From Saprospiraceae bacterium (GTDB lineage Bacteria > Bacteroidota > Bacteroidia > Chitinophagales > Saprospiraceae): a stretch of 60,876 nucleotides of DNA. The stretch covers positions 1 to 60,876 of the forward strand of contig JALHLK010000027.1 in NCBI GenBank assembly GCA_022844565.1. Reading direction: 5' to 3'. A program made the position numbers and the translations under genes. The notes beneath the pieces were generated by a model. It had not been told where the DNA came from. It searched no databases and worked only from the letters and a program-made list of their open reading frames with translations. Below, in pieces: positions 1 to 60,876 of this stretch; the stretch's first letter is position 1; every line of letters begins with the position of its first letter.

Positions 1-632
1 TCAATGATGCATTTAATTATGGCGTAAAAACGGTAAGTAATGCGTTAGATGTAGGAGGGGCTGGTAAATTAGCCAAAGCTGGCTTTATGGGACTTGCTTC
101 GTTAGGTAGTGAATGGGCTGCTAATGCTATAGAACCTTACACTGAAACTATCATTACAAATATTGTAACTGCTGATGACTTTTATAAAGGTAGAACAGAA
201 ATTTTAAGTTATGATATTAAGAGGGTTGTAAAATCAGGGGTACCTTCATTGGGGGTAGGGAAGATTGGTGCTGGGGCTGTGAGTGGGCAGTTAGGATTTC
301 ATGGAAATTCAGCGGCCAGTTCTAAGCCTACTATGGTCTATAATCATACATTCTCCGATTGCAATGGAAACTTTAAGACTTACACAGGTGTTGGAGATGT
401 GGAAGGTAAAAGAGCCTGGGCATCTGTTGAAAGAATTCAGAATAAAAATACAGGTTGGACGTTATATGATTCTAAAACAACAATTGCACCAAATAGAAAG
501 GCAGCATATCAGGTGGAACAGTTGTTGATTAAACAAAATGGTGGAGCTTCAAAAGTTGCTGGTCATGTGAACTTTAACAAAGTTAATTCACCTGGTATGA
601 AATTATTGAAAAAGCTAAATACAATATTTTAA
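1..632 (+). CDS. C-terminal part of a polymorphic/RHS-type toxin, with GIY-YIG-like nuclease tip (5' truncated)
   Basis: The reading frame is open from base 3, so this is the end of a larger protein whose start lies outside the window. The first ~100 residues are glycine/alanine-rich, like the linker ahead of toxin tips in RHS and related exported proteins. The tip shows, in order, a VY (near 336), YTG (381-389), an Arg codon at 411-413, a Glu within YQVEQLLIKQNGG (Glu at 516-518) and a final NKVNSPG. The order Y...YxG...R...E..LI is that of GIY-YIG nucleases. The next gene starts inside this stop codon, as toxin/immunity genes often do. The sequence match is weak and the nuclease call is inference. 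Confidence 0.55.
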   Translation, partial: NDAFNYGVKTVSNALDVGGAGKLAKAGFMGLASLGSEWAANAIEPYTETIITNIVTADDFYKGRTEILSYDIKRVVKSGVPSLGVGKIGAGAVSGQLGFHGNSAASSKPTMVYNHTFSDCNGNFKTYTGVGDVEGKRAWASVERIQNKNTGWTLYDSKTTIAPNRKAAYQVEQLLIKQNGGASKVAGHVNFNKVNSPGMKLLKKLNTIF

Positions 633-1798
633 TGGATTATAAATATAGGCCAAAACAATTGAATTGGATAAAAGAAATTGATTTTTTTATTGAACAAGAA
701 AAAGTAGATATAAATCTCTATGAAGATGGAGTTAAAATTGATTTATCTAGATTCAAAAATATAAAGATTTTAGGCTGTGATTTTAAAGTTGTATATAATT
801 TTGACAAATTACCGTTGTTAAGTAATTTGGGAATAAGTAGATACAGAGATGGATTTAATTTTATTGAAAGACAAAACAAATTAGAATTCTTAACAATAGC
901 ACAAAGTCAGATCTCTAAACTTGAATCTTTAGGGAATTTGAAACAGTTAGGATATATGAATTTATTACTGAACCCTAAACTTACCGACATTTCAGGAATA
1001 AAAAATCACCCATCTCTTAAGGAATTAGATATAGAATCATGTAAAAATATACCTGTGGATCATTTAATAGACGTAGTCACTTCCTGTAAAAATTTGGAAG
1101 TATTGAAGTTATCTCATTTTGAATTTCCAGATCTTGATTGGGTAAGAGAAATTAAATCTCTTAAACAGTTGGTAATAATCGATTGTAATGTATTAAATGG
1201 TGATATAGGTCCTGCTGCTCAATTAGAGTATATTGCTATAGATAACAGAAAACACTACAACTATAAATTTGATAGTGTAACTAGAACAATTTATCCTGTT
1301 GCAGTGAAACTCAAGAATAGTACTCTTATTAATGAACCGGGTAAAAAGAATTCTATAATAGATTTACCTTTTTTTGGTAAAATAGATTGTGAAAATTTGC
1401 AAAATGATTTTTTTACAGATTTGGTTTTAAATGATTTAAGGATTAATTTAGAAATACATTTTTTTAGTAAATCTATTGCAAAAGCAAAACTTAACAGAGT
1501 TATTAAACTTTTAAATGATTTAGCAAATGATATTATTTTAATCCATCAAATTTTTATCAAAAATTTTCAGGAAAGTGGTGTAATTAGAGAATATTATGAC
1601 TTCTTTCTAGATCAAAATGTCGATGGTAATGAAAGTGAATTTTGGAAAAAGCTATCCTTGAATAGGATAGCTTTTTACCCAGAGGATGATGAAATATATG
1701 CTATTTATGATTTTGTAATAGACGAACTTATTCCCTATCTTGTCTCACTTAAAATAAATTCTAAGGGTAAAATAGCTGATTGTAAAATTGAAAGTTAA
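632..1798 (+). CDS. Leucine-rich-repeat-like protein, candidate immunity protein
   Basis: I do not recognise a named family. This 388-residue protein has no signal peptide and should be cytoplasmic. Residues ~70-200 contain irregular leucine-rich repeats, with segments such as LESLGNLKQLGYMNL and HPSLKELDIESCKNI at about 20-25 residue spacing. The C-terminal third is charged and helical without repeats. Its ATG shares one base with the stop codon of the toxin-like gene, so the two are translationally coupled. Position directly after a polymorphic toxin tip suggests an immunity protein that binds the toxin. LRR/SMI1-like folds are known among immunity proteins in general, but no catalytic or binding residue here proves it. 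Confidence 0.6.
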   Translation: MDYKYRPKQLNWIKEIDFFIEQEKVDINLYEDGVKIDLSRFKNIKILGCDFKVVYNFDKLPLLSNLGISRYRDGFNFIERQNKLEFLTIAQSQISKLESLGNLKQLGYMNLLLNPKLTDISGIKNHPSLKELDIESCKNIPVDHLIDVVTSCKNLEVLKLSHFEFPDLDWVREIKSLKQLVIIDCNVLNGDIGPAAQLEYIAIDNRKHYNYKFDSVTRTIYPVAVKLKNSTLINEPGKKNSIIDLPFFGKIDCENLQNDFFTDLVLNDLRINLEIHFFSKSIAKAKLNRVIKLLNDLANDIILIHQIFIKNFQESGVIREYYDFFLDQNVDGNESEFWKKLSLNRIAFYPEDDEIYAIYDFVIDELIPYLVSLKINSKGKIADCKIES

Positions 1799-1864
1799 GA
1801 ATGTAATTCTAGAACATTCGAATAGTAAGCATTAACCAAAATGTTTTTTAAATTTTATAAGCAT

Positions 1865-2419
1865 ATGAAAAAATCAATTTTTTATTTTATTGTAGTTTTA
1901 CAAATAGGATGTATTTTACCAAAAAAAGCATTACCTGAAGATTTTTCTTTATCAAAAATAACACTGCCCCTTTACATTGAAGAAGTTACAATCGTTGACA
2001 GTAGAAAGGACTTGAAATCAATGAATTGGGATGTCAAATCATTGACTCTAAAGAATCAGACATATGAAGGTAACCCAGAATTATCTTCCGAACATATTTC
2101 TGCAATTAAACAGATCTTCAAAAATGCTTCAACGCCCGACGCTACGCCAGCAAGAGTAACTTTTTATTTAGAAACGGGAAATTGCGTAATGAAACATCAC
2201 TTTAAAGAGCAGAGTTCTTTTACAAAGATTAAAGGAGATGTATTAATTGATATTTATTCGAGGGACAGTAAATACAAGGGTTTTGCAGAGTTGCAATATA
2301 CTTATAATCATCCAAGTGTAACCAAGGACCACCTTTTGCAAATGTATCTAGTAAACTTAAAGAATGTCACACACAACATTTTAGAATTGATCAAAAAAGA
2401 AATAGAGAAAAGTACTTAA
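1865..2419 (+). CDS. Small lipoprotein of unknown function
   Basis: I chose the ATG at 1865 rather than the in-frame ATG at 1841. It gives a clean signal peptide, MKKSIFYFIVVLQIGC, with a lipobox Cys at residue 16, so the protein should be a lipid-anchored envelope protein of about 184 residues. The mature part is mixed alpha/beta with no motif I recognise. One Cys lies mid-protein and the last 25 residues are helical and charged. It follows the putative toxin/immunity pair by 66 bases and could be part of the same accessory region, for example an envelope-side accessory protein, or simply a chromosomal lipoprotein. Function unknown. Confidence 0.6.
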   Translation: MKKSIFYFIVVLQIGCILPKKALPEDFSLSKITLPLYIEEVTIVDSRKDLKSMNWDVKSLTLKNQTYEGNPELSSEHISAIKQIFKNASTPDATPARVTFYLETGNCVMKHHFKEQSSFTKIKGDVLIDIYSRDSKYKGFAELQYTYNHPSVTKDHLLQMYLVNLKNVTHNILELIKKEIEKST

Positions 2420-2761
2420 AAAATATGGCATTCAACTATTTGGAGTTTCCATCTTCAAATTTATGCCGTCCTTCGGTATCCATACTAGCCCATCTGCTTA
2501 GCCAATTTGTTCTAACAAAGCTAATCAGATAGGCTATTTTTAAACTATCAAACTCGCAAGATGCACATCACATAATTCGAATTATGCATCAGAAACCAAT
2601 AAGGGAGGTACTAATGCGTTAAAAAAAAGGCAATAATCAAAAAAGATTAAAAGAACATAATCGGTAATAAAACCAAAAGTAGTTTGAAGTTGCACTTGTT
2701 TTGAGCTTACCAAAATATAATAAACTTCAAAACAGCTTATTCCGTTTGGATTTGAGTAGAC
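2420..2761. other. Gene-free stretch between the toxin region and PAP2/UbiX
   Basis: No convincing coding frame in 342 bases. It contains a perfect 16-bp palindrome, CATAATTCGAATTATG (2571-2586), and A/T-rich sequence. It is the downstream side for both flanking genes, so it may carry terminators, but no strong GC hairpin followed by a T-run is visible. Confidence 0.5.
2571..2586. repeat. Perfect 16-bp palindrome
   Basis: CATAATTCGAATTATG is its own reverse complement. It has no loop, which suits a protein-binding site or recombination site better than an RNA hairpin. It lies between convergently read genes, away from any recognisable promoter. Function unknown; chance is possible in AT-rich DNA. 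Confidence 0.4.
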
Positions 2762-3343
2762 TTAGGATAGAGGGTCATCGCCCAACCCATAATATTTTTC
2801 GAAAAGTTTAGCAAAACCATATCCTATGGCTGTGCCTACAAAACTTCCAAATAATATATCTAAGGGAAAATGAACACCTACATAAACTTGACAAAATCCT
2901 ATCAAGCCTGCCCAAATTACAAGCAATATTTTATATTTTCTTTTTATGAACCCAAGGGTAATAATCCAAAATGTAGCTAAGCCGAAATGATTTGTGGCAT
3001 GTGAAGAAGTAAAGCTGTATCCACTACCACAATTAACTCGGCTTATCACTTCGAGGTATTCTGTATTGCAAGGTCGTAATCGCTCAACGCTTTTTTTGAT
3101 AAGATTGCTACTCACCATATCTGTCGATCCCACAGTAATCATCGAAAACAACAAGAACCAATAAGCTTTTCGTCTAAAATTAAAGAAAACAAAAGCAATT
3201 ATAAAAATATACAGTGGTCCCCAAATAAACGAATTTCTCCAAAAAGTGAAAATAACTTCAAGGAACGCTGGCAGCTGAAGTCCATTAATTAATGAAAAAA
3301 TCCAAAAATCGATGTCTATTATTAATTCTATTATTCCTGCCAT
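2762..3343 (-). CDS. PAP2-family membrane phosphatase (PA-phosphatase related)
   Basis: A 193-residue integral membrane protein with about five hydrophobic segments, the layout of PAP2 lipid phosphatases that dephosphorylate undecaprenyl diphosphate or other lipid phosphates on the outer face of the inner membrane. The three motifs are visible: K83 to R90-P91 (KKSVERLRP), SSHATNH at 113-119 in place of the usual PSGH, and CQVYVGVHFPLD at 151-162 with the catalytic-type His158 and Asp162. The position that is usually Arg in motif 3 (SR) is Gln152, so either activity is altered or this is a lineage-specific variant. Its start overlaps the end of ubiX by 13 bases, so the two are co-transcribed and coupled. 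Confidence 0.85.
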   Translation of the reverse strand: MAGIIELIIDIDFWIFSLINGLQLPAFLEVIFTFWRNSFIWGPLYIFIIAFVFFNFRRKAYWFLLFSMITVGSTDMVSSNLIKKSVERLRPCNTEYLEVISRVNCGSGYSFTSSHATNHFGLATFWIITLGFIKRKYKILLVIWAGLIGFCQVYVGVHFPLDILFGSFVGTAIGYGFAKLFEKYYGLGDDPLS

Positions 3344-3888
3344 CTTTTAGTATCCTTATTCCCCAAATCACATAGGTCTAATATCCTTTCTACCACAGTG
3401 TCAACGGCCTCTTCAATGGTTTTTGGTTGATGGTAAAACGAAGGTGTGGCAGGACAAATGATGGCTCCTGCTAAAGTCAAGATTTCCATATTTTTGATAT
3501 GAATAAGGTTGTACGGTGTTTCTCTTGGTACAATTACCAATCGTTTCCGCTCTTTAAGCATCACATCAGCAGCGCGCGTTGTCAAATCTGCAGATACTCC
3601 TGTCGCTATTCTGCCTAGTAAGCCCATAGAGCATGGACAAACTATCATTTTACCGAAGGATGAGGAGCCTGATGCAAAAGGAGCAAAAAAATCATGAGAG
3701 TCATAAATTTTTGTATTCGGATAATTTTCAAATTTAACATCAGGAAGTTCCAATTGCCAATTTAATTCACCGTTTTTACTCATTACGACTCCGATGTGGA
3801 CATCATTTCTGTCTTTGAGTTTCTCTAAGATACGATGAGCGTAAATGGAGCCGCTACTTCCTCCTATAGCTAGGACAATTTTCTGCAT
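3331..3888 (-). CDS. ubiX: UbiX-type flavin prenyltransferase
   Basis: A 185-residue flavoprotein of the UbiX/Pad1 family, which joins a dimethylallyl group to FMN to make the prenyl-FMN cofactor of UbiD-type decarboxylases. The N-terminal MQKIVLAIGGSSGS is the FMN-binding Rossmann start, followed by VMSKNGE, the CPCSMGLLGRIATG segment, and the ERKRLVIVPRETP block that is strongly conserved in the family. The length is typical. No ubiD partner is in the window, so the decarboxylase served is unknown. It precedes the PAP2 gene with a 13-base overlap on the minus strand. The start at 3888 matches the conserved N-terminus. Confidence 0.95.
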   Translation of the reverse strand: MQKIVLAIGGSSGSIYAHRILEKLKDRNDVHIGVVMSKNGELNWQLELPDVKFENYPNTKIYDSHDFFAPFASGSSSFGKMIVCPCSMGLLGRIATGVSADLTTRAADVMLKERKRLVIVPRETPYNLIHIKNMEILTLAGAIICPATPSFYHQPKTIEEAVDTVVERILDLCDLGNKDTKRWQE

Positions 3889-3915
3889 TTGATAGTATTG
3901 TTTGTTTTATCTAGT

Positions 3916-3923
3916 TACCTTTG
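3916..3923 (+). promoter_or_regulatory. Bacteroidota-type -7 element TACCTTTG, probable folD promoter
   Basis: It matches the TAnnTTTG consensus used by the Bacteroidota housekeeping sigma factor. It points toward folD, about 255 bases upstream of its ATG, so the transcript would run through the inverted-repeat element at 3965-4148. No experimental support. Confidence 0.5.
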
Positions 3924-3964
3924 CATTTATATTAAGTCAGACAAAGTAATTTTGTTGACTAATC

Positions 3965-4148
3965 AAACCTAAAAAACTAAAATGGGTTCCGTAGTGAAGG
4001 TCAAAAGTACAATAAAATCAGCATTTTTTGCGACAAAACATCCCGATAGCCTGGCTTTCGGGATGGTGTGAAGCAAAAAGTGAGTGAAACGCCTGATTTT
4101 GCAGTAATTTTGAGCTGTAATAGGAAATCCATTTTAGATTTTTAGGTT
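3965..4148. repeat. 184-bp long imperfect inverted repeat (MITE/REP-like element)
   Basis: The 26-base ends are near-perfect inverted copies: the left arm runs from 3965 (AAACCTAAAAAACTAAAATG...) and the right arm ends at 4148 (...CATTTTAGATTTTTAGGTT). The middle has matching blocks AAAATCAG/CTGATTTT and TTTTTGC/GCAAAAA, and a central hairpin CATCCCGA (4039-4046) with TCGGGATG (4058-4065). The whole block can fold into one long hairpin. It sits between the probable folD promoter and the folD start. It could be a small non-autonomous transposable element or a dispersed repeat. No target-site duplication is evident. Confidence 0.7.
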
Positions 4149-4178
4149 AAATGTAAAACTACAAATATTAAGCAAATT

Positions 4179-5060
4179 ATGACAATTTTAGATGGCAATG
4201 CACTTTCCTCAAAAATAAAGGAAGAATTAAAAGGAAGGGTGGAGAAATTAGTAACTGAGGGCAATAAGGCCCCACATTTAGCTGCAATATTGGTGGGGGA
4301 TAATCCAGCAAGCCAGTCTTATGTAACCAATAAGATTAAGTTTTGCGAGGCAGTGGGTTTTACATCCACACTTGTAAGAAAACCTGCTAACATCAGTGAA
4401 GAGGAACTGATAGATGTTATCCAAATGTTGAATGATGATGATGACATCGATGGGTATATCGTACAACTTCCGCTACCGGGTCACATCAATGACGAAAAAA
4501 TAACGCTGGCAATCGATTATAGAAAAGATGTGGATGGATTTCATCCGATGAATTTTGGCAGGATGGCTGAAGGGATGACTACATTTTTACCAGCCACTCC
4601 GTATGGGATATTAGAAATGATGTCAAGATATGGTATCGATACTGATGGGAAACATTGTGTGGTGGTAGGACGAAGCAACATCGTCGGGACCCCAATGAGT
4701 ATCTTGTTATCTCGCAAAGGCAATCCTGGCAACTGTACAGTAACCCTTACCCATAGTAGAACCCGAGACATCAAAGAAGAATTGCTAAGGGCTGATATCA
4801 TTATTGCAGCAATCGGCATCCCTAATTTCATCAAAGGCGATATGGTCAAAGAAGGTGCAGTGGTCATCGATGTAGGTATCAATAGGGTGACAGATGACAA
4901 CAAAAAGTCTGGTTACCGATTGGTAGGTGATGTAGACTTTGATGATGTTAAAGATAAAGTCTCCGCTATCACTCCTGTCCCCGGAGGTGTAGGTCCAATG
5001 ACAGTGACCGCGCTAATGCTTAATACTTTTAAAGCAGCCACTAAAGAAATATACCGTTAA
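4179..5060 (+). CDS. folD: Bifunctional methylene-THF dehydrogenase / methenyl-THF cyclohydrolase
   Basis: A 293-residue cytoplasmic enzyme that interconverts 5,10-methylene-, methenyl- and 10-formyl-tetrahydrofolate using NADP. Visible family signatures are VGDNPASQSYVTNKIKFCE near residue 40 (with the Tyr/Lys active-site pair), VQLPLPGH near 95, GRSNIVGTPMS near 165 (the nucleotide-binding signature) and TPVPGGVGPMTVTALM at the C-terminus. Length and ends are normal. It leads a tight plus-strand group with prmA (29 bases later) and purU, and purU uses the folate pool it supplies. The leader contains a long palindromic element that could affect expression. Confidence 0.97.
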   Translation: MTILDGNALSSKIKEELKGRVEKLVTEGNKAPHLAAILVGDNPASQSYVTNKIKFCEAVGFTSTLVRKPANISEEELIDVIQMLNDDDDIDGYIVQLPLPGHINDEKITLAIDYRKDVDGFHPMNFGRMAEGMTTFLPATPYGILEMMSRYGIDTDGKHCVVVGRSNIVGTPMSILLSRKGNPGNCTVTLTHSRTRDIKEELLRADIIIAAIGIPNFIKGDMVKEGAVVIDVGINRVTDDNKKSGYRLVGDVDFDDVKDKVSAITPVPGGVGPMTVTALMLNTFKAATKEIYR

Positions 5061-5089
5061 TTTTTGACAAAATCTATAAAATTTATCTT

Positions 5090-5914
5090 TTGGAAAGTAC
5101 AACTTATAGCATTATCTCAGTAAAACCAAGTCACGATGAAATGTTTGCACTTTTCACAACTTTGCCTTTTGATAGCTTTCAAGAGAATGAAGATGGTTTT
5201 GATGCATACATTGATCGAGCGCTGTTAAATGATGATTTATTAGCCGAGATAAAGCATATCACCGATCGATATCAAGCAGAATTTACCGTTTCAGATCTTC
5301 CCAATCAAAATTGGAATGAACTTTGGGAAAGTAATTTTACGCCTGTAGAAGTTGAAGATTTTGTGAGAATTAGGGCTGACTTTCACGAACCAAAATTGGG
5401 ATTTACATATGAGCTGGTTATTCAGCCCAAAATGGCCTTTGGTACAGGTCACCATCAGACCACTTACATGGTGATCAAAGCCATGAAAGATATAGATTTT
5501 GATAATAAAGAGGTTTTAGATTACGGTTGTGGTACAGGTATTTTAGCTTTGGTAGCAGAAAAACTAGGAGCAAAAGAGATTATCGGAGTAGATATAGAGT
5601 ATCCTTCTTATGAAAATACCATTGAAAATGCTGCTAAAAATGATTGTACAAAAATCACCTCTATTCATGGTGTGTTATCAGATGTACCGCAAAAAAAATA
5701 TGATGTGATTTTAGCCAATATCAATAGAAATGTACTATTAGATTCAGCAGAAAATTTGGTCCATCTTTTAAAAGAAAATGGTATACTTCTACTTTCAGGC
5801 ATACTTATTGATGATTATGACATCATTATGCAAAAATACAATACTGAGTTAGGTCTTAAACTACAAAAAGAGTTGACACGTGATCAGTGGATGTGCTTGC
5901 AATTTACATATTAA
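5090..5914 (+). CDS. prmA: Ribosomal protein L11 methyltransferase
   Basis: A 274-residue SAM-dependent methyltransferase that trimethylates ribosomal protein L11. The catalytic domain shows FGTGHHQTTYM followed by DYGCGTGILALVAEKLGA, the SAM-binding motif I, then VDIEYPSYENTIENA and ILANINRNVLL (motif IV, the NxNR-type segment of PrmA). The start is TTG at 5090. No ATG fits upstream, and the next in-frame ATG (5141) would remove the first strand of the N-terminal substrate-recognition domain. It lies 29 bases after folD and 12 bases before purU, so the three probably form an operon. Confidence 0.93.
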   Translation: MESTTYSIISVKPSHDEMFALFTTLPFDSFQENEDGFDAYIDRALLNDDLLAEIKHITDRYQAEFTVSDLPNQNWNELWESNFTPVEVEDFVRIRADFHEPKLGFTYELVIQPKMAFGTGHHQTTYMVIKAMKDIDFDNKEVLDYGCGTGILALVAEKLGAKEIIGVDIEYPSYENTIENAAKNDCTKITSIHGVLSDVPQKKYDVILANINRNVLLDSAENLVHLLKENGILLLSGILIDDYDIIMQKYNTELGLKLQKELTRDQWMCLQFTY

Positions 5915-5926
5915 CCTTATAGATTT

Positions 5927-6796
5927 ATGAGTTTTAGCAATATAAATACAGCGATCCTAACACTTCACTGTATCGATGAAAAAGGGATTGTCTCTTTTAT
6001 TACAGATTTTATTCTCAAAAACAATGGTAACATTCTCGAACTTGATCAACATGTGGATTATGATGCCAATCGATTTTTCATGCGATTAGAATGGGAGACA
6101 GAGGGATTTTTGATTAACAAAAATAAGATTCAAGAATATTTTCAAACATTGGTTGTCAACCGATACCAAGACGTAGTTTGGGATCTAAGTTTTAATAATG
6201 AAAAGCAAAGATTAGCCATTTTTGTATCGCACTATGGCCACTGTCTTTATGACTTATTAGCTCGATATGAAATGAAAGAGTGGAATGTAGAAATACCAAT
6301 TATTATATCTAATCACCTTGATTTTAAGCATGTGGTAGAAAGGATGGGCTTGGAGTTTAAGTATTTTGAAGTCACTAAAAGTAATAAAAGCAAGGTAGAA
6401 GACGAACAAATCCAGCTCTTAAAAGATCATAAAATTGATACCGTCATCTTAGCGAGGTATATGCAAATACTTTCTCCAAAGATTGTTAAAGAATACCAAA
6501 ACAAAATCATCAATATACATCATTCTTCTTTACCAGCTTTCCCTGGAGCAAACCCATATAAAAATGCCTTTAATCGTGGTGTAAAGTTTATGGGAGCAAC
6601 AGCACATTATGTCACTAATGAATTGGATGAAGGCCCGATCATTGCTCAAGATGTAATACCAATTTCTCACAAACATACACTGGAAGATTTAAAGCGACGG
6701 GGTAGGGATATAGAAAAAATAGTACTTTCAAAAGCAATTTACGCACATTTGTCTAAAAATGTTTTGACACATAATAATAAAACTGTTGTGTTCTAA
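5927..6796 (+). CDS. purU: Formyltetrahydrofolate deformylase
   Basis: This 289-residue enzyme hydrolyses 10-formyl-THF to formate and THF, balancing the one-carbon pool and feeding formate to purine synthesis. An N-terminal ACT-like regulatory domain covers residues 1-85 (TLHCIDEKGIVSFITDFI). The catalytic domain is related to PurN and contains NIHHSSLPAFPGANPY with the catalytic His, then the conserved ATAHYVTNELDEGPII with the active-site Asp. The length is normal. It sits 12 bases after prmA and two genes after folD, which makes its substrate pathway, so the grouping is functionally coherent. Confidence 0.95.
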   Translation: MSFSNINTAILTLHCIDEKGIVSFITDFILKNNGNILELDQHVDYDANRFFMRLEWETEGFLINKNKIQEYFQTLVVNRYQDVVWDLSFNNEKQRLAIFVSHYGHCLYDLLARYEMKEWNVEIPIIISNHLDFKHVVERMGLEFKYFEVTKSNKSKVEDEQIQLLKDHKIDTVILARYMQILSPKIVKEYQNKIINIHHSSLPAFPGANPYKNAFNRGVKFMGATAHYVTNELDEGPIIAQDVIPISHKHTLEDLKRRGRDIEKIVLSKAIYAHLSKNVLTHNNKTVVF

Positions 6797-6814
6797 AATT
6801 ATTTAGGGTTTTAT

Positions 6815-7072
6815 TTATGAGTCCATTCAGAAAACTAATTTCCGGTTAATTTGTGGAGTTAGTAATATCCTTCTTAGTTTTTGTCACCATTTTTGATACA
6901 AAAATGTCGCCAAAAGAATTGTGATTTTTTGTTTTTTACGACCTGAAGGTCGCGGTAATTAAAAAATTATTGAAATTAATAAAGTTTAATTAATTGAATA
7001 TCAGGTGTTTGAAAAATTAAAAATTTAAGAATTTGTGGCTTTTAGACTTTTTGGAAGAGACTCATTTATGAC
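6815..7072. repeat. Imperfect inverted-repeat element with central hairpin
   Basis: Part of the 344-base gap between purU and the Oar-like gene. The ends pair imperfectly (TATGAGTCCATTC near 6816; GAAGAGACTCATTTATG near 7054-7070). In the middle CGACCT-GA-AGGTCG (6939-6952) is a perfect hairpin flanked by TTTTTTA and TAATTAAAAAA, which extend the stem. The architecture resembles the element at 3965-4148, but the sequence differs and the pairing is weaker. It may be another small mobile repeat. No coding frame is present. Confidence 0.4.
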
Positions 7073-7087
7073 TATTTTCCCAAAGAA

Positions 7088-7117
7088 AAGGGGCATTAGC
7101 CTGAACTAACACCCCTT
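7088..7117 (-). terminator. Hairpin downstream of the Oar-like gene
   Basis: AAGGGG (7088-7093) pairs with CCCCTT (7112-7117), with an inner TTAG/CTAA pair, just past the stop codon of the minus-strand gene ending at 7141. On the minus strand the stem is followed by a T-containing stretch. A probable transcription terminator. Confidence 0.6.
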
Positions 7118-7140
7118 AAACTAACTAGATTTGAATGAAT

Positions 7141-10100
7141 TTATTTAAAAATATATCTTAATCCAACTTGCATTTGCCATCTGCTATTGGTTGAGAAGTC
7201 ATTTATAAATGTTGATTTTTGAGAAACATCAAAATTGTATATTGGAGCACCATTCGCATCAACTGCTACAGAAATTGGTTGTGCCAAGCCAGTTAAAGAT
7301 GCAAACTCTCTAACTCCCCAATTGGAACTGATCAAGTTGCCTGCATTTAGGATATCGATACTAAGTTGAAATTTATTTCCATTCTTGCTGATGCCAAGGT
7401 CTTGAAGGATACGTAGATCCCAATGGTTGTACCATGGTGCAAGTGTTGCATATTTTTCAGCATATTTTCCTCGATTAGCAGAAAGATATTTGTCTTGAGC
7501 AATGTATTGTCGGAAGGCAGTTCTCTGTGCAGGCGCATTCGTCGTACCAAAGTTCATTTGATCAATTTGTCCATCTGTTGGGATATAAATCAAATCATTT
7601 AGTGAAGAACCATCATTATTTATATCACCGGCATAGGTATAACTATATCTACCACCTTGAACATATTCTGTAAATAAACTGATAATTGTTGCATTGTTTT
7701 CTCCAAAAAAGTTGAATTTTTTACTTCCGGAAGCAAGTATTCTATTTCTGTTACCATAAAGAGATGGAGCTAATTGTGGTACATTCGTATTACTGATGTT
7801 AGCTGGATTTCTATCAAAGGCATCAGATGATATTTCAGCATCAATTGAGGCTGCATCTCTTGCATCTAAGAAGTTATAGGCTATCATAAAGTTTGCGTCT
7901 TTCCATGATTTTTGAACTTGAAGAGAGGCATTCAATGAATGACCAACATTGGTGTTACCAAAAACATATGCATTGGTCGAACCTCCAAAAGGTCCTTGAG
8001 CTCTATCTTGTGCTCTGTATATTGGTCTGCTGTCTACTCCACTTAATTTACCACCTGGGCTTATTAAGCCATAATTTCTTACCATTTGTGCTTGTAGATC
8101 TTTAGTGTAAATTAAATCAACAGTGGTAGACCAACCATTCTTCAATTGTTTATCTACTCCTAAACTATTTTTCCAAACTTGAGGGAATTTAAAATTAGGG
8201 TCTGTCATACAATAAAAGAAAAATGCAGGATTAGCTACTTGATTTCCGATCCAAACAAAAGGCATCCTTCCTGAAAACAATCCAGAACCTCCTCTCAATT
8301 GAAGATCATTGTTGTCACTTGAGTAGTTGAAACCTAATCTAGGGTTGATCAAAGGAGTTTGATTAGGGAGTTGAGTGTGGTCAAACTTGACCGGCTTACC
8401 ACCTTCGTCATAATATGTGACATTGGGAGCATATACACCTCCACTTGATACATTTCCACCATTTCGTGCTATATTTTCTTCGATTTTGGTTTTTGTGTCA
8501 AAATATAATGGAAGATCTATTCTTAGACCTCCAGTAACTGTTAAGTTTTTATTGATAGAGTACTCATCTTGAATATATGCTGAAAATTGACCAAGATTAG
8601 TTTCGGCAAGCGCCCATGAATCATCTTTTGTATTTTTTTCAAAAGTAGCTTTTGCTCCTGTTACCTCTGCATCAAATCCACCACTTTTTATAAATGTTTC
8701 AAAACCAGCCATATCTACGTCAGGGAAAAATACTCTTGCACCATAACCAGTAAGGTTAAAAGAGTTGTCAAAATCAAATTTTTCAAATGCTAATCCTAAT
8801 GTAATGTTATGATTACCTTTGAAATAGTTTAGATTGTTCTGAATTTGAATGACGTTTTGATTTAAATTATTGTTGATTGAGAAAGGTTCGTGACCAGCGA
8901 TAATATAACGCGAACCATTTTTACCAATATTAAGAACTGGGAATGGAGCGGAAAAAGGGTCTCTTGTATCGCGAAAACCTGTAAATCCTGCTTGAAATTT
9001 ATTAGATATATTTTTTCCAAATACTGACTTTAATTCTCCTATTACAGAATGGATTACATTATTGATTTTATATCCACTATTTTGAAATTGTAAAGTCAAC
9101 TGATCTGGTCCTCTTCTTCCAATAGCTGATGGGTGAGCAGGCTTATCTTTGAATGCATCAAGAAAATTGTAGCTTAATGAAAATTTATGATCTTGATTTA
9201 AGTTAAAATCCAATTTTAAAAGCCCCTTGCTATTATTTGCAGAATGTTTAAAATCTTTAATAGCACCGACATCATAACTGTATCGGTCCTTAAGTAATTT
9301 TGCTACAAGATTCATATCAGATTCTAATACTCTAGAGACATTGCTTCCTGTTGCACCTGCCCCAGCGGGTATAAAATAACTTCCAAGATCTGATCTGTTT
9401 TCTCTTTCGAAATTTGCAAAGAAAAATACTTTATTCTTAATTAGTGGACCACCTACTGCAAATCCAAACTGAGATTGATTCAAATCACCAGTATTTACAG
9501 AAGTTCCTGCTACCTTACTGCCCTGCATATTACTGTTTCTAAAAAAACCATATACAGTTCCTTCGAAATTATTGGTTCCAGATTTTGTTACTGCATTTAC
9601 AGCTGCTCCTGTAAATCCTGATTGTGTCACATCAAAAGGGGCAATAGAAACTTGTATTTGTTCTATGGCATCCAAAGAAATTGGCTGTGCATCTGTTTGA
9701 CCTCCAGGTGTAGCTGCATCCAAACCAAATGGATTGTTAAATATTGATCCGTTAACACTGTAATTATTAAATTGGTCATTTCTACCACCAAAAGAACCTC
9801 CTTCTGCCGACATCGGATTTAACCTTGTAAAGTCTGAGGCTGATCTTGAAATTGTAGGAAGATTATTTAGCATCTCTCTCGAAATATTGGTTGAAGCACC
9901 TGTTTTATCCTTATCCACAATTCCTTTGTTAGAAGCAATAACCACCTCATTTAAAACTTGCCCTTGAGGTTTCAATTGACGATTGATAGTAAACTTTTCA
10001 CCTAACTTTAAATAAATGTCGCTTATTACTTCTTCTTCAAAACCGATATAAGAAATTACAACTTTGTAAGGGCCGCCTATTCTCATATTAGGTATTACAA

Positions 10101-10290
10101 ACTTACCAGCTTCGTTGGTTGCAGATCCATAAAACGAACCTGAAGGTAAGTGCTCTGCTTGAATTGTTGCTCCTATCAAAGGTAAATTTTCATTGTCTGA
10201 AATAGACCCCGACATGCTAGAAGTTGTGACTTGGCTAAATGCACTTAGTCCAATAAATAAAGATAAGACTGTTACGTAAATTTTTTTCAT
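7141..10290 (-). CDS. Oar-like TonB-dependent outer-membrane protein
   Basis: A 1,049-residue outer-membrane protein. Residues 1-19 are a signal peptide ending AFSQ. Residues ~22-105 are a carboxypeptidase-regulatory-like beta domain (SGSISDNENLPLIGATI, later PYKVVISYIGFEEEVI). A TonB plug-like segment follows (NFEGTVYGFFRN at ~240), then a large beta-barrel ending in ...LRYIF-K, the aromatic C-terminal pattern of outer-membrane barrels. The layout fits the Oar family seen in Myxococcus and Bacteroidota. Most such proteins have no defined substrate; roles in adhesion or protein/peptide uptake are proposed for some. It is a single gene with its own promoter and terminator, with no SusD partner beside it, so a glycan-uptake role is unlikely. 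Confidence 0.9.
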   Translation of the reverse strand: MKKIYVTVLSLFIGLSAFSQVTTSSMSGSISDNENLPLIGATIQAEHLPSGSFYGSATNEAGKFVIPNMRIGGPYKVVISYIGFEEEVISDIYLKLGEKFTINRQLKPQGQVLNEVVIASNKGIVDKDKTGASTNISREMLNNLPTISRSASDFTRLNPMSAEGGSFGGRNDQFNNYSVNGSIFNNPFGLDAATPGGQTDAQPISLDAIEQIQVSIAPFDVTQSGFTGAAVNAVTKSGTNNFEGTVYGFFRNSNMQGSKVAGTSVNTGDLNQSQFGFAVGGPLIKNKVFFFANFERENRSDLGSYFIPAGAGATGSNVSRVLESDMNLVAKLLKDRYSYDVGAIKDFKHSANNSKGLLKLDFNLNQDHKFSLSYNFLDAFKDKPAHPSAIGRRGPDQLTLQFQNSGYKINNVIHSVIGELKSVFGKNISNKFQAGFTGFRDTRDPFSAPFPVLNIGKNGSRYIIAGHEPFSINNNLNQNVIQIQNNLNYFKGNHNITLGLAFEKFDFDNSFNLTGYGARVFFPDVDMAGFETFIKSGGFDAEVTGAKATFEKNTKDDSWALAETNLGQFSAYIQDEYSINKNLTVTGGLRIDLPLYFDTKTKIEENIARNGGNVSSGGVYAPNVTYYDEGGKPVKFDHTQLPNQTPLINPRLGFNYSSDNNDLQLRGGSGLFSGRMPFVWIGNQVANPAFFFYCMTDPNFKFPQVWKNSLGVDKQLKNGWSTTVDLIYTKDLQAQMVRNYGLISPGGKLSGVDSRPIYRAQDRAQGPFGGSTNAYVFGNTNVGHSLNASLQVQKSWKDANFMIAYNFLDARDAASIDAEISSDAFDRNPANISNTNVPQLAPSLYGNRNRILASGSKKFNFFGENNATIISLFTEYVQGGRYSYTYAGDINNDGSSLNDLIYIPTDGQIDQMNFGTTNAPAQRTAFRQYIAQDKYLSANRGKYAEKYATLAPWYNHWDLRILQDLGISKNGNKFQLSIDILNAGNLISSNWGVREFASLTGLAQPISVAVDANGAPIYNFDVSQKSTFINDFSTNSRWQMQVGLRYIFK

Positions 10291-10322
10291 TGTAAATTGA
10301 GTTTGTTTTTTATAAATTTTAG

Positions 10323-10330
10323 CAAATATA
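10323..10330 (-). promoter_or_regulatory. -7 element TATATTTG for the Oar-like gene
   Basis: The reverse complement of CAAATATA matches the TAnnTTTG consensus, about 33 bases upstream of the ATG at 10290. The surrounding 10291-10476 gap is very AT-rich and otherwise featureless. Confidence 0.6.
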
Positions 10331-10476
10331 AAAATTTAATAAAAAGTTAATAATTTATTCATATTATCTTTATATTAAGTTTTTTATTATATAAATCATA
10401 CAATTTGAGCATTATATAAATTAGTAAAATAAATTATGTTTAAAATGATGTTTTAAAGGATTTTATCTTTTTGAAA

Positions 10477-11667
10477 TTAGAAATTTTCTAAAAATTGCAA
10501 CAAGGAAAGTTGCCGAATACCCTTATACGTATTTATCGAAGGTAATACATCTTTTGCTATAACATACTTGGGGTAATTGTCATCAATTAAAAGTAGGTTT
10601 CCAAACTCTCTTTCAATTGTTTGGTTATTTGATAATAGGAATGTTACTTGAAAGTAATAAGTCTCACCTTCCTTTTCTGCTATAAAATCAATTTCTTTAC
10701 GGCCTAAAGCCCCAGTTTTCACATCAAATCCATTAGATTTTAAATGATTATACACAAGATTTTCATAGACTTTTGATATATCGTCAGCAGAAAACCCTGC
10801 TAATAGATTTCGTAATCCTAGATCTTCAAAATAATATTTTTCACCTATTTCAAATACTTTTTTACCTTTTATATCAATTCTTTTAACTTTTCTAATTATA
10901 AATGCGTCTGCCATAAATTTTAAATAATCCATTACCGTATTTATGGATATTTTAATCTTTTGTGACTTTAAATAGTCAGAAATTTTCTTGGATGAAAATT
11001 GGCTTCCAACATTTCCAGCAATAAACGAAATAAGATTTTCCAGAAATGCTACATTCCGTATTTGATTACGTTTAATGATGTCTTTGTAAACGATCGAATT
11101 TAATATATTTTGGAGATATTCTCGTTTTACGCGGCTGTCATCTGGCAATAAAGACAAGCCTGCCATACCACCAAATTGCATATATTTATTGAGATTTTCT
11201 TCAGTAGAATCCAATGCATTTAATTCAAGGAATTCACGAAAATCTAGTGGAAATATTTCAAATTCAACATATCTCCCTCCTATTAAACTAGCTAATTCAC
11301 CTGATAATAAATTTGCATTACTTCCAGTGATATAAATATCAAATCCTGGTTTTTTGTAAAAATTACGAAGTGACTTTTCAAATTCTTCAATTTCTTGGAC
11401 CTCATCGATAAGAATTGCCACCTTGGAAGAATTAATTTTGCTGCTAATGTATTGATTAAGCTGTTTGTAATTTTGAATTTCGTCAAATTCAAAGTTTTCT
11501 TTATCAATAAAAATTTCCTGAACATCTTTATCTAAAAGATCTTCGGCTATAGATTGTAATAAAAAACTTTTCCCCACACGTCTTTGGCCTGTTAAAACCT
11601 TTATAAGTGGTTTTTTTACAAAAGGTCTAATTCGTTCAAGATATTTTTTTCTTTGTAATGTTTTCAT
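10477..11667 (-). CDS. AAA ATPase with DUF4143 (first of two in the window)
   Basis: An ATP-binding protein of the AAA-14/DUF4143 family, about 396 residues from the ATG I chose at 11667 (MKTLQRKKYLER). The longer frame to 11718 would overlap the promoter. The Walker A GQRRVGKS is near residue 30, Walker B is VAILIDEVQEIEE near 80, and a sensor-like YITGSNANLL follows. The C-terminal DUF4143 region resembles a restriction-endonuclease fold and contains GRKEIDFIAEKEGETYYFQV, whose E-D...Q pattern is nuclease-like. The biological role of this widespread family is not established. The gene is isolated, and palindromic repeats flank its promoter and overlap its start codon. Confidence 0.88.
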   Translation of the reverse strand: MKTLQRKKYLERIRPFVKKPLIKVLTGQRRVGKSFLLQSIAEDLLDKDVQEIFIDKENFEFDEIQNYKQLNQYISSKINSSKVAILIDEVQEIEEFEKSLRNFYKKPGFDIYITGSNANLLSGELASLIGGRYVEFEIFPLDFREFLELNALDSTEENLNKYMQFGGMAGLSLLPDDSRVKREYLQNILNSIVYKDIIKRNQIRNVAFLENLISFIAGNVGSQFSSKKISDYLKSQKIKISINTVMDYLKFMADAFIIRKVKRIDIKGKKVFEIGEKYYFEDLGLRNLLAGFSADDISKVYENLVYNHLKSNGFDVKTGALGRKEIDFIAEKEGETYYFQVTFLLSNNQTIEREFGNLLLIDDNYPKYVIAKDVLPSINTYKGIRQLSLLQFLENF

Positions 11668-11676
11668 TATACTGAA
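11663..11676. promoter_or_regulatory. Operator-like palindrome overlapping the start codon of the first DUF4143 gene
   Basis: TTCATTATACTGAA (plus strand) is an imperfect palindrome, 6 of 7 pairs, and contains the ATG (11665-11667 read in reverse). A related copy lies 39 bases further upstream and a weaker one 40 bases beyond that. A protein bound here would block the start of the gene. Confidence 0.55.
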
Positions 11677-11685
11677 TAATTTAAG

Positions 11686-11693
11686 CAAATATA
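11686..11693 (-). promoter_or_regulatory. -7 element TATATTTG of the first DUF4143 gene
   Basis: It matches TAnnTTTG on the minus strand and lies between two palindrome copies. The implied transcript has a very short leader of about 10-15 bases before the ATG at 11667, which supports the chosen start. Confidence 0.6.
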
Positions 11694-11701
11694 CAATAGT
11701 T

Positions 11702-11715
11702 TTTAATATACTGAA
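11702..11715. promoter_or_regulatory. Second palindrome copy upstream of the first DUF4143 gene
   Basis: TTTAATATACTGAA shares TATACTGAA with the copy at 11663-11676 and falls where the -33 region of the promoter would be. A third, weaker copy (TTCATTATAAAGTC) is at 11742-11755. Starts are at 11663, 11702 and 11742, so spacing is 39-40 bases. Confidence 0.5.
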
Positions 11716-11718
11716 CAT

Positions 11719-12008
11719 AAATTACTTTTTTGTTGATTTATTTCATTATAAAGTCAAAACTCTAATCATAAATTCAAAAAATATTGATGTAAACAATACA
11801 AGTTTCATCATAAAAGGATAGTTAAACCTTTAGAGATTCAATTTTCTAATAGGTAGAAATATAAATGCCATAGTCATAACGACCGGTGCAAGTAGAAATC
11901 GACATTTCCCTGACATAATCTTAAACTGTTGTAAGATAATGGGAGTTAATCCTTTCCAAACCGTTAAGTTAGGAGATATTGACTTTATTTCAATTATTTC
12001 TTGATATC
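11719..12008. other. Gene-free stretch between DUF4143 gene and xdhC-like gene
   Basis: 290 bases. The first 40 hold the distal weak palindrome copy upstream of the DUF4143 gene. The rest has short open stretches but no start, ribosome-binding context or recognisable protein. It could include a decayed gene, but I cannot identify one. Confidence 0.4.
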
Positions 12009-13088
12009 TTAGTGAATTCTTGAAGTCTTAAACTTAAGCGAACTCCCAGACTTCTGATTTAAAACCGAGGTCATTTCTGCAAGGGTAGAAAGTGCTATTT
12101 CTGATGGCGTCTCTGCACCAATGTCAAATCCCATTGGAGCAAAAACTTGCTGTTCATTCGGCAAATTTACATCCATCTTTGCAAGATGTTCTTTCATTTT
12201 TTCCCACTTCTTTTTAGGTCCCAGTAAACCAATGTATGGCAAATCATTTAAGACGATAAGTTTTGACATGGCTATGAGGTCATATTGAAAGTTGTGAGAC
12301 ATGAGGGCAACAGCCGTATATTTTGCAAATTTGATAGATGCTACTACCTCTTCTGCATTTCCTAAATAGATTTGGCAACTATCTCCAAATCGCTCTTTTG
12401 TAGCATGAGTATGACGCCCATCCACAACAGTAACCTTCCATCCCAAGTTTTGTGCAAGGTTTGACATGATGATCGCATCATTTCCAGCACCCACGATGAT
12501 CAAGTGATTTTTGGGTTTTAGAAAATTGAAAAAATAGTTCGTTTGATTGGTTTCGTCAGAAAGATAGGTATTTTGCTTAATATCTTTATCAAAAGAAAGT
12601 GAACTTAGTACCCCATCATGATTTTTGAAGCCATAAGTAGGAGAAAATGCATTGATCGTTCCTTGATTTGGGCTGATTTTTGAATAATGGACGATAACAA
12701 CTAAGCCGTCTTCGTGGGATTCTGCCCATTGTAAGATCTCAATTGGATTATTTTCATCGGTATAATCAATGGGTTCAAATAATACATCGATGACCCCATT
12801 GCATCCAAGTTGTGCTCCTAACTTTGCATCATCTTCATTTGTGGTATCATAAGTAGTGAGGGTAATTTGATTTTTATATAGTGACAACAATGCTTTTTTG
12901 AGCGCATCACCTTCTAGGCAACCTCCGCTTATAGCACCAGTCATATTGCCATATTCGTCTATGAGCATTCGAGCACCCTCACGCCTATATGATGAACCTT
13001 CTACCTGCACCACTGTCGCTAATACCGATGACGTGCCTGATGATTTAAGTAGCTTATATTGGTCAATGATGTTTTTTATTTCATTCAT
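12009..13088 (-). CDS. XdhC-family molybdenum hydroxylase maturation protein
   Basis: A 359-residue protein of the XdhC/CoxI family. XdhC binds molybdenum cofactor, helps convert it to the sulfido form and inserts it into xanthine-dehydrogenase-type enzymes. The N-terminal domain has EGSSYRREGARMLI and the conserved GAISGGCLEGD with the family Cys near residue 57. The C-terminal Rossmann-like half has IIVGAGNDAIIMSNLA and ends with the GAETPSEIALSTLAEM signature. It overlaps the cysteine desulfurase stop by 4 bases (ATGA), so the pair is translationally coupled. It is divergent from the oxidoreductase operon at 14605, which it most likely serves. Confidence 0.93.
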   Translation of the reverse strand: MNEIKNIIDQYKLLKSSGTSSVLATVVQVEGSSYRREGARMLIDEYGNMTGAISGGCLEGDALKKALLSLYKNQITLTTYDTTNEDDAKLGAQLGCNGVIDVLFEPIDYTDENNPIEILQWAESHEDGLVVIVHYSKISPNQGTINAFSPTYGFKNHDGVLSSLSFDKDIKQNTYLSDETNQTNYFFNFLKPKNHLIIVGAGNDAIIMSNLAQNLGWKVTVVDGRHTHATKERFGDSCQIYLGNAEEVVASIKFAKYTAVALMSHNFQYDLIAMSKLIVLNDLPYIGLLGPKKKWEKMKEHLAKMDVNLPNEQQVFAPMGFDIGAETPSEIALSTLAEMTSVLNQKSGSSLKFKTSRIH

Positions 13089-14233
13089 TTCCTAAGTTTT
13101 GGAATGGTGTCTTTAAATATTTTGATGGCTATTTCTACATCATCTGAGGTGGTAAAACGGCCCAGACTCACCCTTACTGAGGAAAGCGTGTTTTTATTGG
13201 TATGTCCCATAGCAAGCAATACATGAGAACCCTTGGTTTGTAGTGCATTGCAAGCAGATCCTTGAGAGAGAGCCAAAGGTTTTAGTTTTTGCAGAAAATG
13301 ATTATTGTCGATACCTTCAAAAGTGATGTTACTGGTGTTCGGTATTCTCAATTCGCTAAATCCATTGATTTGTATATTACCAATTTTCAATATAGCTTGT
13401 TCAAAATAGTCTCTCAATTGATGGATTCTTGGCATTTCTTCAGTTAAAATAGAAGCTGACATTTCTACGGCTTTTGCCATCCCCAAAATAGCAGGGATAT
13501 TATAGGTTCCTGCCCGTAAACCTTGCTCTGTGTAACCACCGTAACTCAAGGGAGATAATTGAATATTTTTATTAGCCCTTTTATACATAACACCTACACC
13601 TTTAGGACCATAGATTTTATGCCCAGAAAAAACAATCATGTCTGCCTTACAAAGTTTGACACTTAATGGTATCTTGCCTACGACTTGGGTGGCATCTACA
13701 AACCAAGTTACCCCAATCAAGTGGCTCAGAGAAGTGATCCATTCATCAATTGGGTGGACTACACCTGTCTCATTGTTAGCCAGCATAAGAGCAATCAAAA
13801 TAGTATTATCCGTTATGGAGTCTCGTAGATTTTCAAATGAAATCGCTCCATGCTCATTCACATCCAAATACGTAATTGAAAAGCCCATTCTTTCCAAGTA
13901 TATACACGATTCTAATACAGCTTTATGTTCTGTCTTACAAGTGATAATGTGTTTACCTTTATGAGCATTTTTTAGCGCAAATCCTATAATTCCGACATTG
14001 ATCGCCTCTGTGGCTCCTGAAAAAAATACGATCTCTTCTTCATTTGCATCTAAGGTTTTACCTACTAATTGCCTTGCCTGTTGCAAATTTTCCTCTACTA
14101 ACCAGCCAGGTATATGATTGCTTGCCGGGTTAGCAAACTGATCCTTGAAATATGGTAGCATATAGTCAATTACTTCCTCTAATACAGGAGTGGTAGCGTT
14201 GTAGTCTAAATATATTTGATTATTTAATCGCAT
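13085..14233 (-). CDS. Cysteine desulfurase (NifS/IscS class V aminotransferase)
   Basis: A 382-residue PLP enzyme that takes sulfur from cysteine as an enzyme-bound persulfide. Visible: the N-terminal YLDYNATTP, GATEAINVGIIGF, the PLP-lysine segment VFSGHKIYGPKGVG, and the catalytic-Cys loop SQGSACNALQTKGSHV. The short SACN loop is of the IscS/NifS type. Because it is coupled to xdhC and divergent from a molybdenum hydroxylase operon, its likely job is to supply sulfur for the terminal sulfido ligand of the cofactor, as NifS4 does with XdhC in Rhodobacter. A general Fe-S cluster role cannot be excluded. Confidence 0.93.
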   Translation of the reverse strand: MRLNNQIYLDYNATTPVLEEVIDYMLPYFKDQFANPASNHIPGWLVEENLQQARQLVGKTLDANEEEIVFFSGATEAINVGIIGFALKNAHKGKHIITCKTEHKAVLESCIYLERMGFSITYLDVNEHGAISFENLRDSITDNTILIALMLANNETGVVHPIDEWITSLSHLIGVTWFVDATQVVGKIPLSVKLCKADMIVFSGHKIYGPKGVGVMYKRANKNIQLSPLSYGGYTEQGLRAGTYNIPAILGMAKAVEMSASILTEEMPRIHQLRDYFEQAILKIGNIQINGFSELRIPNTSNITFEGIDNNHFLQKLKPLALSQGSACNALQTKGSHVLLAMGHTNKNTLSSVRVSLGRFTTSDDVEIAIKIFKDTIPKLRK

Positions 14234-14308
14234 TCTATTTTCATTGTATTAAAGGAAGAGCCATTCTTTATTTTGAACATTTGCTTTTTTACCATTGTTT
14301 TCAGATCG

Positions 14309-14316
14309 CAAATATA
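14309..14316 (-). promoter_or_regulatory. -7 element TATATTTG for cysteine desulfurase-xdhC
   Basis: The reverse complement of CAAATATA fits TAnnTTTG, about 76 bases upstream of the ATG at 14233. Confidence 0.5.
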
Positions 14317-14516
14317 ATTATGTTTTATTTGTAGAATGATGAAAAGATTATATTTAGTTATTACATCTTATACCAGGCTTATATTAAGTAATAAAAATAG
14401 TAATTTGTAAAATATTGGAAAAACTAAAAATCCTTTTAAGACAAAAACTTTGAAAAATAAGTAAAAATGGTAGCACAAAGAGTAATTTATATACGTTTTT
14501 CACATAAAATTATCTT

Positions 14517-14524
14517 TATCTTTG
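14517..14524 (+). promoter_or_regulatory. -7 element TATCTTTG for the molybdenum hydroxylase operon
   Basis: It fits TAnnTTTG, about 80 bases upstream of the small-subunit ATG at 14605. A second overlapping TTATCTTT lies just before it. Confidence 0.6.
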
Positions 14525-14604
14525 TAAAATAAAATTAAAACATTATTTGATTACTTTTGATTGATTAATTTGTTATTTCGTAAGATTAAATTAATAAGAA
14601 TACC

Positions 14605-15060
14605 ATGGCTAAATACAATCTAAAAATAAACGGTAAAACCCGCGCGGTCGATGTAGACCCTAGTACTCCTATATTATGGGTTTTGAGAGACCATTTACAA
14701 TTGGTGGGCACCAAATATGGTTGTGGGATTGCCCAATGTGGATCATGTACCATACATTTAAATGGCACCGCAATGCGATCTTGTATGCTACCCGTATCGT
14801 CAATCGGTAAATCTGAGATTACTACCATAGAAGGTTTATCAGAAAAGGTAGACCATCCTGTACAAAAAGCATGGATTGAGCACGACGTAGCACAGTGCGG
14901 TTATTGCCAATCTGGTCAAATCATGACAGCAGCAGCTTTATTGCGTGATAATCCCAACCCATCGGAAGAAGATATCGAAGCAACAATGAGCGGCAATATC
15001 TGTCGATGTGGCACATACTTAAGAATCAAAGAAGCTATTATCACAGCATCAAAAATGTAA
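14605..15060 (+). CDS. [2Fe-2S] small subunit of a xanthine-dehydrogenase-family oxidoreductase (IorA/aldehyde-oxidoreductase type)
   Basis: This 151-residue subunit carries two [2Fe-2S] clusters that pass electrons from the molybdenum centre. The plant-ferredoxin-like cluster uses C40, C45, C48 and C60 (CGIAQCGSC...RSC). The second cluster uses CGYCQSGQ near 99 and CRCG near 134. The length is normal for IorA. There is no signal peptide of its own; in this family it is carried out with the Tat-exported large subunit. The large subunit starts 7 bases after its stop. No FAD subunit is present, so electrons probably go to a cytochrome or a membrane acceptor. Confidence 0.95.
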
Positions 15061-15067
15061 ATTAATC

Positions 15068-17317
15068 ATGAACAATACAACAAATACATACAATCGTCGC
15101 TCTTTTCTAAAATCATCGGCTTTAGCAGGTGGTGGCTTGATGCTTAGTTTTAATTGGATCACCAAAGCAAGTGCATCTGAAAAATTGGAGGCAGTACTGG
15201 CAGATCAGTGGAGCGAACTAACAGGATATATTAAAATTACGCCTGACAATATCATCAAAATCTACAATCCAAACCCCGAATTTGGACAAAACGTGATGAC
15301 TTCTCTACCCATGATGGTAGCTGAAGAGCTTGATGTAGATTGGAAAAATATTACTGTAGAAATGGGATACCACGACAATGTGAAATTAGGTCCACAATTT
15401 ACAGGAGGTAGCAATTCAATAAGAATGTACTGGAAACCATTGCGCGAAGCTGGAGCAGCAGCAAGGCAGATGCTACGTCAAGCTGCCGCTAATGCATGGG
15501 GAGTGCCTATTGAAGAGATCACGACCAAATCTGGTATGCTCCATCACTCCAATGGGAAATCTGCAAAATATGGTGACATGGCATCACAAGCTGCTGCTTT
15601 GCCGATTCCTAAAGACTTAAAACTGAAAGCACCTAAAGATTTTACGATCATTAGTAAATCTAAAAAAAATGTAGAAGGTAAAAAATTAGTAAGCGGACAA
15701 CCTTTGTTTGGTATGGATTATTACGCGGAAGGCATGCTCATCGCCATGATACAGCATCCTCCTGCTTTTGGTATGAAACTATCGTCATTCAATGCTACTC
15801 AAGCTTTGAAAATGCCTGGCATAAAGGACATTTTCAGCATAAAACTATACGAAGATGGTTTTGAACAAACTGGATTTGATACCAGAACGTTCAATGATCT
15901 CCTCGTAGTAGTAGGAAAATCTACTTGGGAAGTAATGAATGCTCGTAAAAAACTAAGCGCAAAATGGGAACCTGCTGGTGATATAAAAGAAACAATCAAT
16001 GGTCGTGGAGGCAAAAAGGAAGTGATCGTACCCGGTAAGCTTGAAACAACCAGTGCTCAATTTGAATTAATGGCCGAAATGGCTAAAAAACCTGCACAAG
16101 AGTTAAGAAAAGATGGTGATCCTGAGTCAGCATTCAAAAATGCGGCAACCATTATAGAACGTACCTACAATGCCCCTTTCTTAGCTCATAATTGTATGGA
16201 GCCTATGAACTTTTTTGCAAATGTATCAGAAGATAAAGCTTTGGTGGCTGGTCCAGTCCAAGCACCCGGATGGATAGAACCTACATTGTCAAAACTATTG
16301 AATCTACCTCCAGAAAAAATAGAAATCCAAATGACACGCATGGGTGGTGGTTTTGGACGTAGAGCGTATGGCCAATTTGCTTTTGAAGCAGCCTTGATTT
16401 CAAAAAAAATGAAAGCGCCTGTTAAGTTGATCTACAGTCGTGAAGACGATATGACATATGGAATATACCGACCAATGTATACAGCAACTTACCGTGCAGC
16501 TCTTGATGCTGATAAAAATCTTATTGGATTTCATGTGAAAGGTGGCGGAATACCTGAGCACCCTATTCATGCAAACCGTTTTCCTGCAGGTGCGATTGAT
16601 AATTATTTAGCAGAAGGTTGGCAGCTTCCTACCAATATCACTATAGGAGCATGGCGAGCACCTAGATCCAACTTCAATGCTGCGGCAGAACAATCATTTT
16701 TGGACGAAGTAGCTGAAGCGATGGGTAAAGATCCGATTCAATTGCGATTGGATTTGTTAAAGCGAGCTAAAGAAAATCCAGTTGGTAAAAACAATGATTA
16801 CAATCCAGAAAGGTATGCCGGTGTTTTGGAACTAGCAAGAAATAAATCTGGTTGGGGTAAAACAGAAAATAGTGGGTACAGTCGAGGCATTGCAGCCTAT
16901 TTTTGCCACAATTCTTATGCAGCACACGTAGTAGATATGGTGACTCGCGATGGTGAGCCTTATGTAGAACGTGTCACAAGTGCGATTGACTGCGGTATTG
17001 TCATCAATCCTGATGCTGCAATCAATATGGTCCAAGGTGCAGTGGTAGACGGTATCGGAAATGCATTCTATGGTACGCTGACACATAAAGAGGGGGTTTC
17101 GGAACAGACTAATTTTCACAACTATCGTTTGATTCGTCATAATGAAGCACCTAAAAAAATAGATGTACATTTTGTGCAAAATGAGATTGATCCTACAGGT
17201 TTAGGTGAACCACCTTTTCCACCAGTATTTGGAGCAGTGGCTAATGCATTGTACAAAAACACAGGTAAAAGATACTATAATCAACCATTTACCAACGAAA
17301 ATAATGGAGATATTTGA
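15068..17317 (+). CDS. Molybdopterin-binding large subunit, xanthine dehydrogenase family (IorB-like)
   Basis: A 749-residue catalytic subunit. It begins with a twin-arginine signal, NRRSFLKSSALAGGG (residues 9-23), so the holoenzyme should be folded with cofactor in the cytoplasm and exported to the periplasm. Molybdopterin-binding segments include LAHNCMEPMNF, GGGFGRRAYGQF and GAWRAPRSNFNAAAEQSF. The C-terminal GLGEPPFPP contains the active-site Glu of this family. The length matches IorB and related aldehyde dehydrogenases. The substrate cannot be read from sequence; aldehydes or N-heterocycles are the usual ones. It is followed by moeA and the cofactor genes, so enzyme and cofactor are made together. 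Confidence 0.94.
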   Translation: MNNTTNTYNRRSFLKSSALAGGGLMLSFNWITKASASEKLEAVLADQWSELTGYIKITPDNIIKIYNPNPEFGQNVMTSLPMMVAEELDVDWKNITVEMGYHDNVKLGPQFTGGSNSIRMYWKPLREAGAAARQMLRQAAANAWGVPIEEITTKSGMLHHSNGKSAKYGDMASQAAALPIPKDLKLKAPKDFTIISKSKKNVEGKKLVSGQPLFGMDYYAEGMLIAMIQHPPAFGMKLSSFNATQALKMPGIKDIFSIKLYEDGFEQTGFDTRTFNDLLVVVGKSTWEVMNARKKLSAKWEPAGDIKETINGRGGKKEVIVPGKLETTSAQFELMAEMAKKPAQELRKDGDPESAFKNAATIIERTYNAPFLAHNCMEPMNFFANVSEDKALVAGPVQAPGWIEPTLSKLLNLPPEKIEIQMTRMGGGFGRRAYGQFAFEAALISKKMKAPVKLIYSREDDMTYGIYRPMYTATYRAALDADKNLIGFHVKGGGIPEHPIHANRFPAGAIDNYLAEGWQLPTNITIGAWRAPRSNFNAAAEQSFLDEVAEAMGKDPIQLRLDLLKRAKENPVGKNNDYNPERYAGVLELARNKSGWGKTENSGYSRGIAAYFCHNSYAAHVVDMVTRDGEPYVERVTSAIDCGIVINPDAAINMVQGAVVDGIGNAFYGTLTHKEGVSEQTNFHNYRLIRHNEAPKKIDVHFVQNEIDPTGLGEPPFPPVFGAVANALYKNTGKRYYNQPFTNENNGDI

Positions 17318-17409
17318 TTAGACAATCTGATATCAAAGGTTTTATGATGGGTTTGGGGCATTTTACTCGCAAGTCAGGTTTACAATTTTAGACTAAAAAC
17401 AAAAGTTTT

Positions 17410-18579
17410 ATGATTTCTGTACAAGAAGCAATGAATATACTAAATAAGCATATTCCAACTTCAAAATCTGTCGAACTTCCGTTAGATAGCGCATTAAATT
17501 ATTATTTGGCTGAGGATGTGTATTCTCCTATGCATATGCCTCCTTTTAGGCAATCAATTATGGATGGATATGCTCTTAATCTCCATAATTCATTGGCTTA
17601 TTTATTAAAAGGTGAAATAAAAGCGGGCGATGGGCATCAGGTAGAGTTAAAGTCTGGAGAAGCTGTTAAGATATTTACAGGTGCTGCTGTGCCCGACTCA
17701 GCTAATTCAGTGATACAAATAGAAAAAACGATCCTCGAAGGCGGAAGTGTATTATTGAAGGAAATGCCTCCTCTTGATAATAACATTAGAAAAATAGGGC
17801 AACAAATTAAGCAAAACGAGATTGCACTTCCCAAAGGCACCATACTCAATCCTGCAGCAATTGGTTTTCTTGCTGGTTTAGGCGTTTCTTCTGTTCTAGT
17901 GTTCCAAAAACCTCGTGTAGGAATAATGGTCACAGGCAATGAATTAACCAAAATTGGTAACCCTCTCGAATATGGCAAAGTCTATGAAAGCAACGCCATC
18001 ATGATCAATTCGGCCTTGAATAATGCTCATTTTAACGATATAACGACTTACCAAGTCACAGATGACTTTTCTAAAACAAAAGAATGCATTAAAAAAGCAA
18101 TTGAAGAAAATGATATTTTGGTCATTTCAGGAGGTATCTCCGTAGGGGAATATGATTTTGTAAAAAGAGCATTGGAAGAGATTAAGGCTGAAATCTTATT
18201 TTATAAAGTAAATCAAAAGCCAGGCAAACCATTATTGCTAGCCAAAATAGACGGTAAATTGATTTTTGCGTTACCTGGAAATCCCGGAGCAAGCTTAACG
18301 TGTTATTATGTGTATGTTCAACCGATCTTATATACGATCTCTGGTGGTGACTCAAATAGAAATAAGGTAATTCACAAAGGTATAACCCATAATTTTGTGG
18401 TAAATAATACTCGAAGTCAGTTTTTAAAAGCTATTTTTGATGATAGTGGGGTATCCATATTAGGTCATCAAGAGTCTTCGATGCTACGATCATACGCTGT
18501 TGCAAATGGCCTTGTCTATGTAATGGAAGGCGATTATGAAATAAACGAAGGATCAAGTGTCAAAGTTTATCCAATATAA
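17410..18579 (+). CDS. moeA: Molybdopterin molybdotransferase
   Basis: This 389-residue enzyme inserts molybdate into adenylylated molybdopterin, the last step of Moco synthesis. Signatures are MPPFRQSIMDGYAL near residue 40, AVKIFTGAAVPDSANSVIQIE near 88, TGNELTK near 177, the nucleotide-binding VISGGISVGEYDFVK near 238, and ALPGNPGASLTCYYVYV near 290. The length is on the short side of normal but the C-terminal domain IV is complete. It begins 92 bases after the oxidoreductase large subunit and is likely in the same transcript. Confidence 0.96.
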   Translation: MISVQEAMNILNKHIPTSKSVELPLDSALNYYLAEDVYSPMHMPPFRQSIMDGYALNLHNSLAYLLKGEIKAGDGHQVELKSGEAVKIFTGAAVPDSANSVIQIEKTILEGGSVLLKEMPPLDNNIRKIGQQIKQNEIALPKGTILNPAAIGFLAGLGVSSVLVFQKPRVGIMVTGNELTKIGNPLEYGKVYESNAIMINSALNNAHFNDITTYQVTDDFSKTKECIKKAIEENDILVISGGISVGEYDFVKRALEEIKAEILFYKVNQKPGKPLLLAKIDGKLIFALPGNPGASLTCYYVYVQPILYTISGGDSNRNKVIHKGITHNFVVNNTRSQFLKAIFDDSGVSILGHQESSMLRSYAVANGLVYVMEGDYEINEGSSVKVYPI

Positions 18580-18624
18580 TCTTACTACTTTAAAAGATAA
18601 AAAGTGAATGTATAAAATCTCAAA

Positions 18625-19371
18625 ATGATAGGTTCTGAATATATATTTTCTCCATATCTACTGCTTTTGCTACCAATTGCGGCATTCCTGTATGCGAGTG
18701 TAGGACATGGAGGAGCAAGTGGATACTTAGCTGTGATGAGTCTTTTTAGTGTTCCAATTACACTAATTAAGCCAACTGCATTGGTTTTAAATATTCTCGT
18801 GTCTGGAATTTCTTTTTTCTTTTTTTATAGAGAAAGGCATTTCAGGTGGAAATTATTTTATCCTTTTGCATTGACATCCATCCCATTTTCATTTTTAGGT
18901 GGGTATATTTCGATCGATGCGAGTTTATACAATGTTTTGTTGGGCATTTTTCTTGTTTTTGCGGTGCTTAGATTACTAGGGTTATTTGGATCGGTAAATC
19001 CGATATTAAAAGAAATAAATATTTACTATGCATTGATAATTGGAGCTGCTATTGGATTTTTATCAGGTTTAATTGGCATTGGGGGAGGTATTGTACTCAG
19101 CCCTATCTTATATCTGTTAAGTTGGGCCAATATCAAACAAACTGCATCCGTCTCCGCTTTATTTATCTTTGTAAACTCTATCGCTGGCATACTTGGTTTT
19201 ACGATGAAAGGCGGAGTGATCCCCGATTCATCTATGAGTTTAATTGTAATTGTGGTGTTAGGCGGATTACTTGGAGCATATTATGGTAGTAAAAAGTTAA
19301 ATACGATTACTTTACAAAGGGTTTTAGCAATCGTATTGATGATAGCCATTATTAAACTATTCACTATTTAA
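18625..19371 (+). CDS. TauE/SafE-family anion permease
   Basis: A 248-residue inner-membrane protein with about eight hydrophobic segments arranged as two repeats. Each repeat carries the family's glycine-rich signature: ASVGHGGASGYLAVM near residue 25 and GLIGIGGGIVLSPIL near 150. The family moves sulfite, sulfonates or related anions, and specificity varies. It sits between moeA and moaD in the molybdenum cofactor cluster, and no ModABC molybdate transporter is present in the window. It might move molybdate/tungstate, or export sulfite linked to sulfur handling. Neither can be told from sequence. Confidence 0.85.
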   Translation: MIGSEYIFSPYLLLLLPIAAFLYASVGHGGASGYLAVMSLFSVPITLIKPTALVLNILVSGISFFFFYRERHFRWKLFYPFALTSIPFSFLGGYISIDASLYNVLLGIFLVFAVLRLLGLFGSVNPILKEINIYYALIIGAAIGFLSGLIGIGGGIVLSPILYLLSWANIKQTASVSALFIFVNSIAGILGFTMKGGVIPDSSMSLIVIVVLGGLLGAYYGSKKLNTITLQRVLAIVLMIAIIKLFTI

Positions 19372-19381
19372 TAAGACTTTG

Positions 19382-19389
19382 TATCTTTG
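19382..19389 (+). promoter_or_regulatory. -7 element TATCTTTG before moaD
   Basis: It fits TAnnTTTG, 50 bases upstream of the moaD ATG. It suggests moaD-moeB-moaE-moaCB-moaA can be transcribed independently of the upstream enzyme genes. Confidence 0.55.
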
Positions 19390-19438
19390 GACTTAATTAA
19401 TTTCAATTGTTTAAATTTTAAATAATATATAATCATTG

Positions 19439-19681
19439 ATGATCATAACTTTAAAATATTTTGGTTTAATAGCTGACCTAGTGAATACCCATGAAGAGCA
19501 ATTGGAACTCTCCGTGGACAACTGTACTTCTCAAGAATTGTGTGACACTCTCCAAAGTAAATACCCTGGTTTAGTTAACACAAATTTTGCTATTGCTGTC
19601 AATCAATTGATTATACAATCTGTTACGCCTATTTCAAACAATGATATCATCGCTTTGCTCCCTCCTTTTGCTGGCGGTTAA
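19439..19681 (+). CDS. moaD: Molybdopterin synthase sulfur-carrier subunit
   Basis: An 80-residue ubiquitin-like protein ending PPFAGG. The C-terminal Gly-Gly is adenylylated by MoeB and then carries the thiocarboxylate used to make the dithiolene of molybdopterin. I start it at the ATG at 19439, not the TTG three bases before, because MIITLKYFG is the normal family start. Length is typical. It is followed 6 bases later by moeB and then moaE, its two partners. Confidence 0.95.
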   Translation: MIITLKYFGLIADLVNTHEEQLELSVDNCTSQELCDTLQSKYPGLVNTNFAIAVNQLIIQSVTPISNNDIIALLPPFAGG

Positions 19682-19687
19682 AATATA

Positions 19688-20755
19688 ATGATGTACCATT
19701 CCAAACGATATCAAAGACAAATTGAGCTTCCAGAGATAGGGTCCTCTGGTCAGGAAAAACTACAAAATGCTAAGGTACTTGTGATTGGTGCAGGAGGGTT
19801 GGGTTGTCCAGTTTTACAAGTTTTGGCCGCTGCTGGTGTAGGCACAATTGGAATCGTAGACGGCGATATAATCGACCTATCCAATTTGCATCGTCAATTA
19901 CTTTATACGCTGGAGGATTGTGGTAGAAATAAAGTGGAGATTGCAGCAGTTGCTGTTAACAAAATAAATCCCGAAGTATTAGTGAATACTTATCCTGCAT
20001 TTATTTCCGAACACAATATTGCATCGATAAGTAAAAACTATGACATAATTGTAGACTGTACAGATAATATTGCTGCAAGATATCTTATCAATGACATTTC
20101 CCTATTTTATAAGATGCCTATGGTGTACGCTTCTATTCACAAGTTTGAAGGACAAATAAGCGTATTTAACTATCAAGATGGACCAAGTTACCGCTGTTTA
20201 TTTCAAGAAAAAGAAGGGCAAAACATCCCAAATTGTGTGACTACAGGTGTTTTAGGCGTTTTACCAAATACTTTAGGGCATTTACAAGCTACAGAAGTTT
20301 TAAAAATCATATTGGGTATTGGGCGCATTACATCAGGAAAGTTACTCATTTTCAATGCGCTCAACTTATCGTTGCAAGAAATCGTTTTTTCTAAAAATGA
20401 ACATCAAATAAATCTAGGTGTTAAAAATGGTATGAAATTAGCGTCATCTTCAAATCTTAATTTAGAAATTGATAAAACAACCTTTTGGGAATTAAGCAAC
20501 TTAAAAAAGCACACTATCATAGACTTACGCGAACCTCACGAAACACCTCATTTACCGATAGACTCATTAGTGAAAATACGCTATGCATCAATAGGTGATC
20601 ATTTTCAAACTTTTGACAAAGATCAACCTATCATATTCGTTTGCCAAAGTGGTGTACGAAGCAAAAAAGCACTACAACTTTTTCTTGAAAATGGATTTAA
20701 TAACGTAGTTCACCTACAAAAAGGAATACAATCATTACATTTAGACCTGATTTAA
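19688..20755 (+). CDS. moeB: MoeB/ThiF-type adenylyltransferase with C-terminal rhodanese domain
   Basis: A 355-residue protein. Residues 1-245 are an E1-like domain that adenylylates the C-terminus of MoaD: VLVIGAGGLGCPVLQVLAAAG (nucleotide binding), DGDIIDLSNLHRQ, and VDCTDNIAARY. Residues ~260-355 are a rhodanese domain with the active-site loop VCQSGVRSKKA, where Cys can carry the persulfide sulfur. So activation and sulfur transfer sit in one chain, as in Uba4/MOCS3. E. coli MoeB binds zinc by CYRC and a later CxxC; here the first is SYRC and no second CxxC is visible, so the zinc site appears lost. Either of two adjacent ATGs (19688, 19691) could start it. Confidence 0.94.
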   Translation: MMYHSKRYQRQIELPEIGSSGQEKLQNAKVLVIGAGGLGCPVLQVLAAAGVGTIGIVDGDIIDLSNLHRQLLYTLEDCGRNKVEIAAVAVNKINPEVLVNTYPAFISEHNIASISKNYDIIVDCTDNIAARYLINDISLFYKMPMVYASIHKFEGQISVFNYQDGPSYRCLFQEKEGQNIPNCVTTGVLGVLPNTLGHLQATEVLKIILGIGRITSGKLLIFNALNLSLQEIVFSKNEHQINLGVKNGMKLASSSNLNLEIDKTTFWELSNLKKHTIIDLREPHETPHLPIDSLVKIRYASIGDHFQTFDKDQPIIFVCQSGVRSKKALQLFLENGFNNVVHLQKGIQSLHLDLI

Positions 20756-20766
20756 ATTATGAAAAT

Positions 20767-21213
20767 ATGGAGACAGAAAAAAAGATAAAAAAGACCTTTG
20801 TTCAAGGGGCTATATCTCCTGAATTTATAGGTACATCCATTGCAAAGCACCAATCCAAGACAGCTATTGGAGCTCACAATATCTTCTTGGGTCAAGTGAG
20901 GGCTGATGTGATAGAAGGTAAAAAAGTGGTCGCTATCAAATATTCAGCATATGAAGAAATGGCTGAACTAAAGTTTTATGAAATTAGAGAGGCAGCATTT
21001 GCAAAATATGAGGTAACTTGTTTGCATATTTATCATAGTATTGGCACTGTCAAAACTGGAGAAATTTGTCTATTTGTTTTTGTCTCTGCACCAAAAAGAA
21101 AAGTGGTATATGAGGCGCTCCATTTTTTGGTTGAAGAAATCAAAGCAAGTGTACCTATTTTTGGTAAAGAAATATTGGAAGACGATTCTTACACTTGGAA
21201 AACAAATAGCTAA
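20767..21213 (+). CDS. moaE: Molybdopterin synthase catalytic subunit
   Basis: This 148-residue subunit pairs with MoaD to convert cyclic pyranopterin monophosphate into molybdopterin. Visible motifs are [13 protein letters not shown] near residue 38, [13 protein letters not shown] near 60, the [13 protein letters not shown] segment near 95 and the catalytic-lysine region [10 protein letters not shown] near 128. The length is normal. It lies 11 bases after moeB and 2 bases before moaCB, so it belongs to the same operon. Confidence 0.95.
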
Positions 21214-21215
21214 TT

Positions 21216-22130
21216 ATGGTTGATATCACGCACAAAGTAGTTTCTCAAAGAATAGCAACCGCTCAAGCGATCGTCAAGGTTGGGAAAGCTGAAACCATAG
21301 CTGCCATTGTCAATAAATCAGTGCCTAAAGGTGATGTATTGGAAGTAGCTAGGACAGCCGGCTTGTTTGCAGTCAAAAACACATCCAGTGCAATACCCGA
21401 TTGTCATCCTTTACCCATAGAATACACAGCAATATCTTATCAAATCCATGAAATGGAAATTCACATCGAAGTTGCTGTCAAAACCATATACAAAACCGGG
21501 GTAGAAGTAGAAGCTATGCACGGGGCGAGTATTGTGGCACTGACCATGTATGACATGTTAAAACCAATTGATAAAAACGTAGAAATTTCTACCATCAAAT
21601 TATTGTCTAAAAAAGGAGGTAAATCTGACTTTGCAGATGTCAAATCATTACACCTTAATAGTGCAGTAATCGTATGCTCAGATAGTGTATCTTCGGGAAA
21701 ACAAGAAGACAAATCTGGGAAAGCCATCATTTCAAAATTGAAAAGTCTTGGAATTGAGGTAAACAACTATAGTATCGTAGCAGATGAAATACCTGATATC
21801 CAAGCCAAAGTTTTAGATTTGAAATCCAATAAAACGGACCTCATTATTTTTACGGGAGGTACAGGATTATCTAAAAGAGATGTTACTCCAGAAGCGATCA
21901 TACCCATTTTAGATAGACGGATTCCAGGGATAGAGGAGGTCATACGATCCTACGGTCAAGACAGAACTCCCTTTGCCATGTTATCTCGAAGTGTAGTAGG
22001 ATTTATCGAAGATTCATTGGTGATAGCATTGCCAGGATCTACCTCAGGAGCTATGGAATCAATGGATGCCATTTTTCCATCCGTTTTACATCTTTTCAAA
22101 ATAATAAATGGATACAATCATGGCAAATGA
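21216..22130 (+). CDS. moaCB: Fused MoaC (cPMP synthase) and MoaB/MogA domain protein
   Basis: 304 residues with two enzymes in one chain. Residues 1-~140 are MoaC, cyclic pyranopterin monophosphate synthase: [16 protein letters not shown], the [10 protein letters not shown] segment with catalytic His, and [20 protein letters not shown] with catalytic Lys/Glu features. Residues ~150-304 are a MoaB/MogA-type molybdopterin adenylyltransferase: [37 protein letters not shown] and [15 protein letters not shown]. The fusion joins an early and a late step of the pathway and is known in Bacteroidota. Its end overlaps moaA by 23 bases if moaA starts at 22108. Confidence 0.95.
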
Positions 22131-23127
22131 GATGACAGTCATTCAAGATTTACATGGTCGAGTTCATGATTATTTGAGGATTTCTATCACAGAAAACTGC
22201 AATTTAAGGTGTAAATATTGTATGCCAGCTGAAGGTATAAATTTGACTCCAAAGTCACACATCATGACCGCTGATGAAATTGAAACCATAGCCAAAATAT
22301 TTGTTGGCCTTGGAGTCAAAAAAATAAGACTTACAGGTGGAGAACCTTTGGTAAGAAAAGATGCCAAAGACATTATCTTACGGTTGGGTAAACTAGGAGT
22401 GAGCTTGCACATCACATCAAATGGTGTCTTAGTAGATGAATACATTGAAACTTTTAAAACTGCAGGCATCAACACCATCAATATCAGTCTAGACACTTTA
22501 CAAAAAGAAAAATACAACATTATCACTAGACGAGACACATTCGATGCCGTATGGAATAATATCGATCTTCTCGTGAAAAATGACTTTAAGGTTAACATCA
22601 ATGTAGTATTGATGAAAGACTTCAACGAAAGTGAAATCGTAGATTTTGTCAATCTCACCCGATCATCGCCCATACAAGTTCGCTTCATCGAGTTCATGCC
22701 TTTCAATGGCAATCAGTGGGATAAATCAAAATTGGTAACTTATGTAGATATTTTATCTCAAATTCAAACCCATTTTGCCGATCATCAAGTGATTAGAACG
22801 ATAGACAAGCCCAACGACACTTCAAAAAATCATAAGATCGACACTTTTTTAGGTTCCTTTTCAGTGATTAGCTCCGTGACCAATCCTTTTTGTGACTCAT
22901 GTAATAGAATCAGACTTACTGCTGATGGGAAATTAAAAAATTGCCTATTTTCCAATACTGAAGATTCTTTGCTGGATGCTTTGAGGAACGGACAAGATTT
23001 ACTCCCAATTATTCATAAAAATATCACTTCAAAATTCAAAGTAAGAGGTGGCATGGAGGAAGATGCAGAATTTCAAGACCCTTTGAGATACTCAGAAAAT
23101 AGGAGTATGATAAAAATCGGAGGGTAA
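22108..23127 (+). CDS. moaA: GTP 3',8-cyclase (radical SAM)
   Basis: A 339-residue radical-SAM enzyme that starts Moco synthesis from GTP. The N-terminal cluster [12 protein letters not shown] (C31, C35, C38) binds the SAM [4Fe-4S]. Others are [34 protein letters not shown] (C-terminal [4Fe-4S] and substrate binding), and the essential C-terminal Gly-Gly (IKIGG). The start is uncertain: ATGs at 22108, 22120 and 22132 all keep the conserved core. The first two overlap the moaCB end, and 22132 follows its stop by one base. It closes the operon and nearly abuts the convergent ABC transporter gene (6 bases apart). Confidence 0.96.
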
Positions 23128-23133
23128 CCATAC

Positions 23134-23856
23134 TCAATTCGTCCCAAAATAATCATTCAATTCTTCTCGCATATTAGCTACATCTTTTAAGTCCTTCACT
23201 ATTCTACCCTTTTCTAAAATAATTATTCGGTCAGATATCTGTGCGATGTGATTGATATCGTGACTAGATATAAATATCATAGAACTTCTTTCCTTTTTTA
23301 AATAAGTAAATAATTCTTTAAGCTTATTCTGACTAGTCGGATCTAAACTTTCAAATGGTTCGTCTAGTAATATAGCCTGAGGATTGTTAAAAATAGCAGA
23401 GGCAATCCCTACTTTTTTCATATTACCTTTAGACAAATCGCGTATATATTTACTATGTCCGATCAGCTCATCATTAAATATATTAAGAAATAATTCAATA
23501 TGTTTTACCTTATCTTCCTCCGACAAGCCATATATTTTTCTTAAAGTTTCAAAGTATTCATCAGGTGATAAAAAGTTTAATATCATGTTCTCATCCAAAT
23601 AAGATCCCACGTATTTCTTCCATTCTTCCGTTGTTGAGACGTCAATTCCTTCAAAGAGTACTTGACCTGTGGTGGGTTTAATTAGGTCAAGCATACATCT
23701 CATTAGGGTTGTTTTACCTGCACCATTATTGCCTACAAGACCTACAGTAGTACCCTTTTCTAATTCTAAATGTTCAATCTTTAAAACTTGAGTATTCTTA
23801 TAATTCTTCGTTAGATTACTTATTGAATAAGTAGGAAATATTTTATCCGTTGTCAT
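23134..23856 (-). CDS. ABC transporter ATP-binding protein
   Basis: A 240-residue ATPase with Walker A GNNGAGKTT near residue 40, signature LSKGNMKKVG near 145, Walker B AILLDEPFESLDP near 162, and switch His in ISSHDINH. It is of the single-domain exporter type that partners a separate permease, and that permease gene (DUF5687) ends 5 bases upstream. Together they should form a complex in the inner membrane. The substrate is not predictable. Confidence 0.92.
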   Translation of the reverse strand: MTTDKIFPTYSISNLTKNYKNTQVLKIEHLELEKGTTVGLVGNNGAGKTTLMRCMLDLIKPTTGQVLFEGIDVSTTEEWKKYVGSYLDENMILNFLSPDEYFETLRKIYGLSEEDKVKHIELFLNIFNDELIGHSKYIRDLSKGNMKKVGIASAIFNNPQAILLDEPFESLDPTSQNKLKELFTYLKKERSSMIFISSHDINHIAQISDRIIILEKGRIVKDLKDVANMREELNDYFGTN

Positions 23857-23861
23857 TTTTT

Positions 23862-25346
23862 TTAATACTTTTTGTTTCTAAAATTTTCACCAATAGTGTA
23901 CTTGTTATTCAAAGCTTTAGAAATGGTTAGGTTAGCTAACACTGGAAATAACATTAATCCTATTATTCCAATTAAACTCAGTCCTATTATTCCACCCCAT
24001 AGTCCTAACCAATATTTAAGAAGAGCAAACAACAACAACGGTACTACAAAAAATGGAATACCCATAATAAACTGTGCACAGCCTACCCCTTCATAATTAA
24101 AAACACTCCCATTATTGATATCCATAGGTAATGGATCTCTAATAGTTAATAATGTTATGAAGTGCATATTAATCCCCGCATTGAATAGCCCAACTGCAAT
24201 TGTTGCAGCCAAAAAGATTCCTCCAAAATAAAGATAGGGAGTGGATAAAATGGTCATAATCAAAATCGAAAATAGAAAAATCATCATCTTACCTTGAATT
24301 AGTGAGCTTACACCTCCTGGTTGATTTAGATAAAAGTCAAAATGACTAGTATTCCAACTCAAGAAAAATTGTCCGAAATTCAAAATGAAAATTCCTGTAG
24401 AAAATATAGCTGGGAATAAAAGTGAAAAAGTATCTAAATCTCCTATATCATCTAAACGAGTACCGTATAAATAGAATCCATACAATAAACCAAAAAAACT
24501 TGCCTTTAGCATATTTTTTGACTTCTTATGCCTCAAAATCAGTTTCCACTCTACATCAGCAATTTGTCCAGTTAACCCGTATTTACTCAAAAAGCTGAGC
24601 GAATTGTCTGTTATATTAAAAAGGGAATTTTGGTGTGCATCTGCATTTAAAAATCTTGCATATCGGCTTGAAACCATAAAGTAAGAAAATAAAAATATCA
24701 ATATTAATACAAGACAAGCAAGAGAAGTAGGTAGCATGCCTTCCAAAAATTGACCCATCCAAGTAGTCAGAACCCCAAAATCAAAATAATCCAACCCACC
24801 AACTATCGATATGATAATCATACCCAGCATCACATAATAAAACGAGTTTTCTAATGTTTTAACGAGCACAGATAACCAATGTACGGTCCAACTTAACAAT
24901 ACTAAATTTAATGCTACAAGTATCGCAGAAACATTACCTAAAACTTGTGAAACCACCTCTAAGATAAAAGGTAAAAACAATAAAATGACAAAAAGATTTA
25001 TAAAAGAAAAAAATGATTTAAGTAGTAAAAACTGTACAATAGTCTTCTTTGGTATGGGTAAGTGAAGGTATTTATCAGCCTCAACTTTTGGAGTGCCTTC
25101 CAAGAAATACCGCATAATAAACTCTATAAAAAAATAGTAAGTTAAAATTTTAAAAAAGGCTGCTGTTGGCTCAACATCTTTATACAATACTGTAAGAAAA
25201 GTATTCAGACCCAAGCCCATAATTAAAGCATAGATTAAAAGCAATAGTTTAAATAGAATCACCATACCGCGTTCTAAGGCTAATCTATCTCGCACTGGAG
25301 ATCTTTTGAATTGGAGTCTTTCTAGATGTAAAAGTAGTTTTAACAT
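23862..25346 (-). CDS. DUF5687-family ABC transporter permease
   Basis: A 494-residue integral membrane protein with a dozen or so hydrophobic segments. The N-terminus LLHLERLQFKRSPVRDR and the mid-protein VEWKLILRHKKSKNMLKA fit the Bacteroidota DUF5687 family, permeases that pair with an ABC ATPase. It is followed 5 bases later by that ATPase (23134-23856), so the pair is an operon reading away from its own TAATTTTG promoter at 25367-25374. Substrate unknown. Length is normal for the family. Confidence 0.85.
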   Translation of the reverse strand: MLKLLLHLERLQFKRSPVRDRLALERGMVILFKLLLLIYALIMGLGLNTFLTVLYKDVEPTAAFFKILTYYFFIEFIMRYFLEGTPKVEADKYLHLPIPKKTIVQFLLLKSFFSFINLFVILLFLPFILEVVSQVLGNVSAILVALNLVLLSWTVHWLSVLVKTLENSFYYVMLGMIIISIVGGLDYFDFGVLTTWMGQFLEGMLPTSLACLVLILIFLFSYFMVSSRYARFLNADAHQNSLFNITDNSLSFLSKYGLTGQIADVEWKLILRHKKSKNMLKASFFGLLYGFYLYGTRLDDIGDLDTFSLLFPAIFSTGIFILNFGQFFLSWNTSHFDFYLNQPGGVSSLIQGKMMIFLFSILIMTILSTPYLYFGGIFLAATIAVGLFNAGINMHFITLLTIRDPLPMDINNGSVFNYEGVGCAQFIMGIPFFVVPLLLFALLKYWLGLWGGIIGLSLIGIIGLMLFPVLANLTISKALNNKYTIGENFRNKKY

Positions 25347-25366
25347 AAGTTGGTTGACTTTATTTA

Positions 25367-25374
25367 CAAAATTA
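25367..25374 (-). promoter_or_regulatory. -7 element TAATTTTG for the ABC transporter pair
   Basis: The reverse complement of CAAAATTA fits TAnnTTTG, about 21 bases upstream of the permease ATG at 25346. Confidence 0.5.
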
Positions 25375-25508
25375 CTAAAACTTTTATACTTCTTCTAATT
25401 GTGAAATGTAATTAAAACTCTTTCATTTCCAAATATCCAAAATGGTTCAATTCAACTTATATCAAGCCACTTGCCAAAATTTCCCATTATTGAATAAGGT
25501 TATTTTAG

Positions 25509-25516
25509 TATCTTTG
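25509..25516 (+). promoter_or_regulatory. -7 element TATCTTTG before the 219-residue membrane protein
   Basis: It fits TAnnTTTG, 18 bases upstream of the ATG at 25534, implying a very short leader. Confidence 0.6.
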
Positions 25517-25533
25517 CAAAAAAATAACCATAC

Positions 25534-26193
25534 ATGCGGATTGTAAGTCAAGCTATAGCTGTCATACTACACCCGATTTTTTTCGTGGTTTATATGTATT
25601 TTATATACAGAATGATCAATCCATACTTGTATATATCTTCGGATAGTAAGGCTATGGGCTTAGTGACCATATCCGTACTGAGTCTATCCCTTTTATTCCC
25701 ACTTTTATGTATACTCCTTATGAGGCAATTAGGACTGATACCAGATATCAATATGTCCAACAACAAAGATCGTGTAGGTCCTATTATAGCTACAGGTCTG
25801 TTTTATTTATGGCTGTACGTCAACATCAAGGATAACGATTTAGTGCCTGAGATATTCACTTATTACTTATTGGGTGTTATTATCGCACTTTTTACAGCGT
25901 TTTTTATCAACAACTTTACAAAGATTAGTCTTCATGCTATCGCCATTTCTTCGATGGTTGCAGCTCTATTTTTTCTAAAGTTTGCTTTTGACTATAATGA
26001 TTTTTTGCTTAGGTTTTCTCCAAACCATGTTTATATAGTCAGCCTCGATTTACTTATCATCATCGCTTTAATACTTTGCGGACTTGTGGGTACCTCTCGG
26101 ATGTACCTCAAAGCTCACAGCGTAGATCAAGTATATGGCGGATATTTGGTAGGTGCCTTTGCTCATTTAGTTGCTTATATTATTGTTTTTTGA
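25534..26193 (+). CDS. Polytopic membrane protein, PAP2-like C-terminal motif
   Basis: A 219-residue protein with about six hydrophobic segments, so an inner-membrane protein. Its C-terminal part, TSRMYLKAHSVDQVYGGYLVG, has the spacing of PAP2 motif 3 (SR, then His, then a glycine-rich helix), but the usual catalytic Asp pairing and the first two PAP2 motifs are not clear. It may be a degenerate PAP2 relative with another function. It has its own promoter, and the palindrome array upstream of the next gene begins 49 bases after its stop. Confidence 0.65.
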   Translation: MRIVSQAIAVILHPIFFVVYMYFIYRMINPYLYISSDSKAMGLVTISVLSLSLLFPLLCILLMRQLGLIPDINMSNNKDRVGPIIATGLFYLWLYVNIKDNDLVPEIFTYYLLGVIIALFTAFFINNFTKISLHAIAISSMVAALFFLKFAFDYNDFLLRFSPNHVYIVSLDLLIIIALILCGLVGTSRMYLKAHSVDQVYGGYLVGAFAHLVAYIIVF

Positions 26194-26241
26194 TTTTGGG
26201 CAACAATCTCTTGACCTAAAATCTTTATAGTTCATGCAAAA

Positions 26242-26452
26242 TGATAAATAAATTTATCAATATTTGTAATAAATGATAAATATACTTATCAATATGAAGT
26301 ATAAATGATGATTATACGAATCAATGTTTACCACAAAGTGTTAAACCTGATTATCAAAAGATTCGATAAATGATATATAAAGTTATCATAAATGAATTTA
26401 AATGATAAGTAAAAAGATCAAAATAAATATAAAACGATAAGTATATTTATCA
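26242..26452. repeat. Array of seven 18-bp palindromes at ~32-bp spacing, upstream of a DUF4143 ATPase gene
   Basis: Seven units begin at 26242, 26274, 26306, 26339, 26371, 26403 and 26435, spaced 32, 32, 33, 32, 32 and 32 bases. The consensus is TGATAA-N6-TTATCA. The first (TGATAAATAAATTTATCA) is a perfect inverted repeat, the second (TGATAAATATACTTATCA) and last (CGATAAGTATATTTATCA) are close, and the third and fourth are the most worn. The 14-15 base spacers differ in sequence and tend to end in AAA. 32 bp is close to three DNA turns, so every unit faces the same side of the helix. The last unit lies in the -33 region of the downstream promoter. It looks like a cooperative operator array. 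It is too short-spaced and spacer-poor to be a CRISPR. Confidence 0.85.
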
Positions 26453-26459
26453 ATGTGTG

Positions 26460-26467
26460 TATCTTTG
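26460..26467 (+). promoter_or_regulatory. -7 element TATCTTTG of the second DUF4143 gene
   Basis: It fits TAnnTTTG and lies 8 bases after the last palindrome and 16 bases before the ATG at 26484. This rules out the longer frame beginning at 26457 as the normal start. Confidence 0.65.
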
Positions 26468-26483
26468 CAAAAAATATAAAATT

Positions 26484-27683
26484 ATGGAAGTTTTAAGGAC
26501 AGAGCACAACCAGGCCCTACAAAGACTTGGAGATGAGGCACTTTTCCAAAGAATAGTCATGGAAGAAATTGGTTGGGAAGAACGATTATTGTTTATAAAA
26601 GGAGCTAGGGGTATAGGCAAAACTACTTTGATACTCCAGCATATCATGACAAAATTTAAATTTGACGAAAGGGCGCTTTATGTATCGATGGATAATATTG
26701 CATTATCTAATAAAACATTGGTTGAAATAGCAACAGATCATTACAATCGTGGAGGCACTCATCTTTTTATCGACGAGATTCATAAGTATCAAAATTGGAG
26801 TTTGGAACTAAAGAACATTTATGACAAATTTAAAAAATTTCATGTAGTAGCATCAGGATCATCCATTCTTGAGCTCTACAAAGGTAATGCAGACTTAAGT
26901 AGGAGGGGTGTGACGCATGTACTTTATGGATTGTCACTAAGAGAATACGTAAATATCAGCACCAATCAGCATGTCAAAAAATATACTTTGGAAGAGATAT
27001 TAAAAGATCATGTTTCTATTGCAAATGATATACTAAAAAAGGTTAATCCTCTTAAATATTTCAATGCTTATCTTTCGCATGGTTATTATCCTTTCTACTT
27101 AGAAGGTACCAAATACTTTCATCAGAAGCTCAATACTGCGATTAATCAAATCATAGAAGTGGACATACCACGTATTTATAATATTGACAATTCTAATATC
27201 AGTAAAGTAAAAAAGTTGCTTTATCATATTGCCATTTCAGTACCTTTCCAGCCAAACTCTTCTAAACTTGCAGAAAGTTTGGATATCAGTAGGCAAACAC
27301 TGAATACCTATCTCAATTATTTGGAAGAAGGTCAGATATTGCAGTTGCTGTGGAATAGTCAAAAATCGTACAGTTTGATATCAAAACCGGATAAAATATA
27401 TTTGCAAAACACAAATCTTTGCTATTTGATACCAACTTCAAGTGCCAATGTGGGAAATCTTAGAGAAACATTTTTTATGAATCAAGTAAGTACACAGCAT
27501 AAAGTGAGCTCATCAGCAAAAGGAGATTTTTTGGTGGATGACAAATTTACTTTCGAAATAGGAGGGCAGAATAAAAGCTTCAAACAGATTGCTGATATGC
27601 CTGATAGTTATGTAGGAATGGACAATGAATTGATCGGTTCGGGGAATAGGATTCCGTTGTGGTTGTTTGGGTATTTGTATTGA
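26484..27683 (+). CDS. AAA ATPase with DUF4143 (second of two in the window)
   Basis: A protein of about 399 residues from the ATG at 26484 (MEVLRTEHNQALQ). Walker A is GARGIGKTT near residue 42, Walker B THLFIDEIHKYQNW near 92, with a sensor-like HVVASGSSILELY. A winged-helix-like segment follows, LAESLDISRQTLNTYLNYLEE, then the DUF4143 end with GDFLVDDKFTFEIGG. In the end domain the acidic D...E residues of a nuclease-like fold are partly present. It belongs to the same broad family as the gene at 10477 but the two are clearly diverged. Family function is not established. The palindrome array directly upstream, with its last unit in the promoter, suggests tight control, perhaps autoregulation through the winged helix. 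Confidence 0.88.
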   Translation: MEVLRTEHNQALQRLGDEALFQRIVMEEIGWEERLLFIKGARGIGKTTLILQHIMTKFKFDERALYVSMDNIALSNKTLVEIATDHYNRGGTHLFIDEIHKYQNWSLELKNIYDKFKKFHVVASGSSILELYKGNADLSRRGVTHVLYGLSLREYVNISTNQHVKKYTLEEILKDHVSIANDILKKVNPLKYFNAYLSHGYYPFYLEGTKYFHQKLNTAINQIIEVDIPRIYNIDNSNISKVKKLLYHIAISVPFQPNSSKLAESLDISRQTLNTYLNYLEEGQILQLLWNSQKSYSLISKPDKIYLQNTNLCYLIPTSSANVGNLRETFFMNQVSTQHKVSSSAKGDFLVDDKFTFEIGGQNKSFKQIADMPDSYVGMDNELIGSGNRIPLWLFGYLY

Positions 27684-27862
27684 TTAAAAAGATGGGATTT
27701 TTAGCAGTATGTTAAAGGATGGTAGTTAATAAGAATCTTTTGATTTCAACTATAATGGCGTAGTTCAATCTCCTGCAATTTCAGATTCTCGAGGGCCAGA
27801 TATTTTTAGGAGCATAGGGGGCTTCGAGCTAATTTCTTGATACCAAAGTTTGAAAAAAACTT

Positions 27863-28546
27863 TTAGCTGATACTCCAATCTATCTCCCCTAAACCATTTT
27901 TTTGCAAATACTCATTTGCCTTGCTAAAATGTCTACATCCAAAAAAAGCACCTCCAGCTAATGGTGAAGGGTGTGCAGCATGAAGAATGAGGTGTTTTTC
28001 TGCATCAATTAGATCTGATTTACCTTTTGCAAAGTTACCCCAAAGCATAAATACAATGTTTTCTTTTTCATCAGATAACTTTTTTATTACTGCATTTGTA
28101 AAAGTAGCCCAGCCTATGTCTCTATGACTTGCAGGACTATTTTGTGTGACGGTAAGAAATGCGTTTAGTAATAATACACCTTGTGAAGCCCAAGAGGTCA
28201 GATCTCCATGTTTAGGGATCTCAAGACCCAAATCCGCATTGATTTCTTTATAAATATTACGTAAAGATGGCGGTATTTTCACTTCTTTAGGTACAGAAAA
28301 GGATAGCCCCATCGCTTCACCAGGATTGTGATAAGGGTCTTGACCAAGAATAACCACCCTAACTTCTGGTACAGGTGTAAGATCGAAAGCATTAAAAATA
28401 AGTTTACCAGGAGGAAAGATCGTTTCTCCTTTCAGTTTTCGATGTACCAATGCTTTTTTGATGTCAGAAAAATATGACTGCTTAAACTCTTCTTCTAAAA
28501 GTTTGTACCATGAAACTTCAATATCTACTTTATTCATAAAAGACAA
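27863..28546 (-). CDS. ung: Uracil-DNA glycosylase (family 1)
   Basis: This 227-residue repair enzyme removes uracil from DNA. The catalytic motif is GQDPYHNPGEAMGLSF with Asp70. The second motif is AAHPSPLA, with the His that stabilises the leaving group, in the Leu-loop region near the C-terminus. The length matches E. coli Ung. It starts 6 bases after bshA on the minus strand and is probably co-transcribed with it. An in-frame Met at residue 4 is an alternative start. Confidence 0.97.
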   Translation of the reverse strand: MSFMNKVDIEVSWYKLLEEEFKQSYFSDIKKALVHRKLKGETIFPPGKLIFNAFDLTPVPEVRVVILGQDPYHNPGEAMGLSFSVPKEVKIPPSLRNIYKEINADLGLEIPKHGDLTSWASQGVLLLNAFLTVTQNSPASHRDIGWATFTNAVIKKLSDEKENIVFMLWGNFAKGKSDLIDAEKHLILHAAHPSPLAGGAFFGCRHFSKANEYLQKNGLGEIDWSIS

Positions 28547-28552
28547 TCGGTT

Positions 28553-29704
28553 TTATACCGCGAGTAGACTCTGTTTACGTACTTTGTCTATCGTCTCTTG
28601 ATAATAAGCTTCATATTGAGGTAAGATATTGTCAATATCAAAAGTCTTTGCATGTTCTAGCGCATTTGCTCTGAATTGCATAAGTTTTTCTTCATCTTTT
28701 AGTAGATCAATAATACGCGACGCCATAAGGTCTATATCCCCAATTTCTGTCAGATATCCTGTATAACCATCAATATTTACCTCAGGAATGCCACCAGCAT
28801 TAGAAGATATAACAGGTACTTCGCATGCCATTGCTTCTAAAGCAGAAAGACCAAAGCTTTCTTGCTCAGATGGCAGTAAGAAGATATCAGATATGGAGAG
28901 TAACTCTTCAATTGCATCTTGCTTGCCTAAAAACCGAATATGATCACATAATTTTAATTCACGGCATAAGTCTTCGAGGTTATTTCTTTCAGGACCATCA
29001 CCTATCAACAAAAGTTTGGCATTGACTTCTTTCGTTACCTTGTAAAATACTCTAACGATGTCTTCCACTCTCTTTACTTTTCTAAAGTTAGAAGTATGCA
29101 CTAAAATCTTTTCTCCATCAGGTGCAATTGCTTTTCTAAAGTGGTCTTTATTCACTTTTTTGAATCGCGTAAAATCTATAAAATTGTAGATTACTTTTAT
29201 TTCATTTTTTATATTAAAGCTTTTGTATGTCATTTCTGCCAGATGTTTTGAAACTGCAGTAACTCCATCAGAATGATTGATACTAAATTCTACTACTGGA
29301 CTAAATGTTCTATCTGTCCCAACCAAAGTAATATCTGTACCATGCAATGTGGTGATTACTGGAATATGTATTCCTTCATCCGCTAAGATTTTTTTGGCCA
29401 TATAGGCTACAGCTGCATGAGGTATCGCGTAATGAACATGTAGCAAATCTAATTTTTCATATTTTACTACATCCACCATTTTGCTAGCTAAAGCTGTCTC
29501 GTAAGGGGTATGTTCAAAAAGTGGATACTCCATTTTACCTACTTCGTGGAAATAGACATTGGCATTAAATGCGTTAAGTCTTGGAGGTCTCCTGTAAGTT
29601 ATAAAGTGAATCTCATGTCCTTTATTGGCAAGTCCTAACCCTAATTCTGTGGCCACGACTCCACTTCCCCCATAAGTAGGATAACATATTATTCCTATTT
29701 TCAT
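28553..29704 (-). CDS. bshA: N-acetyl-alpha-D-glucosaminyl L-malate synthase (bacillithiol synthesis)
   Basis: A 383-residue GT4 glycosyltransferase that joins GlcNAc to L-malate, the first step of bacillithiol. The start MKIGIICYPTYGGSGVVATE is the characteristic BshA N-terminus. The donor-binding ESFGLSALEAMA (E-x7-E) lies near residue 283, and LHVHYAIPHA in the first domain is also typical. A bacilliredoxin gene at 31618 in the same window supports bacillithiol use. BshB and BshC are not here and must be elsewhere. It leads an operon with ung. Confidence 0.93.
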   Translation of the reverse strand: MKIGIICYPTYGGSGVVATELGLGLANKGHEIHFITYRRPPRLNAFNANVYFHEVGKMEYPLFEHTPYETALASKMVDVVKYEKLDLLHVHYAIPHAAVAYMAKKILADEGIHIPVITTLHGTDITLVGTDRTFSPVVEFSINHSDGVTAVSKHLAEMTYKSFNIKNEIKVIYNFIDFTRFKKVNKDHFRKAIAPDGEKILVHTSNFRKVKRVEDIVRVFYKVTKEVNAKLLLIGDGPERNNLEDLCRELKLCDHIRFLGKQDAIEELLSISDIFLLPSEQESFGLSALEAMACEVPVISSNAGGIPEVNIDGYTGYLTEIGDIDLMASRIIDLLKDEEKLMQFRANALEHAKTFDIDNILPQYEAYYQETIDKVRKQSLLAV

Positions 29705-29777
29705 TTATTATTTATTACTTTTCAAACCTCAAAAATGACTTAAAATTTGTTGTTTGAAAATATTTGATTTATTCTTA

Positions 29778-29785
29778 TATCTTTG
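29778..29785 (+). promoter_or_regulatory. -7 element TATCTTTG before the MerR-type regulator
   Basis: It fits TAnnTTTG, about 80 bases upstream of the ATG at 29865. Confidence 0.55.
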
Positions 29786-29864
29786 CAAATTGCAATATTA
29801 AAACAATTATCAATAATAATTGTTAACAACTGTTTTGATGGGCATGTTATTTTTATCTTAAATT

Positions 29865-30767
29865 ATGATTGTATATAGTATCTCCGATATAGAAAAACTC
29901 ACTGGAGTCAAGGCTCATACAATACGTATTTGGGAAAAAAGATATGGAATTATACCACACAGGCGTACAGATACCAATATCCGTTTCTTCACGGATGAAG
30001 ACTTAGAAGTCATTCTCAATATTGCATTACTTAATAAAAAAGGGTATAAGATTTCAAAAATCGCAGGCATGGATGCTGATAAAATAAAGCAAGCAGTGGC
30101 CGCTTTTTGTGAGGTAGATGAAATGTTTGAAGATCAAATTGATAGCCTTACTCTTGCTATGATAGAATTAAATGAATTTAATTTTGTTAAAATACTAGAT
30201 CAACATATCAAATCAAAGGGGCTTGAAAAAACGATGGATGAAATAGTTTATCCTTTCCTAGATAAATTAAGTATTATGTGGATTGCAGGATCGGTCAGAG
30301 GGGTCCATGAAACTTTTGTGACTAATATTATAAAGTCAAAGCTGTTTGTAGAGATAGACCAAATTAGAATTTTACCGAATTTGGCGACAAAAAAATTTTT
30401 GATATATTTACCAGAAGGTGAAGATCATGAATTAAGTTTATTGTTTTTGAATTATCTGGTAAAAATAAGGGGTGGCCAAGTTTTTTATATGGGAAGTAAT
30501 ATAAAATACCCTGAAGTTTTAGAAGCGATTTCGATCTTTAAACCTGATTTTATCTTTACACTTTTTAACGATAGTTACTCAGATACATCGCTTCAACCAT
30601 ATATTGATGACATTTGTAAAGCAAGTGGAGATGGTATTTTTGGTGTCAGTGGATACCAAGTTATTAATCAAAAATTAAATGCTCCTGACAACCTGATCGT
30701 TTTTGACAGTCTTTATCAAATAATAAGTTTCATTAATTCACGTTTGTCTTCTAAACAATTAGCTTAA
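29865..30767 (+). CDS. MerR-family regulator with a B12-binding-like domain (CarH/LitR type)
   Basis: 300 residues. Residues 1-70 are a MerR winged helix (YSISDIEKLTGVKAHTIRIWEKRYG), which binds long-spacer promoters. Residues ~90-170 resemble the helical cap of B12-dependent photoreceptors: MWIAGSVRGVHET has the W-x9-E spacing, but the usual following His is Thr. Residues ~180-295 resemble the Rossmann B12 domain: EGEDHELSLL keeps the ligand His of the ExHxxG motif but has Ser for Gly. So it may bind cobalamin in an altered way or have lost light sensing. Target genes are unknown; bshA (divergent) and yceI (49 bases downstream) are the neighbours. Confidence 0.85.
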   Translation: MIVYSISDIEKLTGVKAHTIRIWEKRYGIIPHRRTDTNIRFFTDEDLEVILNIALLNKKGYKISKIAGMDADKIKQAVAAFCEVDEMFEDQIDSLTLAMIELNEFNFVKILDQHIKSKGLEKTMDEIVYPFLDKLSIMWIAGSVRGVHETFVTNIIKSKLFVEIDQIRILPNLATKKFLIYLPEGEDHELSLLFLNYLVKIRGGQVFYMGSNIKYPEVLEAISIFKPDFIFTLFNDSYSDTSLQPYIDDICKASGDGIFGVSGYQVINQKLNAPDNLIVFDSLYQIISFINSRLSSKQLA

Positions 30768-30816
30768 ACATTTGTTACGACAAATATTATTAAAAATTTA
30801 AAACAGTATTATTAAA

Positions 30817-31500
30817 ATGAGAAGATTTTCTTTGTTATTAGTGGCCTTTGTTGGGTTGACATTTATTGCACAAAGTTGTAAAAACAAAATAGAAGGTGAA
30901 CAAGCTCAAGTTGGGGAAGCTGCAGAAGTTGCTACTGTCACCGGAGAAAAATTTACCGTTGATGCTCCAAATTCAATCTTAAAGTGGAATGCATCAAAAG
31001 TAACTGGTACTCACAATGGCACTATTAATATTGCCGATGGAGCGTTTTACTTAGCAGATGGTGGTATTTCTAGTGGATCTTTTAACATCGCTATGAATTC
31101 AATTATTGTCAATGACTTACAACCAGGTAAAGGAAAAGAAGATTTAGAAGCACACTTGAGAGGTACAGCAAGTGATAGTGCTGATGACTTTTTTAACTCA
31201 AATCAATTTCCTAAAGCAAAATATGAAATCACAAAAACAACAGCATTAATGAATGACTCATTAGCTACTCATCTTATATATGGCAACTTAACTTTAAAAG
31301 GAGTTACTAAAGAGGTTAGTTTTAAGGCAAAAGTAAATGTTGAAGGAGATTCAATCAAAGTGACAACTCCTCAGTTTTTAATCAATAGAACAGACTTTGG
31401 TATTAAATATCGTTCTGGTACTTTCTTTGAGAATATCGGAGACAAAGCTATCAATGATGAATTTGGTCTTCAGATTGATCTAACAGCCAAGAAAGGATAA
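30817..31500 (+). CDS. YceI-family lipocalin-like lipoprotein
   Basis: 227 residues. The signal peptide MRRFSLLLVAFVGLTFIAQSC has a lipobox Cys at 21, so it is a lipid-anchored envelope protein. Residues ~45-225 are the YceI beta-barrel (VDAPNSILKWNASKVTGTHNG, later YGNLTLKGVTKEVSF), which binds polyisoprenoid or amphiphilic lipids in characterised members. The linker after the Cys is short and acidic. A strong terminator follows directly. It may share a transcript with the MerR-type gene 49 bases upstream, since no separate promoter is obvious. Confidence 0.92.
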   Translation: MRRFSLLLVAFVGLTFIAQSCKNKIEGEQAQVGEAAEVATVTGEKFTVDAPNSILKWNASKVTGTHNGTINIADGAFYLADGGISSGSFNIAMNSIIVNDLQPGKGKEDLEAHLRGTASDSADDFFNSNQFPKAKYEITKTTALMNDSLATHLIYGNLTLKGVTKEVSFKAKVNVEGDSIKVTTPQFLINRTDFGIKYRSGTFFENIGDKAINDEFGLQIDLTAKKG

Positions 31501-31514
31501 AATACAATTTTTAT

Positions 31515-31556
31515 AAAAAAAAGCCTCCTAAATTTATATTTTAGGGGGCTTTTTAA
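31515..31556 (+). terminator. Rho-independent terminator after the YceI gene
   Basis: AAAAAAAGCCTCCTAAA pairs with TTTTAGGGGGCTTTTT around a short A/T loop. A GC-containing stem flanked by A- and T-runs can work in both directions, also serving the convergent bacilliredoxin gene. Confidence 0.9.
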
Positions 31557-31617
31557 TTAAAGAGATAAAAGAACCACTTTTTGATAGTCTTTTATGTTCT
31601 TATAACTCCTGACCTTA

Positions 31618-32031
31618 TTAACAATATTGCTCAAAAACAGATTGTAAATGATCTGAAATCACCTGCGCAGTGTTTCCTTCAATATGTCTTCTCTCCACCA
31701 TATGAATTAATTCTCCATCTTTGAACAATGCTATACAAGGAGAAGAAGGAGGATAAGGTAGTAAAAATTCTCTTGCTTTATCAGTAGCATCTTTATCTAC
31801 ACCAGCAAAAACAGTTACAAGTCGATCTGGCTTTTTTCCAAATGACACTGCTTTTTTAACCGCAGGTCTCGCGTTAGCCGCAGCGCAGCCACATACAGAA
31901 TTCACAACAAGGAGTGTTGTACCTTCTTGGTTGTTTAATGCAGTTTCTACATCTGAAGGTGATGATAAGCCTTCAAATCCAAAGTCTGTTAAATCTTTTG
32001 CAATCGGGGTTACCAATTCTATTGGATACAT
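31618..32031 (-). CDS. Bacilliredoxin (BrxA/BrxB, YphP/YqiW family)
   Basis: A 137-residue thioredoxin-fold protein that removes bacillithiol from S-bacillithiolated proteins. The active site is CGC at residues 47-49 (VNSVCGCAAANARP), characteristic of the family. PYPPSSPCIALFKDGE and HMVERRHIEG are conserved features. It ends in Tyr-Cys. The length is normal. It lies within 2 kb of bshA, the first bacillithiol enzyme, giving functional agreement. Confidence 0.93.
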   Translation of the reverse strand: MYPIELVTPIAKDLTDFGFEGLSSPSDVETALNNQEGTTLLVVNSVCGCAAANARPAVKKAVSFGKKPDRLVTVFAGVDKDATDKAREFLLPYPPSSPCIALFKDGELIHMVERRHIEGNTAQVISDHLQSVFEQYC

Positions 32032-32109
32032 ATTTTATAATTTTAGTGTACGTTATTTAATTATTGAAACATTCTAACGCAAATAGAATTGTTTTTGTTC
32101 CAACTTTTA

Positions 32110-32117
32110 TAATTTTG
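32110..32117 (+). promoter_or_regulatory. -7 element TAATTTTG before the DUF5777 gene
   Basis: It fits TAnnTTTG, 20 bases upstream of the ATG at 32137. It probably drives the barrel-cytochrome-lipoprotein group. Confidence 0.55.
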
Positions 32118-32136
32118 CACTATAAATCTTAAGTCA

Positions 32137-33027
32137 ATGTATAAAATCATATTCAAAATAAGTTTTTTTATTTGTGTGGCTATAACTTTGAACGCTCAAG
32201 ACAAAAGCCCAATGATCGATTCAAGTGCTAATTCCAAAGTGAATCAAGTTTTTAAAGATAGGAAAGTGATAAACTCACAGAGTACAGAAATGCTCAATGC
32301 TGGAAGACTTGATTTCAGGGTAAGTCATAGGTTTGGAGATATTGCTGGAGAAGGAGGAGGCTGGTCCTCATTTTATGGATTAGAGAGCGCAAGAGATATT
32401 GCTATTGGGTTTGATTATGGCATATCTGACAACATATTAATCGGTATAAATAGAGCCAAAGGAGCAGGGCCTCTAAAGCAAAATTTAAACAGCCATCTAA
32501 AAATTCGATTTTTGTCTCAAAGGGAAAATGGGTCTCCATTGAGTGTAGTTGCTTTTTTGAATGGTTCTTATACTACGATGGAGAAAGGTGGTTTCGCAGG
32601 ATCTGTGACATATTTTGAAAAATTGCTTCACCGTTTTTCTTATCATTCTGATCTAATTTTGTCAAGTAAGATTGGTAAGAGCTTTTCTATTCAAGCTCTT
32701 GGGGGTTACACTTATAGAAATCTTGTAGAAGGAGACGATACAAATGGGTTGATAAGTGCCGGGTTAGCAACTAGAATTCAACTTACAAAGGCATTAGGAT
32801 TAATAATGGATTCGAGAGTCATCATTAGTGACATAAGGCAAGATCTAAAATATTTTCCTGTAGGTGCAGGCTTAGAGTGGGAGACAGGTGGTGGACACGT
32901 TTTTCAGCTGAATGTGACGAACGCACGTGGAATAGTGGAGACAGATTATATTCCTTATACAAATGATGATTGGTCATCAGGAGAATTTAGAATTGGTTTT
33001 ACAATCTCAAGACAGTTTTCATTATGA
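32137..33027 (+). CDS. DUF5777-family beta-barrel outer-membrane protein
   Basis: 296 residues with a signal peptide ending LNAQ near residue 21. The rest is beta-strand rich with alternating polar/hydrophobic residues, starting with the family feature RVSHRFGDIAGEGGG and ending FRIGFTISRQFSL with a C-terminal aromatic. It should be a small outer-membrane barrel. Members of this family are found beside cytochrome c genes in Bacteroidota. Its stop overlaps the ATG of the cytochrome gene (ATGA), so the two are coupled and probably work together. Function unknown. Confidence 0.85.
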   Translation: MYKIIFKISFFICVAITLNAQDKSPMIDSSANSKVNQVFKDRKVINSQSTEMLNAGRLDFRVSHRFGDIAGEGGGWSSFYGLESARDIAIGFDYGISDNILIGINRAKGAGPLKQNLNSHLKIRFLSQRENGSPLSVVAFLNGSYTTMEKGGFAGSVTYFEKLLHRFSYHSDLILSSKIGKSFSIQALGGYTYRNLVEGDDTNGLISAGLATRIQLTKALGLIMDSRVIISDIRQDLKYFPVGAGLEWETGGGHVFQLNVTNARGIVETDYIPYTNDDWSSGEFRIGFTISRQFSL

Positions 33028-34040
33028 AATATTTAATTTCTTTGGTAGTTTGCCTTTTTACATCCTACATACCTTTCAAATTTGATTTGGTAAAAACGAA
33101 GGATACTTCAAATGAATATATATCAGATTTAGAAGAAAAATTAGGCAAAGATATGTCTTCTAAAAAACCAGACTTCACCATAAAAGGCGTTAGCGCAGAA
33201 GCTGGCGAGTCTCTTGTGAAGAATGGGTTTGTCCCAAAATCTATGGGTAAAAAAGCGGGTAGACAAAGTAAACATTTTGTTTGTACATCGTGCCATAATG
33301 TAGTAAAAGAAGATCCAGATTTGGCAAATCCTAATGCCCAGGCAAGGTTAGACTTTGCTATTCAAAAAGGACTACCATTCCTCCAAGGTTCGCCACTCTA
33401 TGGAGTAGTAAATCGCAGTACTTACTACAATGGTGATTATTACAAAAAGTATGGAAACCTTGTTAATAAAGCCAAGAATAACATTAGAGAAGCTATCCAA
33501 TTATGTGCCCAAGAATGTGCCCAAGGAAGAAAGCTTGATCAATGGGAGGTTGAATCTATTTTAGCATATTTTTGGAAAATTGGTATCAAAAGGAATGATA
33601 TTTCACTTAGTGATGTCGAAAAAGCGGCATTGGTACAAGCTTCAAAGTCTGATGATGCAATGATGAAGAAAAAAGGGCTCGAATTATTGTCCCTAAAATA
33701 TATGGATAGAGCTGATGCTACTTTTGTACCACCACCTTCAAATAGAAAAGTCGGCAATGGCTTAGCAGGTAATGCTAGTAATGGGGCAAAAATATATGAA
33801 CTATCATGTTTGTACTGCCATCAAAAACAGAAGTATTCTTATTTAGATCTTGACAAAAGTAAGCTTTCTCTAAATTATTTAAAAAGACACCTAGACACTT
33901 ATCATCGACAAAGCGTATACCAAGTTACAAGATGGGGAGTACCTGTATATAATGGCAAGAAATCATATATGCCACAATATACATTAGAAAGAATGTCTGA
34001 GCAGCAATTAACGGACCTTGTATCTTATATTAATGGGTAA
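33024..34040 (+). CDS. Exported di-heme cytochrome c
   Basis: 338 residues with a signal peptide of about 17 residues. There are two c-type heme sites: CTSCH at 87-91 and CLYCH at 262-266. A third Cys pair, CAQEC at 161-165, is not a heme motif. The C-terminal domain from ~245 is a mono-heme cytochrome c (NGAKIYELSCLYCH, with MPQY near 317 as probable Met ligand). The N-terminal heme domain is less familiar. It should be periplasmic and carry electrons. It is translationally coupled to the DUF5777 barrel and followed by a small lipoprotein, suggesting an envelope electron-transfer module whose partner is unknown. Confidence 0.85.
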   Translation: MKYLISLVVCLFTSYIPFKFDLVKTKDTSNEYISDLEEKLGKDMSSKKPDFTIKGVSAEAGESLVKNGFVPKSMGKKAGRQSKHFVCTSCHNVVKEDPDLANPNAQARLDFAIQKGLPFLQGSPLYGVVNRSTYYNGDYYKKYGNLVNKAKNNIREAIQLCAQECAQGRKLDQWEVESILAYFWKIGIKRNDISLSDVEKAALVQASKSDDAMMKKKGLELLSLKYMDRADATFVPPPSNRKVGNGLAGNASNGAKIYELSCLYCHQKQKYSYLDLDKSKLSLNYLKRHLDTYHRQSVYQVTRWGVPVYNGKKSYMPQYTLERMSEQQLTDLVSYING

Positions 34041-34067
34041 GAAAGACCATTATAATAATGTTTTAAA

Positions 34068-34331
34068 ATGCAAAAAATGATTAAAATATTTCCAGTCAAA
34101 ACACTTTACTCTATTTTGTTTTCAGCAATGATTATTTTTATTTTTTCATGTAAATCTGAAACACCAACGGAAAAAACAAGAGAAGAACAGATTGCAGAGA
34201 TGATCGAAGGTATGAAGAAAAATCCTGAATGGATGCAAGCTTTGCAACAAAAGGCTATTGATTGGAAAAAGCCGTTGGATAGTGTAATGTATATTGACGC
34301 AGTTTGGATGATAGACCAACAACCAAAATAA
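34068..34331 (+). CDS. Small lipoprotein, cytochrome-associated
   Basis: 87 residues. An N-terminal hydrophobic stretch ends with a lipobox-like FIFSC, Cys at 28 (25 from the second Met). The mature part is a charged helical peptide, EEQIAEMIEGMKKNPEWMQALQ, with no domain I know. The ATGs at 34068 and 34077 are both possible. It follows the cytochrome by 27 bases and is probably the last gene of that operon. Confidence 0.7.
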   Translation: MQKMIKIFPVKTLYSILFSAMIIFIFSCKSETPTEKTREEQIAEMIEGMKKNPEWMQALQQKAIDWKKPLDSVMYIDAVWMIDQQPK

Positions 34332-34493
34332 TTAGATCAAATACCTAGGTTTTAAAAACTAAAGTTATGTTAATATTTTTAATTTAGGAGTCTATAATCT
34401 CTCTAACAATCGTTTATTGGTTGAATTTACGGGTAAAAATGGTTTTTGAATGTTTTTTAAATCCTGAATAGCTTGTAAATCAATTAATATTCT

Positions 34494-34501
34494 TAATTTT
34501 G
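34494..34501 (+). promoter_or_regulatory. -7 element TAATTTTG before bamD
   Basis: It fits TAnnTTTG, with TTG (34473-34475) about 18 bases upstream as a -33 candidate. It lies 23 bases before the TTG start of bamD. Confidence 0.6.
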
Positions 34502-34523
34502 CACGCTTAAAAGAAAAATCGAC

Positions 34524-35336
34524 TTGAAGATAAATATAAATCTAGCTTTTCTAGTTGCCCTTTCAATAATTTTATTTTTAAATTCTTGTACTACAGAATT
34601 CGAAAAAATTAGAACAAGTAACAATCCAGAATTAATTTATGAAAAGGCAAACCTTTATTTTAATGAGCAGAGTTACTCAGATGCACAAAGTTTATATGAA
34701 TTAGCTATACAGTACTATAGAGGTAAGGCGGAAGCTGAAAAAATATTTTACAATTTTGCATATACTTATTATCATTTAGGAGACTACAACACAGCAAGCC
34801 AATATTTTAAAAATTTTGTATCTACTTTTTATAATTCTCCAAATAGAGAAGACGCATCATATATGTCCGCATATTCATTATATAGATTGTCTCCAAACTT
34901 TAAGCTTGATCAAACACCGTCAGAAAAGGCTATAGAGGCATTTCAGGAGTTTATCAATGCATATCCATCTAGCCCAAAAGTGGTGGAAGCCAATAAGTTG
35001 ATAGACCAAATGCGTGAAAAAATGGAACGTAAATCATATGCAAAGGCAGTTTTGTACTACGATTTAAAGCAATATGAAGCAGCCGTTGCTTCATTTCAAA
35101 ATCATTTAAAAGGGTATCCAGGTTCAAAATATGAGGAGATGGCACAATTTCAAATGATAAAATCAAGTTTTGAACTAGCAGCCAACTCAGTTATAGAGAA
35201 AAGACAAGAAAGATTTGAGGATACAAAAATTCTCGCAAATAGATATCTAGAAAAAATTTCTAGAAAAAATTATAAGGAAGACGTTAAAGATATTATTGAA
35301 AAGTCCAATCAACGGTTATCAAAATTAAAAGCATGA
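34524..35336 (+). CDS. bamD: Outer-membrane assembly lipoprotein BamD
   Basis: A 270-residue lipoprotein of the BAM complex that inserts beta-barrel proteins into the outer membrane. The start is TTG at 34524, just downstream of the promoter, giving a signal peptide with lipobox Cys22 (LFLNSC). The mature part is a run of TPR helices (NPELIYEKANLYFNEQSYSDA, later AVLYYDLKQYEAAVASFQNHL). The length is typical. Its last four bases overlap rpoZ (ATGA), and the order bamD-rpoZ-coaBC-porD is a conserved Bacteroidota block. Confidence 0.93.
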   Translation: MKININLAFLVALSIILFLNSCTTEFEKIRTSNNPELIYEKANLYFNEQSYSDAQSLYELAIQYYRGKAEAEKIFYNFAYTYYHLGDYNTASQYFKNFVSTFYNSPNREDASYMSAYSLYRLSPNFKLDQTPSEKAIEAFQEFINAYPSSPKVVEANKLIDQMREKMERKSYAKAVLYYDLKQYEAAVASFQNHLKGYPGSKYEEMAQFQMIKSSFELAANSVIEKRQERFEDTKILANRYLEKISRKNYKEDVKDIIEKSNQRLSKLKA

Positions 35337-35677
35337 GTGATTTAAAAGCTAAAGTACAGAACATTGATCCCAATGTAAAAGCAAGAAGTATTAATGATTT
35401 TATTGACAAAACAGGAAATATTTATGAAAGCTTAGTTGCTATTTCAAAGAGGTCCAATGAAATATCTCTTCAATTGAAGGATGAATTGAATGGTAAGTTG
35501 CAAGAGTTTTCAGTAACTAGTGATGCTATCGAAGAAATTCTTGAAAATAAAGAACAAATAGAGATTTCTAAATTCTATGAAAAATTACCTAATCCAGCAG
35601 TAATAGCAATAGAAGAATACTTAAATGGTGAATTTAGTATTCAATATAAAGAGGTAGAAGCTCCAGAGGAGGCATAA
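35333..35677 (+). CDS. rpoZ: RNA polymerase omega subunit, Bacteroidota (Rpb6-like) type
   Basis: A 114-residue small subunit that stabilises RNA polymerase. The sequence does not look like proteobacterial omega, but DKTGNIYESLVAISKRSNEIS is the Bacteroidota form of the conserved omega/Rpb6 helix. Its place between bamD (4-base overlap) and coaBC is the standard location in this phylum. The C-terminal acidic tail ends PEEA. Confidence 0.88.
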   Translation: MSDLKAKVQNIDPNVKARSINDFIDKTGNIYESLVAISKRSNEISLQLKDELNGKLQEFSVTSDAIEEILENKEQIEISKFYEKLPNPAVIAIEEYLNGEFSIQYKEVEAPEEA

Positions 35678-35709
35678 AACTCTTCTTTTCTATTATAAAT
35701 TAGCGAAGA

Positions 35710-36900
35710 ATGTTGACAGGTAAAAAAATTGTATTGGCGGTAACAGGTAGTATTGCTGCTTACAAATCATTATTACTTGTAAGACTCTTGATCAAAGAAG
35801 GTTGTGAGGTGAGGGTCATCATGACTTCGTCTGCGACTAATTTTGTATCACAATTATCTTTTGCTACTTTATCGAATCATACAGTTTATGTAGATTTTTT
35901 TAAAGACAATACTTGGGCCAACCATGTTGAATTAGGTCTTTGGGCAGATCTCATGATAATTGCTCCAGCCTCAGCTAATACAATAGCTAAGGCTGCAAAC
36001 GGTGTTTGTGATAATATGGTATTAGCTACCTACTTATCTTCTAAATGTCCTGTGATCTTTGCTCCAGCTATGGATTTGGACATGTACCTTCATCCAAGTA
36101 CGAAGCATAATTTAATAAACCTTAAATCGTATGGTAATCATATCATAGAAGCAACATATGGTGAATTGGCTAGTAGATTAGTTGGGCAAGGTAGAATGGA
36201 GGAGCCAGAAAATATAGTGGATTATGTAAAATCATTTTTTGTTAATTCCTCTAAGCTGTATGGTAAAAACTTGTTAATTACAGCAGGCCCAACGTATGAA
36301 GCCCTTGACCCAGTTAGATTTATAGGGAATCATAGCTCTGGCAAAATGGGTTGGGCGATAACAAAAGAGGCATTAAATCGAGGTGCTTTAGTTAATTTGG
36401 TCCTCGGTCCAACATCACTTATGATAAATCCGCATGCTAATTTAAGTATTCACCATGTATCTTCGGCTCAACAAATGTACGAGGCTAGTAAAAAGCTTCA
36501 CGACCATGCAGATATTTCAATATTTTCTGCTGCTGTAGCCGACTATCGTCCAAAGGATGTGGCTGAACAAAAAATCAAAAAGAATGATTCAAACTTTGCG
36601 CTAGAGCTTATAAAAAATGTTGATATAGCTTACGAATTGGGTAAAATCAAAAAAGCAAATCAAGTTCATGTTGGGTTTGCTTTGGAGACAGAAAATGAAG
36701 AAATCAACGCTAAAGGTAAGTTAGCAAAAAAGAATTTTGATCTCATTGTTCTAAATTCAGCTAACGAAAAAGGAGCTGGTTTTAAACACGACACAAATAA
36801 AATTAAGTTGATTAGTAATAAGGCAATTACGACATATGAATTAAAGTCAAAAGATGAAGTAGCTAAAGATATTTTAGATCAAATCGAAGAATTGCTTTGA
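35710..36900 (+). CDS. coaBC: Phosphopantothenoylcysteine decarboxylase / phosphopantothenate-cysteine ligase
   Basis: A 396-residue bifunctional CoA enzyme. The N-terminal CoaC flavoprotein domain (1-~180) starts KKIVLAVTGSIAAYKSLLLVR and includes APASANTIAKAANGVCDNM (substrate and FMN binding) and APAMDLDM. The C-terminal CoaB ligase domain (~190-396) has ITAGPTYEALDPVRFIGNHSSGKMG and SAAVADYRPKD. Both are complete. It follows rpoZ by 32 bases in the conserved bamD-rpoZ-coaBC-porD block. Confidence 0.96.
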   Translation: MLTGKKIVLAVTGSIAAYKSLLLVRLLIKEGCEVRVIMTSSATNFVSQLSFATLSNHTVYVDFFKDNTWANHVELGLWADLMIIAPASANTIAKAANGVCDNMVLATYLSSKCPVIFAPAMDLDMYLHPSTKHNLINLKSYGNHIIEATYGELASRLVGQGRMEEPENIVDYVKSFFVNSSKLYGKNLLITAGPTYEALDPVRFIGNHSSGKMGWAITKEALNRGALVNLVLGPTSLMINPHANLSIHHVSSAQQMYEASKKLHDHADISIFSAAVADYRPKDVAEQKIKKNDSNFALELIKNVDIAYELGKIKKANQVHVGFALETENEEINAKGKLAKKNFDLIVLNSANEKGAGFKHDTNKIKLISNKAITTYELKSKDEVAKDILDQIEELL

Positions 36901-37058
36901 TATTCATGATACTTTTGGTGTAATTTTATGGAAGTAATGTATCTAGACGGAGCACTAGCAATAATTTTATTTTAAAATCGTTCACATGAAGTTAGAATTC
37001 AGGTACGATTTTTGAAATAAAGATCTTAAAATATATACATTCATTTAAAGCTTAAGGT

Positions 37059-37970
37059 TTGAAAAAACATACATTCTTTAATTTTTTAATTCTTTTCTTG
37101 CTTTCCACCTTTTCAGTTGCTCAAGAATTGGACGTGACTGTAAATGTAAGCGTCAACCAGGTAGACATCAAATCAGATCCTCAAATATTCAAGGCGCTGG
37201 AAACTCAAGTTAGAGAGTTTTTTAATAGAACCAAATGGACAAATGACGATTATCGCGATCATGAAAAGATAAGGGCCACTATACAAATCAATATTGAGTC
37301 TGAAATCTCCACCTCTCTTTTTCAAGGAGAAATCATCGTAAAGAGTTCAAGGCCGGTTTATAACAGCAACTACGAAACACCTATTTTAAATCATATTGAT
37401 AAGCCAGTCAGCTTTTCATTTAACATAGGCCAAGTCATTCAAAGATCTGATAATGTATACATAGACAATTTATCATCATTACTCACTTTTTATTCTTTTA
37501 TGATTTTGGGATATGATTACGATACGTTTAGTCCCCTAGGTGGTGACATACATTTTCAGAGTGCAAATGATGTACGCAATGCACTACCAAATTCTATAAA
37601 AAATGGACCTGAATGGACGAATGACATGAGTGTATCACGAAATAAGTATTATATGGTAAATGATATGTTGGATCCACGAGTAAGAGGGTTTAGAATGTTT
37701 CAATATAAATATCACAGAGAGATTTTAGATAATATGTATTTAGAACCTGATAAACAAAGGGCTATATTGGCGAGTTCTATCACAGATTTGAGAAGTGTGA
37801 ATGAGGTTTATCCAAATTCGATGGTTTTGTACATGTTTGGTGATTCAAAAAGGCAAGAATTATTAGAAATATTTAAGGTTGCTGATTTGAATCAAAAAAG
37901 GAAGGTTTATGATGTAATGATAGGAATAAACCCAACGCTTTCTCCTGTTTTAGAACCATTGACGAGATAG
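37059..37970 (+). CDS. porD: PorD/DUF4835 type IX secretion-associated protein
   Basis: 303 residues with a signal peptide MKKHTFFNFLILFLLSTFSVAQ. The start is TTG at 37059; no ATG gives the signal peptide. Family features are ELDVTVNVSVNQV right after cleavage, the middle YSFMILGYDYDTFSPLGG, and the C-terminal segment near MVLYMFGDSKRQELLEIF. PorD is needed for type IX secretion in Porphyromonas gingivalis, though its exact job is unclear. Its location after coaBC is the usual one. The type IX plug protein at 51721 and the large secreted protein at 56750 belong to the same export theme. Confidence 0.9.
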   Translation: MKKHTFFNFLILFLLSTFSVAQELDVTVNVSVNQVDIKSDPQIFKALETQVREFFNRTKWTNDDYRDHEKIRATIQINIESEISTSLFQGEIIVKSSRPVYNSNYETPILNHIDKPVSFSFNIGQVIQRSDNVYIDNLSSLLTFYSFMILGYDYDTFSPLGGDIHFQSANDVRNALPNSIKNGPEWTNDMSVSRNKYYMVNDMLDPRVRGFRMFQYKYHREILDNMYLEPDKQRAILASSITDLRSVNEVYPNSMVLYMFGDSKRQELLEIFKVADLNQKRKVYDVMIGINPTLSPVLEPLTR

Positions 37971-37975
37971 CATCC

Positions 37976-38551
37976 ATGCAAAATTTAGCAATATTTGCAA
38001 GTGGAGCAGGATCTAATGCAGATAATATCTTGCATTACTTCGAAAAGAGCTCTACAATACGTGTAAATCTAGTTGTTTGTAATGTACCAAATGCAGGTGT
38101 AATAGAAATAGCAAAAAAAAATTGTGTTCCTTGCATAGTTATTGATAAGATTACTTTTGTTAGTCCTGAACAAATGCTCTCAATTCTTAAGCAATATCAA
38201 ATCGACAGAATTGTTTTAGCCGGATTCCTCTGGCTTATACCTTCATATCTCATAACCAGTTTCAGAAACAATATTGTTAATATCCATCCTTCGTTACTCC
38301 CAAAATATGGTGGAAAAGGAATGTACGGCATGAATGTCCATAAAGCCGTGGCTGAAAATAAAGAAGAAATTACTGGAATAACAATACATCTAGTGGACGA
38401 AATATATGATAATGGAAGAATACTTTTTCAAAAAACCATAGATGTAGATGCTAAAGACACTCCAGAAGAAATTGCTCATAAAGTCCATCAACTAGAATAT
38501 GCTTACTTTCCCGAGGTTATAGAGGAATGGTGCCAATATGGCTTAGTTTAA
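37976..38551 (+). CDS. purN: Phosphoribosylglycinamide formyltransferase
   Basis: This 191-residue purine enzyme transfers formyl from 10-formyl-THF to GAR. It starts NLAIFASGAGSNADNIL, with the catalytic NIHPSLLPKYGGKGMYG (Asn/His) and ITIHLVDEIYDNGRILFQ (Asp) in order. The length is normal. It lies 5 bases after porD. It uses the same folate pool as folD and purU elsewhere in the window. Confidence 0.96.
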   Translation: MQNLAIFASGAGSNADNILHYFEKSSTIRVNLVVCNVPNAGVIEIAKKNCVPCIVIDKITFVSPEQMLSILKQYQIDRIVLAGFLWLIPSYLITSFRNNIVNIHPSLLPKYGGKGMYGMNVHKAVAENKEEITGITIHLVDEIYDNGRILFQKTIDVDAKDTPEEIAHKVHQLEYAYFPEVIEEWCQYGLV

Positions 38552-38673
38552 AACAGTTAGCAATCGAATAAATTTTGATTATTTTTTATTTTATTTCATC
38601 AAAATATTTGATATTTATAAAAAAGAAATTACTTTTGCATCACTTTTCGACGAAGGTTGAAGTTAAGTAAAAT

Positions 38674-38747
38674 GGATTGGTAGTTCAGCTGGTTAGAATG
38701 CCGCCCTGTCACGGCGGAGGTCGCGGGTTCGAGTCCCGTCCAGTCCG
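38674..38747 (+). tRNA. tRNA-Asp (GTC)
   Basis: 74 bases fold as a full cloverleaf. Acceptor GGATTGG pairs with CCAGTCC (one G-T pair), the D-arm has AGTTCAGCTGGTTAGAAT, the anticodon stem is CCGCC/GGCGG with loop CTGTCAC (anticodon GTC), and the T-arm has GGGTTCGAGTCCC. The discriminator is G; CCA is not encoded. A TACTTTTG promoter element lies about 40 bases upstream and a strong terminator follows at once. The left direct repeat of the metal island starts 28 bases after it. Confidence 0.97.
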
Positions 38748-38748
38748 C

Positions 38749-38780
38749 AAAAAAAGCTCTCAATTTTGAGGGCTTTTTTT
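38749..38780 (+). terminator. Terminator of tRNA-Asp
   Basis: AAGCTCTCAA pairs with TTGAGGGCTT in a ~10-bp stem, with an A-run before and a T-run after. Its T-run merges into the left 81-bp direct repeat. Confidence 0.9.
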
Positions 38781-38856
38781 ATTTGTAAAAGTTTTGATTA
38801 CGTATTTCGTTAATCTTGTTAAACTTTTTAGAAGGTGAAAACTGTTTTGTGCTTAG
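38776..38856. repeat. Left 81-bp direct repeat of the metal island
   Basis: It reads TTTTTATTTGTAAAAGTTTT to ...ACTGTTTTGTGCTTAG. By hand alignment it matches 51626-51706 in the same orientation at 74 of 81 positions with no gaps. Similarity stops sharply after GCTTAG. It begins in the T-run after tRNA-Asp. Either an attachment-site-like duplication bounding an inserted island, or two copies of a dispersed repeat. Confidence 0.85.
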
Positions 38857-38884
38857 ACATATTAAGTCTATTAAATATTATTCA

Positions 38885-38965
38885 ATGAGAATTGTTTACA
38901 GCACACTTGAATATAATAAAACAGGCTATTCTACTCATTATTTCTGGGGAGATAGTGAAATATAA
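38885..38965 (+). pseudogene. 26-codon open frame, possible gene remnant inside the left island border
   Basis: ATG at 38885 gives MRIVYSTLEYNKTGYSTHYF plus six more residues. Its composition looks protein-like, but it is too short for any family I know. It may be the leftover N-terminus of a deleted gene between the repeat and the first metal gene, or chance. The rest of 38857-39043 shows only the next gene's promoter. Confidence 0.25.
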
Positions 38966-39031
38966 TTTGTATTTTTCCAACTACCTGCACAACAATTATT
39001 AGGTTTATGCAATTAATATAAAATATTGACA

Positions 39032-39039
39032 TACTTTTG
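39032..39039 (+). promoter_or_regulatory. -7 element TACTTTTG at the head of the metal operon
   Basis: It fits TAnnTTTG and lies only 5 bases before the ATG at 39044. Transcription would begin at or next to the start codon, suggesting a leaderless or nearly leaderless message. Confidence 0.55.
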
Positions 39040-39043
39040 CACC

Positions 39044-39385
39044 ATGAAGTTTTTTCCTTTAATATTATCTGTGTATATTTTTTGCCTGGCTGTCATGCCC
39101 TGCAGTGATATTCACTTAGTATTTGAAGAATCAAAACATTCTGTTGCATATCATGTTGATCATGAATCACATGACCACAACCAAAACAAAGAGCAACATT
39201 GCAGTCCATTTTGTACTTGTACTTGTTGTCAAACCCCTATTAATTTTGAATTTGGAAATAAAGATTCTTTTCCTGTTGTTTTATTTGTTCAAATTAGTAC
39301 GGATAGTAATACCTTTTTATACTACGACAGTCCTTCTTCTGCCTACAGAAATAGTATCTGGCAGCCGCCCAAGGGAAATGCTTAA
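39044..39385 (+). CDS. DUF6660-like small His/Cys-rich exported protein
   Basis: About 113 residues from the ATG at 39044. The frame also has an ATG at 39026, but that lies upstream of the promoter element. The hydrophobic start MKFFPLILSVYIFCLAVMPC acts as a signal or anchor. The mature part has HVDHESHDHNQNKEQHC and then CSPFCTCTCCQTPI, strong metal-binding features. Similar small proteins sit ahead of CusA/CzcA genes across Bacteroidota, and here czcA starts 153 bases downstream. It is probably a periplasmic metal buffer or sensor; no direct evidence. Confidence 0.75.
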   Translation: MKFFPLILSVYIFCLAVMPCSDIHLVFEESKHSVAYHVDHESHDHNQNKEQHCSPFCTCTCCQTPINFEFGNKDSFPVVLFVQISTDSNTFLYYDSPSSAYRNSIWQPPKGNA

Positions 39386-39538
39386 TGTATTGCGATTATT
39401 GAATGTTTTTTAAATGGATATTACTATATAAGTAAAATCAGACATCATCTTAAAAAATATTTTATTTCCACCCATTTATCCGCGATTTGAATTAATCCGG
39501 ACTAAAACATTATTCAATTATCCTTAATCATTTATTGA

Positions 39539-42500
39539 ATGCTAGATAAAATTATATATTTTTCTATAAAAAACAAGTTCATAATAGGGCTGTTTACTGC
39601 GGCTATGATACTTTTTGGTATCTACAGTTTGTCAAGATTGCCTATTGATGCCTTGCCTGATATAACCAATAATCAGGTTCAGATATTGACCTTATCTCCA
39701 ACTTTGGCTACACAGGAAGTCGAGCAGTTGATCACATATCCCATAGAACAAGCTGTCAAATCCATACCTAAAGTAATAGAATTACGGAGTGTCTCCAAAT
39801 TTGGTCTTAGTTCAGTAACTGTAGTATTTGAAGAGCATGTGGAGATATACTGGGCACGTGCTCAAATCAGTGAGCGGCTTAAGGAAGCAGAGGAAAACAT
39901 AGCCGCTGGATTAGGTATACCAGAGATGGCTCCTATCAGTACCGGACTTGGCGAGATTTATCAATATACTGTTTATGCAAAGACTGGTTATGAAGATAAA
40001 ATATCGACTACTGAATTGAGGTCTGTTCAGGACTGGATAGTAAAACCACAGTTATTGGGAATAAAAGGAGTGGCTGAAGTAAATACACTTGGTGGTTTAC
40101 TCAAAGAATATGAAATAGCCATCGAACCAGATAAGCTAAAAAGTATGAATACCAATATCATAGAGATATTTGATGCATTAAAGAAAAATAACGAAAATAC
40201 GGGTGGTGCTTATATCGATAAAAAACCAAATGCCTATTTTATCCGGGGCATAGGCATGATTAGTTCATTGGAAGATATTGGTAAAATTGTCGTAAAAAAT
40301 ATGAATGGCATTCCTATTTTGATCCGCGATGTAGCACTAGTACAGTTAGGATCTGCGGTCAGGTATGGAGCTACTACTAAAGACGGAGAGGGAGAAGCTG
40401 TAACTGGTATGGTCATGATGCTCAAGGGAGAAAATAGTGCCGATATAGTCAGAAGTGTTAAGGATAGAGTACTTCAAATTCAAAAAACATTGCCAGAAGG
40501 AGTAGTTATTGAACCATATCTTGACAGGACCAAAATGGTAAATAATGCCATCTCCACTGTTAGAACCAATCTACTTGAAGGGGCACTGATTGTTTTATTT
40601 ATTTTAGTATTATTAATAGGAAACTGGAGAGCAGGACTTATAGTGGCCTCAGTCATCCCACTAGCACTTTTATTTGCAGTCATCATTATGCATGCATTTG
40701 GTGTAAGCGGCAATCTGATGAGTCTAGGTGCCATAGACTTTGGATTAATAGTGGATGGTGCACTAATCATAGTAGAGTCCATTGTCCATCGTCTCCAAAC
40801 TTTGAATAGAGGTAAGCTTACAGCAGCTCAAATGGATGAAGAAGTGTATGGAGCCGCATCAAAAATAAGGAGTAGTGCAGCTTTTGGCGAAATAATCATA
40901 CTAATCGTTTATCTTCCTATACTAGCATTAGTGGGTATAGAAGGTAAAATGTTTAAGCCCATGGCACAGACTGTTTCGTTTGCGATATTGGGTGCCTTTA
41001 TTCTTTCGCTTACCTATGTACCGATGATGTCTGCTTTATTTTTAAGTAAAAAAGCGGAACATAAGAGAAATATCAGTGATGTGATTATTGATTTTCTTTA
41101 TCGATTGTACCAGCCTGTGCTTGAAAAGGCACTCAGGACAAAAGCCGCCATAATACTATTTTCAATAGGTCTTTTTGTTGTTGCGTTATTCGTTTTTAAA
41201 AATATGGGAGGAGAATTTATTCCGACACTCGAAGAAGGGGACATTGCTACACATATCATCACTCCCCCAGGTACTTCATTAGCACAAGAGATCGAAACTA
41301 CTACAAAAGCTGAAGCGTTACTTTTGAAAAATTTTCCTGAAATAGAGCAGGTAGTATCCAAAATCGGAAGTGCGGAGATACCCACAGACCCGATGCCTAT
41401 GGAAGTTGCTGACGTTATGATCATATTGAAGCCAAAATCTGAATGGACTTCTGCATCTTCCGCACAAGAGATGATGGCTAAAATGGACAAAGTGCTGAAT
41501 GATTTACCGGGCGTGACAACTGAATTTACTCAACCTGTACAAATGAGATTTAATGAACTGATGACGGGTGTAAGGAGTGATGTGGCCATAAAGATATTTG
41601 GTGAAGATATTGAAGTTTTGGCTGGTTTGGCTGAAGTAGTGGTACCGATTGTTCAGTCTATTAAAGGAGTTGAAGATGCTAGAGCAGAACAAGTGGCAGG
41701 ATTGCCACAAATCACCATAAGATACAATAAAGATAAACTTGCACTCTATGGTCTGAATGTAGGTGATCTTAATCAGGTAGTAAGGTCAGGTTTTGCTGGG
41801 GAAAAAGCAGGTGTAGTTTATGAAGGCGAAAAGCGATTTAACTTGGTGGTTAGAATAGCTAAAGACAATCGGCAGAATATTGATCAGCTTAAGAATCTTT
41901 TTATACCCTTACCTTCAGGTGATCAGGTGCCATTGGAGCAAGTCGCTGATATTACTTATGAAAGAGGAGCTGCGATGATTAGCCGGGAAAATGGCAAGAG
42001 AAGAATTGTCATCGGATTTAATGTGAGAGGTCGGGATGTGGAAAGTGTGGTGAATGAAATCCAGGGCATGATAGAATCGAAAGTAAAACTTCCGGTAGGC
42101 TATTATACTACCTACGGGGGTCAGTTTCAAAATCTTGTTGAAGCCAGCAACAGGCTATCAATAGCAGTACCTGCAGCATTGGCATTGATATTTGTATTAT
42201 TGTTCTTTACATTCCACAGTATTAAACAATCGCTGTTAATATTTACAGCCATCCCTTTATCAGCCATAGGTGGCATATTTGCTCTTTGGATCAGAGACAT
42301 GCCGTTCAGCATCTCTGCAGGTATTGGCTTTATTGCGCTATTTGGTGTAGCCGTGCTCAATGGGATAGTATTGATTGGATACTTTAATCAGCTCAAAACC
42401 GAAGGCATCACTGATGTCATGGATAGAATACGGATAGGCACAAAAGTAAGATTGAGACCGGTGGTGATGACAGCTGCGGTTGCATCTCTTGGATTTTTAC

Positions 42501-43885
42501 CAATGGCCATCAGTATGGGTGCCGGGGCAGAGGTTCAAAAACCATTGGCAACTGTAGTCATTGGTGGATTAATTACTGCCACTCTACTTACTTTGATCGT
42601 ATTGCCAATATTGTATTTATATTTTGAAAAGGGAATCAAGCGACGCTCAAAGAGCATCAATACAGGTGTATTCATTATTGTCGTTTCCCTTTTTGGGACA
42701 ATTGCTATCGGTCAGAAAACACTGAACTTACAACAAGCAATAGATATTGCACTTCAAAATAATTTACAGATTCAGGCTAGTGGTATACATGTTGCTATTC
42801 AAACTCAACTTAAAGGTACTACTTATGATGTACCTAAGACGGAATTTGGATCTATATTAGGTCAGTTTAATTCTAAATCGACAGACCAATATTACAACAT
42901 TTCACAATCAATTAATCCATTTTTGTTTGGGCCTAAAAAAAGTCTTTTGGCTGAAAATGTAAAAAGTGCCGAATTGAATAGGAATCTGACAAAACAGGAA
43001 ATAATCATGAACGTGCGTGAAGTCTGGAACAACATTTTATATTTTCAGCAACTAAACGATATCCTGATGGAAGAAGATAGCCTTCTGGCATTAAACTTGA
43101 AGGCTGTAGGTTTAAAATATAAGACAGGTGAAGCCAATCAATTGGAAAATATCATGAGTATCACTCGAAAAGGAGAACTAGAACAATTGATAAAACAAAA
43201 TAAAGCTTCCGTAGAAATAGAAAAAATCAAGCTTGGCTTTTTGTTGCAAATTAAAGATTTACCGGTAATCACGGATACAAAGTATGAAGCAATAGAGCTG
43301 TTTGATATTTCGGATAGCTTGGCTTTGGGACAAAATCCATCCATGCAGGTAGCTTTACAGAATATCAAAATTGCAGAAGGGCAGCGCAACCTTGAAAAGG
43401 CACAGATGAAACCTGAATTTAATATCGGATATTTTATCCAATCGCTGACCGGCAATCAGGAAGTAAACAATCAGATTATTGCTTATAACGGAGTACCCAG
43501 ATTTCAAGGAGCCACCATAGGTTTGTCAATACCCATCTTTTCTTTAGGCAGTAACAAAGCTAAGATCAGCGCTTTAAAAAACAATGTACTCCTCCAGCAA
43601 AAAAACGCAGATATACAAAGTCAGGCTTTGCTAACCAAATACGAACAATTGATACAGCAATTAACTGTAGCTAAAATTCAAATGGACTATTTTGAAAAAA
43701 CGGGTAATCCCAACGCTTCCATAATCAATCGTAGTGCAATAAATTCTTATAGCAATGGTGATGTCTCCTTTATAGAGTTACTACAAAGTATGCAGATGGC
43801 AAGGGATATCAGGCGAAATTATCAGACAGCAATCCATCAATACAATCAGATTATAATCAACCTGCAATTTCTATTAAATCAATAG
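39539..43885 (+). CDS. czcA: CzcA-type heavy-metal RND pump fused to a TolC-like outer-membrane factor domain
   Basis: 1,448 residues. Residues 1-~1030 form an RND proton antiporter of the heavy-metal efflux class with 12 membrane segments and two large periplasmic loops. The TM4 motif DFGLIVDGALIIVES carries D400, D406 and E413, matching D402/D408/E415 of Cupriavidus CzcA and pointing to divalent ions (Zn/Co/Cd) rather than Cu/Ag. After a short hydrophobic joint (VFIIVVSLFGTIAIG, perhaps an internal signal-like segment), residues ~1060-1448 are a TolC-family coiled-coil protein (LNLQQAIDIALQNNLQIQ). The fusion is known in Bacteroidota. How one chain spans both membranes is unclear; cleavage at the joint is possible. 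The adaptor gene follows 31 bases later. Confidence 0.93.
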   Translation: MLDKIIYFSIKNKFIIGLFTAAMILFGIYSLSRLPIDALPDITNNQVQILTLSPTLATQEVEQLITYPIEQAVKSIPKVIELRSVSKFGLSSVTVVFEEHVEIYWARAQISERLKEAEENIAAGLGIPEMAPISTGLGEIYQYTVYAKTGYEDKISTTELRSVQDWIVKPQLLGIKGVAEVNTLGGLLKEYEIAIEPDKLKSMNTNIIEIFDALKKNNENTGGAYIDKKPNAYFIRGIGMISSLEDIGKIVVKNMNGIPILIRDVALVQLGSAVRYGATTKDGEGEAVTGMVMMLKGENSADIVRSVKDRVLQIQKTLPEGVVIEPYLDRTKMVNNAISTVRTNLLEGALIVLFILVLLIGNWRAGLIVASVIPLALLFAVIIMHAFGVSGNLMSLGAIDFGLIVDGALIIVESIVHRLQTLNRGKLTAAQMDEEVYGAASKIRSSAAFGEIIILIVYLPILALVGIEGKMFKPMAQTVSFAILGAFILSLTYVPMMSALFLSKKAEHKRNISDVIIDFLYRLYQPVLEKALRTKAAIILFSIGLFVVALFVFKNMGGEFIPTLEEGDIATHIITPPGTSLAQEIETTTKAEALLLKNFPEIEQVVSKIGSAEIPTDPMPMEVADVMIILKPKSEWTSASSAQEMMAKMDKVLNDLPGVTTEFTQPVQMRFNELMTGVRSDVAIKIFGEDIEVLAGLAEVVVPIVQSIKGVEDARAEQVAGLPQITIRYNKDKLALYGLNVGDLNQVVRSGFAGEKAGVVYEGEKRFNLVVRIAKDNRQNIDQLKNLFIPLPSGDQVPLEQVADITYERGAAMISRENGKRRIVIGFNVRGRDVESVVNEIQGMIESKVKLPVGYYTTYGGQFQNLVEASNRLSIAVPAALALIFVLLFFTFHSIKQSLLIFTAIPLSAIGGIFALWIRDMPFSISAGIGFIALFGVAVLNGIVLIGYFNQLKTEGITDVMDRIRIGTKVRLRPVVMTAAVASLGFLPMAISMGAGAEVQKPLATVVIGGLITATLLTLIVLPILYLYFEKGIKRRSKSINTGVFIIVVSLFGTIAIGQKTLNLQQAIDIALQNNLQIQASGIHVAIQTQLKGTTYDVPKTEFGSILGQFNSKSTDQYYNISQSINPFLFGPKKSLLAENVKSAELNRNLTKQEIIMNVREVWNNILYFQQLNDILMEEDSLLALNLKAVGLKYKTGEANQLENIMSITRKGELEQLIKQNKASVEIEKIKLGFLLQIKDLPVITDTKYEAIELFDISDSLALGQNPSMQVALQNIKIAEGQRNLEKAQMKPEFNIGYFIQSLTGNQEVNNQIIAYNGVPRFQGATIGLSIPIFSLGSNKAKISALKNNVLLQQKNADIQSQALLTKYEQLIQQLTVAKIQMDYFEKTGNPNASIINRSAINSYSNGDVSFIELLQSMQMARDIRRNYQTAIHQYNQIIINLQFLLNQ

Positions 43886-43916
43886 TGAATTAATTTAAAA
43901 CTTAAAATACAAAAAA

Positions 43917-45218
43917 ATGAATCATAAAATAAAGTTCTTTTTTATAATATTCATGTTGCCATTATTGGTAATACATTTTACATCCTGTAATGCTAACAGC
44001 AATACAAAAATGGAAGAAGAACACGCGGAGGGCGACGGGCATGACCACGGAGCAGAAGGAGAACATGCCGACCATGCAGACCATGAGGAAGGAGAGGCAG
44101 GAAGTGAACCACATGGAAAAATGGTTCATCTCAACAGTGCCCAATATAAAAATGCTGGCATTGATACCGGATGGTTTGTGCAGAAAAATCTGAGTGATGT
44201 GATCACGGCCACCGGATATACTAAGTTGCCACCACAAAATCAGGCGGATGTTTCTCCTGCAATCGGTGGAATAGTAAAGTCCATCAAAATAATAGAGGGG
44301 CAATATGTAAAGCAAGGGCAAACACTGGCAACCATTCAAAGCCTGGAATACAACAAAATTCGGCTTGAAAAAGCCAAAATTTATGAAATGATGCAAAATG
44401 CTGAAGCAAACAAACAATATCTTGATGCAGAATATGACAGGCAAAAAACATTGACTAATGAAAATATTAATGCTAAAAAAACCTTTCAAAAAATATCAGC
44501 GGACTTGGAAATGGAAAATAAAAAGATAGCCAATCTCCGTGATCAAATAGCAATTCTAGACCAGATGTTGGCCATGGGAGGCTCATCCACATCGCCGTTA
44601 ATCTCTGTCAATGCACCCATTTCAGGGTTTGTATCAGACGTATATGTAAAAATAGGAAGTAGTGCGGAGTCTGGAAAACCTATGTTTACCTTACTTGACA
44701 ATTCCAAAATGCATGTGGATTTGCTGGTGTACGAAAAAGATCTTTTTAAAGTCAAAGTAAGTCAGGATGTGCGGTTTATTCTTACTAATCAAAATAATCA
44801 GGAGATAAAAGGGAAAATAAAAAACATAGGAAAAAGTTTTGAAAATGATACAAAGTCAGTAGCTTTGCATGCTGATATCGTCACACTTAATCACTTTCTG
44901 ATCCCCGGTATGTATGTCAATGCTTTGATAGAACTTGGATCGTCACCAGTAAGTACATTACCTGTGGATGCCATTATAAAAGCGGAAGGGCGTGAGTTTA
45001 TATTTATATGGGAAAAAGAGAACATGGATGGGAAGCAACCTAAAGAAGAAATTTCTTTTGCCCGAATCGAAGTAAAAACAGGTGTGGCTCAGCTTGGTTA
45101 TGTACAGGTGAATTTATTACAATCAGTACACAATGGAGACAAGATCGTAACAAAAGGAGCCTTTTATCTCCAATCACATCTAACCAAAGAATCTGGCGGC
45201 GGAGGACATGCGCATTAG
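43917..45218 (+). CDS. czcB: CzcB/CusB-type RND periplasmic adaptor lipoprotein with His-rich N-terminus
   Basis: 433 residues linking the inner-membrane pump to the outer-membrane channel. The signal segment ends with a lipobox-like FTSC, Cys near 24. Residues ~32-65 are a His/Asp/Glu tract with EGDGHDHGAEGEHADHADHE. The adaptor follows: a biotinyl-lipoyl half (IIEGQYVKQGQTLATIQS), an alpha-hairpin coiled coil (~145-215), the second lipoyl half (APISGFVSDVYVKIGS) and beta-barrel domains. The C-terminus ends with GGGHAH, another metal-binding end. It lies 31 bases after czcA in the same operon. Confidence 0.93.
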   Translation: MNHKIKFFFIIFMLPLLVIHFTSCNANSNTKMEEEHAEGDGHDHGAEGEHADHADHEEGEAGSEPHGKMVHLNSAQYKNAGIDTGWFVQKNLSDVITATGYTKLPPQNQADVSPAIGGIVKSIKIIEGQYVKQGQTLATIQSLEYNKIRLEKAKIYEMMQNAEANKQYLDAEYDRQKTLTNENINAKKTFQKISADLEMENKKIANLRDQIAILDQMLAMGGSSTSPLISVNAPISGFVSDVYVKIGSSAESGKPMFTLLDNSKMHVDLLVYEKDLFKVKVSQDVRFILTNQNNQEIKGKIKNIGKSFENDTKSVALHADIVTLNHFLIPGMYVNALIELGSSPVSTLPVDAIIKAEGREFIFIWEKENMDGKQPKEEISFARIEVKTGVAQLGYVQVNLLQSVHNGDKIVTKGAFYLQSHLTKESGGGGHAH

Positions 45219-45268
45219 TAAGGAAATCAATAATTTATATTTAATTAATTCATAAATCATTTTTTATC

Positions 45269-45598
45269 ATGAAAATATTTAATTTTATTATTTTTATTTT
45301 TTCATTCTATTTTATTTTTGTTTCTTGTGATAACAAAAAAACATCTCAAGAAATTAGACCAATGCAGAAAGACACCATTAATTCAAATGAATTAGCACAT
45401 GTCGATTATGTTTGCCCGATGGATTGCGAAAAAGGTAAAACATATCATGAGGTGGGCAAATGTCCAGTTTGCAAAATGGACTTAATCATCAAGGAGCATA
45501 CGGAGGATGCTGAGCATGATCACTATGAAGGAGACGGACACGACCATAAAGAAGGAGATGATCATGACCATAAAGATGGGGATAGTCACAAACATTAA
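45269..45598 (+). CDS. Heavy-metal-binding-domain lipoprotein with His/Asp-rich tail
   Basis: 109 residues. The signal peptide ends FVSC, Cys near 20, so it is a lipoprotein. The centre has the heavy-metal-binding domain VCPMDCEKGKTYHEVGKCPVCKMDL, whose Cys pairs (CPMDC, CPVC) and Met are likely metal ligands. The tail repeats GDGHDH, GDDHDH and GDSHKH. It probably binds or buffers zinc-like ions in the periplasm for the CzcA-CzcB system 50 bases upstream. Confidence 0.85.
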   Translation: MKIFNFIIFIFSFYFIFVSCDNKKTSQEIRPMQKDTINSNELAHVDYVCPMDCEKGKTYHEVGKCPVCKMDLIIKEHTEDAEHDHYEGDGHDHKEGDDHDHKDGDSHKH

Positions 45599-45668
45599 AC
45601 TTCTAATATATATTTGATCCAAAATATTAATAAGTAATAGTTTTTATAACATTTTAAATTAATCAAAA

Positions 45669-45914
45669 ATGGCTATTGTAAAAGTAATCGAAGTAATCGC
45701 AAGTTCACCAAACAGTATAGAAGAAGCTATGCAAAATGCGGTAACGGAAGTGTCAAAAACCATTCGAAATGTAGATTCGGTGTATGTAAAAGATACCAAA
45801 GCGCATGTAAAAGATGGTAAAATAATTTCTTATGGCGTGATCTGTAACATATCTTTCAGAATAGATAGTGAAACAGATACGTCTAAATTTGGTACTGCAG
45901 AAGTACTTGGTTGA
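45669..45914 (+). CDS. Dodecin-family flavin-binding protein
   Basis: An 81-residue protein of the dodecin family, which forms a hollow 12-mer that stores flavin. AIVKVIEVIASSPNSIEEAM and AVTEVSKTIRNVDSVYVKD match the family strand-helix-strand, and ICNISFRIDSET the last strand. The flavin-stacking Trp (WVKE in many dodecins) is Tyr here (YVKD), which may weaken flavin binding. It is about 10 residues longer than usual at the C-terminus. Why it is in a metal island is unknown; oxidative-stress protection is a guess. Confidence 0.9.
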   Translation: MAIVKVIEVIASSPNSIEEAMQNAVTEVSKTIRNVDSVYVKDTKAHVKDGKIISYGVICNISFRIDSETDTSKFGTAEVLG

Positions 45915-45924
45915 AAATAATTGT

Positions 45925-45949
45925 GGGATGCAATTATATATTGCATCCC
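45925..45949 (+). terminator. Hairpin after dodecin
   Basis: GGGATGCAA and TTGCATCCC form a perfect 9-bp stem with a 7-base A/T loop, 11 bases past the dodecin stop. There is no clean T-run after it (CTTATATTAAA). A probable terminator between the metal-pump part and the cytochrome part of the island. Confidence 0.7.
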
Positions 45950-46003
45950 CTTATATTAAAATAAATTGACTATTTTATTTAAGTTAATAAAAATTAAAAC
46001 GAA

Positions 46004-47203
46004 ATGAATCATCGAATACAATTAATTTCAAGTATGATTATTATATCCATTTTAGTCTTATCCTGTGACAAATTTCAGCCTAATGCACCTACTGACGATA
46101 GTCTTCTAGATGGCCCAGTAAACGGACTCACATATGAACAAAATCGCCAGTTTTTGGCAGGAGATGTCGCATTTAATGATGAAATATTTTCACCCGCAAC
46201 AGGACTGGGACCAATATTTGTAGCGACCAGCTGTGGCAGTTGCCATGCAGGTGATGGTAAGGGGACACCATTTACAACGCTTGTCAGATTTGGGCAAACG
46301 GACAGCACGGGCAATCAGTTTTTACATTTGGGTGGTCCACAATTACAAAACAGAGCAATTCCCGGATTTAAAACAGAGGTCATACCAAATGGTGCTACTT
46401 CATCAAAATTTACTCCTCCCGCAAACACTGGGCTTGGCTTTTTAGAACTGGTGAGTGATGAAGATATACTCTCCATGTCGGATCCTGAAGACAGCAATGG
46501 CGATGGAATATCGGGTGTGCCTAGTTTTGGATATTTACCGGAATTCATAACACCCAATAGTAATGCCGTGGTTAAAAATGGAAAATACATACACCGGTTT
46601 GGCAAAAAAGCAGCGGCATATAATCTACTTCACCAAACGGTGAATGCATACAATCAAGATATGGGTATCACATCGACTTTCACACCGCATGATGTATATA
46701 GCGGATTTAGCATCGATCCTGAAGTGAGTGACAAAACGGTAAGAGATGTTGTTTTTTATTTACAGACTTTAAAGGCACCAATACCAAGATCAAAAGGAAA
46801 TGGGAATTTTGAAACTGGTAAAGCATTATTTACACAAATCAATTGTTCGGGATGCCATACACCACAACTGAAAACGGGTTTCTCTCCCGTCACATCATTG
46901 AGTAATAAGACCATATATCCTTATACAGATATGTTGCTTCACGATATGGGTACCGAACTGGATGATGGCTATACAGAAGGATTTGCTAAAACTTCAGAAT
47001 GGCGAACGCCAGCACTATGGGGACTAGGATTATCTCCAAATTCGCAAGGTGGGCAGTATTTTTTAATGCACGATGGCAGAGCAAAAAGTATCGAAGAAGC
47101 CATTATGATGCATGGAGGTGAGGCAAAAAAAAGCAGAGACTCCTTCAAGCAATTGAATGAGAGTGAAAAGTCTACCATCATTAATTTTTTAAAATCATTG
47201 TAA
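46004..47203 (+). CDS. Di-heme oxidoreductase (DHOR/DUF1111) lipoprotein
   Basis: 399 residues with a lipoprotein signal, Cys21 (LVLSC). Two c-type heme sites: CGSCH at 77-81 and CSGCH at 281-285. The second lies in a cytochrome domain of the MauG/peroxidase-like DUF1111 family (NFETGKALFTQINCSGCH). The C-terminus has EWRTPALWGLGLSPNS and HDGRAKSIEEAIMMHGGEA, classic DHOR features. It should be periplasmic-facing and carry out electron transfer or peroxidase-like chemistry. It is followed by a Rieske protein one base later, suggesting a shared electron path. Confidence 0.92.
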   Translation: MNHRIQLISSMIIISILVLSCDKFQPNAPTDDSLLDGPVNGLTYEQNRQFLAGDVAFNDEIFSPATGLGPIFVATSCGSCHAGDGKGTPFTTLVRFGQTDSTGNQFLHLGGPQLQNRAIPGFKTEVIPNGATSSKFTPPANTGLGFLELVSDEDILSMSDPEDSNGDGISGVPSFGYLPEFITPNSNAVVKNGKYIHRFGKKAAAYNLLHQTVNAYNQDMGITSTFTPHDVYSGFSIDPEVSDKTVRDVVFYLQTLKAPIPRSKGNGNFETGKALFTQINCSGCHTPQLKTGFSPVTSLSNKTIYPYTDMLLHDMGTELDDGYTEGFAKTSEWRTPALWGLGLSPNSQGGQYFLMHDGRAKSIEEAIMMHGGEAKKSRDSFKQLNESEKSTIINFLKSL

Positions 47204-47204
47204 G

Positions 47205-47651
47205 ATGAAAAGAAAAGATTTTTTAAAAACTTGTGGGTATGCCTGCCTTGGAGGAAGTACCATGATAACCATTATGCAAAGTTGTACGGTAACAAAGACC
47301 ATCAGCGGAAATATAGAAAAAAGTGATATACTCGTTGCAATTTCAGATTTTCAATCTTTGGAAGATTCTAAAATTGGTTACAAAAAATATATCATCGTAA
47401 ACAATGATCTGCTCAAATTCCCAATATGCGTATACAGAATAGACGAAAATAAATATAACGCACTTTGGCTGGAGTGCACTCACCAGGGAAATGAAGTTCA
47501 GGTGTTTGGTGATAAGCTGCAATGCCCAGCACATGGCAGTGAATTCAGTAATTCCGGGCTGGTAACCAATGGGCCAGCAGACAGAAATCTTCGCACTTTT
47601 CCTGTCACAATTGAAGGTAATTTTTTAAAAATTTCATTGAAAGCGGTATGA
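47205..47651 (+). CDS. Rieske [2Fe-2S] protein
   Basis: 148 residues. The N-terminus KRKDFLKTCGYACLGG resembles a Tat-type signal (KR rather than RR) and is followed by a lipobox-like MQSC, Cys 27, so export and a lipid anchor are likely. The Rieske cluster ligands are C91/H93 (CTHQG) and C107/H110 (CPAHGS). It has one fewer loop Cys than respiratory Rieske proteins, fitting the soluble ferredoxin type. It starts one base after the DHOR stop and its end overlaps the porin gene by 4 bases. It probably exchanges electrons with the DHOR protein. Confidence 0.9.
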   Translation: MKRKDFLKTCGYACLGGSTMITIMQSCTVTKTISGNIEKSDILVAISDFQSLEDSKIGYKKYIIVNNDLLKFPICVYRIDENKYNALWLECTHQGNEVQVFGDKLQCPAHGSEFSNSGLVTNGPADRNLRTFPVTIEGNFLKISLKAV

Positions 47652-48877
47652 AGAAGATATTAACCTTGTGTGTATTTTTATTATATATGATACAACATAC
47701 TCAAGCCCAGATTGATCCTTCCTTACTAAAAGGTATCACTATGAATCCCAAAAAGGATTTATTGAATATGGACGCCATTTATGACCGGCCTTTTGTATCC
47801 AATAAGAAAGCTCCTGTCTCTCTTGGAGGATATGTAGAAGCAAATTGGCAACATTTAGGAACCGACGGTATAAGCGATGGACATCAGCTTCAATTCCGGA
47901 GAATGACTTTATTTGTCGCTTCATCCATTTCAAAAAGGATAAAGTTTTTGAGTGAGATTGAGTTTGAACCTGCTGATAAAGAAATTGCTATAGAGTTTGC
48001 AGCTGTTGATATGGAATTTAATGAATTATTTAATCTCAGAGGAGGAATGATCATAAACCCAATAGGCGCTTTTAATCAAAATCATGATGGGCCTAAATGG
48101 GAGTTTACAGATAGACCTTTATCTTCAGTAGCTATGTTGCCAGCTACATGGAGCAATGCAGGTTTTGGGATTTATGGTAAGAAATATAACAATAACTGGA
48201 TGATAGGATATGAAATTTATGCATCAAGTGGATTTGATAATTCTATTATAGAGAATACTGAAAACAAAACATTTCTTCCGGCAGCAAAAAAAAATACTGA
48301 ACGGTTTGAAGAGTTGCCAAGTGGCACTCCACTTTATACTACAAAGGTTGCCATACGTCATAATAAAATAGGAGAAATAGGCTTGTCGTATATGGGAGGT
48401 ATTTATAATAAATGGCAGGACGACGGCCTGGTCATTGATGAAAAGAGAAGTATTCATGTTTTTGCATTGGATTTTAATACTACTTTACCTAAAACTAATA
48501 CTTTTATTACCACAGAATGTGCTTGGGTAAATGTAGACGTACCAAAATCCTATTCGGAGCAATTTGGGAATAAACAGTTTGGTGGTTTCCTGGATATCGT
48601 ACAACCTGTTGTAAAAAGGACCATAGCAGGGTGGAAAGATGCAGTCATTAACATTGCTGTCCGGATGGAATATATTGATTGGAACAAGGGTCAATTTATT
48701 GATACAGGATCAAATATAGGAGATCATCTATGGAGTATTATGCCGGCAGTGAGTTTTCGACCCAACTCACAATCAGTACTGCGACTAAATTATCGCATTC
48801 AAAAACAAACAGACGTATTGGGTAACCCACCCAGTAATACAGCAGGTTTTAATTTTGGACTTTCAACTTATTTTTAA
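47648..48877 (+). CDS. Outer-membrane porin-like protein
   Basis: 409 residues with a signal peptide ending TQAQ near residue 21. The body is beta-strand rich with repeated alternating patterns and resembles phosphate-selective porin O/P relatives, with LGGYVEANWQHLGTDG as the first strand and NFGLSTYF at the end with a terminal aromatic. It should be an outer-membrane barrel. It is coupled to the Rieske gene by a 4-base ATGA overlap, so DHOR, Rieske and porin form one unit. What it passes is unknown. Confidence 0.8.
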   Translation: MKKILTLCVFLLYMIQHTQAQIDPSLLKGITMNPKKDLLNMDAIYDRPFVSNKKAPVSLGGYVEANWQHLGTDGISDGHQLQFRRMTLFVASSISKRIKFLSEIEFEPADKEIAIEFAAVDMEFNELFNLRGGMIINPIGAFNQNHDGPKWEFTDRPLSSVAMLPATWSNAGFGIYGKKYNNNWMIGYEIYASSGFDNSIIENTENKTFLPAAKKNTERFEELPSGTPLYTTKVAIRHNKIGEIGLSYMGGIYNKWQDDGLVIDEKRSIHVFALDFNTTLPKTNTFITTECAWVNVDVPKSYSEQFGNKQFGGFLDIVQPVVKRTIAGWKDAVINIAVRMEYIDWNKGQFIDTGSNIGDHLWSIMPAVSFRPNSQSVLRLNYRIQKQTDVLGNPPSNTAGFNFGLSTYF

Positions 48878-48925
48878 ATCATTAAGGCACTAAAAATATA
48901 TCTACCCATTTATCTAATATTGTAC

Positions 48926-49480
48926 ATGTTGGTAGCATTTGTAATACCTACTTATCGTACATATAAACAGACAGGAATAAATCCAATTACTTTTGGAAAA
49001 AATGATAATGCTCACGATTATATTGGCTTTATCATGAAAATGCTGATAGTTCTTTTGTTTGTTGCAGTGCTTACTTATTCTATGTCAGAAAAATTATACT
49101 CCTATTTAGTACCAATTTCTTACTTGCAAACTCAAACATTGACTATAATAGGTTTTGCTTTAATACATATTGCTTTGGTATGGATAAGCTTTGCACAAAT
49201 TCAAATGAGTAATAGTTGGAGAATAGGCATTGATGAAAAAAATAAAACCAAATTAGTAACGGATGGTGTCTTTTCAATCAGTAGAAATCCTATTTTTTTA
49301 GGTATGATCATAAGTGTGTTGGGCCTATTTTTTATTGTACCTAATGCCCTTACATTTTTTTTAACAATAACTACCTACATAGTCATACAAATCCAGATAC
49401 GATTAGAAGAAGAATTTTTGCAAAAGCAACACTCCCAAGACTATGCGAGATATAAACTCAAAACAAAAAGACTACTATAA
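48926..49480 (+). CDS. Isoprenylcysteine carboxyl methyltransferase-like membrane protein (start uncertain)
   Basis: About 184 residues from the ATG at 48926, with four to five membrane segments. The C-terminal half has VTDGVFSISRNPIFLGMIISVLG and RLEEEFLQKQHSQDYARYK, the SAM-binding signature of ICMT/phospholipid-methyltransferase relatives. Upstream, the frame is open to the porin stop (48877) and encodes a further hydrophobic segment, LKIYLPIYLILYMLVAF. The first membrane helix is probably real and the true start may be the TTG at 48920 or a non-standard ATT/ATC near 48881. Such proteins are common next to metal P-type ATPases. The ATPase gene starts 2 bases after the stop. Confidence 0.8.
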   Translation: MLVAFVIPTYRTYKQTGINPITFGKNDNAHDYIGFIMKMLIVLLFVAVLTYSMSEKLYSYLVPISYLQTQTLTIIGFALIHIALVWISFAQIQMSNSWRIGIDEKNKTKLVTDGVFSISRNPIFLGMIISVLGLFFIVPNALTFFLTITTYIVIQIQIRLEEEFLQKQHSQDYARYKLKTKRLL

Positions 49481-49482
49481 TT

Positions 49483-51561
49483 ATGGAACACAAACACATA
49501 TATGATGCAGAAGGTAATCAATTATGCTGCACACAACAAGAAAAAATATATACCAATGCAGGAGCAGAAGACCTATTAAAAGAGCGGCATAGTAAAAACG
49601 ATGGGCATTATCATGGTATTAAATATAAAACTGAACTAGACCACGACACAAGTACAGAACATGCAGAAGCGGATGGTCACGATCATTCCAGTGGGAAAGA
49701 GAGCACTTTCAAAATGTTTTATCTTCCCATCATTTCATTCTTCCTTTTATTTTTTGCCCTTGCATTGGATCATTTGATTCCGCAAACCTGGTTTACTGAT
49801 TGGGTTCGATTAGTTTGGTATTTGGGGGCATATGCACCAGTTGGTTTTCCGGTCATCAAAGATGCAATCGGTGCAATTAAAAAAGGGGAAGTATTTTCAG
49901 AGTTTTTATTGATGAGTATAGCTACCATTGGCGCTTTTGCCATCGGGGAATTTCCTGAAGGCGTAGCCGTCATGCTTTTTTATAGCATTGGCGAAGTATT
50001 TCAAACATTAGCCGTAAAAAGAGCCAAAGCAAATATCAAAACTTTGCTCGACCAACGACCGGATGAGGCGACCATTTTGGAAAACAATCAACCTAAGAAA
50101 GTAAAAGCAAAAAATGTCAACATTGGTGACATAATTCAACTAAAATCAGGAGAAAAGTTAGGCCTTGATGGTGAATTACTTTCAGACGCCGCTTCTTTTA
50201 ATACAGCAGCATTGACTGGAGAAAGTAAACCCGATACCAAAATAAAAGGGGAATCAGTATTAGCAGGCATGATAAACCTTAACACGGTGTCACAGGTTAA
50301 AGTTACTACTGCTTATACCGATAGCAAGTTAAGCAAAATTTTAGAAATGGTGCAAAATGCTACCGCTCAGAAAGCACCCACCGAATTGTTCATTAGAAAG
50401 TTTGCAAAAATATACACACCTATTGTAGTACTCTTAGCTGTACTCATCACTGCACTTCCGTATTTTTTTGTTGACAATTATGATTTTAGTCAGTGGCTAT
50501 ACAGGGCTTTGGTATTCCTGGTTATATCTTGTCCATGTGCATTGGTCATAAGCATCCCTTTAGGATATTTTGGTGGTATCGGTGCTGCGTCTAAAAATGG
50601 TATACTGTTCAAAGGCAGTAATTTCTTGGACATTATTGCCAATATTCAAAATGTGGTCATGGATAAAACAGGAACCATGACAGAAGGCGTTTTTAAGGTG
50701 CAGGATGTAGTAATAGATCAACAATACAACAAAGATGAAATATTACAAATGGTGAATGCAGTTGAGAGTCACAGTACACATCCGGTTGCTACCGCCATCC
50801 ACAAGTATGTAGGTGATGTGGATATGAATATCAAACCAGAAAATGTAGAAGAAATTTCCGGACATGGACTAAAAGCCACAGTAAATGGTAAAGAACTGTT
50901 AGTTGGTAATTTCAAATTGATGGACAAGTTCGCAATTGCTCATGAAGTTGATTCAAACTCTATTGTGTACACCATCATTGCCATAGCTTATGATAAAAAA
51001 TTTGTTGGCTATATTACCATTGCAGATATTATCAAAGAAGATGCTCAGCTTGCTGTTGACAAGCTGAAAGCACTTGGGGTAAAAACCACTATGCTTAGTG
51101 GTGATAAAAGTAATGTAGTTCAGTTTGTAGCTAAATCTCTTGGGATTGCAAATGCTTATGGCGATTTACTACCGGAAGACAAAGTCAGTAAAGTAAAAGA
51201 AATAAAAGCTCAAAACGAAACCGTAGCTTTTGTCGGTGATGGTGTCAATGATGCGCCTGTAGTGGCTCTGAGTGATGTAGGAATTGCAATGGGTGGATTG
51301 GGTAGTGATGCAACCATTGAAACAGCAGATGTTGTCATACAAGATGATATGCCAAGTAAAATACCAATGGCAATAAACATTGGTAAACAAACAAAAAAAA
51401 TTGTTTGGCAAAATATCTCATTGGCCTTCGGTGTCAAAGCAATTGTACTTATACTTGGGGCAGGAGGACTTGCTACGATGTGGGAAGCCGTTTTTGCTGA
51501 TGTTGGTGTAGCGTTACTTGCGATACTAAATGCAGTAAGGATACAGCGGATGAAGTTTTAA
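49483..51561 (+). CDS. CPC-type P1B heavy-metal-exporting ATPase (Zn/Cd/Pb class)
   Basis: 692 residues. The N-terminus has a CC site (LCCTQQE) and His-rich patches (HSKNDGHYHG, EADGHDHSSG) but no standard HMA domain. The transmembrane metal site is CPC at 350-352 (SCPCALVIS), the phosphorylation motif DKTGT has Asp394, HP is in SHSTHPVATA, and hinge GDGVNDAPVVA is near 585. Late membrane segments carry VKAIVLI and FADVGVALLAILNA, whose Lys and Asp are typical of the zinc/cadmium/lead class. It exports divalent ions from the cytoplasm to the periplasm, where CzcA can take them out. It is the last gene before the right direct repeat. Confidence 0.94.
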   Translation: MEHKHIYDAEGNQLCCTQQEKIYTNAGAEDLLKERHSKNDGHYHGIKYKTELDHDTSTEHAEADGHDHSSGKESTFKMFYLPIISFFLLFFALALDHLIPQTWFTDWVRLVWYLGAYAPVGFPVIKDAIGAIKKGEVFSEFLLMSIATIGAFAIGEFPEGVAVMLFYSIGEVFQTLAVKRAKANIKTLLDQRPDEATILENNQPKKVKAKNVNIGDIIQLKSGEKLGLDGELLSDAASFNTAALTGESKPDTKIKGESVLAGMINLNTVSQVKVTTAYTDSKLSKILEMVQNATAQKAPTELFIRKFAKIYTPIVVLLAVLITALPYFFVDNYDFSQWLYRALVFLVISCPCALVISIPLGYFGGIGAASKNGILFKGSNFLDIIANIQNVVMDKTGTMTEGVFKVQDVVIDQQYNKDEILQMVNAVESHSTHPVATAIHKYVGDVDMNIKPENVEEISGHGLKATVNGKELLVGNFKLMDKFAIAHEVDSNSIVYTIIAIAYDKKFVGYITIADIIKEDAQLAVDKLKALGVKTTMLSGDKSNVVQFVAKSLGIANAYGDLLPEDKVSKVKEIKAQNETVAFVGDGVNDAPVVALSDVGIAMGGLGSDATIETADVVIQDDMPSKIPMAINIGKQTKKIVWQNISLAFGVKAIVLILGAGGLATMWEAVFADVGVALLAILNAVRIQRMKF

Positions 51562-51625
51562 TATGACCAAATTAAGTTTGGGTTTTTCAATCAGAAAATT
51601 GAATCCTCAATTTAATTTATATCCC

Positions 51626-51706
51626 TTTTTATTTGTAAAAGTTTTGATTACCTTTTTCGTCAATCGTGTATAACTTTTTAGAAGGCGAAAACTGTTTTGT
51701 GCTTAG
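51626..51706. repeat. Right 81-bp direct repeat of the metal island
   Basis: It matches 38776-38856 at 74 of 81 positions in the same orientation (offset 12,850). It ends 14 bases before the stop codon of the type IX plug gene (51721). No tRNA fragment is beside this copy. Confidence 0.85.
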
Positions 51707-51720
51707 TTAATATCCAAATC

Positions 51721-53109
51721 TTAATATCTACTGCTTAGCACCCTTACACCCACCAATCTATCATACCTTGCCCCATACTCCCTCAAATACGTCAAGAATG
51801 TATAATCATTTTCTGTCTCTTGCCATGAACCTTGTAAACTATTCAGGTCAGCTTTTCCATCAGGACCTACTTTCATATACATATAATCGTAATACCCCTG
51901 TTTGAGAAGAAGTGAAACTTCAAATTTTTCTGAATCAGGATTATATTTGAGCTCATTTTCTGGTAATATTTGCCAATTGGTCAATTCTCCATATACGTAG
52001 TACTTATCTTTAAGATTAGGCACAAGTTGAAGTGAAAACATTACTTGGGCGTAATCAGAGGAATAGTCTTTTGGATTGATCATATAGCTATCACTCGAAG
52101 TATTGATAAATGGGCGCTCCATTATATTATTAAGGTCTCTTAATTTATATAAGTTTTGGGTAGTAAGCGCAAAGGGTCTTCTTTCTGATGCTCCAAAATC
52201 TAGATTGTTTATAAAATATTTACCATTAAAATCAAACATAAGGCTATATGTCAGTGCTTCAAATGACTTATCATAGACTAATTCGACTTCTATTGGAGTG
52301 ACTTCTCTATTGATTTTTTTGACATGCCTACCTCGAGACATCAGGGTTCGAGTATCAAAATTTCTAAATTCATTTAGTGCCAAAAAATTGATAGCTCCAA
52401 AACTATTGAACTTTAAAACATCACTAATAAATATTTCGCCTTTTAAATTATATTGAGCATTGAGCCAATTGCCATTTTGGATAGCATGGACATAGATATC
52501 TCTTTGAGGATTGAATGTAGATAAGTTTTTCATAGGTAGCTGAAATGAAAACTGATGATTTCTCCTTGCATCAATAACCGAGATTGGCCTAATAAAATCT
52601 ACAATCGGAGTTAGTTTATCTTCAGTTACCATGAATCGCTTGGTTATAATTGGTTTCTCCTTTTGGTTTTTATCATAAATTACTAGAATATAATTTCCAG
52701 ATGCCTTAAATTGGGTATTACTATTTGGGAAATCAATATAAAAGTGTGTGTATGGTACAAAAGTGCCTTGTGAAAACTCCCAAGATCTCAATGGTTCGTC
52801 GTTAAAACCAACTAAGTAATCTAATTCACTAATTAATGATTTTTCCCAATCCTTATTACAGTGTATGATTTTATATCTATACTCTTTGTCTTCACTGTCG
52901 TTTATGTCGTCAAATTGAAAATGCATTACATCGCTTGAACCAAGTCGTATCACTGGAACAGGTTTATACAAACCATTTATATATGTTAAAACTGATTTAA
53001 CTTCTTGGACATAAACCCAATCTTCATTTTTAATCTTGCTTTGTGCTTGGGAAAGCGATATAAGGCTCAAAATTAAGAGTGGGATAAGTCTGAATTTATA
53101 TGTAGACAT
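51721..53109 (-). CDS. DUF5103 protein, type IX secretion plug
   Basis: About 462 residues from the ATG at 53109 (MSTYKFRLIPLLILSLISLSQAQ), which gives a clean signal peptide. The longer frame to 53169 would overlap the upstream gene and hide the signal. The protein has beta-sandwich domains with IKNEDWVYVQEVKSVLTYING and YKIIHCNKDWEKSLISELDY, the DUF5103 core. In Flavobacterium johnsoniae the Plug protein closes the SprA translocon of the type IX system. With the adjusted start it lies 10 bases after the AsmA-like gene, so the two are an operon. porD elsewhere in the window belongs to the same system. Confidence 0.9.
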   Translation of the reverse strand: MSTYKFRLIPLLILSLISLSQAQSKIKNEDWVYVQEVKSVLTYINGLYKPVPVIRLGSSDVMHFQFDDINDSEDKEYRYKIIHCNKDWEKSLISELDYLVGFNDEPLRSWEFSQGTFVPYTHFYIDFPNSNTQFKASGNYILVIYDKNQKEKPIITKRFMVTEDKLTPIVDFIRPISVIDARRNHQFSFQLPMKNLSTFNPQRDIYVHAIQNGNWLNAQYNLKGEIFISDVLKFNSFGAINFLALNEFRNFDTRTLMSRGRHVKKINREVTPIEVELVYDKSFEALTYSLMFDFNGKYFINNLDFGASERRPFALTTQNLYKLRDLNNIMERPFINTSSDSYMINPKDYSSDYAQVMFSLQLVPNLKDKYYVYGELTNWQILPENELKYNPDSEKFEVSLLLKQGYYDYMYMKVGPDGKADLNSLQGSWQETENDYTFLTYLREYGARYDRLVGVRVLSSRY

Positions 53110-53119
53110 TTTTAAATAG

Positions 53120-56100
53120 TTAACCACCTTCTGATTTTTTCTTTTTCTTAAATGGATTGAATTCTTCAAGTTTTTTCTTAATTTCTTTTACTTCTCCTCC
53201 AGTTTTGGATTTTATTATCTCTTCTGTTTTTTTCTTCAGTGAATCACTAATCATTCCTGCAACAGTTGAATCAACTCTAGCTTCAAGTTCTTTTTGTATT
53301 TCTTTTTTGACAGTACTGAGTGCCTCATCTGTTTTTTTCTCTGCTTCGTTTTTCAATTTTTCTTTTTGTTTTTCCAGTTCACTTTCCAAGCGAGTTCTCA
53401 CGGTGTCTTCAAGTGACTTTTTCTTGTCGGTTATAACTTGTTTAATTGAGTCAGTAGCTTTATCAATTTGGAATTTGATCTCTTCCGTCATTTGTTCTGC
53501 CATCGATTTACCAGAGCTACCGAGTAGTGTAAAATGAAGATCAGGTTTAACCAATTTACCTTTTATATCCACTTTAATGTCAATAAACTCTCCATCATTA
53601 ATGGCTACTCCTTTTTTTTGAGCTTCGTTAGCAATCCAACTAAAGCCTTTATCTAATTGTCCGCCTATTCCTGACTTTTTAATCTTTGTCCTTGGTACTT
53701 TGATGAATAGATCATAGTCCATGTCCCCTTTTATTTTATGTTTTCCAGAGATTTTCATACCAATATCTTGACTTGTAAAGGCTTTTTCTTTCAATTCGAC
53801 GGTTCCATCTATGATGTTAAACCAGTTTTTTGAAGAAGAAAGATCAATTTTTTTTAAGGCTTCAATTCCTAGTTTATCAGCAATTTGATCAAAAATGGCC
53901 AAATTTTGAATCGCACTGTGTATCGTCTCAATAAATCCGTCAGCATTAACATCAGACCATTCTGGCGTCATATTTTCGGTAATTGACCCACTCATAATCA
54001 GCGTAGTATTAAGAAACCCTTTGATATATTGGCTTATTGGTGCCAATGTTTGCATACTTACAAATGTTTTATAAGCGTCTTCAATTCTTATTTTATCCAA
54101 TGCTAATTTTATGCTATAATTTGGCTTATTTTCTGCTGTATTGTATAAGCCATCGAAATGTATAGTACCACCAAGAATTTCGGTGTTTATATTTTCAAGT
54201 TTTGCTTCTTGATTGGCTACAACTACATGACCTGTAAGATTGCTTAATGTGTATGAAGTGTAGTCAAGTTTTTTAATGTTGGAAGTAATATCAATTGCAA
54301 GGTTGGAGGGAATTAAGATTACACCCTTCTCGGTTTCGTCCTTTTCAAATGTCATAAATTGATTTAGATTCAGATAATTTGAATTCAAATTGATATGACC
54401 AGAAAGCTTTTCATTAGCCATAAGATAGTCATAGGCATTGGAAATTTTGCCATCGATAGCTATGTCACTTTTTTCAAAAGTCATAGCCAAGTTTTCAATA
54501 TCCATTACGTTCAAACCTATTTTACCAGCTGCTTTTATATTTTCGTATATTTTTTGTCCAAAGATTATTTTTTTCACATCTAAATCAAGTTTGATATTTC
54601 CTGTTTTATATTTGTTAGGATCAAACCCAGGACCTTCTTGATTTGTTGTATTAGAATTTGCTACGGAATTGAACTCATCAAAGTCAATCAATTCACTATT
54701 AAGTTTTATATTGCCATTCAAGCTTCCATCTTTTAAGGCAAATTGAAGTGGATCTGAAATGGAACCACTCAGGCTTATATTTGACTTTCCGATTTTTAAG
54801 CTTTCGGATTGAAGTGTAATAAACCTAGGATTAGCTTCTATTTGAACTTTAATCGCAGATATTTTTGGATTGTCTTTTTTGTTGTATACAATATTGTTTA
54901 AAGTAAAGTGCCCATCAAATCCTATTTTTTCATAAGTTTTGCTTTCAATATCACTTAAGTTTCCGTTAAATTGTAAATCAGTTAGAATAGTACCAGAAAG
55001 TTCGCTAACTCCTTCAAGGGGTACCGATTTTTTCCAATTTTTAAGATTTATATTTCCGTTGACCCTTCCTTTGAGGGCTGGTTGTGTTGATGCCCTGTCA
55101 ATATTTAGGTTACCCTCAATCTTTTCTTTGTTTATTCCAAAATCAAAATGAGGAATATTAATACTCAAGTCTTTAAGCTTATTATCATTAGATATAACAC
55201 TCATTTTGAAGTTTATTGGAGATACAGGATACTCCAATTGTTTATATTTTAAGTAACCATCTTTAATTTTAGCGTTGATATTAAATTTTGGATAAATATC
55301 TATTTCTCCATTATATACCCCATCAGCAAAGAAACTTATATCTGCTATTCCTTTTGCGCTATACTCTTTTTTGTTTTCAATGAAAGGCAATGCTGAAACA
55401 AAGTTTTCGAAAGACTGTCCTAAACTTTTCATTTTTGTGCTTAGTAAAATGTCGTCATTTTCAAAATCTATTTTACCATTTCCTTTTAAAACTAACTTGT
55501 TTAAAGTGATTTCTCCGTTCTCAAAAGAATACTTTTCATTAGGAAGGTCAACTCCTATTTTAATGTTGGATGATGCTGGAATGTCATTTAAATATGTAAA
55601 ACCATTATAGTTTAGGTATAAGGAGTCAATTGTGGTTTTTGTATCCAACTCAAATATAGTATTACTTAAATTACCTTTACCACTATGATTCACTCCTTTT
55701 ACTTTCATGATCATAAATAAGCTTTTGTCCTGATAAGTTATTTTAGAATCAGATAATTCATACCCTTCAAGGACTAAATTAAAAGAAGAGGTGTCTTCAG
55801 TTTCTTTTGTAATAAGGTAATTAGCGTAATTTTCTGAAAGTTTAAGAATATTAATATCCGCACCAGAAATGGTAATAAATTTTATGGAAGGCTTTACACT
55901 CTTTTTAAACAGCGGAGTTATATCTGTTATTAAAAAAACATTTTTGGCTTTAAGTAAATCAATGTTTTCGAAAGTATCAATACCAGAAATCTGAAGATCG
56001 TGAATGGTTAGTCTTGCATTAGGAAAAGACCTGATAAGGGATAAATCGACATCTTTAAAATCTACGATTGCATTTAAATTTGCATTAAGCGAATCCTTTA

Positions 56101-56206
56101 CTTTATTCAAAATTTCTTGTTTGTAAATAATAGGTATCAGCAATAATGCAAGAAATATTCCTAAAAAGGTAATTCCAATAAAAACAAAGACTTTTTTCAT
56201 ATTCAT
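53120..56206 (-). CDS. AsmA-family envelope protein
   Basis: A 1,028-residue protein with one N-terminal membrane anchor (VFVFIGITFLGIFLALLLIPI) and a long periplasmic beta-rich body. AsmA N-terminal features include VDLSLIRSFPNARLTIHDLQ, and the AsmA-2 C-terminal region has YDLFIKVPRTKIKKSGIGG. Such proteins form hydrophobic grooves thought to move lipids between membranes or affect outer-membrane assembly. The last ~150 residues are a lysine/glutamate-rich coiled coil ending KKKKKSEGG, unusual for the family. It is followed 10 bases later by the type IX plug gene. Confidence 0.9.
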   Translation of the reverse strand: MNMKKVFVFIGITFLGIFLALLLIPIIYKQEILNKVKDSLNANLNAIVDFKDVDLSLIRSFPNARLTIHDLQISGIDTFENIDLLKAKNVFLITDITPLFKKSVKPSIKFITISGADINILKLSENYANYLITKETEDTSSFNLVLEGYELSDSKITYQDKSLFMIMKVKGVNHSGKGNLSNTIFELDTKTTIDSLYLNYNGFTYLNDIPASSNIKIGVDLPNEKYSFENGEITLNKLVLKGNGKIDFENDDILLSTKMKSLGQSFENFVSALPFIENKKEYSAKGIADISFFADGVYNGEIDIYPKFNINAKIKDGYLKYKQLEYPVSPINFKMSVISNDNKLKDLSINIPHFDFGINKEKIEGNLNIDRASTQPALKGRVNGNINLKNWKKSVPLEGVSELSGTILTDLQFNGNLSDIESKTYEKIGFDGHFTLNNIVYNKKDNPKISAIKVQIEANPRFITLQSESLKIGKSNISLSGSISDPLQFALKDGSLNGNIKLNSELIDFDEFNSVANSNTTNQEGPGFDPNKYKTGNIKLDLDVKKIIFGQKIYENIKAAGKIGLNVMDIENLAMTFEKSDIAIDGKISNAYDYLMANEKLSGHINLNSNYLNLNQFMTFEKDETEKGVILIPSNLAIDITSNIKKLDYTSYTLSNLTGHVVVANQEAKLENINTEILGGTIHFDGLYNTAENKPNYSIKLALDKIRIEDAYKTFVSMQTLAPISQYIKGFLNTTLIMSGSITENMTPEWSDVNADGFIETIHSAIQNLAIFDQIADKLGIEALKKIDLSSSKNWFNIIDGTVELKEKAFTSQDIGMKISGKHKIKGDMDYDLFIKVPRTKIKKSGIGGQLDKGFSWIANEAQKKGVAINDGEFIDIKVDIKGKLVKPDLHFTLLGSSGKSMAEQMTEEIKFQIDKATDSIKQVITDKKKSLEDTVRTRLESELEKQKEKLKNEAEKKTDEALSTVKKEIQKELEARVDSTVAGMISDSLKKKTEEIIKSKTGGEVKEIKKKLEEFNPFKKKKKSEGG

Positions 56207-56289
56207 AAGACGAAATTGATTTGCAATTATTCTATAAAAAAGTGTTAAAAATGTAAGTCGAAATACATTAATAAAGTTTTTATCAAAAT

Positions 56290-56297
56290 CAAAGATA
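56290..56297 (-). promoter_or_regulatory. -7 element TATCTTTG for the AsmA-like/plug operon
   Basis: The reverse complement of CAAAGATA fits TAnnTTTG, about 84 bases upstream of the start at 56206. Confidence 0.5.
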
Positions 56298-56651
56298 AGG
56301 AGAATTATTTTTTTTTGTATTTAATTTTTGATTTAGGATGGTAATGGCCACGATTAAATAAATAAATACCTTGTTTTTTGTTAATTCAACTGCCAAAAAC
56401 GAAAATAAAGATATATTAAAAATATTTTATATGTTAAAGTTTTAATTTATAAAATTATTTTTCGAGAATTATACTGCTATGATTTTTTTTAATTATGCTT
56501 AGCAATAGAATTGATATAGCGTTATTTATATCTTATAAAAAAATGTAATATATAATAACAATTGACTTGTATTGAGATGTTAGTAATACAATTACACATT
56601 TATAAAATTAAAATATTTGTAAAAACACGTATATATTAAATAAATCTATTA

Positions 56652-56659
56652 TATCTTTG
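56652..56659 (+). promoter_or_regulatory. -7 element TATCTTTG for the HYR-type protein
   Basis: It fits TAnnTTTG, about 91 bases upstream of the ATG at 56750, giving a leader of about 80-85 bases. Confidence 0.6.
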
Positions 56660-56749
56660 CGTCATCCAACTTGAATGCAGGTGTCCAATCTGCTGAATGA
56701 ATAATAGTCCTGTTCTATTAGTTAATCACTCAATTTAATATTAAAATTC

Positions 56750-59700
56750 ATGAACAGAAGATTACAATTTGTATTCAGCTTTCTGGCTCTGATGGTCCTA
56801 AGTATAGGGACGTCATGGAGCCAAACATTTAGCATGCCTTGTAACGGGGATGTTAACATTTCTATCAACGCAGATTGCGACGTCCAAATCTCGCCTCGTA
56901 CTTTGCATTCTGATAATGCGCTTATTATTAACCAAGTGAGAATTAATCTCAAAGATTTTGGTTTAAAGTCGGATCTGACAGACGCTCAGATTCGTAGTAT
57001 TTTCAAGAATATTCTTGGCACCAATACCAACATTAATATTGTTGGCGTTGGAGATGGTAAGTATGTTCAATCAGCTGGTCTTACTAGTACAATTCGTATT
57101 TATACGGATTCAATTACAGCATCAGTAACTAGGAGCGGAAGATCATTTAAACAACTTGGTATGTGGCCTACAAAAGTAAGTGTTGTACACTTAGCTAGTG
57201 GTAACTCATGCTGGAGTAATGTCATGATCGAAGACAAGTTAGCACCAGAATTATCAAACCTTCCAAGAGACTTAACACTAAGCTGTGTTTTCCCAGCTGG
57301 TTGGTTAGATGACAAAGGAAATCCAAGACCAGACAGTCTTAGAAGCATGCCATCAGCTGCAGGTGCTTGTTCTAACATTACTTTTTATGGGTATGTTGAT
57401 GAGATTCTTGAGGATAGAAGCTGCACACCTGGAAATTTATTACTTAAGCATATTAGAAGAACCCACATTTTCAGAAATGCGAAAGGTGGAGAATCTACAG
57501 ATGAGCAGAATATTTATATCAATGCACTTAATCCAAGTGCAATATTTTGTCCAGCTCCATTGGTTGTAATACCTTGTTCTGAGAATTCTAGTCCTGCTAG
57601 GATCAGATTTTTAGCTAGTCGTCAAGATTTATTAGATATACAGGGTAATACTTTATTAGATCCAGATACTTCAGAAGAACCGGATACCTTTGCATATCCG
57701 TATGTAAACGATGGAGGAATAATAAGACCATTACTTCCAAATGTATCTTTATGTAATGTTATGGCTATATTTGATGATCAAGTTTATAGCGTATGTAAGC
57801 CAAATTGTATTGGTACTACAAAAACACTTAGAACTTGGACAATCTTAGATTGGTGCGTGGGAAGAAATGTTACATGTACACAAATCATTAAGAAGTTAGA
57901 TAAAGTAGCTCCAGAAATTGAAAGTATTGCAGCTTATCCAAGATACAGCGTAGATGCATGGGCATGTGATGTAGATATCACAATGCCAGCTGCGGTAGTA
58001 AAAGATAATTGCGATCCTGATGCAACAATAGTAGCAGTTGAAGGTCCAGTAGGCGTACAAGTAGTAAAAAGAGGTAGTGCTTGGGTAGCATTAGCTGTAC
58101 CTAGTAGTCCAAAAGAAGGTTGGACATTCACATACACAGCATCTGACTGTTGTGGTAATACAAGTGTTGCATCAATTCAAGTAGTAGTAGAAGATAGAGT
58201 AGCACCAGTAGCTACAGCTAAAGAATTTATCACCGTTAGTTTGACTAGAAGTGGTGATGCAACTACAACAGGTGTAGCTAAAATCTTTACTCACCAAGTA
58301 GACAATGGTTCTTATGACAACTGTTCTAAAAAAGTATACATGGAGATCAGAAGAGCAGATGGTGCACCAGCATGTCTTAACGAAGGAGATCGATGGGATT
58401 CAAACGGAAGTGGATCGATAACAAGTGCTGATGGTCTATGGAATAACAACGTAACATACAATGATGAAACAAATGGATTAGATCAAGCAGTTCCTTTACA
58501 CGGACCTTTTGATAATACAGCAGATACAGACAAAGGACAATTTGTGAAATTCTGTTGTGATGATATCGGTAAAGAAGTAAAAGTATGGTTAAGAGTATGG
58601 GATGATGCGAATGGATCAGGTGTCTACGGTGACGAAATAACAAATGAGGATGGCGTTGTTTGCAGAGATAATTTCAACGAGACATGGGCAAACGTTAAGG
58701 TAGAAGATAAGATCGTACCTAAGATCTTTTGTCCTCCTTCCATCACTATAGATTGTAGTAGAGACACAGGCGTAGTAGCAGTATACAACTTTGTATCTTC
58801 ACTATCGGCAGGAACATGGGTTACAGCTACAGCTACCAACACACCAGCAAACTATTTACCAACAGCAGAAGGTGTATGTGGAAACTACGAATTTGAATTT
58901 AAAGATATAGGTTCTTTAGGAACTTGTAATACAGGTTCATTTGTTAGAACATATAGAATTAAAGGTAACCCTGTGTTAAACACCGTTACATGTACTACTA
59001 ATATAACAGTTGGTAATATAGACCAATCGCCGGTACTAGAATGGCCAATAGACTTACACGTTTGGAATCAATGTACATTGAGCGAAGCAGATGTATACGC
59101 AAATACAGTTAGAGCAAATACTCCGGCAGATGTTTATGCTGGATGTGGAACATCTGGTACAAATTCACCTGCAGTAAATGCTAATAATTCAGCAAGAACA
59201 ACAAATGGACTTACGCCAGATGCAGCACCACTAGAATCAGGTTTAAGAGGAAAAGCAAGATTTAACTCTAACTACAAGGAGATAGGTTGTTCAGTATTTG
59301 GCAAGAAAATAACAATAGAAGAGTATACTGTTGGAGATGCATGTAAGAAATGGTTAGTAAGATGGGATTATATCAACTGGTGTAATAACTCAAATGCAGG
59401 ATGTAGACAAACGCTTTACAAATACGAAGATACAACAGCACCAGTAATCACAAGTGCACCAGGCTTAAATACAGATGTCATTGACGGATCTTGTGTAATT
59501 AATCATACATTTAGACCAAGTGCAATAGATACTTTCTGTGATGGACAACAATTGACATGGAGAGCGAGAGTATATCCATTTACAAAAGTGATACCAGTTA
59601 ATCCTACAGGCGACTTTTTAAATCCTACTTCATCATCAGTACTTTCTGGCAATAATCCATCGATTGTATTCAATGGTTTACCAGCGGGAGAGCACGGAAT

Positions 59701-60876
59701 CAGATATTTTGTAACGGATGGTTGTGGTAACGTAAGTGAGCGAGATTCTGTAATCGGTATATGGCCTAAAGCAGCAACACCATATTGCGTAAGCTTGAGT
59801 AGTGCGGTAATGAAGAATGGTTTAGTAGAATTGTGGGCAGACGATTTTGATAAAGGGTCATTCACAAATTGCAATAATGGTGTAATGCTTTTTACATTTA
59901 ATAGAAACGGAATTGCAGAACATCCTGTACCATCACTTCTGAAATCAGAGCATTATTTTACTGGTTTTGGAGTGCCTGTTCCAGGTACATTAGATCAGCA
60001 AAAGGCTCAGTATGATCTAGGTAGAGCTCAACTTTGGAAACCAGAGGTTTCAATCAGACAAAGACCAAATCTACTCAACGGTAGCGCACAATCTCCTGAT
60101 ACTACTCTATTGGGAGGAACTTCAGCTTTGCAGTTTGGATGTAAAACATCAAGCCCAAATCCTGTAGGAACACCATTTAATGTAGAGATGAGAGTTTGGG
60201 ATGCGAGATCATTTAAAGCAGGTACAACTCAAGGTTCTGACTTCTGTAGAGTTACTTTGACTTTGGTAGATAATCAGTCAGCGTGTACTCCAGCGGGATT
60301 AGCGGTCAATGGAAGTATTGCGACCTCTAAAGGAGACGGTATAACAGGAGTTGAAACAAAATTAATGGCTAATATGCCGGAGTTCCCAGTTGTGTCTAAT
60401 ACTCAGAATGGTATCTTCTCTTTCGCTAACATACCTGCAGGAGTAGAGTTCGAATTGAGCGCTAGAAAAAATGATGATCACATCAATGGTGTAAATACAT
60501 TAGACTTAGTAACTATCCAAAGACATATCTTAGGTATTGCCAAGTTAAATAGCGCATACAAGTATGTAGCAGCAGATGCTGACAACAACCAAAAAATAAA
60601 CTTATCTGACTTAGTAGAGTTAAGAAAGTTGGTTTTAGGAATTTCTAATGAAATTTTAAACAATACATCATGGAGATTTGTAGATGCAAAACAGAAGTTT
60701 GCAGATATCTCTAACCCATGGCCATTGGATGAGGTAATCGTTACAACAGCAAGTGCGAAGGCAAACAACTTTGTAGCAGTAAAAGTAGGAGATGTTAACA
60801 TCGATGCAGCTGTAAATGCTACAAGTGCAAACTTGACAAGCAGAAGTGCAAGTGCAATGAAGTTAGTAGTAGACCA
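56750..60876 (+). CDS. Giant secreted HYR-like/dockerin-like protein, 3' truncated by the window end
   Basis: Open from the ATG at 56750 to the last base (about 1,375 codons, no stop), so only the N-terminal part is seen. The signal peptide is MNRRLQFVFSFLALMVLSIG and a few more residues. The body has several HYR-like, Cys-containing adhesion domains with recurring VEDRVAPVATA, TASDCCGNTSV and VTDGCGNVSERDS type strings. A carboxypeptidase-regulatory-like segment near 60300-60470 (GIFSFANIPAGVEFELSARK) is followed by two dockerin-like EF-hand repeats: NGVNTLDLVTIQRHILGI (from about 60485) and ADADNNQKINLSDLVELRK. Such proteins are typical of Saprospiria and are usually exported by the type IX system. 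The sorting signal, if any, lies beyond the window. A role in adhesion or the outer matrix is likely. Confidence 0.88.
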   Translation, partial: MNRRLQFVFSFLALMVLSIGTSWSQTFSMPCNGDVNISINADCDVQISPRTLHSDNALIINQVRINLKDFGLKSDLTDAQIRSIFKNILGTNTNINIVGVGDGKYVQSAGLTSTIRIYTDSITASVTRSGRSFKQLGMWPTKVSVVHLASGNSCWSNVMIEDKLAPELSNLPRDLTLSCVFPAGWLDDKGNPRPDSLRSMPSAAGACSNITFYGYVDEILEDRSCTPGNLLLKHIRRTHIFRNAKGGESTDEQNIYINALNPSAIFCPAPLVVIPCSENSSPARIRFLASRQDLLDIQGNTLLDPDTSEEPDTFAYPYVNDGGIIRPLLPNVSLCNVMAIFDDQVYSVCKPNCIGTTKTLRTWTILDWCVGRNVTCTQIIKKLDKVAPEIESIAAYPRYSVDAWACDVDITMPAAVVKDNCDPDATIVAVEGPVGVQVVKRGSAWVALAVPSSPKEGWTFTYTASDCCGNTSVASIQVVVEDRVAPVATAKEFITVSLTRSGDATTTGVAKIFTHQVDNGSYDNCSKKVYMEIRRADGAPACLNEGDRWDSNGSGSITSADGLWNNNVTYNDETNGLDQAVPLHGPFDNTADTDKGQFVKFCCDDIGKEVKVWLRVWDDANGSGVYGDEITNEDGVVCRDNFNETWANVKVEDKIVPKIFCPPSITIDCSRDTGVVAVYNFVSSLSAGTWVTATATNTPANYLPTAEGVCGNYEFEFKDIGSLGTCNTGSFVRTYRIKGNPVLNTVTCTTNITVGNIDQSPVLEWPIDLHVWNQCTLSEADVYANTVRANTPADVYAGCGTSGTNSPAVNANNSARTTNGLTPDAAPLESGLRGKARFNSNYKEIGCSVFGKKITIEEYTVGDACKKWLVRWDYINWCNNSNAGCRQTLYKYEDTTAPVITSAPGLNTDVIDGSCVINHTFRPSAIDTFCDGQQLTWRARVYPFTKVIPVNPTGDFLNPTSSSVLSGNNPSIVFNGLPAGEHGIRYFVTDGCGNVSERDSVIGIWPKAATPYCVSLSSAVMKNGLVELWADDFDKGSFTNCNNGVMLFTFNRNGIAEHPVPSLLKSEHYFTGFGVPVPGTLDQQKAQYDLGRAQLWKPEVSIRQRPNLLNGSAQSPDTTLLGGTSALQFGCKTSSPNPVGTPFNVEMRVWDARSFKAGTTQGSDFCRVTLTLVDNQSACTPAGLAVNGSIATSKGDGITGVETKLMANMPEFPVVSNTQNGIFSFANIPAGVEFELSARKNDDHINGVNTLDLVTIQRHILGIAKLNSAYKYVAADADNNQKINLSDLVELRKLVLGISNEILNNTSWRFVDAKQKFADISNPWPLDEVIVTTASAKANNFVAVKVGDVNIDAAVNATSANLTSRSASAMKLVVD

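Follow-up and report, generated by a model that had tools for sequence, protein, structure and literature searches.

In the window (the whole stretch of 60,876 nucleotides of Saprospiraceae DNA analyzed here), seven palindromes stand upstream of the gene of a 399-aa ATPase. This array very probably serves as a private operator that is bound by the product of the downstream gene and, judging from sequence comparisons, the ATPase probably represses its own promoter. The degree of confidence in the former statement applies to binding by the gene's own product; two of the alternatives weighed below, activation and an origin-like site, share this part, so the odds of the readings overlap. The elements concerned are the following, the palindromes being given with their agreement with TGATAA-N6-TTATCA.

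26242–26259, no strand assigned: palindrome unit 1, 12 of 12 positions
26274–26291, no strand assigned: palindrome unit 2, 12 of 12 positions
26306–26323, no strand assigned: palindrome unit 3, 9 of 12 positions, the weakest
26339–26356, no strand assigned: palindrome unit 4, 11 of 12 positions
26371–26388, no strand assigned: palindrome unit 5, 11 of 12 positions
26403–26420, no strand assigned: palindrome unit 6, 10 of 12 positions
26435–26452, no strand assigned: palindrome unit 7, 11 of 12 positions, lying over the -33 region with its centre 16 nt ahead of the -7 box
26460–26467, plus strand: Bacteroidota-type -7 promoter element, TATCTTTG, as read from the sequence
26484–27683, plus strand: AAA_14/DUF4143 ATPase gene, encoding 399 aa if read from the ATG

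Two of the seven units are thus perfect, and agreement ranges from 9 to 12 of the 12 positions. Self-identity of the intergenic region exceeds 45% at a shift of 32 only (0.516; shifts 5 to 79 were tried). The palindrome-chain score of the array is 34.8. Dinucleotide shuffles stayed at or below 13.4 when 32/33 steps were required (2000 shuffles) and at or below 16.2 when any period of 20–59 was allowed (200 shuffles), and no window tile away from the array reached a score of 20 or more. The seven units proposed at these starting positions by an earlier, sequence-only reading of the window are thereby confirmed. The same reading had called the spacers unrelated, which holds only in part: the operator unit is about 20 bp long (wTGATAA...TTATCAw), and the bases flanking the palindromes are not wholly unrelated. 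The octamer at 26460–26467 resembles the Bacteroidota -7 consensus, TAnnTTTG. The first start codon in the ATPase frame is a GTG at 26457, which would overlap this box; translation presumably starts from the ATG at 26484.

A scan of the regions upstream of homologs, as suggested along with the sequence-only reading, revealed that comparable arrays precede relatives of the gene. The pooled set comprised 208 non-redundant genes of the AAA_14/DUF4143 clade from Bacteroidota genome sets and four viral contigs, kept from 244 reading frames (others were dropped on length, upstream DNA, or as near-duplicates), and for each region the best self-shift period between 20 and 59 was determined. This period was 32 or 33 upstream of 138 of the 208 genes. 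The controls yielded 32 or 33 in 21 of 203 downstream regions, 12 of 208 shuffles, and 15 of 262 regions upstream of the other genes that these loci contain. The scan of genome contigs covered the best 80 of 576 relatives, all but two of which are Bacteroidota by record title, namely the Spirochaetaceae MAG L098 and the uncultured bacterium L110; here, 32 or 33 was the best period in 52 of 78 usable regions, 8 of 86 reading frames having been omitted as too short or with too little upstream DNA. Chance or neutral tandem duplication in AT-rich DNA might be invoked for the window array, as the intergenic region has a G+C content of only 20%. However, the array outscores every one of the 2000 shuffles (34.8; highest shuffle 13.4), and 138 of the 208 relatives keep this step although their sequences vary, which renders this origin hardly conceivable. 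A period of 29, which is no whole number of helical turns, was best in 12 of the 208 genes, with a sub-group consisting of L123, L132 (at 58), L137, L146, and L056. Strong repeats of 28, 21, and 56 bp, unrelated to the 32/33 rhythm, follow the ATPase gene in L052, L127, and L142, respectively.

Homologs of the window protein are patchily distributed: they were found in 25 of 150 genomes of the family (E ≤ 1e-40) and in 43 of 298 genomes of the order and 56 of 395 of the phylum (E ≤ 1e-60), these sets overlapping and including the source genome itself. The latter contains ten strong AAA_14/DUF4143 genes. Five of its arrays are clear, with steps of 32 or 33 bp and a different motif in each (L028, L029, L030, which is the window gene, L031, and L034); the array of L033 is weak (14.6 against a shuffle maximum of 13.6), and that of the close paralog L032 is doubtful. 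Among the 11 other AAA_14 genes of the genome (L035–L045), only L043 has a period of 32/33, with a score of 10.6 against a shuffle maximum of 10.4. The six-unit, 33-bp array upstream of L028 (G000:C7) is more regular than that of the window and consists of TTGACACTTTTTGATACA-like units that are not plainly palindromic by eye. Upstream of L026 (G000:C62), another DUF4143 paralog, two palindromes with the arms ATCGAAACT...AGTTTCGAT are distant and not phased, again by eye. A second DUF4143-family ATPase gene in the window (L027, 10477–11718, minus strand) has no evident upstream array, and a fragment with an internal stop in the same genome (L008, G000:C13:34777–35040) is akin to aa 312–398 of the window ATPase and is perhaps a decayed copy.

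Conservation of the exact palindrome was considered and rejected. Among relatives for which a half-site was called, the nearest (L074, 59% identical) has TTGATG and the next (L155, 57%) TTGCTT, against ATGATA in the window. A confident half-site was called in 112 of the 208 genes, for which the 32/33 chain was also required to beat other spacings. Of these, 95 have T at position 2 and 99 have G at position 3, and positions 4–6 are variable, giving 54 distinct six-base half-sites; some are common to many genes (TTGCTT in 12), and further examples are TTGTTT, TTGCAC, and TTGACT. Gaps between sites are 32 or 33 nt in 171 of 216 cases, a figure that describes regularity and is no independent test, as the genes were preselected for such chains. 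Register with the promoter played no part in this selection. A TAnnTTTG box is present within the last 90 nt in 77 of the 112 half-site genes; of 75 sites before it, 42 have their centre 17–18 nt and 4 have it 16 nt upstream, and the site beyond it is centred exactly 15 nt downstream of its T in 45 of 60. The upstream and downstream figures are not independent, because both sum to the step. By this register the sites of the relatives overlap their own promoter and likely cover both the -33 region and the transcription start; at the window gene, unit 7 does lie over the -33 region, as had been proposed from the sequence.

Binding of the gene's own product would also be compatible with an ATPase that activates the promoter, or that switches with its nucleotide state in a STAND-like manner. 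At the window gene the seven units all precede the -7 box, with none evident beyond it, and the ATPase has a weak similarity to nSTAND (E 5.3e-4, below the cut-off). The site that 45 of 60 relatives have centred 15 nt after the T of the box, over the likely transcription start, is better suited to blocking, however, and we regard activation or switching as rather unlikely.

The product of the downstream gene is a member of the AAA_14/DUF4143 ATPases, which presumably correspond to COG1373. Its recognizable segments are:

26601–26624, plus strand: Walker A motif GARGIGKT, aa 40–47, with G40, G45, and K46 invariant in 70 sequences
26763–26777, plus strand: Walker B motif LFIDE, aa 94–98, with D97 and E98 invariant in 70 sequences
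27258–27329, plus strand: helix-turn-helix segment, aa 259–282, with a weak HTH_11 match in the window protein (E 0.021)
27288–27317, plus strand: predicted recognition helix, aa 269–278, whose residues 269, 271, and 274 covary with the operator
27525–27575, plus strand: candidate PD-(D/E)XK-like stretch with D348, E358, and K364, in which ExGG...K replaces ExK

The AAA_14 domain (PF13173) is matched with an E-value of 1.7e-26 (93.1 bits; Pfam cut-off 27). DUF4143 (PF13635) reaches 25.5 bits in the window protein, under the cut-off of 28.1; with E ≤ 0.1 as the limit, it is recognized in 68 of 70 aligned members. No ParA family is among the 16 Pfam matches of the protein, which has AAA_14 instead, and among solved structures it has no convincing relative by sequence (best E 0.033). 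HTH_11 is recognized within that limit in 18 of the 70, with 8.6e-6 as the lowest E-value. In the C-terminal stretch E358 and K364 are invariant and D348 is nearly so in the 70 sequences; it might represent an altered PD-(D/E)XK site. Seven PADLOC models of PDC-S01 match the window ATPase (best E 1.4e-27, aa 32–309), as judged by E-values and not by PADLOC's own thresholds.

The strongest link between array and protein is the covariation of operator bases with the predicted recognition helix. Protein columns were compared with operator positions 4–6 in those 98 of the 112 half-site genes that have a TG or CG frame. The highest summed z-scores (mean 4.0, SD 3.9) belong to columns 269 (30.0), 274 (15.7), and 271 (15.6), all in this helix; the next, 125 (14.7) and 343 (14.4), are outside it. 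When the set was confined to 75 genes less than 60% identical, 269 (18.3) and 271 (13.1) still led among 352 columns, 274 (10.2) tied with 72 (10.3) and 125 (10.2), and column 205 was top for position 5. The high scores of columns 72, 125, 205, and 343 all lie outside the helix, and kinship contributes to the apparent covariation. Particular residues go with particular bases: H269 with A at position 5 (9/9), Y274 with T at position 4 (13/13), and V274 with C at position 4 (9/9). Residues 269/271/274 are S/Q/N with TGATA in the window and N/N/V with TGCTT in the relative L091.

If pairs more than 50% identical outside the helix region are excluded, these three residues predict operator positions 4–7 in 64/57/50/56% of the 98 genes, compared with 39/53/34/40% for the rest of the protein and 27/41/28/41% for random partners; for position 7, the most successful of 200 sets of six randomly drawn columns attained 60%. 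Without the exclusion of close pairs the rest of the protein (73/70/59/72%) performs as well as the three residues (75/69/61/65%), because kinship then suffices. Among pairs 50–60% identical elsewhere, at least two of the three residues are shared by 47 of 61 with an equal triplet, against 76 of 363 with an unequal one; for pairs 60–80% identical the numbers are 25 of 26 and 4 of 22, the equal-triplet ones also being more alike overall (69% vs. 62%), and in neither comparison are the pairs independent. The covariation between operator and recognition helix makes the ATPase itself the most likely reader of its array.

This bears on the unlinked repressor already raised as an alternative by the sequence-only reading, to which a global regulator may be added: the array would be occupied by such a protein, of which the ATPase would be no more than a target. 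Separate regulators with repeated sites do exist in defense islands, for example RptR (PMC12255303). Moreover, the exact palindrome TGATAA-N6-TTATCA is present eight times in the source genome, twice in the array and six times as single sites elsewhere; with at most one mismatch it occurs 98 times, against 58 for a control. Tandem pairs of TGAT-N10-ATCA with a 32-bp step and at most one mismatch, however, have five placements in the 5.59-Mb genome, all within 26242–26452, and the window motif thus forms no other such pair (tolerating three mismatches raises the number of placements to 86, where the reversed-pattern control has 24). The genome-wide scattering that had been named as evidence against a local function was accordingly not observed: at this step and mismatch limit the motif forms no second array in the genome, although six exact single sites lie elsewhere. 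Further arguments against an unlinked regulator are the 54 distinct half-sites in 112 genes, the covariation of operator bases with the ATPase's own predicted recognition helix, and the lack of a conserved neighbor gene across 74 loci of relatives, where the commonest neighbor family is found in eight and, by eye from one sequence, looks like another DUF4143 ATPase. Since motifs differ from one gene to the next in step with the protein, this explanation is disfavored, and we deem it highly improbable. The proposal that the ATPase itself binds the operator through its winged helix has, on the other hand, gained support from the recurrence of the arrays, the variation of motifs from gene to gene, and the recognition-helix covariation.

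Outside the closer relatives, twelve more distant DUF4143 genes (29–43% identical to the paralog L028) were inspected, and 32 or 33 was the best period in 11 of these, including four (L280, L281, L285, and L289) whose scores are not or barely above those of shuffles. In this set L287 was omitted as too short, three loci repeat genes of the source genome, and a second frame in L284 (period 43) was not counted. Plasmid records numbered 98 (59, 10, and 29), from which 16 loci of eight phyla were picked for taxon spread; 32 or 33 was best in 12 and 34 in two (Aliarcobacter), and 10 of the 16 were clearly above ten shuffles. Extension of the rhythm to the whole DUF4143 family had to be rejected, as 32/33 was found in only 3 of the 30 top-scoring canonical DUF4143 genes (L314–L343). 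A single long palindrome of 31–41 bp, counted if it reached the maximum of 50 shuffles, lies at most 80 nt upstream of the start codon in 22 of these 30. Because of these two counts, a palindromic operator of its own seems common in the DUF4143 family, and the 32/33 rhythm seems to belong to some of its clades. In L325, L331, and L336, DUF4143 genes as well, 22-bp repeats (about two turns) precede the start.

The plasmid-borne relatives, the PD-(D/E)XK-like region of the ATPase, and the iteron-like look of the array could be taken to mean that the latter mainly serves another activity of the protein, such as nuclease loading, partition, replication, or homing, as its target or as an origin-like site, with regulation as a by-product. 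The sites are in register with the promoter, however, most of the copies examined stem from genome collections rather than from plasmid or viral records, and a single scan of 2.9 million viral contigs yielded only four loci, for which reason a phage origin was rejected as well. The gene beside the array is an AAA_14/DUF4143 gene, and its relatives have no conserved partner in the 74 loci. We consider a target or origin-like role improbable.

According to the reading that we prefer, a private operator for autorepression, an ATPase dimer would bind directly to each 20-bp palindrome in the cell and read it through two winged helices. Most of the clade would share the outer TG/CA frame, with residues 269, 271, and 274 reading the bases inside it. 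Neighboring dimers would sit 32–33 bp or about three helical turns apart and so could touch, which might make their binding cooperative or, as the sequence-only reading suggested, build up a nucleoprotein filament. The row of dimers would cover the promoter, that is, the -33 region in the window and the -33 region plus the likely transcription start in many relatives, and the gene would be repressed by the protein it encodes. This ATPase/nuclease-like protein, which may be costly, could thus be kept at a low and buffered level, possibly under control of its ATP state and until some trigger releases the repression. The private operator may also insulate paralogs from each other; none of 15 same-genome pairs share a triplet, but since 360 of all 6216 pairs (5.8%) do, about 0.9 would be expected, and 15 pairs are too few to count as evidence.

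A more far-reaching version is offered tentatively, as a possibility that we would not bet on. Across the DUF4143/PDC-S01 proteins, a phased, nucleotide-gated row with one dimer per palindrome, three turns apart, would sit on the protein's own promoter. The three-residue code would allow new addresses to arise fast, so that many paralogs and newcomers would not interfere with one another, and once infection or transfer removed the row, a burst of the effector would follow. Should the private operator prove true, it would be a first handle on the PDC-S01/DUF4143 family that shows the DNA read by the protein. It would also provide a ready biochemical substrate, predict three-residue specificity swaps, and permit promoter-reporter assays to seek the releasing signal. 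A 2026 article presents PDC-S01, a PADLOC phage defense candidate, as a fusion of an ATPase with a PD-(D/E)XK member and ranks it fourth in abundance among defenses across prokaryotes, most PDCs still awaiting validation (PMC12988326). This abundance is why its operator matters, the window ATPase belonging to the same protein family by profile match. The words operator, autoregulat-, and promoter are absent from the main text of that article.

Defense genes can be under the control of a regulator with palindromic sites, as in the case of C proteins, CapW, and BrxR, where the regulator is a separate protein and not the ATPase itself. Our literature search, which did not extend to preprints or to most subscription papers, found no work that combines DUF4143 with palindromes or repeats and no description of these operators, although one may exist elsewhere. 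The 9-kDa regulator RptR is a repressor of the promoter from which it is itself expressed. Its sites, three direct repeats of 9 bp with a conserved 6-bp palindrome, overlap the -10 box of a defense locus (PMC12255303). It differs from the proposed system in being a separate regulator and in having repeats that do not vary from gene to gene. The statement of the sequence-only reading that no such system has been described was nevertheless too strong. RepA of the repABC plasmids of Rhizobium leguminosarum TA1, a ParA-family ATPase, autorepresses its own operon and, with ADP, binds specifically to its own operators with imperfect palindromes, each RepA having its own within one genome (PMC4492784). 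This protein is a partition ATPase of another family encoded in an operon with repB and repC, and no phased 32–33 bp array figures in the abstract of that article. By analogy, RepA of repABC plasmids appears to be the closest precedent for the autorepression proposed here.
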